The position numbers were made by a program, and so were the translations under genes. 34,041 bases of DNA, taken from positions 1 to 34,041 of the forward strand of contig JAEPKX010000018.1 of assembly GCA_021375695.1 (NCBI GenBank), in the 5' to 3' direction. Source of the DNA: Candidatus Igneacidithiobacillus taupoensis (lineage in GTDB: Bacteria > Pseudomonadota > Gammaproteobacteria > Acidithiobacillales > Acidithiobacillaceae). Each line of letters opens with the position of its first letter. The stretch's first letter is position 1. The notes beneath the pieces were generated by a model. It was not told the DNA's origin. It worked only from the letters and a program-made list of their open reading frames with translations, and ran no database searches. Below, one piece after another: positions 1 through 34,041 of this stretch.

Positions 1-459
1 GAAATGCTGTTTGGGGGTAGGGACCAGAGTGGCGTCGATGATTTGCCCCGCTCGGGCTTCGAGTCCGTGGGCCTGAATCTGTCGATCCAATGCCACAAAG
101 AGCGCTTGTACTCCCTCGACGCCCAGGCGGTTCTCAAAATTCCAAATGGTGGTGCGATCAGGAATGTTCCGGGAATGTTCCAGACCACAAAAACGTCGGA
201 AGCTACGCCGATCCAGCAGTTGATACTCGGTCTGCTCGTCGGAAAGACCATGCAGACGCTTGAGCACCAATATCCGTATCATAACCTCGGTGGGATAGGG
301 AGGACGACCACCTTTTGACTGCTCTGGGCGCTGGGCAATTCTCTCCACCGCTTCGGCCAAGGCGGAGAAGTCGACAACTGCCTCGATCTTCTGGAGGGGA
401 TCGCCTATGGCTTCTACCTTCTGGCAGTAGCCCTCATCAGCCAAGAGATCGTTCTTCAT
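1..459 (-). CDS. IS5-family transposase, N-terminal part (runs off left edge)
   Basis: An uninterrupted minus-strand frame runs from ATG at 457-459 to the first base, 153 codons with no stop. The translation has the IS5-type N-terminal DUF772 organisation: a GRPPYPTEVMIRIL block, then LDRRSFRRFCGL, then IPDRTTIWNFENRLG. Near the edge is IIDATLVPTP, whose Asp (about residue 142) is the first acidic residue of the DDE catalytic triad. The remaining catalytic residues and the distal end of the element lie outside the window. The element sits against a FadL-type gene on the opposite strand and appears to have interrupted it. Family assignment is firm; the subgroup is not, because the terminal inverted repeat could not be identified. 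Confidence 0.85.
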   Translation of the reverse strand, partial: MKNDLLADEGYCQKVEAIGDPLQKIEAVVDFSALAEAVERIAQRPEQSKGGRPPYPTEVMIRILVLKRLHGLSDEQTEYQLLDRRSFRRFCGLEHSRNIPDRTTIWNFENRLGVEGVQALFVALDRQIQAHGLEARAGQIIDATLVPTPKQHF

Positions 460-515
460 CGCCGTTCTGTGCGCAATCATTCCACCATCCCCACTGCCAT
501 CTAGCTACGCTCTAT
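1..515. mobile_element. IS5-family insertion sequence, one end (approximate boundary)
   Basis: This covers the partial transposase gene plus the short upstream stretch to the point where FadL-like coding begins on the plus strand. The junction lies somewhere between about 490 and 540. A CTAA at 517-520 and a CTAG at 501-504 both fit the short YTAR-type targets known for IS5 elements, but without the other end neither can be chosen. The second end and any target duplication are outside the window. Confidence 0.6.
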
Positions 516-1448
516 TCTAACAAAACACAAGTACCAATGGGGTTTTTCGAGGTGCCCAGTAGTATTACATTCATTCAAATGGCGCCGTCGATCGCGATGA
601 AAGTCAATGATCATTTGGCCGTTGGTGCTTCCTTGAATATTGCTGCGGAGCAAGGATCTTTCCAACAGACCTTTACACAATTTGTCAACATCAGTCCAAA
701 CCCTCAACAGCCCTATGTTGTACCTATTAGCGGTGGCCTCAATCTTTCCACTCCTTCCTGGGCTTATGGTGTTGGTCTTACCTTGGGTGCCCTATACAAG
801 GTAAATGACATGGTTACCTTGGGTGCTACCTACAAGAGTCCAATGATCTTTACGCCACTGACCTTTCAAGGTGGTGCACAGGTTGTTCCTATGCCAAATG
901 GGGCACAAATCAAAGGAAATCCAGGTCAGTATAGTGGGCACCTGAATTATCCCCAGCAGGTTGCCCTGGGCCTTGCCATTCGTCCTATCCCCCAATGGTT
1001 GGTGAGTGTGGAAGGGCAGTGGATCAACTGGCATAACACCCTCAATACCTTTAATATCTATGGTCCTTGGCAAGACGGAACCAGCGTCGTGCCGTTGGCT
1101 TTGAATTGGCGAAACCAATGGGTGGCCAATATCGGTACCCAATACGATGTCAACAACTGGCTCCAGGTCCGTGCCGGTTACACCTGGGGATCCAATCCGG
1201 TCCCCAACAACAGCAATGCCATTGCTGCCAACACGATCTTCCCGGCCATTGTGCAAAATGCCATTACCTTTGGTGCCACCCAAAAGTTGGGTATGGGTTG
1301 GAAGCTGACGGAAGCCTACATGCACGAATTCAGCAACACCATGACCGGTGCTCCAGGGTCTGCACCATTCCCCTCATATCCGCCACAGGCTGCCTCTTCT
1401 ACCCTGGCCGAAAACTCCTACGGCATTCAGATCGGTTACGACTTCTAA
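516..1448 (+). pseudogene. FadL/OMPP1-family outer-membrane transport protein, 3' fragment
   Basis: About 310 codons encode the C-terminal portion of a FadL/TodX-type beta-barrel. Visible features are many alternating amphipathic strands rich in Gly, Asn, Trp and Tyr, a segment with PQQVALGLAIRP followed by WLVSVEGQWINW, and a C-terminal end in aromatic Phe (SYGIQIGYDF) as expected of an outer-membrane protein. FadL proteins import hydrophobic compounds and are usually over 400 residues with a signal peptide. Here the signal peptide, hatch domain and first strands are absent, and the frame upstream continues into sequence antisense to the transposase. The start is therefore not natural. The 5' remnant may lie beyond the insertion sequence, outside the window. 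An ATG at 537 has no ribosome binding site that I can see. Confidence 0.72.
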
Positions 1449-1472
1449 GACAACGCCCCTCCTCAAGGTGCG

Positions 1473-1498
1473 GGGGAGACGAAAGTCTCCCCTTTTTT
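1473..1498 (+). terminator. Rho-independent terminator after the FadL fragment
   Basis: A perfect 8-bp stem (GGGGAGAC at 1473-1480 pairing with GTCTCCCC at 1485-1492) closes a GAAA tetraloop and is followed by six T residues at 1493-1498. It lies 25 bp after the FadL stop codon, so the truncated gene has kept its native 3' end. Confidence 0.93.
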
Positions 1499-1564
1499 GT
1501 ATCTATGGCTTGCATCTCAAGGCCCAAGGCCAGAAACTAGGAGGAGTTTCTGCAAGAGGTTTCC

Positions 1565-1954
1565 ATGAAGACCATTCCCATAGCCGATGTCAGCAGCATC
1601 AAGAATGAACTCAACAAATACAAAAAAGGCAAAAAGCTCGAGATCCCCCGCTTCAATCAATTGGCGCGATTGGCCTATTTGGGGCGATTGGTGATGACCC
1701 CCCTGGATCCCGAAGACCCTTCCTGTCAATCTTTTTTGGTGCATGTCCAGGAACTTGAGGGTTTGGCAGCCCACTTCATTGATCTGGATGAAGATCTACA
1801 AAATGCCATTTTGATTTTGGATGGGGAGCAGTCCCAGGCCATGATCCGGATTATGCAACAGGGGGTGGAGGATCGGGCCCGATGGCATGAAAGCCTCAAT
1901 GAACGGGATTTTTATTTCGATTCCTTTTACCGGCCCAAGGAGAAAGCGGAGTAG
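1565..1954 (+). CDS. Conserved hypothetical protein, 129 aa
   Basis: Not recognised. The product is soluble and mixed-charge, with a basic N-terminus (KYKKGKKLEIP near residues 18-28), a predicted helical middle and an acidic, helical C-terminal half ending in KEKAE. No signal peptide, membrane segment or metal-binding motif is visible. ATG at 1565 is preceded by an AGAGGT ribosome binding site four bases upstream. The next gene starts six bases after its stop, so the two are co-transcribed. Its neighbours are a lipoate-ligase-like protein and a receiver-like protein, which gives no clear function. Confidence 0.75.
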   Translation: MKTIPIADVSSIKNELNKYKKGKKLEIPRFNQLARLAYLGRLVMTPLDPEDPSCQSFLVHVQELEGLAAHFIDLDEDLQNAILILDGEQSQAMIRIMQQGVEDRARWHESLNERDFYFDSFYRPKEKAE

Positions 1955-1959
1955 GTTCC

Positions 1960-2985
1960 TTGACGAGAAGCCCTGTGCTTCGGGTCATCCAGCTAAAGAA
2001 GGTCGCCGCCCTGGAATTGCATAGCGCTTATGTGGCCTTGGCCGAGCTACGGGCTCCCGAGGATCCGCCTATTTTGCTGGTGGCGCAGGCAGAAGCCCAT
2101 TTGAGTTTGGGGGCATCCCAGTGGGCGTCTGCGGAATTGGATCGGCATCGCTGTCAATCTTTGGGAGTGACCGTTGTCCAGCGTTCCTTGGGGGGAGGGC
2201 TGGTCTGGCTGGAGCCTGCTCACCTCAATTATTTCTTTCTGCAAAGCCCCCAGGGTAACTGTCGCTGTCCCAAGGACCTGCTGCGTGTCCTGTCTCCGGG
2301 CATAATTGCTACCCACGCTGCCTTTGGGTTTCCTGTATCTCTTCGGGACCACCAGGAGTTTAGCTACCAAGGTCGGCGAATAGGGAGTACGGGGGCTGCC
2401 ACTTTGGGGCATAGCCTGGTGTTGGCAGGGAGTTTTCTGCTGGAGGGAGACTGGGATACCTTTTGTCAGGCGGTGGCGGCCCCCTCCGATGGATTCCGTG
2501 CACAATTGGCCTTGGGGCTGGAAGAGAGCCTGTGTACCTGGCAGGAAGTCATGGCGCGCCCGGTTAGCGCCGAGGCGGTCTTTGCCGTGTGGCAGGAGGA
2601 GCTCAAACGGACAGGCTGGGTGCTGCTGGAGGACGGACTTTCCGTGCAGGAGCAGGAACGTATGGATGCCATGGATTGGGAACCCCTGGACTGGGAAAGT
2701 TCGGGGCGTCGCCGGGTGGCCCATGGGATCAAGTTGCGCAGCCGGGCTTTTTTGACGGAGCGACATTGGGACGATGGGTGGTTGCGGATTTGGACCGAAG
2801 ACCATCGCCTGCGGGCTTTGTGGGGATCGGCTATCCCGGCAGAATTGACGTTGGCAAGTGCTGGTTTGGCGAGGGATGGGACCCTGTTGCAAGATTTGAT
2901 GCAGGGGTATTTGGGCAAGGGGGCCCAACTCTGGTGGGAGCGGATGCAGGCCCTCGCCGTTTGGTCCGATGTGCCCATAGGCTAA
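1960..2985 (+). CDS. Lipoate-protein ligase A-like protein, divergent active site
   Basis: This 341-aa protein has a biotin/lipoate ligase (BPL_LplA_LipB) fold signature. RSLGGG at residues 75-80 and LNYFFL at about 89-94 correspond to the family's RR-x-GGG and GN-L-x-Y motifs. The segment at about 138-164, with GSTGAA, LG and VLAGSFLLEGD, matches the block G-K-I-x-G-x-GA followed by VGxxxxDFD seen in LplA proteins. The Lys that normally activates the acyl-adenylate is Arg140 here. Members attach lipoate or octanoate to E2 and H proteins, or to the lipoate-binding proteins of the sulfur-oxidising sHdr system; this one may be altered or inactive. The start is TTG at 1960, with GGAG eight bases upstream. 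An in-frame sequence that reads open on the opposite strand is a shadow. Confidence 0.68.
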   Translation: MTRSPVLRVIQLKKVAALELHSAYVALAELRAPEDPPILLVAQAEAHLSLGASQWASAELDRHRCQSLGVTVVQRSLGGGLVWLEPAHLNYFFLQSPQGNCRCPKDLLRVLSPGIIATHAAFGFPVSLRDHQEFSYQGRRIGSTGAATLGHSLVLAGSFLLEGDWDTFCQAVAAPSDGFRAQLALGLEESLCTWQEVMARPVSAEAVFAVWQEELKRTGWVLLEDGLSVQEQERMDAMDWEPLDWESSGRRRVAHGIKLRSRAFLTERHWDDGWLRIWTEDHRLRALWGSAIPAELTLASAGLARDGTLLQDLMQGYLGKGAQLWWERMQALAVWSDVPIG

Positions 2986-2998
2986 GGAGAGGGGAAGG

Positions 2999-3376
2999 AT
3001 GCCAAGTATTGCAGACCGCTTGCAGAAGCGATTGATCTGGATGGGTGGGGATGCCGAGACCCTTGCTGGGGCCAGGACACTGCTGCCCAAGGAATGGTCA
3101 TTGACCGAGGCGGCATCTCTGGAGGAATTTTCTGACTGGCAGGAGATCCTGTTGCATCGTTTTCTGGTCCTCAATTTAGAGGAGGGGGTGGTGGAGGAGC
3201 CTGTGGAGGTAGTACTGCAGATCCGTCAGGAATTTCAACTGAATATTCCGATTTTTTGTTATGGCGGTAGTCGGGAGACAAGGATGGAGGCCCGCTCGGC
3301 ACGGGCTGACCGCTTTTTTGAGCGGGATGAGATCCTGGAGAAATTACCGGATTTTTTGCGGCAGTTTTCCTGGTAA
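2999..3376 (+). CDS. Receiver-like (CheY-fold) protein without phosphoacceptor, 125 aa
   Basis: The length and alternating pattern suggest a response-regulator receiver fold. A hydrophobic strand RFLVLNLEE (about residues 53-61) occupies the beta-3 position. It is followed by a helix (PVEVVLQIRQEF), a strand IPIFCYGG and a C-terminal helix (EILEKLPDFLRQF), as in CheY. The Asp expected at the end of beta-3 is Asn or Leu, and the conserved Lys before helix 5 is not evident (ADRFFERDEI). It would thus be a non-phosphorylatable pseudo-receiver. ATG at 2999 is preceded by a strong purine-rich site (GGAGAGGGGAAGG). It is the last gene of the three-gene unit starting at 1565. The fold assignment is tentative; the gene call is sound. 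Confidence 0.6.
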   Translation: MPSIADRLQKRLIWMGGDAETLAGARTLLPKEWSLTEAASLEEFSDWQEILLHRFLVLNLEEGVVEEPVEVVLQIRQEFQLNIPIFCYGGSRETRMEARSARADRFFERDEILEKLPDFLRQFSW

Positions 3377-3382
3377 GAGAAG

Positions 3383-3411
3383 GGCGGACCGTTTTGAAAG
3401 GGCGATCCGCC
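3383..3411. terminator. Weak hairpin between convergent genes
   Basis: GGCGGA at 3383-3388 can pair with TCCGCC at 3406-3411 across a 17-base loop, just after the stop of the receiver-like gene and before the stop of the convergent minus-strand gene. No strong T-tract follows on either strand. It may serve as a bidirectional terminator; support is modest. Confidence 0.35.
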
Positions 3412-3418
3412 AGTGCTT

Positions 3419-3742
3419 TCAGCCGACCTTGGCGTGCGCTTCGGTATCCAGCCGCAAGTCGTAGCTCTCGCTTTTGCCTTCGCTGCTGACGGTCAGGGTG
3501 GCGATGCGCACACCTGCATCCTTGAAGGTCAGTTCATAGGAGAACATGCCCGGCAGTTCTACATTGGTCTCTTTGAGGGTTTTGCCTTCGCAGGTCAGGG
3601 TGACCTTGGCGCTTCCTGTACCATTTAGCATGGCCTGGATACGGAATGGGTGTCCAACCACGCGGCGATAGACCTGGGGGTCGCGGTTGGGGTTGTACTG
3701 CAGGTTGTTCAGTTTGACCATCTTGACAATGTTTGCGCTCAT
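3419..3742 (-). CDS. Small beta-rich protein of unknown function, 107 aa
   Basis: Not firmly recognised. After a short polar N-terminus (NPNRDPQVYRR), the protein is a series of alternating strands (HPFRIQAML, AKVTLTCEGKTLKETNVEL, FSYELTFKDAG, RIATLTVSSEG) that fit an immunoglobulin-like sandwich. Its size and strand pattern recall SoxZ, the thiosulfate-oxidation carrier subunit, but SoxZ hallmarks are not clear and no soxY is adjacent. There is no signal peptide. ATG at 3740-3742 has GGGG upstream as a ribosome binding site. It is transcribed divergently from the CbbQ/CbbO polycistron, so the intervening 116 bp must hold both promoters. Confidence 0.7.
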   Translation of the reverse strand: MSANIVKMVKLNNLQYNPNRDPQVYRRVVGHPFRIQAMLNGTGSAKVTLTCEGKTLKETNVELPGMFSYELTFKDAGVRIATLTVSSEGKSESYDLRLDTEAHAKVG

Positions 3743-3858
3743 GTAAGCCCCTTTGATCAGTCCATAAAATCCGTTGAGGATATCTTTGGGTAAAACGCAG
3801 TTATCCTAGACGAATCCGAGGGAAAAGGGTAGCTTTGTAAACAATGAATGGAGTACTC

Positions 3859-4251
3859 ATGAAAGAGAAAGCAGCGGCTTTGGCTGGTCTGGATGCAATT
3901 CATGCCAAGATCGAGGCCTTGGGGCAGGATAAGGAGCCTTTTGCCGAGAAGCTGGTAGTGGGTATTTCCCTGGCGTCCCAAATACTTCGCACTCTGCTGG
4001 AGGTGGAGGGCAAGCCCTACGATGCAAACGCCGATTTGCTGAGGTTATGGAAAACCTTGACCAAGGGCGCCCCTCATTGGAATACCATCCGGGACAATTG
4101 CCGCGAACTGATTTATTACCAGAATTGTCTGGCGATGGATCGGGTAGATGCCTTACCGCCAGCCCCGGAAAAAATGATGATCCATATCCTTCGTCATCTC
4201 TATCTATATGCCCGCAGTCATATTGAACAATTGCAACAGGAGTTGTCATGA
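3859..4251 (+). CDS. Helical protein of unknown function, first gene of the cbbQ/cbbO-like polycistron
   Basis: Not recognised. The 130-aa product is almost entirely helical, with segments LVVGISLASQILRTLLEVEG, NADLLRLWKTL and MMIHILRHLYLYARSHIEQLQQEL, and no signal peptide or catalytic motif. ATG at 3859 is preferred over an ATG 15 bases upstream because GGAG lies five bases before it. Its stop overlaps the ATG of the CbbQ-type gene by 4 bp (ATGA), so the two are translationally coupled. That coupling suggests a partner or adaptor of the AAA+/VWA pair, but this is inference. Confidence 0.78.
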   Translation: MKEKAAALAGLDAIHAKIEALGQDKEPFAEKLVVGISLASQILRTLLEVEGKPYDANADLLRLWKTLTKGAPHWNTIRDNCRELIYYQNCLAMDRVDALPPAPEKMMIHILRHLYLYARSHIEQLQQELS

Positions 4252-5066
4252 CCCAAGTAGCCTCTGGCCAAGAACCCCTTCGTTACCTGACCGAAGAGCC
4301 CTTCTATCAGCCCGTGGGCAATGAGCTTGGGGTATTCATGGCAGCCTGGGGGAAGCGGTTGCCGGTAATGCTCAAAGGGCCGACGGGGTGTGGCAAGACC
4401 CGGTTTCTGGAACATATGGCCTGGCGCCTGAAGCGTCCCTTGATCACCGTGGCCTGTCATGAGGATCTTACCAGCTCGGACCTGGTTGGCCGCTTTCTGA
4501 TCGAGGGGGAGGAGACTGTCTGGCAGGATGGTCCCCTGACCCGGGCGGTGCGTGAGGGGGCCATCTGCTATCTGGACGAAATCGTGGAAGCGCGTACCGA
4601 CACTACGGTGGTGATTCATCCGCTTACTGATCACCGTCGCCATTTGCCCATCGACAAACTGGGCATGGAGATTGGCGCCCATCCGGACTTTTTGCTGGTG
4701 ATCTCCTATAACCCAGGCTACCAGACGGTTCTGAAAGATCTGAAGCCTTCCACCAAGCAGCGTTTTGTGGGGATGAATTTTCAGTACCCGCCGAGTGCGC
4801 TGGAAAAGCAAATCGTAATGCGGGAGGCTGGCCTGGATGCCGAGCGGGCAGAGAAGCTGGTACAAGCCGCTGCTAAGGCCCGCAACTTGAAGGATCAAGG
4901 ACTGCAGGAAGTCACTTCCACCCGCGCCTTGGTCTATGCCGGAACCCTCATGGCGGCAGGGTTGGAGCCCATGGAGGCGGTGGCGGCAGCCATTATCCAT
5001 CCCCAGACCGACGATCCCGAATTGGCAGCCGCCCTTACGGAGATTTTCCAGACTTTCTTTGGCTGA
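4248..5066 (+). CDS. cbbQ: CbbQ-type MoxR AAA+ ATPase
   Basis: This 272-aa protein has Walker A GPTGCGKT at residues 44-51 and Walker B AICYLDE ending at Asp110-Glu111. It also carries the CbbQ/NirQ/NorQ-specific blocks PLITVAC, LVGRFL, WQDGPLTRAVR, DTTVVIHPLTDHRR and ISYNPGYQ, then STKQRF. Length is normal for CbbQ. CbbQ forms a hexamer with CbbO and acts as a RuBisCO activase, removing inhibitory sugar phosphates in an ATP-dependent way; the closely related NorQ matures nitric oxide reductase. The CbbO-type partner follows directly, but no RuBisCO or nor gene is in the window, so the client is unknown. The CbbQ symbol rests on sequence resemblance rather than context. Confidence 0.88.
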   Translation: MTQVASGQEPLRYLTEEPFYQPVGNELGVFMAAWGKRLPVMLKGPTGCGKTRFLEHMAWRLKRPLITVACHEDLTSSDLVGRFLIEGEETVWQDGPLTRAVREGAICYLDEIVEARTDTTVVIHPLTDHRRHLPIDKLGMEIGAHPDFLLVISYNPGYQTVLKDLKPSTKQRFVGMNFQYPPSALEKQIVMREAGLDAERAEKLVQAAAKARNLKDQGLQEVTSTRALVYAGTLMAAGLEPMEAVAAAIIHPQTDDPELAAALTEIFQTFFG

Positions 5067-5073
5067 GGTGCAT

Positions 5074-7569
5074 GTGTCGGCGGCGACGGAGGAGATTCTC
5101 GAGCATCTGGATGCGGTGAGTTTTGTGGCGGGTCGGGATGCCCGTGCTGCCTTGCCGGCCGTGCTCCCTTTGGGGGAGACGGCAGCTCTGCGTTTTCTGG
5201 AAACCGGCAGGGATCTCTTTTTTTATGATCGAGAGGCGGGAAAAGCTCTTTTCCACGCCACAGCGGACTTGGTCCAGGCGTTTGGGGGACTGGATCCTTG
5301 GCTTGCGCAGGCGCGGATTTTTTTGACCCAACGGGGAACCTTTCGGGCTGCTGTAGGATTTTTTGAACAGGCGGCGACAGTCTGCAAGCAATACGGTCTG
5401 GACGGGGAAAAAATCTGGTTCGAGGAAGGTGCGGCGTGGATTCCCCTCCATGTGGACAGCGCCGCGGCCTATTTTCGGATGCCTGTGGCTCGCCTTTTTG
5501 GGGGGCTGCCTGCCAAAGACTTGCAGGTCCTCCTTGCCCCTGCCCGGGAGTTTGCCAAGGATCGCCTCGGGTTGGCCAGCTATCTGGAAGGAGCGGTCAA
5601 GGTTCGGGCTTTGTGTGGACTTGCTGGGGTAAGCCATTGGGCGGCAAGAGGTCGGGATGTCCTGGCTGCTGGAAGGGTTCGTGGGGAAGCCTGGTTTCGC
5701 TTGGAGAGCGATGAGTCCCGCGCATTTTTGCTGGAGGTTTTGCCTGGATTTCGATTGGGACCCCACAAGCGGCTTTTTGCCCTGCTGCTTCAGGCCTGGA
5801 CGGGTTTATATCTGCCCATGGAGGAAGGCGATTGGAGTGCCGAGGGAGGGCGCAGTTTTCTGGAAACCGATGGTCGCAGCCTCTTTGTCCCAGCGGTCAT
5901 GCCCGATCGGGAAGAGGCGATGCTGGCTTTTTATCATTTGGGAGCGCATCTGGCCTTTGGCAGCTACGAGGAGGCGGCTATCCAATCCCTGTTTCGGGAA
6001 ATTGGTATGGAACATCCGCCTCTGGATGCCGATCAGCGGGTTACCTGGCGTCCTCTCTTTGCTCGCTTTGGCCAGGACCTGCTTCGTTTTCAGCTGATTT
6101 TCGATATTCTCGAGGATCTACGGGTCGATCTGGCCATGGAGCGGGAGATGCCTGGCTATCTTCAGCGCATCCTGGCCGCTGCCGAGCGGTGTGGTCCCCC
6201 TCCAGGAAGCACCGCAGCGGCCTACTGGCAAGAGGCATTGGTACTGACGCGCCAAGCCCAGTCCCACAACTTGCCCCAGGATCTTGCGGTTCTGGCCTCG
6301 CCCACCGCCGGGATCCTGGATGCCTTCCGCTTGGCCATGGCTCGCTACGCGGAAACTTCCCTGCCCCCCCTGCAGTTGGCAGAGCGCGCGGCTGCTTTTT
6401 TGCCCGGACACTCCCCCAATGCCGCTCGTCCGGTCTATCCCCGTCGGCAAAAAGGAGCGGAGGGCGCGGAGATGGATGCAGGAGGGAACCTGGGGGCAGC
6501 AGGACACCAAGAAAAGCCTCGCGAAGCACCACAGGCCGCCGAGGGTAACGATCCGGACCTGGAAATTCCCCCCGAAGATATCCAGGGCACCGGTGGCCGC
6601 GTGGGGGTGGGGATCCCCCTGCCCGCCAAAGTGCACGGCAGTGGGCGCGGTGTCCAGGGTCCGAAAGGGGGTTGGCCTTATCGGGAATGGGATTATCGTC
6701 AGGGCAAATACAAAGAAAACTGGGCGCGGGTACACGAACGCAAACTCCGCGAACGGGATGAGGTCCGGGCGGTGGAGATCGCGGCCCAATACCAGGGCAC
6801 CCTGCAGCGTTTGAAAAAGGCCCTGCAGGCCCAGAAACCGACGCGTATGGCCCCCCTGCGGCGGCAAAAAGAGGGGGAGGAACCCGACCTGGATGCGGCC
6901 GTGCAGTTTGTGGTGGAGCGACGGGCCGGTCAAAGCCCCAAGGCCAATATCTATCGGCAACGGCGACCTCTGCAGCGGGATACGGCCGTATTGCTGCTGG
7001 CCGATCTCTCTACTTCCATCATGGCCGAGGCCGGGGAAACGGGGATCCGGGTGGTAGATCGTCTCCAGGCGGCCATGCTGCTTTTTGGGGAGGCTTTACT
7101 TGAAGTTGGGGATCCGTTTGCCCTCTATGGTTTTGCCAGCAAGTATCACCAGGAAGTCCTGTTGTATCCCATCAAACGTTTTGATGAACCCTTCGATGCC
7201 AGGGCCCGAGCCATCCTGGGAGGATTGAGTGGGCGGCTGGCGACCCGGATGGGAGCGGCCATCCGTCATAGTGTCCGGCAACTCCAAAATAGCCCCGCCC
7301 AACGGCGCCTGCTTTTGCTTCTGTCAGATGGTCGACCGGCTGACTATGATGATGGTGGCGATCCCCGCTACCTCCAGGAGGATACCCGTATGGCGGTACG
7401 TGAGGCCCTGGAGCAGGGGGTGCATTGCTTTTGCATCAGCCTGGACCCGCGGGGCGGTGAGTATTTGCCCTTGGTCTTTGGCAATGGTCATTATCTGGTC
7501 CTACCTCACCTGGATCAACTCCCCCAACGCTTACCGGAGATCTACCTGCGGCTGCGAGGCCAGGGATGA
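5074..7569 (+). CDS. cbbO: CbbO/NorD-type von Willebrand factor A protein, CbbQ partner
   Basis: The protein has about 831 residues. The first ~400 form a helical repeat-like region, followed by a Gly/Pro-rich linker (about 450-545), a charged helical stretch and a C-terminal VWA domain. The VWA domain has a complete MIDAS site: DLSTS (Asp644, Ser646, Ser648), Thr724 in RLATRMG, and Asp752 in LSDGRPAD. CbbO uses this metal site to bind its client (RuBisCO in characterised systems) and recruits the CbbQ hexamer. Start choice is uncertain: GTG at 5074 has GAGGTG upstream with short spacing, while GTG 5068 and TTG 5059 are alternatives. It follows cbbQ within a few bases and overlaps the next gene by 4 bp. 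Confidence 0.88.
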   Translation: MSAATEEILEHLDAVSFVAGRDARAALPAVLPLGETAALRFLETGRDLFFYDREAGKALFHATADLVQAFGGLDPWLAQARIFLTQRGTFRAAVGFFEQAATVCKQYGLDGEKIWFEEGAAWIPLHVDSAAAYFRMPVARLFGGLPAKDLQVLLAPAREFAKDRLGLASYLEGAVKVRALCGLAGVSHWAARGRDVLAAGRVRGEAWFRLESDESRAFLLEVLPGFRLGPHKRLFALLLQAWTGLYLPMEEGDWSAEGGRSFLETDGRSLFVPAVMPDREEAMLAFYHLGAHLAFGSYEEAAIQSLFREIGMEHPPLDADQRVTWRPLFARFGQDLLRFQLIFDILEDLRVDLAMEREMPGYLQRILAAAERCGPPPGSTAAAYWQEALVLTRQAQSHNLPQDLAVLASPTAGILDAFRLAMARYAETSLPPLQLAERAAAFLPGHSPNAARPVYPRRQKGAEGAEMDAGGNLGAAGHQEKPREAPQAAEGNDPDLEIPPEDIQGTGGRVGVGIPLPAKVHGSGRGVQGPKGGWPYREWDYRQGKYKENWARVHERKLRERDEVRAVEIAAQYQGTLQRLKKALQAQKPTRMAPLRRQKEGEEPDLDAAVQFVVERRAGQSPKANIYRQRRPLQRDTAVLLLADLSTSIMAEAGETGIRVVDRLQAAMLLFGEALLEVGDPFALYGFASKYHQEVLLYPIKRFDEPFDARARAILGGLSGRLATRMGAAIRHSVRQLQNSPAQRRLLLLLSDGRPADYDDGGDPRYLQEDTRMAVREALEQGVHCFCISLDPRGGEYLPLVFGNGHYLVLPHLDQLPQRLPEIYLRLRGQG

Positions 7570-8747
7570 ACGAGGCAGAACTCCTGCAAGAGCGTATCCC
7601 GGCCCAGAGAGAAGCGATCTTTGTTGGCGCTGCCCGCTATCGTCGGGCCAGTTATGGCCGCAATCATCCCTTGGCCATCCCACGGGTATCGCTGACCCTG
7701 GATCTCATTAATAGCGTTGGGGCCATGGGGGCCTCGGAATATCGTCTGGGACGACCAGCAAGTCATCGGGAACTGTGGGATTTTCACACCCCAGACTATA
7801 TTCAGGCCTTCGAGAGGGCTCAATTCCGGGGGCGGGTGACGGACGAGGAGCGGCGACAATTTCAGTTGGGGACCCTGGAAAACCCCTATTTTCCGGGTTT
7901 TTTCGATACCGCCAATCTGGCGACGGGTTCCAGCATTCAGGCGGCCGAAGAGGTCTTGCAAGGGCGAGTAGCCTTTAGTCCGGCGGGGGGGATGCACCAT
8001 GCTGCCCCCCACCAGGCGCGGGGATTTTGCTATCTCAATGATCCCGTGTTGGCGATCCAGCGACTCCGTCGGGAAGGACTGCGGGTACTCTACTGGGATC
8101 TGGATGCCCACCATGGCGATGGGGTCGAGGCGGCCTTTGTGGACGATCCCCAGGTGCTCACCGTGTCCATCCACATGGATACCCGGTATGCCTATCCCTT
8201 TCAGGGCGGGGCTCTGGACGATCATCCCGGTGGTGCTTTGAACCTGCCCTTACCGCCAGAGATCAATGACAGCGAATATGCATTGGTCTTTGCTGAACTC
8301 TGGCCGCGGGTGCTTACAGCCTTTGTGCCGGAAGTGGTGGTATTGCAGGCGGGAACGGACATCTTGGCTGCGGACCCACTGAGCAAGTTTCGGGTGAGTA
8401 ATGTCCTCTTTTGGCAGATGGTCGAGACAATCCTGGGCGATAGCCCCAGACTCCTGGTCTTGGGGGGCGGTGGCTATCATCCCATTGCGCTGGCCCGCTG
8501 TTGGGCCGGTCTCTGGGCTCGCTTGAGCGGCCGGGAACTACCTTTGGCAATTCCCATTGCTGGACAAGAACTGCTGCGCTCCGTGGACTGGGAGCTGGAT
8601 GACGAAGACGCTCCCCACTACCATCGACAATTCGAACGACTGGATGACGTGCCAAATCCTGGACCCATTCGATCAGAGATTCCAGAGTCTTTGCACCGAC
8701 TGTGGAAACGGCATCCCCTCTTTGCTGCTAGGAGTATCAACCAATGA
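7566..8747 (+). CDS. Histone-deacetylase-family hydrolase (AcuC-like)
   Basis: This 393-aa protein has the arginase/deacetylase fold with all class I deacetylase active-site motifs. These are the His pair GGMHHA (144-145), the zinc ligands Asp180 and His182 in DLDAHHGDG, the third ligand Asp265 in AGTD, and the transition-state Tyr304 in GGGGY. It is therefore likely an active zinc deacetylase. Bacterial members act on acetyl-lysine in proteins such as acetyl-CoA synthetase (AcuC) or on acetylpolyamines; the sequence does not decide between these. Its ATG overlaps the cbbO-like stop by 4 bp (ATGA) and its stop overlaps the following gene's ATG in the same way. The coupling to a CbbQ/CbbO-type pair is unusual and could link acetylation to their client. 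Confidence 0.88.
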   Translation: MNEAELLQERIPAQREAIFVGAARYRRASYGRNHPLAIPRVSLTLDLINSVGAMGASEYRLGRPASHRELWDFHTPDYIQAFERAQFRGRVTDEERRQFQLGTLENPYFPGFFDTANLATGSSIQAAEEVLQGRVAFSPAGGMHHAAPHQARGFCYLNDPVLAIQRLRREGLRVLYWDLDAHHGDGVEAAFVDDPQVLTVSIHMDTRYAYPFQGGALDDHPGGALNLPLPPEINDSEYALVFAELWPRVLTAFVPEVVVLQAGTDILAADPLSKFRVSNVLFWQMVETILGDSPRLLVLGGGGYHPIALARCWAGLWARLSGRELPLAIPIAGQELLRSVDWELDDEDAPHYHRQFERLDDVPNPGPIRSEIPESLHRLWKRHPLFAARSINQ

Positions 8748-9886
8748 CTGCCACTGCGCTCATTACCGGTGCCGCCAATAGTCTGGCTACCAAGAGTTAT
8801 GCGGACCGTTTTGCGCAAGACTTGCCCGAGGGGCATTACAGCGATTTTCTCAACACCCGGATCAAGCTCTCTTCTTTGGGGGTAGGCACCTTTCCCGGAG
8901 GCGTGGATGAGGTGACAGACCTGGCTGTGGCGGCCATTGTGGCCCAAGCCTTGCAATCTGGCATCAATGTCATCGATACCGGGGCCAATTATCGCTATGG
9001 CCGTGCGGGTCGGTCGGTCGGCGCGGGCATTGCCAAGGCCCTGGCAGCGGGGATCAAACGGGAAGAGTTTTTTGTACTGGGCAAAGGCGGCTTTCTGACC
9101 TTTCCCCAGGGAAAGCCCGATGATCTGGAGGATTTTTTTGCGAGAGAAGTTGAGGCCAGGGATCTGGGCAAAAAAGAGGATCTTGTCCACGGCATTCATT
9201 GCTTGAGTCCTGAATATCTATTGTGGCAGCTGGACGAGTTGCGTGCCCAGATGGGTTTGGCCACCATCGATGCCTTTTTGGTGGATCAGCCTGAGGTCCA
9301 TATTCCCGTCATTGGCAAGGAGGCCATGCATCGGAAGTTGCTGGCAGTTTTTGCTGCGTTGGAGGAAGCGGTCGCCTTGGGAAAACTGCGTTATTATGGA
9401 ATCTCTACCTTCCATGCCTGTCGGGTGGAAACCGATCATCCGTTGTTTCAGTCCCTGACTAGCTTGATTGGTTTGGCGGAAAAGGCAGCCGGGGAGGGCA
9501 AGCGTCACCACCTGCGGATTGTGGAGTTGCCCTTCAATGCCCTGATGCCGGAGGCTTATACCCGCTTTAGTCAAGTGACCGGGCAGGGCAATATTGCCTC
9601 GACCATTCAGGCGGCATTTCAGCTCAAGCTCACCATCCTGGCGAGCCACCCTCTGGGAAAAGGTCTGCTGGCTCGGGAAGAAGTCCCTGCATTGCAACAG
9701 GCGATGCCAAAACTTGCCAATGCTGCCCAGCGAGCCATCCAATTCGTGCGTTCGACCCCAGGCGTTGCGGTAACCTTGGTCGGGATGAGTAGCCCCGTGC
9801 ACCTGGCGGATTTTCTGGCCGTAGCAAAAGAACCTCCCTTGCCCCGAGAGCAATATCTGGCGATGTTCGAAAGAGAGAAAGAGTGA
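8744..9886 (+). CDS. Aldo/keto-reductase-family protein with altered tetrad
   Basis: This 380-aa protein has the AKR TIM-barrel signatures: LGVGTFPGG at the N-terminus, DTGANYRYG with Asp78 and Tyr83, Lys114 in VLGKGG, LRYYGIST, and a C-terminal GVAVTLVGMSSP segment for NADP binding. Three of the four catalytic residues (Asp, Tyr, Lys) are present. The usual His in the LxH-x-P motif is Asp181 (FLVDQPE). Typical AKRs have about 320 residues; this one carries insertions around 120-160 and 240-260. The substrate is unknown. It is the last gene of the coupled polycistron and ends six bases before the convergent TM2 gene's stop, leaving no room for a separate terminator. Confidence 0.8.
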   Translation: MTATALITGAANSLATKSYADRFAQDLPEGHYSDFLNTRIKLSSLGVGTFPGGVDEVTDLAVAAIVAQALQSGINVIDTGANYRYGRAGRSVGAGIAKALAAGIKREEFFVLGKGGFLTFPQGKPDDLEDFFAREVEARDLGKKEDLVHGIHCLSPEYLLWQLDELRAQMGLATIDAFLVDQPEVHIPVIGKEAMHRKLLAVFAALEEAVALGKLRYYGISTFHACRVETDHPLFQSLTSLIGLAEKAAGEGKRHHLRIVELPFNALMPEAYTRFSQVTGQGNIASTIQAAFQLKLTILASHPLGKGLLAREEVPALQQAMPKLANAAQRAIQFVRSTPGVAVTLVGMSSPVHLADFLAVAKEPPLPREQYLAMFEREKE

Positions 9887-9892
9887 AGAAAA

Positions 9893-10468
9893 TTATTCTT
9901 CTGCCTTGCTCTTTTTCTTGTGGATCTCGGTGAGCAAGCGTTCTTGTTCGGCGAAAGAAAGTCGCCTTTGCCCAGGCCCAAAGCCCCTTGGGGGGAGCTT
10001 ATTGACGGGCTGATGACCGGCCCTTTCGGATTCCTTCATCTTGCGATAGTTCTGCAACTCTTCTTCCCATTGCTCTTCGGCATTCAGATTCTCCGGGCGT
10101 CCCCGGAATCCCTTGGGTGCTGGCGGACTTTGTCTGGCAAACCACTGGGCCATGCGTTGTTGCCGATTGTAGTGGCTGAGCCAATCTTCCAGATGCTGCA
10201 GGTCCCACAGGGCGGCTAGCAAGAGCAAGAGCCCAAGACCCAAAGGAGCATACCAAGGTAGGGTGAGAGCCAGAATCAGCACGAGCAAGCTGGCCAAGGG
10301 ATAGGCCCAAGCCAGGGGTTGCTGCAAATAGAAACGGTGGGCACCCACAACGAATGCCAGCCAGCTGAGATAAGCGGTACGACGGTTTTTTTGGACTTTC
10401 TGGAGGCGAATCTGGAGGTTCTGCAAGCCCTCACCATGCAGATCTAGCTTTTCCCAGGCCTTGGGCAT
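9893..10468 (-). CDS. TM2-domain membrane protein
   Basis: The 191-aa product begins with a charged helical stretch, then SWLAFVVGAHRFYLQQPLAW, which carries the GxHRFYL signature of the TM2 domain. A second long hydrophobic segment (about residues 62-90) follows, and then a polar, basic C-terminal tail ending KKKSKAEE. It should have two membrane helices with a large cytoplasmic tail. TM2 proteins have no settled bacterial function. ATG at 10466-10468 is chosen because longer readings would overlap the divergent LysR gene. Divergence from a LysR regulator across 81 bp suggests possible regulation by it. Confidence 0.75.
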   Translation of the reverse strand: MPKAWEKLDLHGEGLQNLQIRLQKVQKNRRTAYLSWLAFVVGAHRFYLQQPLAWAYPLASLLVLILALTLPWYAPLGLGLLLLLAALWDLQHLEDWLSHYNRQQRMAQWFARQSPPAPKGFRGRPENLNAEEQWEEELQNYRKMKESERAGHQPVNKLPPRGFGPGQRRLSFAEQERLLTEIHKKKSKAEE

Positions 10469-10490
10469 AGTCCTACTCCGCAATAATGTA

Positions 10491-10503
10491 TTGAAGCGCT
10501 CAG
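10491..10503. promoter_or_regulatory. Possible LysR operator in the divergent intergenic region
   Basis: The 81-bp gap between the TM2 gene and the lysR-type gene contains a near-palindrome TGAAGCGCTCA centred on AGCGCT, flanked by TAAT and ATTA about 18 bases apart. LysR proteins usually bind such dyads in the divergent promoter region. The match is imperfect, so this is a suggestion only. Confidence 0.25.
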
Positions 10504-10549
10504 ATATTACCCCTAAACTCAAAGAAAGTCGCGAGCGGCGGGAAAAACG

Positions 10550-11485
10550 ATGGCAGATAGAAGATTGCAGGTCTTTCATACGGTGGCTCGTATGCTGAGT
10601 TTCACCAAGGCGGCAGAGACCTTGCATATGACCCAGCCGGCGGTCACCTTCCAGGTCAAACAACTGGAAGAACAATTCAATACCCGGCTCTTTGATCGAA
10701 CCCACAACCGGATCAGTCTCACCGAAGCGGGTATGGTCGTATACGAATATTCCGAACGGATTCTGTCGTTATATACGGAACTGTCCAACCGAGTGGGCGA
10801 AATGACAGGCGATCTTCGCGGTCATTTGCTGATTGGGGCCAGTACCACCATTGCCGAATATATGTTGCCCCGGGTCCTGGGTGACTTCAAAATGAAATAT
10901 CCCGATGTCCAGGTGCGGCTTCATGTGGGCAATACCGACAAAATCGTCCATATGATCGAAGATAACAGTATCGACCTGGGACTTGTGGAAGGAGCGGTCA
11001 GCAACAAGAGTCTCGCAACCCTCAAATGTTGCATGGACAACATGGTCGTCATTGCTCCCTATGATCACCCACTGTCGGAACACGAGACGGTAGCGGCCCG
11101 GGAGCTCCTCGATTACCCCTTTGTTTCTCGTGAGGAAGGCTCCGGAACCCGCGAGGTAACCATGGAATACCTGCAGCAAGAGGGAATCGATCCCCAGGAT
11201 CTCCACATCACCATGGAGCTGGGCAGCCCTGAGGCGGTAAAGGGTGCGGTCGAGGGCGGCCTGGGGATCGCCGTGGTTTCCGAGGCTACGGTTTTGAAGG
11301 AGTTGGCATTGGGGTCCATCATTGCCCGTCCGCTCGCCCCTCCCTTGGCCCGACCCTATTTTTTCGTGTATCAAAAGCAAAAATTTCGCAGTCTGGTCAT
11401 GGATGAATTCCTGGAATTTTCCAAGGAGCGTTGTAGCCGGGATTTCCTGTCTCTGCCCAAATTGCGAAGCGGGGGTCGGTTGTGA
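10550..11485 (+). CDS. LysR-family transcriptional regulator (CysL/CbbR-like)
   Basis: This 311-aa protein has the LysR winged helix-turn-helix at residues 5-60 (LSFTKAAETLHMTQPAVTFQVKQLE, given here in part as AAETLHMTQPAV). A substrate-binding domain of the type-2 periplasmic-protein fold follows, with motifs LLIGASTTIAEYMLP, DLGLVEG, REEGSGTRE and GLGIAVVSE. The effector domain resembles the CysL/YeiE and CbbR branch more than others, but the ligand cannot be read from the sequence. It leads a polycistron: its stop overlaps the GTG of the next gene. Lying just after the CbbQ/CbbO block, it might regulate that block or the divergent TM2 gene. Confidence 0.9.
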   Translation: MADRRLQVFHTVARMLSFTKAAETLHMTQPAVTFQVKQLEEQFNTRLFDRTHNRISLTEAGMVVYEYSERILSLYTELSNRVGEMTGDLRGHLLIGASTTIAEYMLPRVLGDFKMKYPDVQVRLHVGNTDKIVHMIEDNSIDLGLVEGAVSNKSLATLKCCMDNMVVIAPYDHPLSEHETVAARELLDYPFVSREEGSGTREVTMEYLQQEGIDPQDLHITMELGSPEAVKGAVEGGLGIAVVSEATVLKELALGSIIARPLAPPLARPYFFVYQKQKFRSLVMDEFLEFSKERCSRDFLSLPKLRSGGRL

Positions 11486-12231
11486 AGCATTTTGCCGTTG
11501 TGCAGCATAGTTACTCGGAGTTCCTCGGGGTTATCGAGAGCCAGTTGGAAAAACGGGATATTGGCTTTAGCTATTTCCGCGTCTTTCTTACTCAGGAGCT
11601 GCCCAGTAGCGCCCTAACTTTTGACGCCCTGTTTCTGCTCGGCGGTCCCATGTCCCCCCTGGAGACCGAAAAATTTCCCTGGTTGCAAAAAGAACTGCAG
11701 ACCATTGGGGCCTTTCGGAAGGCGCAACGTCCGGTGGTAGGATTTGGTCTGGGGGCCTTGTTGTTAGCTCAATATGAGGGAGCAGAGCTTACATTGGAGC
11801 CCTACCACAATGCCTATTTTACCACGGCCCATGCCACCGAAGCAGGGAAGAACGACCCGTTGGCGCAGGCCGTTGATGGCCGCCGGGTCATGGTCTGGTC
11901 GCCCGGTACGGCGCTGCTTCCTGATCATCTCCCCCCCCTGGTCATTGACGATGATGGCCGGTGGATCGCTTTTCGCCCCGAAGATGGAGCCATGGCAATG
12001 CTCTTTCGTCCGGAGATGAAGCCAGGGCTCATCGAGGATATTCTCATGGAAGAGGATCGGGAGGTGCCCGAGAATATTACCGAACTCCTTGCCCAAGCGC
12101 GGGAGCTTTGGCCACAGATGCAAGAGACCACGGATCGGGTCCTGGTGGCATTGGTGCGGGAACTTTCGCTCATGAGCGAACGGCGCAAACCCAGAGTCTT
12201 TTCTCTCAACGTTGCCAGAGACCATGAATAG
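11482..12231 (+). CDS. Class I glutamine-amidotransferase-fold protein lacking the catalytic triad
   Basis: The 249-aa product matches the GMP-synthase-like class I amidotransferase layout: FDALFLLGGPMSP early, a nucleophile-elbow region at 84-95, and an ML-x-x-PEM block near 175-180. The residues that define activity are gone. The Cys of the G-x-C-x-G elbow is Gly89 (GFGLG), the His of the central motif is replaced in VMVWSPG, and the HPE His is Arg (LFRPE). It cannot release ammonia by the usual mechanism and is probably a binding or regulatory pseudoenzyme. GTG start at 11482 overlaps the lysR stop by 4 bp, and its own end overlaps the next gene, so all are co-translated. Confidence 0.78.
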   Translation: MKHFAVVQHSYSEFLGVIESQLEKRDIGFSYFRVFLTQELPSSALTFDALFLLGGPMSPLETEKFPWLQKELQTIGAFRKAQRPVVGFGLGALLLAQYEGAELTLEPYHNAYFTTAHATEAGKNDPLAQAVDGRRVMVWSPGTALLPDHLPPLVIDDDGRWIAFRPEDGAMAMLFRPEMKPGLIEDILMEEDREVPENITELLAQARELWPQMQETTDRVLVALVRELSLMSERRKPRVFSLNVARDHE

Positions 12232-12589
12232 TTACGAACGAAAACTCCTGCGCCTGTCCCGGCGACTCGATGCAGGGCAACGGGAACAATTGCTGACTTT
12301 TGCGGAATTTCTTCATAGTCGAAGTAAAAGCCCCCAAGCTGCGACAGAGCCTTTGCAGGAACCCAAAAAACTCCTGGCAGCCGAGTCGGAGACGGTGGTT
12401 GGTGCCATCAAACGATTACGCGAATCCTATTCCATGCTGGATACCCGGTTGATGCTCCAGGATACGGCTGCCATCATGTCGAAGCATGCGGTGGGTGGAT
12501 TGTCTGCACCCGAGGCCATTGCCGAGTTGGAGGCCCTGTTCCAGGACTGCTACGAGCGCTACCGCAGCGAGTTCTCCCAATCTCCATGA
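12224..12589 (+). CDS. Small helical protein of unknown function, 121 aa
   Basis: Not recognised beyond a resemblance to short bacterial proteins with a YERKLLRLSRRLD...QLLTFAEFL pattern, a DUF2281-like helical start. The remainder is helical and charged, with no membrane segment or cysteine cluster; one Cys lies near the C-terminus (DCYERY). ATG at 12224 overlaps the preceding stop by 8 bp, and its own stop overlaps the DedA start (ATGA). The position between an amidotransferase-like pseudoenzyme and a DedA protein is all that can be said about its role. Confidence 0.72.
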   Translation: MNSYERKLLRLSRRLDAGQREQLLTFAEFLHSRSKSPQAATEPLQEPKKLLAAESETVVGAIKRLRESYSMLDTRLMLQDTAAIMSKHAVGGLSAPEAIAELEALFQDCYERYRSEFSQSP

Positions 12590-13212
12590 TGCATGTTTTG
12601 CAGATCCTCCTGCACTTTGATCAGTGGCTGCAGGTTTTTCTGGGCGAGTATGGCAGCTGGGTCTATTTGGGATTATTTTTGATCATCCTTGCGGAAACCG
12701 GGTTGGTACTAATGCCTTTTCTTCCGGGGGACTCCATGCTTTTTGTCTGCGGGGCTCTGGCCGGTGCAGGGAGCATGTCCTTTGGCATCTTGCTGCTGAC
12801 GCTGGTATTGGCTGCCATCATGGGCGATGCGCTCAACTATTCCATTGGTAGACGCTTTGGGCGGAAATTGTTTACGGGTCGCTGGTACTTGCGCCAGAAG
12901 GACCTGGATCGCACCGAACTTTTCTATCGGAGGCACGGTGGAAAAGCGGTCATTATTGGGCGATTCTTGCCCATCATTCGTACTCTGGTTCCTTTTGTTG
13001 CCGGGATTGCCCAAATGCCGCGCAGTCTTTTTGGTTTCTTCAATGCCATAGGAGCCATTCTTTGGGTTGGCGGCTTGCTTGGCGCAGGTTTTTTCCTGGG
13101 GCGAATCCCCTGGGTCAAAGCATACCTGACCCCTGTACTCCTGGTTTTGATCCTGGTTTCCCTGCTCCCGGCCCTTGGCGCTTGGTTGCATAATCGAAGG
13201 CAGACCGGTTAG
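12586..13212 (+). CDS. DedA-family inner-membrane protein
   Basis: This 208-aa protein has about five hydrophobic segments and the DedA hallmarks: an acidic early helix with E and PGD (about residues 34-49), then GRFLPIIRTLVPFVAGIAQMP (shown in part as GRFLPIIRTLVP), which holds the two essential arginines. DedA proteins are lipid transporters or flippases linked to undecaprenyl-phosphate or phospholipid recycling and to membrane potential homeostasis. The start is one of two adjacent ATGs at 12586 and 12589. It is the last gene of the lysR-led polycistron and overlaps the convergent amidase gene by 4 bp at 13209-13212. Confidence 0.9.
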   Translation: MMHVLQILLHFDQWLQVFLGEYGSWVYLGLFLIILAETGLVLMPFLPGDSMLFVCGALAGAGSMSFGILLLTLVLAAIMGDALNYSIGRRFGRKLFTGRWYLRQKDLDRTELFYRRHGGKAVIIGRFLPIIRTLVPFVAGIAQMPRSLFGFFNAIGAILWVGGLLGAGFFLGRIPWVKAYLTPVLLVLILVSLLPALGAWLHNRRQTG

Positions 13213-14084
13213 TCCCGTTTTTTGGGTTTGCCATCCAGGCTGCAAAGAGAGCCATAGAGATCGGGACGTCGATCCCGGAATAGTCCCCAATCCAGGCGAT
13301 GACGAGCAATGGCAGCCAGATCCAGGGTGGCATCAATAAAGCCTTCTTCTTGATCCGCCATGGCGATGATCTCGCCAGTGCCATCACAAATGAAGGAACC
13401 GCCATAAAAGGTGATGGTTGCGTCCTTTCCCATTTCCTGGCCAATGCGATTGGCGGCAACGACTGGCAGTATGTTGGCGGCAGCGTGCCCTTGCATGACC
13501 CGGGTCCAATGACTACGACTGTTGAGCTCCGGGGCCTTGGGTTCGGAACCGATGGCGGTGGGGAAGAGGAGGATTTCGGCACCTTGCAAAGCGAGGATGC
13601 GGGCCGTTTCGGGAAACCATTGATCCCAGCAGATGCCAATGCCCAGGCGCCCAAAGCGGCTTGGGAAGACCTGGAAACCGGTATCGCCCGGACTGAAGTA
13701 AAACTTTTCCTGATAGCCGGGACCATCGGGAATGTGTGCCTTGCGATACAACCCCAGTTCACGGCCATCGGCATCAAAAGTAAGCACGCTATTGAAATAA
13801 CAATTACCTGCCTTTTCGAAAAAGCTTACGGGGATGACAACGCCAAGTTCTGCTGCCAGTTTTTGCATTTTTTGCACTCCTGGATCTTGGTCCTTGGTCC
13901 GAGCAAGGGCAAAGTGATCGATGTCCTGGTCCTTGCAAAAGTAGAGAGTGCTGAAGAGTTCGGAGGGCAATATGATTTGTGCACCGGCCTTGGCGGCAGC
14001 CCGCACCCAGTGTTCGGCCCGCTGTAGATTTTCGTGGCTGTCAGCGCTCATGGCCATTTGCATGGCCGCCACCCGCACTTGCAT
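13209..14084 (-). CDS. aguB: N-carbamoylputrescine amidase
   Basis: This 291-aa nitrilase-superfamily enzyme has the Glu-Lys-Cys triad: Glu42 in LPSELFST, Lys115 in YRKAHIPDGPGY, and Cys152 in GICWDQWFPE. The LYFCKDQD stretch after the Glu and the overall length match AguB, which hydrolyses N-carbamoylputrescine to putrescine, CO2 and ammonia in the agmatine route. AguB is often beside agmatine deiminase (aguA), which is not in this window. ATG at 14082-14084 has AGGAGAAG seven bases upstream. It is downstream of the DsbG-like gene on the same strand with a 68-bp gap. Confidence 0.88.
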   Translation of the reverse strand: MQVRVAAMQMAMSADSHENLQRAEHWVRAAAKAGAQIILPSELFSTLYFCKDQDIDHFALARTKDQDPGVQKMQKLAAELGVVIPVSFFEKAGNCYFNSVLTFDADGRELGLYRKAHIPDGPGYQEKFYFSPGDTGFQVFPSRFGRLGIGICWDQWFPETARILALQGAEILLFPTAIGSEPKAPELNSRSHWTRVMQGHAAANILPVVAANRIGQEMGKDATITFYGGSFICDGTGEIIAMADQEEGFIDATLDLAAIARHRLDWGLFRDRRPDLYGSLCSLDGKPKKRD

Positions 14085-14152
14085 GATTTTCTTCTCCTTT
14101 CCGTTGTTGCGAGCATACCTGTGGGGGTTGGATCTGGCAAGGAGCCGCGACC

Positions 14153-14782
14153 TTATTTGGCGATGCTTTGCAAGACCGAATCCAGCGCAAAGGCATCAAA
14201 AGTTCCGTGGTGAATCTGCACCCTTCCGCGCCGGTCTTTATAGATTTCCGTGGGAACTATTCTTTCGCCGGAGGCGATGAGCAAGTCCATATGCTGGCGC
14301 AGGAGTGTTCGGGTGCGGGCATCGGGAACAATCGCTGGCACGCCCCCAAAGTGTTGCATGTTGAATTCCTTTTCATTGCGTAACAGAGCTGCGAGCGGGT
14401 TTTTGGCCTGCAAAATATAAGCGGCTTTGCCTGCACTGCTGACTGGGTCCAGGTAGCCAACCACCAGATAGCGAACCTGTAGCCCGAGCTCAGGAATCAG
14501 GGGTTGGAGTTGGTCGATGAGGACATGGCAGTAGGGACAATTGGGATCGAAGATCACATAAAGAATGCGTGCTCCGTTTCCCTGGGCTATCCATTGACTT
14601 TTTCCCAACTGTACCCACAGGCTTTGGGCCTTTGTTCCGCTTCGGACAGCGGCAGATGCACTTTGGGCGGTCAGGAACAGGAAACACATCATGGCAAGTC
14701 CCAGCAGCAGGAAAGAACGGCGGGCTTGGGCGGCAAAGCGTGGGGCTCCATGGTCTGGCAATAAGCAAGAAATTGGGTACAT
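14153..14782 (-). CDS. DsbG/DsbC-like periplasmic thioredoxin-fold protein, shortened N-terminus
   Basis: This 209-aa protein has a hydrophobic export segment at about residues 22-40 ending SASAA, so it is periplasmic. A thioredoxin-fold domain follows with CPYC at Cys82-Cys85 (FDPNCPYC) and a cis-Pro loop GGVPAIV. CPYC is the active site of DsbG. DsbC and DsbG have a 60-residue dimerisation domain before the catalytic domain; here fewer than 40 residues separate the cleavage site from CPYC, so that domain appears to be missing. It may be a monomeric disulfide reductase or isomerase. ATG at 14780-14782 has AGGAGA eight bases upstream and is preferred over an upstream TTG at 14821. Confidence 0.83.
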   Translation of the reverse strand: MYPISCLLPDHGAPRFAAQARRSFLLLGLAMMCFLFLTAQSASAAVRSGTKAQSLWVQLGKSQWIAQGNGARILYVIFDPNCPYCHVLIDQLQPLIPELGLQVRYLVVGYLDPVSSAGKAAYILQAKNPLAALLRNEKEFNMQHFGGVPAIVPDARTRTLLRQHMDLLIASGERIVPTEIYKDRRGRVQIHHGTFDAFALDSVLQSIAK

Positions 14783-14988
14783 TTCAGGTTTCTCCTGCGA
14801 AGTCTTTGGCAGAATCTGCAAGCAAAACCTGCGCCAGGGTCATGTACGTTCTTTGAAACATGTTGTACTTTTTTTGGGATCAGGGGCTTGCGCTTCTAAG
14901 AAATTTCACCTAGATTCCCAAATATGAAATATAGGGCATACATGTTACTTATGGCTAATATACCATTGCACTCTGCCTCGTGGGCAGG

Positions 14989-15078
14989 ATGCGAGCCGTT
15001 CTTGCAGTTATAATTTTGGTCTTGGTGGGCCGCCAGCTTCTGTTTGGCGGTCTTTTGTTTGGTAATGTCTCTGCCTAA
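14989..15078 (+). CDS. Possible 29-aa hydrophobic peptide
   Basis: ATG at 14989 opens a 29-codon frame ending TAA at 15076-15078. The predicted peptide (MRAVLAVIILVLVG, then a Gly/Leu/Phe-rich half ending NVSA) looks like a single membrane helix or a signal peptide. An AGG lies too close upstream to be a good ribosome binding site. The frame covers the leader hairpin of the following gene, so it could be a leader peptide, a small membrane protein or chance. Confidence 0.25.
   Translation: MRAVLAVIILVLVGRQLLFGGLLFGNVSA
15009..15060 (+). promoter_or_regulatory. Leader of the nlpC/P60 gene: -10 box and attenuator-like hairpin
   Basis: A perfect TATAAT occurs at 15009-15014, although no good -35 box lies 16-18 bp upstream. 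From 15030, CCGCCA pairs with TGGCGG (15045-15050) across a 9-base loop and is followed by TCTTTTGTTT. This has the form of an intrinsic terminator about 80 bp before the ATG, which would allow premature termination or leader control. The promoter part is uncertain. Confidence 0.4.
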
Positions 15079-15137
15079 CTTGTCTGAGCATCAGAAATTA
15101 TGCAGCGACACTTCCAGAGGACTTGGAGGGAATCGTT

Positions 15138-16331
15138 ATGCGCAGTATTCGTCTGCGAAGGCATCTGCTGCTGGCCATTGGTGTCGTACTGGTGGGGGTC
15201 GGTAGTGCCCAGGCTCACACCCTGGAGAAGAGTCAGCAACGCAAGCACCCGCAGTCATTGGCCAAAAGCAGGAGTGTGGCCCAGCACCGGGTCGTGAAGG
15301 ATAAAAAATCAAGCTACCATCGAGCGCCGGTCTCCTATAGGAAGAAGAAGTATGGAGAGTTCCAGTCATCGCACTATCGTCCGCACACGCTTCCTGCTGC
15401 CTATGGGAAAGCAGGTTCTCCAGAAGGGTCGGATAGCAAGGTCGGGCCAGACTCCCTAACCCCCGGGGCATTGCAATTGCTCCACCTTTCGCCAGTAGCC
15501 TTTGCGGGAATTGGTGCTGCCCCACAACCCAGTCCCTTGGGACGGATTTATACTCCAACACCCATTCCCAGGGATGTTCCTTCGGTGTCTTCTCCAGCTT
15601 TCATCAATGCTGCACTGATATTAGCCAAAGTCCCTGCGGAGTCGCCGGCAGCCGTGGCCAGTCTGCATCCGGTTTTGGCGGGCGCTGCCCAGGAGGGTAC
15701 CGAACCAGTCATCGCCCAGGAAACCAGGGATATTGCCGGGCTTCCTGCTCATAATCTGCGGGTTGCAGTCGAGATGCTGGCCAGTCAAGCCTATCATTGG
15801 GCCAGTAGTCCCTTGTTGGCACTGGAACAGAATGGGGATCTTGCCAGTGGTGCAGATAGTCGAAACCAACTGCGCAATGATGTTGCTTTGGCTGCGCAGG
15901 AAGCGATCGGTTCCCAAACTGATACGGCAGAGAGCTCCTGGCTATCGCCCAGCGCCTTGGTGGCTTCGGCATTGAAGTTTATTGGTGCACCCTACGTCTG
16001 GGGAGGGGTAAGTCCGCGGACGGGCTTTGACTGCAGTGGTTTTGTAAAGTATATCCTCGCCAAATTTGATATTGATGTTCCGCGCACTTCCTATGCCCAG
16101 GCAGCAAGTCTGCCGGCCATTTCCCGAAGCGACCTCAAGCCGGGTGATCTGGTGTTTTTCAACACCATGCATCGGGCTTTTTCCCATGTGGGGATCTATA
16201 TTGGCCATGGAAAATTTGTCAGCGCCCAGACTCCGGCGACCGGGGTGCAAGTGGCCAGCTTGCATGATCCTTATTGGGCTGCCAGATTTGACGGTGCCCG
16301 TCGTTTACCCCGTGGAATCAATCTTTCCTGA
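15138..16331 (+). CDS. Secreted NlpC/P60 peptidoglycan hydrolase
   Basis: The 397-aa product starts with a signal peptide (RRHLLLAIGVVLVGVGSAQA, cleavage near residue 26). A long basic, low-complexity region of about 240 residues follows, and then a C-terminal NlpC/P60 domain (about 275-395). The domain has Cys299 in FDCSGF, His in FSHVGIYIG and a third polar position in KFVSAQTP, which together make the cysteine-peptidase site that cleaves D-Glu-diaminopimelate bonds in peptidoglycan. The basic N-terminal region could bind the wall or membrane. ATG at 15138 is set by GGAGG seven bases upstream. It is monocistronic, with a strong terminator after it. Confidence 0.9.
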   Translation: MRSIRLRRHLLLAIGVVLVGVGSAQAHTLEKSQQRKHPQSLAKSRSVAQHRVVKDKKSSYHRAPVSYRKKKYGEFQSSHYRPHTLPAAYGKAGSPEGSDSKVGPDSLTPGALQLLHLSPVAFAGIGAAPQPSPLGRIYTPTPIPRDVPSVSSPAFINAALILAKVPAESPAAVASLHPVLAGAAQEGTEPVIAQETRDIAGLPAHNLRVAVEMLASQAYHWASSPLLALEQNGDLASGADSRNQLRNDVALAAQEAIGSQTDTAESSWLSPSALVASALKFIGAPYVWGGVSPRTGFDCSGFVKYILAKFDIDVPRTSYAQAASLPAISRSDLKPGDLVFFNTMHRAFSHVGIYIGHGKFVSAQTPATGVQVASLHDPYWAARFDGARRLPRGINLS

Positions 16332-16357
16332 CCCTATCCTCGGGAACCTGTGCGATA

Positions 16358-16388
16358 GCCGCAATCTCCGTGAGATTGCGGCATTTTT
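16358..16388 (+). terminator. Rho-independent terminator after the nlpC/P60 gene
   Basis: A perfect 11-bp stem (GCCGCAATCTC at 16358-16368 with GAGATTGCGGC at 16372-16382) encloses a CGT loop and is followed by ATTTTT. It lies 26 bp after the stop codon and separates this gene from the convergent ccsB-type gene. Confidence 0.92.
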
Positions 16389-16409
16389 GGATCTCTTGCA
16401 GGATGCTCC

Positions 16410-17573
16410 CTAGAGTTTTCCGTAGGAGTGCAGTCCTCCCAGAAATAAATCTACCCCAATGAAGCAAAAAGTGACCACAATGAGGCTGGTTACCGCCCAC
16501 CAGGCCATGGGTCGCCCATGCCAGTTTTTCTGGCTACGGGCATGGAGAAATCCAGCATAATTGAGCCAGACGATGAGGGCCCAGGTTTCCTTGGGATCCC
16601 AGGACCAGAATCCGCCCCAGGCCCGGGCTGCCCAGACCGCTCCCAAAATCGTGCCGACGGTAAAAAAGAGAAAACCAAAGGCAATGGTCCCCGTAAAACA
16701 TCGTTCCAGAATCTCCAGACTGGGCAGCCGATCCCGCAACAAACCTCCCCGCTGCAACGCCCGATCCTTCAGGAGGTAGGCTAAAGCTGCCATGGCGGAG
16801 ATATAAAAATTGGCATAGGCTACAAACATGGAGGGGACATGGATTTTCATCCAAAAGCTTTGCAAGGCTGGGACGAGGGGCTGAATGCGGTCGAGATGAT
16901 AAGCGGCTCCTACCCATAGCAAAAAGATGTCGGCAATGAGCACCAAAGGCAAGACGAAGGCGCCCAGGCCACGACTATCGCTCTCTTCCTCGTGATAGAG
17001 GTAAAACAGGATGGTCATGGCGCAGAACAGGACCATTACGTCATAGATATTGCTGACCGGAATATGTCCCCAGCTGGGATGACCCAAATAGGTTTCCCGC
17101 CAACGAATGGCAAGTCCCGCAAAACCCAAGGTAGCAGCTACCCAGGCGAGGCGCTGTCCCCAGCGACCTCCCAGATCACTGCCCAGAAAAAGATAGGAGT
17201 AATAGCCAAGAGCACTCAGGGCAATGGCCGCGCTCATCCATGCAAACATGGCGTTGCTGTGGAAAAAGGCGGACAGGAGCAAGCTGTTGTGCGTATTGAA
17301 ACCCAGACTATAGAGGCCGACACCGATGCCGGCAATGCCCAGTACCGCCAGGGTAAAAAGGCGAAAGTGGGGCCATTGCAGGCCAAACCACAGCAGACCT
17401 GCATACCAGAGGGCGAGAACGATGTATTGCCATAGCCAAAAATCCGCCCGAAAAAGCAACCAAATTCCCAAGGCACCCAGACTGACAAAGAGTGCCCAGG
17501 CGACCTTTCGTTGCGGTTCGCTGATCAAAGACTTCTGGTATTGTCCAAGGGATTCCTGGATCTGTGCGGACAT
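16410..17573 (-). CDS. ccsB: Cytochrome c biogenesis protein CcsA/CcsB family (system II)
   Basis: This 387-aa integral membrane protein has about eight transmembrane segments and the tryptophan-rich haem-handling motif WGGFWSWDPKETWAL near the C-terminal third. Flanking histidines for haem ligation are present (KIHVPS and YAGFLHARS). It is the CcsA-type subunit of the system II haem lyase that exports haem and attaches it to periplasmic apocytochromes c. The partner ResB/Ccs1 is not in the window. ATG at 17571-17573 is chosen for its GGGAGG site nine bases upstream. The gene has its own candidate promoter. Confidence 0.9.
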   Translation of the reverse strand: MSAQIQESLGQYQKSLISEPQRKVAWALFVSLGALGIWLLFRADFWLWQYIVLALWYAGLLWFGLQWPHFRLFTLAVLGIAGIGVGLYSLGFNTHNSLLLSAFFHSNAMFAWMSAAIALSALGYYSYLFLGSDLGGRWGQRLAWVAATLGFAGLAIRWRETYLGHPSWGHIPVSNIYDVMVLFCAMTILFYLYHEEESDSRGLGAFVLPLVLIADIFLLWVGAAYHLDRIQPLVPALQSFWMKIHVPSMFVAYANFYISAMAALAYLLKDRALQRGGLLRDRLPSLEILERCFTGTIAFGFLFFTVGTILGAVWAARAWGGFWSWDPKETWALIVWLNYAGFLHARSQKNWHGRPMAWWAVTSLIVVTFCFIGVDLFLGGLHSYGKL

Positions 17574-17604
17574 GGGTATATGCCTCCCGGTTTTGCGGAT
17601 AAAC

Positions 17605-17632
17605 TCTATAATCAATAAAAGTTTGTAAGCAA
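17605..17632 (-). promoter_or_regulatory. Candidate sigma70 promoter for ccsB
   Basis: Read on the minus strand, TTGCTT (17632-17627) is followed after 16 bp by TATAGA (17610-17605), about 30 bp before the ccsB start codon. The -10 matches the consensus at five of six positions and the -35 only moderately. Confidence 0.42.
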
Positions 17633-17742
17633 GATTGGGTCCGGATTACTCCTGCCCAAGTAGGGCGCTGGATCGATGAAGGGAGCAACGATCAGGGCTA
17701 TTTGGGACTGCTGCCCAGTGAAAGCTGTACTATCTGGAACAG

Positions 17743-18063
17743 CTATTGCCTTGGGGCTTTGCTCTGGTCCAGCCGGGCCAGCAGGCGCAAACCGCCGAGC
17801 ATTCCCTGGATTTTGCCGGCAAGTCCATCCTTCCAGTCAGGACCGAGTTCCCAGATCTTGATGGTAACCGGTCGGGGGAGCTGCGGCTTGTCTGCCGGTG
17901 ATCCATCCAATAGGATCAGTAGATCAGGCCATGTGGGATCCAGATCTGTATGTTGTGCTTCCAACCAGTCCCCGCCGATTTGCTCGGCCAATTCGGCAGC
18001 CCATTGTGCAATTTCAGGATGCTGGGAATGTTGAAAGTGAACCCGGGCACGACGTTTATACAT
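17743..18063 (-). CDS. Small protein resembling low-molecular-weight phosphatase/ArsC fold but lacking the P-loop
   Basis: The 106-aa product has an N-terminal strand-helix (RARVHFQHSQHPEIAQWAAELAE, shown in part) in the place where LMW phosphatases and ArsC have a CX5R(S/T) loop. A later segment (PDLLILLDG then PRPVTIKIWELGPDWKDG) resembles the DLVITL...HWPxxDP part of that fold. Cys and the loop Arg are absent, so no phosphatase or arsenate reductase activity is expected. The assignment is weak. ATG at 18061-18063 is used; GTG at 18081 is an alternative. It is transcribed divergently from the helicase gene with a 47-bp gap. Confidence 0.5.
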   Translation of the reverse strand: MYKRRARVHFQHSQHPEIAQWAAELAEQIGGDWLEAQHTDLDPTWPDLLILLDGSPADKPQLPRPVTIKIWELGPDWKDGLAGKIQGMLGGLRLLARLDQSKAPRQ

Positions 18064-18110
18064 GGTGCACAGCGTACCCACCAGCGGCCGAACTGTCGAG
18101 CGATCTGGCT

Positions 18111-20039
18111 ATGAGGGAAACCTTGGACCTTGCCCACTGGCAAGCCCTGTTGGGCTTCGCAAGCCCACTTGCGAGCCTGTTGCCGGCCTTTCGTCCCCGT
18201 GCTCAGCAGCAGGAAATGGCCGCGCGTGTGGCACAGCTACTGGCCAATGGCGGCATTGGGTTGATGGAGGCGGGGACGGGGACGGGCAAGAGTTTTGCCT
18301 ATCTTTTGCCGGCATTGCAGGCTGGACGGCAGGTTTTGGTTTCTACGGGGAGTCGCGCCTTGCAAGACCAGCTGCTGGATAAGGATCTACCGCTCTTGCA
18401 AAGGGCCTGGCCGCAAGGGACCCGTGCCGTGCGACTTAAGGGGCGAGGAAATTATCTGTGTCGGTATCGATTGCAGATGAGCCTGCAGATGGGAGTGTCC
18501 ACTGTTTTGCAGCGGGATCTCTTGCGGGTTGCCCATTGGGCCGCGGCCACCAGCGATGGTGATGTGGCGGAGCTGCGCGGTGTTGCCGAAGAATCCCTAG
18601 TCTGGCCCTTGGTGACTTCCACCCGCGAGAATTGCTTGGGCAGCGACTGCCCGGAACACGGTCAGTGTCATGTATTGGAGGCCCGACGACGTGCTCAGGA
18701 GGCCGAGCTCGTGGTGATCAATCACCATCTGTTGCTCTCCGATCTGGCCTTGAAGAATGACGGGAAGGGGGATCTGTTGCCTAACTGCCCGTCCTTGCTC
18801 ATTGATGAGGCACATCAGTTACCCGAGTTGACCGCGCAATTCTTTGGCGAGCATCTGAGCGCACACCGCCTGGCAGAATGGGCGCGGGATAGTCGCATGG
18901 CCGCTCTCGAAGAGGCGGGGGACGATGCCTCCGTACCGGTGCATGCCCAGGCTGTGGAACAAGCCGTAGCCCAATGGCAGGAATCCCTGGAGCAACCCAA
19001 TGCCAGGCAAGAATGGCGACCGCAAAGCGCAGAGCCGGTAGTCCGGCATTTTCACGCCCTGCGGGACAAAGTTATCGGCCTGTCCATGGCATTGCGGCAA
19101 CAGGCGGAACGAGGAAAGCTCCTGGAACAATGTAGTCGCCGCGGTCAGGAGCTACAAAGCATGATGGATGCCTTTGCGAGTGTCGAACAGGGAGGGGAGG
19201 AAGTGCGCTGGGTGGAACGGCGGGGAAGGGGCATGCTCTTGCACGCGACCCCCCTTGACCCTGCCAGGACGCTCCAACAAACGCTGTTTACCCAATATTC
19301 CACCGTTCTTTTGACCAGTGCGACGTTGCGGATTGGTGGTGATTTTGTGGGCACCCGCCAGCTCTTTGGCATTGATTCGGCAGTGGAGTTCGTGGCCGAG
19401 ACGCCTTTTGACTATGCTCGCCAGGCCCTTCTCTATCTACCCTCTTCCCTACCCAATCCCAATGATCCCCGCTACACCCGAAGTTGTTTGGAAATGGCAT
19501 TGCCGGTCATTGAGGCAAGCAAGGGCAGGACCTTTTTTCTTTTTACCAGTCATCGCGCCCTCCAGGAGGCTGCGGCTTTCCTTGCGGAACGGTTGCCCTA
19601 TCTGCTTTTGGTGCAGGGGCAGGCACCTCGGGCCAGGCTTCTGGAGCAGTTCCGCAGCAGTGGAAATGCTGTGCTCCTGGGTGCAGCGAGTTTTTGGGAG
19701 GGCATCGATGTCCAGGGTGAGGCGTTGTCTACCGTGATCATTGATAAAATTCCCTTTGCCAACCCCAACGATCCCGTTCTCCAGGCACGGGTAACGCAGA
19801 TGCGTGCCCAGGGCCGCGATCCCTTTACCGAGTTGCAGATTCCCCAGGCGGTGATCGCTCTGTGTCAAGGGGTGGGAAGATTGATCCGCGCGGAGAGCGA
19901 CCGAGGAGTCCTGATGCTCTGTGATCCACGCTTACAGGAAAAGGGGTATGGAAAGATTTTTCTGCGGAGTCTGCCGCCCATGCGGCGCAGCTCGTTATTG
20001 GCCGATGTCCGGCAATTTTGGCAGGAGCAGATGCAATGA
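18111..20039 (+). CDS. yoaA: DinG/YoaA-family Fe-S helicase
   Basis: This 642-aa XPD-like superfamily 2 helicase has Walker A EAGTGTGKSFAYLLPAL near residue 50 and the DEAH box LIDEAHQLPE. A four-cysteine Fe-S cluster site is visible: one Cys in GRGNYLCRY and three in NCLGSDCPEHGQC. C-terminal motifs include LLTSATLRIGG, GAASFWEGIDV and QGVGRLIR. Length and motif set match E. coli YoaA (about 636 aa), a 5'-3' helicase that works with the polymerase III chi subunit in DNA damage tolerance. ATG at 18111 is chosen because upstream readings overlap the divergent gene; its ribosome binding site is weak. Its stop overlaps the tsaB start by 4 bp. Confidence 0.9.
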   Translation: MRETLDLAHWQALLGFASPLASLLPAFRPRAQQQEMAARVAQLLANGGIGLMEAGTGTGKSFAYLLPALQAGRQVLVSTGSRALQDQLLDKDLPLLQRAWPQGTRAVRLKGRGNYLCRYRLQMSLQMGVSTVLQRDLLRVAHWAAATSDGDVAELRGVAEESLVWPLVTSTRENCLGSDCPEHGQCHVLEARRRAQEAELVVINHHLLLSDLALKNDGKGDLLPNCPSLLIDEAHQLPELTAQFFGEHLSAHRLAEWARDSRMAALEEAGDDASVPVHAQAVEQAVAQWQESLEQPNARQEWRPQSAEPVVRHFHALRDKVIGLSMALRQQAERGKLLEQCSRRGQELQSMMDAFASVEQGGEEVRWVERRGRGMLLHATPLDPARTLQQTLFTQYSTVLLTSATLRIGGDFVGTRQLFGIDSAVEFVAETPFDYARQALLYLPSSLPNPNDPRYTRSCLEMALPVIEASKGRTFFLFTSHRALQEAAAFLAERLPYLLLVQGQAPRARLLEQFRSSGNAVLLGAASFWEGIDVQGEALSTVIIDKIPFANPNDPVLQARVTQMRAQGRDPFTELQIPQAVIALCQGVGRLIRAESDRGVLMLCDPRLQEKGYGKIFLRSLPPMRRSSLLADVRQFWQEQMQ

Positions 20040-20692
20040 GGTATTGGCTCGCTTTGGAGAGCGCTTCGGAGGCATGCTCGGTGGCGGTGGCAAAAGATGG
20101 GCGAGTCTTCGATGAGTTCCAGATTGCTCCCAACCGACATAGCGAGCTGCTATTGCCCATGATTCATGGCCTGTTGGTACAGGCAGGAGTGGCGCTCTCC
20201 CAATTGGAGGCGATCGCCTGTGGGGTGGGTCCTGGAGGATTTACTTCAACGCGTCTGGGGGTCAGTACGGCCCAGGGCTTGGCGTTGGGATTGGATCTGC
20301 CCATTTATCCCATCTCGAGTTTGCGGGCTTTGGCGTACACGGAGCGCACAAAAACTGTGCTGGCAGCCATGGATGCCCGCAAGGGGGAAGTATACATGGG
20401 AGTCTTTGTCCCCGATGCCAACGGAATTCCCCGTTTGCAAGGAACAGAGCAGGTTTGTCCACCAGAGCAGGTCCGTTGGCCGAAGGTTGATCCCTGTCTT
20501 GGCTTGGGCACGGGCTGGCATCACTATGGGACCCTGTGGCCAGGGTACGACTGGCACGGTGATGCCTACCCCCATGCCCGTGCGGTGCTGGAGCTGGCTC
20601 GTTATGACTATGAATCAGGTAAGCCCGGAGTTACGGCAACAGAGCTGGAACCTTGTTACATTCGTCCTTCCCAGGCGGAGGAAGGCAGATGA
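20036..20692 (+). CDS. tsaB: tRNA threonylcarbamoyladenosine biosynthesis protein TsaB
   Basis: The 218-aa product has the TsaB/YeaZ ASKHA-fold pattern. It opens YWLALESASEACSVAV, then has HSELLLPMIHGLL, GPGGFTSTRLGVSTAQGLALG and AMDARKGEVYMG. TsaB scaffolds TsaD and TsaE in the synthesis of t6A at position 37 of ANN-decoding tRNAs. ATG at 20036 overlaps the helicase stop (ATGA); an upstream in-frame ATG would lie inside the helicase gene. It also overlaps rimI by 4 bp; TsaB-RimI linkage is common in bacteria. Confidence 0.93.
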   Translation: MRYWLALESASEACSVAVAKDGRVFDEFQIAPNRHSELLLPMIHGLLVQAGVALSQLEAIACGVGPGGFTSTRLGVSTAQGLALGLDLPIYPISSLRALAYTERTKTVLAAMDARKGEVYMGVFVPDANGIPRLQGTEQVCPPEQVRWPKVDPCLGLGTGWHHYGTLWPGYDWHGDAYPHARAVLELARYDYESGKPGVTATELEPCYIRPSQAEEGR

Positions 20693-21165
20693 TGCGGCTG
20701 CGGGCCATGACCGTCGAGGATCTGGATGATGTCGCCGCGTTGGAGGCCCAGATTTCACCGGGTCCCTGGACGCGGGGGATTTTCCGCGACTGTCTCCTGG
20801 CTGGCTACGACGCCTGGCTGGGAGTGGACCAGCAGGATGCCGAGCTCATCGGTTTTGGTATCGTGTCCGTCGGCGCGGCCGAGGCCCATGTGCTCAACAT
20901 TGGCATAACACCCCAACATCGAAGGCAGGGGTATGGCCGAAGCATGCTCTTGCATCTTCTGGGGAGAGCGCGCCAACTCGGGGCAGAACGAGCCTTTCTC
21001 GAGGTCCGTGTTTCCAATCTTGCGGCCCAGAGCCTGTATCGCTCGCTGGGCTTCCATGAAATTGGAGTGCGTTTGCAGTATTATCGTAATACCAATGGGC
21101 GGGAAGATGCGTTGGTGCTGTCCCTGTCCCTCCAAGATTTTCCGCTAGAATCGGATCCGAGCTGA
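20689..21165 (+). CDS. rimI: Ribosomal-protein-alanine acetyltransferase RimI
   Basis: This 158-aa GNAT acetyltransferase has ISPGPWTRGIF near the N-terminus, the acetyl-CoA-binding motif A HVLNIGITPQHRRQGYG (Q/RxxGxG type) and LEVRVSNLAAQSLYRSLGF, all typical of RimI. It acetylates the N-terminal alanine of ribosomal protein S18. Tandem ATGs occur at 20689 and 20692, behind GGAGGAAGG. The first overlaps the tsaB stop. The gene is followed by prfC after nine bases. Confidence 0.93.
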   Translation: MMRLRAMTVEDLDDVAALEAQISPGPWTRGIFRDCLLAGYDAWLGVDQQDAELIGFGIVSVGAAEAHVLNIGITPQHRRQGYGRSMLLHLLGRARQLGAERAFLEVRVSNLAAQSLYRSLGFHEIGVRLQYYRNTNGREDALVLSLSLQDFPLESDPS

Positions 21166-21174
21166 TATTTTCAT

Positions 21175-22788
21175 ATGTCCGAAAATGCTGCAGTATGGTC
21201 ATCCCCTGATGTGTTGGGCGAAATTCGCCGGCGGCGCACCTTTGCCATTATTTCCCACCCCGATGCGGGCAAGACTACCCTGACGGAAAAACTCCTGCTC
21301 TTTGGCGGTGCCATCCAAATGGCTGGCACGGTAAAGGCGCGCAAAAGCAGTCGTCATGCTACCAGCGATTGGATGGCCATTGAAAAAAGTCGTGGTATCT
21401 CCGTTGCCAGTTCGGTCATGCAGTTCGAGTATGCAGGCCATGTGATCAATCTCCTCGATACCCCTGGCCACCAAGATTTTTCCGAGGATACCTATCGAGT
21501 ATTGACGGCGGTGGATTCGGCCCTCATGGTCATCGATGGGGGGAATGGTGTCGAGGCGCAAACCATCAAGCTCCTGGAAGTCTGCCGGCTGCGCAATACT
21601 CCCATCATTACTTTCATGAACAAGTTTGATCGGGAATGCCGCGATCCCATGGAACTCCTGGATGAAGTGGAGTCGGTGCTGGGGATCCAGTGTGCGCCAG
21701 TAACCTGGCCGGTGGGGATGGGTAAGCGCTTCCGTGGCGTCTATCATCTGCTGCACGATGAGATGTTGGTCTTTGCCCCAGGTCAAGAAAGTCGGGAACA
21801 GGACCTGGAAGTCATCCGGGGATTGGAGAATCCCGAACTGGATGCCCGATTTCCGGAAGAAATCGGGGAACTCCGGGAGGCCGTCGATCTGCTGCGGATG
21901 GCGGGCCATCCTTTCGATTTGCCGGCGTTCCTGGCTGGAAAGCAAACCCCGGTTTTCTTTGGTTCCGCCATCAACAATTTTGGCGTTCGCGAACTGCTAC
22001 GGGCTCTTGTAGACTGGGCTCCAGGTCCCCTGGCGCGTCCGAGTACCAGTCGTTTGGTACAACCTGAAGAAGAATCCTTTAGTGGTTTTGTCTTCAAGAT
22101 CCAGGCCAATATGGACCCCCAACATCGGGATCGGGTTGCCTTTCTGCGCATCTGTTCTGGACATTTCCAACGAGGAATGCGGGTACGTCATCTACGCTTG
22201 GGGCGGGATATCCAGATTCATAACCCCATAACCTTTCTGGCCCAGGAGCGGGAGCTGGTGGAGGACGCGTACGCGGGCGATATCATTGGCTTGCACAACC
22301 ACGGCAGTATCCAGATTGGCGATAGCTTTAGTCAGGGTGAGCCCCTACAGTTTACCGGGATCCCCCATTTTGCTCCGGAACTCTTTCGTCGGGTTCGACT
22401 GCGTAATCCCCTCAAGGCGAAACAATTGCAAAAGGGTTTGCAGCAGTTGGCCGAAGAGGGAGCCACCCAGGTGTTTCGCCCCTTGCGGGGTGGAGACCTG
22501 ATTTTGGGAGCGGTAGGGGTGCTGCAGTTTGATGTGGTTGCCGAACGGCTCAAAAGCGAATATGCCGTCGACGCAATTTTTGATCCCGTTCCGGTACAGT
22601 CTGCTCGCTGGATTGACTGTTCCGAGGAAAAACGGCTGCAGGAATTTCGCAGTAAAGCGGAGGAAAATTTGGCCCTGGATGCCGGTGGCCGTCTGGCATA
22701 CCTGGCCCCCAGCCGGGTGAATCTGCAACTGACCATGGAGCGCTGGCCCGAGATTGTTTTTCACGCCACCCGGGAGCATGCCAGTTGA
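21175..22788 (+). CDS. prfC: Peptide chain release factor 3 (RF3)
   Basis: This 537-aa translational GTPase has G1 [15 protein letters not shown], the RF3-specific [17 protein letters not shown] with switch I around EKSRGISV, G3 [14 protein letters not shown] and G4 NKFDRE. Later blocks match RF3 domains II and III. RF3 releases RF1/RF2 from the ribosome after termination. The length is normal (about 530). The ATG at 21175 has no evident Shine-Dalgarno sequence (GAGCTGATATTTTCAT upstream), so translation may depend on coupling from rimI. Its stop overlaps the next gene's TTG start. Confidence 0.95.
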
Positions 22789-23222
22789 AGAATCGAGCCT
22801 GGCTAGGATTCCTTTTGCTACTGTGGGCTCTCCAAAGCGTTGCTGCGGATTGGGAGAGGATACGGGACCAGGCCGAAACAGATTCGAAGGCCCTGGCCCA
22901 GTTGCAGAGGGCCGCACGTGCGGGTAACGCCCAGGCTGCCTTTTATCTGGGCACTCTCTATGCCCCCCCCATTACCAAGGCAACCCGTACTGTCCCCAAG
23001 GATTGGGGTAAAGCCATCCATTGGTACCAGCAAGCCGCCGATTGGGGAGATGCCAAAGCTGCCTTTGACCTTGGGCTTGCCTACGAAAAGGGGCAAGGGG
23101 TGGCCAAGGATCCGGCCATGGCAAGGTACTATTTTCGCCGAATGATGGCCCTGGCCGCCGAGGCGGTGGGAGTTCCTGCGACCCATGCAGAGCAGGTCGG
23201 CACCGGAAACCTTCCGCAGTAA
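22785..23222 (+). CDS. Exported Sel1-repeat protein
   Basis: The 145-aa product has a short signal peptide ([19 protein letters not shown], about residues 2-21) and two Sel1-like repeats: [17 protein letters not shown] and [22 protein letters not shown], each followed by a paired helix such as AIHWYQQAA. Sel1 repeats form helical solenoids for protein-protein contacts; here in the periplasm. The TTG start at 22785 overlaps the prfC stop by 4 bp (TTGA). ATG is not available nearby. It ends the helicase-tsaB-rimI-prfC polycistron. Confidence 0.8.
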
Positions 23223-23250
23223 GATAGGCTTGTTGGGCATCTCTACCCGC

Positions 23251-23279
23251 TTGCCTACGGTTTTTAATCTGCGTAAGAT
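23251..23279 (+). promoter_or_regulatory. Candidate sigma70 promoter for rplY-pth-ychF
   Basis: TTGCCT at 23251-23256 and TAAGAT at 23274-23279 are separated by exactly 17 bp. Each matches the consensus at four of six positions. The predicted start is near 23287, giving a leader of about 68 nt before the rplY ATG. Confidence 0.5.
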
Positions 23280-23354
23280 TGCGCGACTTTAGGGGAGAAA
23301 GGCACGGTCGTCCCTCGCCCCGCTCTACACAATCCATGAAAAGGAGTTTCTACC

Positions 23355-23966
23355 ATGACCGAAGCAACTTTCACCCTGGTCGCCGAGTCCCGGGATCAAG
23401 AAGGACGGCGGCCCAGTCGGCGTCTTCGTCGTTCCGGAAAGATTCCTGCGGTACTGTACGGCGATGGCAAGCCGGCCGAATCCATCAGTCTGAATGTGTT
23501 TGCCTTACGCGCTTTTTTGGCCGATGAGCGGGTGTTCAGCAATGTGATAACCCTGGACTTTGGCAACCGGAAAGAGTCGGTCTTGATTCGTGACCTCCAG
23601 ATGCATCCCTACAAGGAAGAGGTCTTGCATATGGACTTCATGCGGGTCCATCAAGGGGAGCTGGTTACCTTGAATGTCCCTGTTCATCTGGAAAATGACA
23701 CGACCTCTGTGGGGGTGAAAGCTGGTGGTGTATTGCATCGAGCCTTGACCGAGGTCGAAATCCTCGCCCCCATTGGTCAGCTACCCGAAGCCATTACGGT
23801 GGACATTGCGACGCTGGAAGTGGGACAGAGTATTCATCTTAGCAATCTGCAGCTTCCCAAAGGAGTGGTCTTGGTCGCCCTTCGGCATGGGGATGACAAA
23901 GAGGTAGTGTCCATCCACGCTCCCCATGTCAGTGCTCCCGAAGAAGGGGAAGAGGCCGGTGCCTAA
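23355..23966 (+). CDS. rplY: 50S ribosomal protein L25, long CTC/TL5 form
   Basis: This 203-aa protein has an N-terminal L25 domain (residues 1-95: LVAESRDQEGRRPSRRLRRSGKIPAVLYG in part, then RDLQMHPYKEEVLHMDF) that binds 5S rRNA. A C-terminal TL5/CTC beta-domain (about 96-190: VPVHLENDTTSVGVKAGGVLHRALTEVEI in part) follows, with an acidic tail EEGEEAGA. The two-domain form is the general-stress version found outside enterobacteria. ATG at 23355 has AAGGAG eight bases upstream. The usual upstream partner prs is absent here; pth and ychF follow. Confidence 0.95.
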   Translation: MTEATFTLVAESRDQEGRRPSRRLRRSGKIPAVLYGDGKPAESISLNVFALRAFLADERVFSNVITLDFGNRKESVLIRDLQMHPYKEEVLHMDFMRVHQGELVTLNVPVHLENDTTSVGVKAGGVLHRALTEVEILAPIGQLPEAITVDIATLEVGQSIHLSNLQLPKGVVLVALRHGDDKEVVSIHAPHVSAPEEGEEAGA

Positions 23967-23975
23967 ATCCTGCCC

Positions 23976-24545
23976 ATGGATTGGTTGATTGCCGGTCTAG
24001 GAAATCCCGGTCCCGAGTATGCCAAAACCCGCCACAATGCGGGTTTTTGCTTTGTGCAGCGCCTCGCGGATCAAGGCGGTGCCCGCTGGCATTTGGAAAA
24101 GTCCTGGCATCTGCTGGCAGCGCGCATGCGGCAAGGTCCTCATGATCTCTTGTTGGTGATGCCGCAGGACTATATGAACCGTTCTGGCGGGCCAGTGCAG
24201 GCTGCGCTAGCCTATTACCAACTGCCGCCCAGTAAACTGTTGGTAGTTCATGATGATTTGGATCTGCCGGTGGGTGTTGCCCGCCTCAAATGGTCTGGTG
24301 GCCATGGTGGCCACAACGGTCTGCGCGATCTGGATCGAGCCTTGGGAACCCGGGATTACTGGCGTCTGCGTTTGGGTATCGGTCACCCTGGCAGCAAGGA
24401 AGAAGTAGTGGGCTATGTCCTGGCCCCCCAAACCAGCTCCGAGCAGGCAGCAATGGCGCAGGCCATGGAGCATAGCCAAAAGGTACTGGATGATTTCCTC
24501 CAGGGGCGGGTCGAGGCGGCTATGCAGACCCTTCATAGTATGTAG
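23976..24545 (+). CDS. pth: Peptidyl-tRNA hydrolase
   Basis: This 189-aa enzyme has the Pth signatures: GLGNPGPEYAKTRHNAGF with Asn10-type and catalytic His20-type residues, QDYMNRSG, and the conserved VVHDDLDLPVGVARLKWSGGHGGHNGL in part. It recycles peptidyl-tRNA dropped from ribosomes. The length is standard (about 190). ATG at 23976, nine bases after the rplY stop, lacks a clear Shine-Dalgarno sequence, so it is probably read through coupling with rplY. Confidence 0.96.
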   Translation: MDWLIAGLGNPGPEYAKTRHNAGFCFVQRLADQGGARWHLEKSWHLLAARMRQGPHDLLLVMPQDYMNRSGGPVQAALAYYQLPPSKLLVVHDDLDLPVGVARLKWSGGHGGHNGLRDLDRALGTRDYWRLRLGIGHPGSKEEVVGYVLAPQTSSEQAAMAQAMEHSQKVLDDFLQGRVEAAMQTLHSM

Positions 24546-24554
24546 GAGAAGCGT

Positions 24555-25646
24555 ATGAGTCTGGCATGTGGCATCGTTGGTTTGCCCAACGTCGGTAAAT
24601 CCACCCTTTTCAATGCCATTACCAGGGCGGGCATTGCCGCGGAAAATTATCCCTTTTGTACCATCGAGCCCAATGTGGGTCTGGTCCAGGTCCCCGACCC
24701 GCGTCTCGATGCCCTGGCCAAGATTGTTCGTCCAGAGAGGATTGTCCCGGCGGTCATGGAGTTTGTGGACATTGCTGGCCTGGTTGCTGGTGCCGCCCAG
24801 GGAGAGGGATTGGGTAACCAGTTCCTGGCCCACATCCGGGAAACCGATGCCATCGCCCTCGTGACCCGTTGTTTTGCCGATCCCAATGTGATTCATGTGG
24901 CCGGTCGGATCGATCCAGTTGCGGACCTGGAAACGGTCATGACAGAATTGGTGCTGGCGGATCTGGCCACCCTAGAAAAGGCGCAGCAGCGAGTGGCCAA
25001 GCAAGCCAAGGGGGGGAACAAAGAAGCCCAGGCCCAGATGCTGGCCATGCAGAAGCTCCAACCCCATCTCAATAACGGGCTGCCGGCCCAAAGTGCGCCA
25101 TTGCTGCCGGAGGAACGGGAAAGGCTCCGGGATCTCTTTCTCCTGACCCTCAAGCCCCTCATGGTCATTGCCAATGTGGCCGAGCAGGATCTTGCCCAAG
25201 GTTCCTGGCGCGCACTTCTGGAGCCTTGGGCGGCCAAGCGCAATGCCTGCGTGGTGCCCGTTTGTGCAGCCATGGAGGCAGAATTGGCCGAGCTGGAACC
25301 TGAGGAACAAGCGGAGTTTCTGCAGGATATGGGGCTTACGGAACCCGGCTTGCATCGGATCATCCGGGCTGCCTTTGGGCTTTTGGGCTTGCAAACCTAC
25401 TTCACGGCGGGTGTCAAGGAAGTCCGTGCCTGGACCATTCCCATTGGTGCCACGGCACCCCAGGCAGCAGGAATAATTCATAGTGATTTCGAGCGGGGAT
25501 TCATCCGTGCCCAGACCATTTCCTATGAAGATTTCATCCGTTATGGTGGCGAGCAGGGGGCCAGGGAAGCCGGGCGCATGCGCGTGGAAGGGAAGGATTA
25601 TGTAGTGCGTGATGGGGATGTGCTACATTTCCTCTTTCATGTCTGA
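24555..25646 (+). CDS. ychF: Redox-regulated ATPase YchF
   Basis: This 363-aa OBG-family P-loop protein has G1 [28 protein letters not shown]3 [17 protein letters not shown], the altered G4 NVAE that gives ATP preference, and a C-terminal TGS domain ([15 protein letters not shown] through [14 protein letters not shown]). It binds ribosomes and affects translation and oxidative stress responses. ATG at 24555 has AGGAGAAG upstream. Adjacent pth-ychF order is very common. The gene ends the operon, convergent with the Rrf2 gene 56 bp away. Confidence 0.96.
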
Positions 25647-25702
25647 GCAAAAGTATCTTGCAGGTGCCTTGATACATACCAGATTTGCCTGGTTTCTTCC
25701 TT

Positions 25703-26104
25703 TTACGCCAGGGAAAATTCCCCGATGCGAAAGTTCTTGAGCAGTTCCTCCTGACGTTGCTGTAGTTCGAGCCAAGCATGATGAAGTGGGCAAGGATGAA
25801 GGTCACTGCACTCCTTTTGTCCCAGTAGGCAGCGTATCCGGTTTTCGCCCTCGGTATTGACCGCCTTAAGGATTTCGTAGGCGCTCATATGCACTGCCTC
25901 TGGTCGAAGAGCAAAGCCGCCACCTTTGCCTTTCAGAGATTCCAGTACGCCTCGCTTGGCTAGGATTCGCAAGACACCTGCAACGCAAGGCTCGGAAACG
26001 TCAACCGCATGGGCTATATCCCGACAAAGAACGGGAACGCCAACTCCTGTATTCATCAAAAATAGTAGACAGCGTAAAGCGCATTCAGAATTTTTGTTGA
26101 TCAT
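25703..26104 (-). CDS. Rrf2-family transcriptional regulator with Fe-S-type cysteines
   Basis: The 133-aa product has the Rrf2 winged helix: ALRCLLFLMN, then VLCRDIAHAVDVSEPCVAGVLRILAKRGVLES in part, then KGGGFALR as the wing. Near residues 90-106 are three cysteines spaced CX6CX5C (CLLGQKECSDLHPC). This is close to the Fe-S ligand arrangement of NsrR and IscR, so it likely senses NO, redox state or Fe-S supply. ATG at 26102-26104 is chosen as the start of the conserved domain. It lies downstream of the hdeD-like gene on the same strand with its own promoter. Confidence 0.88.
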   Translation of the reverse strand: MINKNSECALRCLLFLMNTGVGVPVLCRDIAHAVDVSEPCVAGVLRILAKRGVLESLKGKGGGFALRPEAVHMSAYEILKAVNTEGENRIRCLLGQKECSDLHPCPLHHAWLELQQRQEELLKNFRIGEFSLA

Positions 26105-26120
26105 CACGGTCTTGGAATTC

Positions 26121-26150
26121 GTTATGGTGGTGTGAAATTTTTTGTGACAA
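26121..26150 (-). promoter_or_regulatory. Candidate sigma70 promoter for the Rrf2 gene
   Basis: On the minus strand, TTGTCA (26150-26145, five of six consensus) is followed after 18 bp by CATAAC (26126-26121, four of six). It is placed about 17 bp before the start codon, implying a very short leader. The AT-rich spacer (AAAAAATTTCACA) could hold the regulator's own site. Confidence 0.45.
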
Positions 26151-26209
26151 AGAGGATGACAGCAAATGATACTGCCATCCATGAGAAGGCCCAACGAAAA
26201 CACTGTGGA

Positions 26210-26818
26210 TCAATGAGCCACAGCAGTGGCCGAGGTTTTTCCTTCTTGCTTGAGCATATTGCGCCGCAAGGCCCAACTCATCCCAAACATGGCTGCGGAA
26301 AAAGCTGCAGAAAAACCAATCACAATCCAGCGATAGACGTCAGGGCTCGCTGCAGGCGCCAGGGCAAAGACCATCTGTAAGGCCACCGCAAGGGCCAGAT
26401 AGGCAGAAGACCCAATGATCAGCACCAGCTCTTTGTTGCGTACGTTACGGATGACCCAGATCCCTTCCAGAACGCCAACAATGGCAATCCAGGCAAATAT
26501 GGTAAGCAGGGTGTACAGTTGTGATCCCGTGGTAGTGAGCAGGATCACAGCAATGCCAGCAGCAAAGTCTACCAGGGACTTGATCGCGATTAGGACCCTC
26601 GGACAAGCGCCGGAACCTTGTTCGCTCAAGCGTAGGGCCGAGTAGATACCGTCAAAAAATACATACGCAACAAAAAACCAGGTTAGCAGGGTAAAGGTGG
26701 CACCAAAGACAAGCAAGGCGACCATGGCAAAGGCCAGCGCGGCAATACCACGAATCAGCAGCAACTGCCAGGAAAAAAGACGGAATTGTTCATTGTGCTC
26801 AACGGTAATCCTGTTCAT
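26210..26818 (-). CDS. HdeD-family membrane protein (DUF308)
   Basis: This 202-aa protein has six hydrophobic segments in three pairs, with the HdeD/DUF308 pattern WQLLLIRGIAALAFAMVALL, GIYSALRL and WIAIVGVLEGIWVIRN. HdeD is linked to acid resistance in enterobacteria; the family is widespread and its mechanism is unknown. An acid-stress role would suit an acidophile but is inference. ATG at 26816-26818 has AGGATAGGAGAAACC upstream. A good promoter lies about 50 bp upstream. Confidence 0.88.
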   Translation of the reverse strand: MNRITVEHNEQFRLFSWQLLLIRGIAALAFAMVALLVFGATFTLLTWFFVAYVFFDGIYSALRLSEQGSGACPRVLIAIKSLVDFAAGIAVILLTTTGSQLYTLLTIFAWIAIVGVLEGIWVIRNVRNKELVLIIGSSAYLALAVALQMVFALAPAASPDVYRWIVIGFSAAFSAAMFGMSWALRRNMLKQEGKTSATAVAH

Positions 26819-26867
26819 AGCGGTTTCTCCTATCCTGTTGTTCTCTCTAAAAACACTCTATGATATT

Positions 26868-26897
26868 TTTATAGCCTAATAAGTGGTACTTTGCAAA
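26868..26897 (-). promoter_or_regulatory. Candidate sigma70 promoter for the hdeD-like gene
   Basis: On the minus strand, TTTGCA (26897-26892) and TATAAA (26873-26868) are separated by 18 bp, with four and five of six consensus matches. Upstream, ATTAT-GAA-ATAAT at 26966-26978 forms a short inverted repeat in a strongly AT-rich stretch, a possible regulator site. Confidence 0.55.
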
Positions 26898-27055
26898 CAC
26901 GAATTTTCTATTGATAACCAACCAAACATAACAATTTTTATTGGAGAATCCTGGAAAATAAAAATATTATGAAATAATGCTATTCTTGCTTTCTGCATTG
27001 CTTTTCCAAAATCTGGTTCGACAGGGTCGAGGAAAGAACATCGCTCAGCCGCCGC

Positions 27056-27505
27056 TTACATCGCAGTAGAGGCTAGCAGATGATGAAGCACATAGCCTAC
27101 GGAAACCAGATGGGTGGCAAAGGTGATCAGCAACAATCCACCCACGAGACCAAAGTTTTTCAAGAAATCCCAGAAATGGCTTCTGCCTTTGCTGTCGCCC
27201 GGTTTCCAGAAGTCTGCATATCGCCAAAATTGATGATATAAAATAGCTGTAATCACACAATATACCGCAAGTAAAAGTGCGGCAATACGATCATGCTAGC
27301 CTGAAACGATACAGAGAGGAGTAATTGATTCTACGCAAATAGCAGCGATGAGTAGTGGCGGACCACTGGATTTGGGAAGAAAAGAGGACTCCGCGTGTGC
27401 CAGCGCACCGCGCCAAAATAAAATTTTGTCTAGCGCACTGAAAGGAAAGAGAATCACCAGAAAGATTCGGATTACCAGCGGTATCAGATAGATATTCAGC
27501 CACAT
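27056..27505 (-). pseudogene. doxX: DoxX-family membrane protein gene interrupted by an in-frame TAG
   Basis: Codons from ATG at 27505 encode WLNIYLIPLVIRIFLVILF, SALDKILFW and LLIAAICVESITPLCIVSG, then meet TAG at 27298-27296. The same frame continues HDRIAALLLAVYCVITAILYHQFW (shown in parts: RIAALLLA, AILYHQFW), the next DoxX blocks, and runs to a stop at 27056. The whole reading would be 149 aa, normal for DoxX, with four membrane helices. DoxX proteins interact with quinone/oxidoreductase systems. The stop falls where a Trp before the HDR is plausible (TGG to TAG). The start overlaps the NDH-2 stop by 10 bp, so it is the last gene of the glucoamylase operon. Sequencing error, a real nonsense mutation or readthrough are all possible. 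Confidence 0.75.
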
Positions 27506-28797
27506 TCTTCTTTCCCATTTTCTTTGCTTTTTTCCCGCTTGTGCCCATCTGCAAGATGCAGTGGTCGAATCAATTGTACTGCGTTATTACGACGAAAATA
27601 GTCGCTGAACCAGTCCAGCAAAGTGCGCAGGCGATTTCCAGTACCAATGATGCGATACAGATGCAATAGCAACCAAAGTATCCAGGCAATGGCACCGCGG
27701 CTTACCCACCCGTGAATCTGGCAAACCCCATCCAGTCGTCCCACTACGGCCATACTACCTGGATCGCGATAGGAAAAGGGGGCTGGCATTCCATGCTTTT
27801 GCGCTTGCGCAATGATGAATCTTGCTGCATAGCGACCCGATTGCATGGCAAAGGGTGCCACTTGCGGCCAGAAATCATCTTCCTTGCTCACGGCAAGGTC
27901 ACCGAGCACAAAGACTTCGGGAAAATCAGGCAAACGAAGATAAGGATCTACCTTTATTCTACCCCCCTTTCCACGTTCACCAGGGAGTGATTCCAGCAAT
28001 GGGGGAGCCATCACTCCTGCGGTCCAAACCAGGGTCCGTGCGACAATGGCGGGACCCTGATCACAGTGCACCTGAAAACCATCAAAATCCTGGACGTGGG
28101 TTTGCAAGCGCAGCTCTGCTCCCAACTCCCGGAGTCGGGCTGCAGCATGTTCTTGCAGGGAGGGTGCAAAACCAGGAAGCAGTGCTTCTCCTCCATGTAC
28201 CAAAATGATCTCTGTTTCAGAAAAATGTAGTTCCGGATATTCTCGCGGGAGCAGTTCGCGCAGGGTTTCCAACAAAGCTCCGCAAAATTCCACCCCTGCC
28301 GCTCCCCCACCAGCAATGACAAAGCGCAGCCAGCTTTTTCGCTGCTCAGGATCAGGACAGTTACTGGCGTTTTCCAGGGCCAGAAATATTTTCGATCGCG
28401 CGATCTCGGCCTCTTCCAGTCCCTTGATCTGGAGAGCATGATTGGTAATGGATTCGTTGCCAAAAAAATTGGTGACCGTTCCCAATGCCAACAAGAGGTA
28501 GTCGTAAGGGAGTATTTCGTTGTTCCGTAAACAAACCTTGCGCTGGGAAAGGTCGATCCTTTGCACCTCACCCAGATGAAAACGCCAGTTATTCCCTTGC
28601 CCAAGTTTTCGAAAAGGGGTGGCAATCACTTCCCCCAGCAGCTCACCAGTAGCTACCTGATACAAGAGCGGTTGAAACAAATGATAATTGCGCTGATCCA
28701 CCAGGGTGATCTGCAAATCCTGCCCGCTTAGGGTGTGCAGCGCACTCAGTCCCGCAAAGCCGCCGCCAAGAATCAAGACCCGTTTGGCTTGCGTCAT
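27496..28797 (-). CDS. ndh: Type II NADH dehydrogenase (NDH-2)
   Basis: This 433-aa flavoprotein has an FAD-binding GGGFAGLSALHTLS at residues 11-24, the quinone-site-associated NYHLFQPLLYQVATGEL, a second dinucleotide fold VIAGGGAAGVEFCGALLE for NADH, and VLGDLA near 295. It has a C-terminal hydrophobic stretch (GAIAWILWLLLHLYRI) plus a basic tail for membrane attachment. It oxidises NADH and reduces quinone without proton pumping. Its ATG overlaps the stop of the GMC gene by 4 bp, and the doxX-type gene follows. In this operon it probably accepts electrons from the upstream dehydrogenases via NADH. Enzymes of the sulfide:quinone reductase type look similar, but the motif set favours NDH-2. 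Confidence 0.85.
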   Translation of the reverse strand: MTQAKRVLILGGGFAGLSALHTLSGQDLQITLVDQRNYHLFQPLLYQVATGELLGEVIATPFRKLGQGNNWRFHLGEVQRIDLSQRKVCLRNNEILPYDYLLLALGTVTNFFGNESITNHALQIKGLEEAEIARSKIFLALENASNCPDPEQRKSWLRFVIAGGGAAGVEFCGALLETLRELLPREYPELHFSETEIILVHGGEALLPGFAPSLQEHAAARLRELGAELRLQTHVQDFDGFQVHCDQGPAIVARTLVWTAGVMAPPLLESLPGERGKGGRIKVDPYLRLPDFPEVFVLGDLAVSKEDDFWPQVAPFAMQSGRYAARFIIAQAQKHGMPAPFSYRDPGSMAVVGRLDGVCQIHGWVSRGAIAWILWLLLHLYRIIGTGNRLRTLLDWFSDYFRRNNAVQLIRPLHLADGHKREKSKENGKEECG

Positions 28798-30326
28798 GTG
28801 TCCTCACCAGCTACCGAGCCTTCGGCAAAGCGTTGGCGTAGATGTTCGGCTACCCGCAAGGCGTTGGCCATGATCGTCAGCGAAGGATTCACCGCGCTGA
28901 TGGAAGGCATGAAACTGCCATCTACCACATAGAGATTGTCGAGATCATGGGCCTTGCAAAAGGGATCCAGGACATTTTCGTGGGGATCCTGGCCAAAGCG
29001 ACAGGTGCCCACTTGATGAGCCGTTGCCGAGATATCCATGGGCTGGAAAAATACGGCAAAAAATCCGGCTTGATGCAAAAGGGTTTTCCACTTTTGGCAA
29101 AGCCGGTAGTGGCTTTCTTGATTTTTGGGCCGCCAATGGAGGCGGATACTGCCGTCCGGTTCCAGGGTTACCCGATTCTCCGGTCTTGGCAGGTCTTCGG
29201 TAGTGAGCCACCAATCGGTCGAATGACTGGCCGCCCAGGAGCTGGCGGGGATCGGTAGCGTTGGACGTTCGGCGTGCAGCACGGCGGGCGTTACCTTGCC
29301 CAGGGATTGGATGTGGCCGAGGGGGTACGGATAGGCGGGATCTCCAGAGTCCTCATAAAAGTCGTTGAGGGCCAGCGTCTTTTGGAAAACGGTACGATTT
29401 AGCTTTCCCGGTTTCAGGGCCATACAGGCACTATTGAGATGGGCCATATAATTTCTGCCCACTTGATCACTATGGTTGGCAAGACCGCTAGGATAGCGTT
29501 CGGAGAGGGAGTGGAGGAGCAGCGCTGCACTGTTGATGGCGCCGGCCGCCAAAACGACGACCCGGGCATGGAATTCCCCTTGCGCGGTTTCAACGCTCGT
29601 AACGCGCCGTCCGTCCGGACTGCAATGTAGACGCGTCACCCGGTGTTGGGTCAGTAGTTCCACATTGCCCATGGCCAATGCCGGTCGAACACCACAGATT
29701 TCGGCATCCCCCTTGGCATGGAGAAGGCAGGGGAAACCATCGCAGGTCGGGCAGAGAACGCAGGGACTATTGCCCGGATCCTCTGCCAGCCGATGAATGG
29801 CCAAAGGGAGGGGAAAGGGATGGTACCCCAGATCGCGCAAAGCCTGTTCTACTTCGGCTACTGCTGGTTCGTGGGGGATGGGAGGAAAGGGATATTCGCC
29901 GCGTGGCGGTTCGGTGGGATCTGCCCCCGCTTTCCCATGGGCAAAATACCACTGTTCTGCTTGATCATAAAAACGCGCCAGATCCTGATAGGTAATGGGC
30001 CAGGCACGGGTTGGACCATCTTTATGCTCGCGTTGTTCGAAATCTTTCAGGCGGCGCCGCAATACGGCTGCACCATAGAACTTGGTATTACCACCAACAT
30101 GATAGCCCAGGACCGGTGAAAAGGGTTTGCCTTCGCCATCGCGCCATTGCTCTTGACTATGGTAGCGATGTTCCCGAAAAACAACTTCGGGATCCCAGTT
30201 TCCCCATTCCCGTGGCAAAAAATCGCCCCGTTCCAGGATCAAAATGCGTAAGCCCGTATCGGCGAGGGCCCGCGCCAGGGTCCCACCCCCGGCCCCACTG
30301 CCAATGATGAGGATATCAGCATCCAT
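28794..30326 (-). CDS. GMC-family FAD-dependent oxidoreductase
   Basis: The 510-aa product has the Rossmann motif IIGSGAGGGTLARALAD at residues 6-22, LILERG closing the adenine site, a middle GGNTKFYGAAVLRRR, and a C-terminal GMC_oxred_C domain. The latter has HQVGTCRFG (catalytic His) and SAVNPSLTIMANALRVAEHL in part (second catalytic residue Asn). No signal peptide or cytochrome-binding motif is visible, so it is cytosolic or membrane-associated. Similar bacterial GMC enzymes oxidise sugars, sugar acids or alcohols; gluconate or glucose is suggested by the adjacent genes but not proven. It starts three bases from the stop of the dehydrogenase gene upstream. Confidence 0.85.
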   Translation of the reverse strand: MDADILIIGSGAGGGTLARALADTGLRILILERGDFLPREWGNWDPEVVFREHRYHSQEQWRDGEGKPFSPVLGYHVGGNTKFYGAAVLRRRLKDFEQREHKDGPTRAWPITYQDLARFYDQAEQWYFAHGKAGADPTEPPRGEYPFPPIPHEPAVAEVEQALRDLGYHPFPLPLAIHRLAEDPGNSPCVLCPTCDGFPCLLHAKGDAEICGVRPALAMGNVELLTQHRVTRLHCSPDGRRVTSVETAQGEFHARVVVLAAGAINSAALLLHSLSERYPSGLANHSDQVGRNYMAHLNSACMALKPGKLNRTVFQKTLALNDFYEDSGDPAYPYPLGHIQSLGKVTPAVLHAERPTLPIPASSWAASHSTDWWLTTEDLPRPENRVTLEPDGSIRLHWRPKNQESHYRLCQKWKTLLHQAGFFAVFFQPMDISATAHQVGTCRFGQDPHENVLDPFCKAHDLDNLYVVDGSFMPSISAVNPSLTIMANALRVAEHLRQRFAEGSVAGEDT

Positions 30327-30328
30327 CC

Positions 30329-31114
30329 TCAGCCCCCATGACGAAAGTCAGGATAAATGAGCATGCCTCCATCCACGGCCAGGGTCGTACCGGTGATATA
30401 ACTGGCCAGATCACTGGCAAGAAAGGCCACCACCTGCGCAACCTCTTCGGGTTTGCCCAGTCGTCCCATGGAGATCTTGCGATCCAGATCTTGCAACGCT
30501 TGTGGGTCACTCCAGACATTTTGGTTGATAGGCGTTTGAATGGCTCCTGGGGCAATGGCTACCACCCGAATACCGCGATTGGCGGTCTCTTGGGCAAGGG
30601 TCTTGGTAAACATGGATAGACCTGCCTTGGCGCTGGTATAAGCGCTGAACCCTTCCCAGGGGATAAACTCATGGACCGAGGTCACATTGACAATCACCCC
30701 GCGGCGGTGTTTTTCCATGAGGGGAATGGCCGATCGGGCACAATAATAGGGACCCAACAGGTCCACGGCGATGACTTTTTCCCAGAGCTTGGGATCGTCC
30801 TTACCCACCTCGGCCCGCGGTCCATCCATTCCCGCATTATTGACCAGAATATCCAGCCCTCCCCATTGCTTTTCGACTCCCCCAACCAGCTTGACAACCG
30901 CCCCTGGGTCAGCGATGTCTGCAGAAAAAGCCGCGGCAACCCCGCCGGCTTGTTGAATCTCCTGGACCACCCGATGGGCGCCATCCTGGTCTTTGCCATA
31001 ATGTACCGCTACCTTGGCCCCGGCTTGGGCGAGGGTTTTGGCCATGGCCTGCCCCAAGCCACCACTGGCGCCGGTTACCAAGGCCACCCGATCCTGCAAG
31101 TCAATCGTGATCAT
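30329..31114 (-). CDS. Short-chain dehydrogenase, glucose 1-dehydrogenase-like
   Basis: This 261-aa classical SDR has TGASGGLG (residues 15-22) for the cofactor, NNAG, the catalytic Ser in NVTSVHEFIPWEG and YTSAK with Tyr and Lys. The sequence VHEFIPWEGF between Ser and Tyr is characteristic of Bacillus-type glucose 1-dehydrogenases, which convert beta-D-glucose to D-glucono-1,5-lactone with NAD(P)+. ATG at 31112-31114 has GGAG seven bases upstream, inside the end of the glucoamylase gene, which overlaps by 14 bp. Confidence 0.85.
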   Translation of the reverse strand: MITIDLQDRVALVTGASGGLGQAMAKTLAQAGAKVAVHYGKDQDGAHRVVQEIQQAGGVAAAFSADIADPGAVVKLVGGVEKQWGGLDILVNNAGMDGPRAEVGKDDPKLWEKVIAVDLLGPYYCARSAIPLMEKHRRGVIVNVTSVHEFIPWEGFSAYTSAKAGLSMFTKTLAQETANRGIRVVAIAPGAIQTPINQNVWSDPQALQDLDRKISMGRLGKPEEVAQVVAFLASDLASYITGTTLAVDGGMLIYPDFRHGG

Positions 31115-33476
31115 TGCTTTTCTCCATAATCTCTACCTGGAAATCTTCTCCCATCCAGCGCTGCTCCCGTTGCCAGAACAGGGTAAAGGAGATTCGAGTG
31201 CCTGCGGGCAGCTTCTGGGTTGGCAGGCTTGCCACATGGCCCAGCTCCCAGTCCTCTGAAGGGGTATCCTGGACCTCTTGCCAATCGTTGATCCCCCAAT
31301 GCACCACAAAAGGTTCTGTCAGCAGGATTTTCAATTCCTGGCCCTGGATCAGGGTCCGCGGGCGTTGCCGCAGACGCCATAGGCGATACGACAACTTGGG
31401 ACGCTGCCCCTGGTAGCGAGCCCAGGTGGAAGCAGGACGATCGATGGGCTCCTGGGCAAGAGCGCTGTGGCAGAGTTTCAGGAATTCGCCGTGCGCCCAG
31501 ACGAGGGGCATGGCCGAGCCACTGGGTTTTCCCGGAAAGAGACCGAGCTTGGGGATGGGCTCCGAATCCCAGACCTGTTCGGGTAGGAGCCCACCTTTCC
31601 CCGTCATGGTTGCCATGGCTTGCAAATAGCTTCGCGGGTCTTCTCCCAAGGCCAGGGCATAATGGCCGCGCTCCCCCACCAGCAAGGGCCAGCCGCGACC
31701 GATCCCTGTGCCATCAAAGGGACTGCCATCCCGCTTTTCCCCATAGCCATCGCCATTATATCGATGCCACACCGGGCCACTGGGGGTGTCGGTCTTGAGC
31801 AGGGCATCCATGACCTTGACTGCGTCCACGATCCGGGGATCATCAGCGCGGCGCAGTCCATAGCGCACCAACTGCAAGAAGTCGGTAGAAATTTGCTCGT
31901 TGGCCGGCAAGTGGGGGTCGTGGGCCCGGTTTTTGATCATCACCCATTGGTCTTGCGCACCGTCCTGAATCAGAACCTCTTCTGGGGCTACGCGCAGGTA
32001 ATAGCCAGTTACGCCCAGTTGCTGGGCGAGCTCCGTATCCCGCACAAAGGTCCAATCTTCCAGTCGGGCATTCCAGTAGTCAGCTACCAACAGGGCGCAC
32101 TCCGCTGCTTTGCCACCGAGGATTTCGGCCCCCTCCACCAACGCTGCAATGGCCACCGCCAGGGTAAAAGTATTGACGCCAGCATCTTCTTCCCAGCGGT
32201 CTTGGCCAGTTACGGGCCCCTCCCGCAAAATAAAGCCCAAGGCCCTGGTGACCATATCCTCTATGGCAATTCCTCCCAGCGCCTTGTGTGCGCGAAGCAT
32301 GGCCGCCAATAACACCGGAAAGGCTGCCTCATCGAGTTGAATCCCCTGCCAGAAGGGTTTCCCCCCCAACCATTGGTTTTGCAACCAGTGTCCATCGGCT
32401 TGTTGCGTGCTGATCAAATAACAGAGGACTTGTCGCGCCTCTTGGACCATACCTGCGGCAAGTGCTGCGCCAGCGCTTTCCACCAGATCCCGGGACCAGA
32501 CCAGATGGTAGCCCCCCCGGCTGTTACTGCTCTCGCCCCAGGGTACCGAAAGACTGGCAACAATTGCGCCGGGAAAGGTCTTATCGGAATGGATCTTGAG
32601 GACGTTCTTGGAGCGCTGGTAGAGATCCTGAACGGGTTGCGAGAATTTCCTGGCAAAGGCTGCCGGGCGCTGGTGCGTCTCGTGCCAGTGCAACCAGTCC
32701 GTACGATAATTTTCGGCAATTTCCGGGAATCCCTGACAGAGGCTTGCCCAGCCATTGGTTGCCGCCGCTTCTTTGCTGGTACCCAAGCCTAGTGCCAGGG
32801 TCCCTTGGGGAGGAATGGCGCCGCCCAGGGCCACTTCGCCGGGTCCAGCCTGTTGGTATTCCCACGTCATTCGACCATGGCGAGAAAAATCCTGCCACAG
32901 ATCGCTGGCCCCGATTTCGCCTACACTCCGTTGCCCAAAGGCAGGCTTGCCGTCTGGATCGCGACAGAGAAGCGCCAGACCAAAGGGGCCTTGCTCTGCC
33001 CACAACAGCTCGCGTCCTTCCCAGCTGCCCACATATCCTTGATTGGCAGTGGGATCACCGCCCAAGCGAGCGGCACAGAGCACATAGACCTGTAATTCGG
33101 ATGCAGCATCCAACTGGTAATCCACCAGCATTACATCCCGTAGTGGGTCGATCACTACTAGGAAAGAGAAGGTAAAACGATCGTGACGATGTTCCATTTG
33201 GGGTAAGGGCACGCGCGGGTCGGCCAAGCTCTGGGTCCAGTCAGAAAAATTTTTGAGTTCTAGCCAAAAACCTTTGCCATCGCCTATCAAAAAACCCAAG
33301 TCCCGAATGGCCGGGATATCAATGCGGGGATAAAAAACTTCGGTAACAATCCCTTTGCCCAGGGTGAACCACACGCGACTCGGTCCAAGCGCCGTACCGA
33401 CCAGACTCTTTTGCGCCGTGGCCCAGGTGGGATGAGGAGATGTTGCCTTGGGGGCCCAATGATTTTTAGCATTCAT
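31101..33476 (-). CDS. GH15 glucoamylase (glucan 1,4-alpha-glucosidase), bacterial type
   Basis: This 791-aa protein has an N-terminal beta-sandwich domain (about 20-270: VWFTLGKGIVTEVFYPRID in part, LVVIDP). It is followed by a GH15 (alpha/alpha)6 barrel with GGYHLVWSRDLVESAG (about 310-325), DGHWLQNQW with IQLDEAAF, RWEEDAG with the likely acid at Glu429 or 430, and LVWAHGEFLKL with the likely base Glu664. A C-terminal beta extension ends the protein. GH15 enzymes release beta-D-glucose from alpha-glucan non-reducing ends. There is no signal peptide, so the substrate should be an internal glycogen-like polymer or imported dextrin. ATG at 33474-33476 has AAGGA upstream. It leads the operon running to the doxX gene. 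Confidence 0.9.
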   Translation of the reverse strand: MNAKNHWAPKATSPHPTWATAQKSLVGTALGPSRVWFTLGKGIVTEVFYPRIDIPAIRDLGFLIGDGKGFWLELKNFSDWTQSLADPRVPLPQMEHRHDRFTFSFLVVIDPLRDVMLVDYQLDAASELQVYVLCAARLGGDPTANQGYVGSWEGRELLWAEQGPFGLALLCRDPDGKPAFGQRSVGEIGASDLWQDFSRHGRMTWEYQQAGPGEVALGGAIPPQGTLALGLGTSKEAAATNGWASLCQGFPEIAENYRTDWLHWHETHQRPAAFARKFSQPVQDLYQRSKNVLKIHSDKTFPGAIVASLSVPWGESSNSRGGYHLVWSRDLVESAGAALAAGMVQEARQVLCYLISTQQADGHWLQNQWLGGKPFWQGIQLDEAAFPVLLAAMLRAHKALGGIAIEDMVTRALGFILREGPVTGQDRWEEDAGVNTFTLAVAIAALVEGAEILGGKAAECALLVADYWNARLEDWTFVRDTELAQQLGVTGYYLRVAPEEVLIQDGAQDQWVMIKNRAHDPHLPANEQISTDFLQLVRYGLRRADDPRIVDAVKVMDALLKTDTPSGPVWHRYNGDGYGEKRDGSPFDGTGIGRGWPLLVGERGHYALALGEDPRSYLQAMATMTGKGGLLPEQVWDSEPIPKLGLFPGKPSGSAMPLVWAHGEFLKLCHSALAQEPIDRPASTWARYQGQRPKLSYRLWRLRQRPRTLIQGQELKILLTEPFVVHWGINDWQEVQDTPSEDWELGHVASLPTQKLPAGTRISFTLFWQREQRWMGEDFQVEIMEKSNDHD

Positions 33477-33838
33477 ACAAAGTCCTTGCGTTCTGGAAGC
33501 TACAAAATAACCCTAGTACAAAAAATGAAGGAAGGCTGCCCAATGGAGCTCGGCCGCTTTTTTTGTAGCCTTGGGTAGAGGGTTGGTATACTTGGAAAAT
33601 TGCTTTGGGGGCATTCGTTTGGCTGGGAGTTGCTGCGCTTCCGCAAGCCATCCGGGAGATGTTACTGGAATGGGTGTTCATCTTCTCAAAACGACGCCGC
33701 CGCGAGATGATGGATAGGAGGCTCTGACGGAGCCGGCAGGGATTGGACGCTCCTTGGTTGGCTGCCACAGTAGAAGGATGCCGATTCCGTTGCAGCTGGC
33801 GCTTTTCCACACGGAATAACTTGATCGCAGCAGTCTGG
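33477..33838. other. Intergenic region without a supported gene
   Basis: This gap separates the divergent glucoamylase and tRNA-Thr genes. It must carry the operon promoter on the minus strand; no convincing -35/-10 pair was found. A T-rich run (TTTTTTT at about 33558) follows a GC-rich CGGCCGC segment but without a clear stem. Open frames here have no credible start or recognisable sequence. Confidence 0.5.
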
Positions 33839-33867
33839 TTGGTGATTGATGAACCTTCCCTTATAAT
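33839..33867 (+). promoter_or_regulatory. Promoter of tRNA-Thr
   Basis: A perfect TATAAT at 33862-33867 is preceded at 17-bp spacing by TTGGTG (33839-33844). It lies 18 bp upstream of the first base of the mature tRNA, so the 5' leader is short. Confidence 0.65.
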
Positions 33868-33885
33868 CACTAATTATGAGTAAAA

Positions 33886-33961
33886 GCCGGCATAGCTCAG
33901 CAGGTAGAGCAGCTGATTTGTAATCAGAAGGTCAGGGGTTCGATTCCTCTTGCCGGCACCA
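33886..33961 (+). tRNA. tRNA-Thr (anticodon UGU)
   Basis: The 76-nt sequence folds as a standard cloverleaf. The 7-bp acceptor stem is GCCGGCA/TGCCGGC. The D-arm is GCTCAGCAGGTAGAGC, the anticodon stem-loop GCTGA-TTTGTAA-TCAGA has TGT at 33919-33921, and the T-arm contains GGTTCGATTCC. CCA is encoded at the 3' end. The first anticodon-stem pair is a G-A mismatch, which is tolerated. It reads ACA and other ACN threonine codons, and is a substrate of the t6A pathway to which TsaB in this window belongs. Confidence 0.97.
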
Positions 33962-34041
33962 AAAAAACAGGCAGTTAGGATTTTTGATATAATCCATGGT
34001 GTTGCCTGAACCATATTTGTACCATTCATCCCCTGAAGTAA

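Follow-up and report, generated by a model that had tools for sequence, protein, structure and literature searches.

In the genome of Candidatus Igneacidithiobacillus taupoensis, which belongs to a group of obligate chemolithoautotrophs, four genes form an operon encoding a GH15 glucoamylase/glucodextranase-like enzyme (GA), a glucose 1-dehydrogenase-like SDR, a GMC flavoprotein, and an NDH-2-like NADH:quinone oxidoreductase. The gene set looks made for the release of glucose from a glucan and its oxidation without prior phosphorylation, and the best reading of the sequences is a cytosolic unit that would take glucan to glucose and on to gluconolactone (probability about 0.45). The window, i.e., the whole 34,041-nucleotide stretch of DNA that was analyzed, carries these genes head to tail on its minus strand, with GA at 31101 to 33476, SDR at 30329 to 31114, GMC at 28794 to 30326, and NDH-2 at 27496 to 28797. 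GA and SDR overlap by 14 bp, SDR and GMC are separated by 2 bp, and GMC and NDH-2 overlap by 4 bp. These are the spacings given in the original prediction of a contiguous five-gene operon, but the fifth gene, encoding a DoxX-family membrane protein (27056 to 27505, minus strand; 10 bp of overlap with NDH-2 from its start at 27505), is interrupted by an in-frame TAG and is not intact. The Pfam domains of the four products are Glucodextran_N and GH15 (GA), adh_short (SDR), GMC N and C (GMC), and Pyr_redox_2 (NDH-2). The genes are presumably co-transcribed. The host genome (G000) has a size of 1.73 Mb and is 98.16% complete; about 2% may be missing.

GA is a 791-residue protein whose GH15 domain has both Glu430 and Glu633, predicted to be catalytic residues and which we take to be the GH15 catalytic pair. 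Of 29 distinct long GA stretches, 28 retain both, and the remaining one ends before the second Glu. Glucodextranase (1ug9) and bacterial glucoamylase (1lf6) share with GA the domain N, the GH15 catalytic domain, and both Glu positions; no signal peptide, however, is seen in GA. The whole glucan 1,4-alpha-glucosidase profile TIGR01535 is covered by GA at a score below the cutoff (580.4 versus 741.9 bits). The N-terminus is not hydrophobic (best 12-residue Kyte-Doolittle mean of 0.72 in the first 45 residues) and the open frame continues for just 12 codons upstream of the ATG (803 versus 791), which makes a hidden signal peptide improbable and upholds the earlier placement of the enzyme in the cytosol. 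A full-length close match to GA is found in 21 of the 31 searched genomes of the order Acidithiobacillales. In G007, G008, G013, G014, G027, and G028, the GA copy at the GMC locus or beside SDR is fragmented or has lost most of its sequence, and as some of these genomes are many-contig assemblies, assembly errors are possible. SDR is split too in G028, which is of the same genus as the host. Full-length GA genes are nevertheless present elsewhere in G007, beside SDR (L155), and in G008, beside an SDR piece (L156), and GA remnants with the middle deleted adjoin SDR in G007 and G013 (loci including L047 and L157). Three genomes also encode a second GH15 protein that is 42 to 43% identical (G007:C1:2214261-2216249, G012:C14:6141-8129, and G014:C4:47730-49796).

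The solved structures closest to the 261-residue SDR are Bacillus glucose 1-dehydrogenases, and its residues match those of the Bacillus enzyme. The catalytic triad of glucose 1-dehydrogenase is given as Ser145, Tyr158, and Lys162 (PMC5486021), corresponding to Ser146, Tyr159, and Lys163 of SDR. This triad is not specific to glucose 1-dehydrogenase, as other SDRs share Ser-Tyr-Lys. Compared with the Bacillus structures (PDB 1rwb, 1gee, and 3aus), the equivalents of His147 and Asn196 are also conserved, as His148 and Asn197, but Glu96 is replaced by Asp97; His147, Asn196, and Glu96 have functional roles in the Bacillus enzyme. The complete Ser/His/Tyr/Lys/Asn set occurs in all 30 distinct homologues of at least 60% identity, in 17 of 28 at 35 to 60%, and in none of the six SDR paralogues of the host genome. 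SDR scores 232.7 against a cutoff of 215 for the broad "glucose 1-dehydrogenase" family PRK07231 and 235 against 222 for a FabG subfamily, but it lies under the cutoff of the specific NCBIfam glucose-1-dehydrogenase family PRK08936 (264.7 versus 420 bits).

The 510-residue GMC flavoprotein contains His437 and Asn480 as well as a cysteine motif, Cys189-x2-Cys192-x2-Cys195-x4-Cys200, that may form an Fe-S site. Its predicted model (pLDDT 92.1) was compared with solved structures by VIA-align. The best match was fructose dehydrogenase (Z 45.0, rmsd 2.9, 480 residues aligned), followed by FAD glucose dehydrogenase (FAD-GDH; Z 38.7, rmsd 2.7, 478 aligned), with choline and pyranose oxidases lower at Z about 33. 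The modeled fold is thus nearest to those of FAD/Fe-S sugar dehydrogenases, a result that supports the original interpretation. In FAD-GDH, Cys212, Cys218, and Cys222 are described as ligands of a [3Fe-4S] cluster and His476 and Asn519 as the probable catalytic pair (PMC6719666). One alignment places these three ligands on Cys189, Cys195, and Cys200 of GMC, while a profile alignment does so for the last only. Among 38 sequences that were picked by hand, His437 and Asn480 are invariant (38/38) and all four cysteines are kept in 34. GMC has the modeled catalytic-subunit fold and the His/Asn pair of a three-subunit FAD sugar dehydrogenase, both shared with the alpha subunit of the FAD glucose dehydrogenase from Burkholderia cepacia and the large subunit of the fructose dehydrogenase from Gluconobacter, and its cysteine cluster lies in the same region as theirs. 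The differences are an additional Cys192, Val190 at the position of FAD-GDH Cys213 in the alignment that places all three ligands, and, unlike in either known system, a locus that has no hitchhiker or multiheme cytochrome gene. At this locus, the neighbors of GMC are SDR and NDH-2, and genes for a small subunit and a cytochrome c subunit are not beside it.

The 433-residue NDH-2-like protein scores 23.1 bits for the NDH2_C Pfam domain, under the cutoff of 27.7, and the closest protein of solved structure is an NDH-2, to which it aligns over residues 5 to 401. Judging from its family, the protein could accept NADH, which is in keeping with the earlier suggestion that electrons from NADH enter respiration through it. 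The proposed contribution of DoxX did not hold up in the host. The in-frame TAG at 27298-27296 (minus strand) ends the protein after 69 codons, at a position that is Trp and Leu in the relatives L052 and L129, and may reflect either a pseudogene or a sequencing error. The half upstream of the stop scores just below the Pfam DoxX cutoff (22.5 versus 23.6 bits). With this stop, a DoxX that acts as a working quinone partner in the host was rejected. The link between DoxX and GMC may nevertheless be real elsewhere, since L052 has the query DoxX directly after GMC, L129 has a 55% homologue adjoining GMC in divergent orientation, and a DoxX cluster is near GMC in four cyanobacterial loci (one confirmed by Pfam) among the best 80 of 585 GMC-encoding stretches discussed below. 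Nine of the 31 genomes contain a DoxX match at E 1e-6 or better, but identities of at least 60% are confined to the host and G029 (the query source).

Within the Acidithiobacillales, GMC orthologues are present in 25 of the 31 searched genomes, host included. SDR lies beside GMC in 21 of the 24 other GMC-bearing genomes (G008 being counted from L036); the exceptions are contig ends in G004 and G020, and G029 of the sister family, where SDR is absent. Because this adjacency recurs, and because the set recurs outside the order, the gene order is more than chance. Of the 24 other GMC-bearing genomes, 23 have an MFS transporter gene, which lies behind GMC wherever the fetched locus extends far enough, except in G029, whereas the host genome was searched for this gene without a match. 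In 10 of the 24, NDH-2 is no more than 1.5 kb from GMC, and the MFS gene always separates the two; the host window differs in that NDH-2 is directly behind GMC. The usual set is GA-SDR-GMC-MFS, and NDH-2 and DoxX, which the original prediction counted in the operon, are better described as variable additions. GA and SDR form the most persistent pair. They occur without an intact GMC beside them in G006, in G018, and at a further locus in G007; in G019 a GMC remnant accompanies them. This ties SDR to GA and strengthens the original pairing of a glucose-dehydrogenase-like SDR with a cytosolic glucan-hydrolase-like enzyme. A fusion of SDR and GMC, suggested by 767-aa ORFs in L042, L047, and L056, was rejected; the extra N-terminus aligns unlike SDR, and tblastn places SDR in another frame.

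Outside the order, GMC homologues were collected from a scan of genome contigs, and the best 80 of 585 GMC-encoding stretches were considered. Among these 80, the order GA-SDR-GMC-MFS is found in Sulfuriferula multivorans (L064) and in L062, and in a Gallionellaceae MAG (L063) the contig ends after GA-SDR-GMC. The order is rearranged to GA-GMC-MFS-SDR in L065 and L066, L060 has SDR-GMC-MFS with no GA in the 10 kb upstream, L073 has GMC-GA, and GA and GMC are divergent in L124. Distant GMC homologues are also near glucan hydrolases. Of 69 distant loci (L067 to L136 without L112, drawn from the same 80), 27 have a glucan- or glucosidase-type hydrolase within 6 kb of GMC, 28 if L124 is included, and 41 have none, with five glycoside-hydrolase clusters counted. 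In 2-kb bins outward from GMC, with similar amounts of flank in each, the hydrolase matches number 22, 5, 6, 0, and 0, counts that serve as an internal control rather than an independent test, as the clusters were chosen after the neighborhoods had been viewed. Pfam assigned 34 of these hydrolases near distant GMC genes to MGH1-like (22), GH63 (20), GH15 (8), debranching enzyme (3), and alpha-amylase (3) families, in tallies that overlap. The GMC dehydrogenase family is thereby placed near glucan hydrolases in cyanobacteria, Acidobacteria, Planctomycetes, and others within the best 80 of 585, and its redox partner may differ from the cytochrome subunits known so far.

The wider genomes only partly support a pathway from alpha-glucan to respiration. 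Glycogen synthesis, which the original prediction asked to be looked for, is represented by the glycogen synthase GlgA in all 31 searched genomes. The accompanying claim that glucose bypasses phosphorylation fared less well. The classical glucokinase PF02685 is absent from all 31 genomes, but a ROK kinase is present in 30, host included, so phosphorylation need not be bypassed and an obligatory bypass was rejected. The host ROK protein falls below the ROK-glucokinase cutoff (166.5 versus 260.35), and free glucose in the host may be either phosphorylated by this protein or oxidized by SDR. The search for the usual enzymes of gluconate use turned out negative for the host at 98.16% completeness. 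GntK (TIGR01313) occurs in two of the 31 genomes, both of the sister family, FGGY kinase (PF00370) occurs in 19, and neither was found in the host. Entry through a classical Entner-Doudoroff pathway was rejected, as Edd is above the cutoff in 0 of 31 genomes; the matches under the cutoff are presumably IlvD-like. Gluconate would therefore be without a known outlet in the host, in which GntK, FGGY kinase, and Edd above the cutoff were not found. FGGY kinase is present in five of seven same-genus relatives, which may therefore have a gluconokinase, and 6-phosphogluconate dehydrogenase is found in all 31 genomes. A second Edd/IlvD-like dehydratase, scoring about 250 bits to Edd and under the cutoff, was observed in G007 (C1:1447024-1448496), with counterparts in G003, G004, G008, G013, and G025 and pieces in G021, but not in the host. 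In L141, a 472-aa ORF at 71-1489 overlaps the start of the ROK kinase ORF; it has no NCBIfam match and may be GH57-like.

In the mechanism that we propose, the GH15 enzyme would cut free glucose off an alpha-glucan, for which the glycogen of the cell itself is the likeliest candidate, and SDR would oxidize this glucose to gluconolactone with NAD(P)+. GMC would carry out a second oxidation of a sugar or sugar acid, with electrons passing from FAD to a Cys-ligated Fe-S cluster and towards the respiratory chain. NDH-2 could return electrons from NADH to quinone, and in relatives the MFS protein of the operon would move a sugar or sugar acid across the membrane. The role of GMC, its Fe-S cluster, its electron path, and its electron acceptor are putative, and we likewise infer the substrates, the direction, the role of the transporter, and the fate of gluconate. 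Such a unit would offer chemolithoautotrophs a way to obtain electrons from a glucan store once their donor is exhausted. An extended form of the proposal is that Acidithiobacillales oxidize glycogen incompletely, its glucose being oxidized in the cytosol by an NAD(P)-dependent SDR and by GMC, acting as a soluble Fe-S enzyme that supplies respiration with electrons in the absence of the usual cytochrome subunit. The sugar acid would then leave the cell unmetabolized through the MFS protein, so that an obligate autotroph would use its carbon store for electrons only; this is a speculative and rather unlikely scenario.

The same genes can be read in other ways. The presence of a ROK kinase in 30 of 31 genomes and of 6-phosphogluconate dehydrogenase in every one agrees with a scheme in which the ROK kinase phosphorylates most of the glucose released by GA for use in the pentose phosphate pathway, leaving SDR as an overflow valve and NDH-2 and DoxX as passengers. 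NDH-2 is near GMC in just 10 of the 24 GMC-bearing relatives, always with MFS between, as would be expected of a passenger. We consider this scheme rather unlikely given the sub-cutoff score of the ROK protein, the absence of the PF02685 glucokinase from the 31 genomes, and the adjacency of GA and SDR even without GMC. That last observation also weighs against sugar remodeling, an unlikely alternative in which GMC makes a keto-sugar, SDR reduces it to an epimer, and GA supplies the sugar. Remodeling would account for the repeated co-occurrence of GMC and an SDR in distant bacteria (among the best 80 of 585), for the FabG subfamily score of SDR, which points to a reductase family, and for the weaker matches of the GMC model to pyranose 2-oxidases and C-glycoside oxidases. 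The glucose-dehydrogenase residue set, however, is kept in SDR and in 17 of 28 homologues at 35 to 60% identity, and the modeled GMC fold is closest to fructose and glucose dehydrogenases.

If the MFS protein were an importer, the operon could instead serve mixotrophic use of outside sugars, and the occurrence of the transporter in 23 of the 31 genomes, at its usual place behind GMC where the fetched loci reach (G029 excepted), fits this idea. It is nonetheless improbable, as the transporter was not found in the host genome, GA has no secretion signal, and the MFS protein matches a single named transporter, with a score far below the cutoff (24.3 versus 374.85). The cytosolic glucan-to-gluconolactone unit is the reading that we prefer.

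The nearest published case that we found for the preferred reading is a shunt from glycogen through glucose to gluconate in obligate methanotrophs (PMC8062543). Both involve an SDR-type NAD(P) glucose dehydrogenase acting on glycogen-derived glucose in bacteria that cannot grow on sugar. In the methanotroph shunt, a gluconokinase is described as taking the product on, whereas GntK and FGGY kinase were not found in the host; the host operon also holds GMC and the GH15 enzyme, unlike the shunt as it is described (PMC8062543). The differences thus lie in the lack of a detected gluconokinase in the host, in GMC as a partner, and in the transporter that the relatives have in the operon. The original description of the route as unusual in an obligate autotroph is weakened, since the shunt is reported in obligate methanotrophs (PMC8062543). 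Gluconate formation has already been suggested for biofilm cells of A. ferrooxidans, for which the putative glucose dehydrogenases AFE_0748 and AFE_1857 are reported (PMC6450195). No published description of the gene cluster was found among the titles and abstract openings of the papers that the literature searches listed.

Scans for regulatory elements gave 5 promoters, against 5.2 expected, and 19 terminator-like sites, against 10.7 expected (standard deviation 4.2), many of the latter within genes. The Rfam search returned a tRNA as its sole match. About 240 bp past the operon and on the same strand (25703-26818, minus), the window encodes a regulator of the Rrf2 family and a protein of 202 aa that has no Pfam match and is probably HdeD-like. 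In L152 and L153, homologues of this protein (52%) are located some 4 kb away from GA-SDR. On the plus strand, at 4936-7569, an 877-aa ORF with no Pfam match is directly followed by a histone-deacetylase-family gene and an aldo/keto reductase gene.
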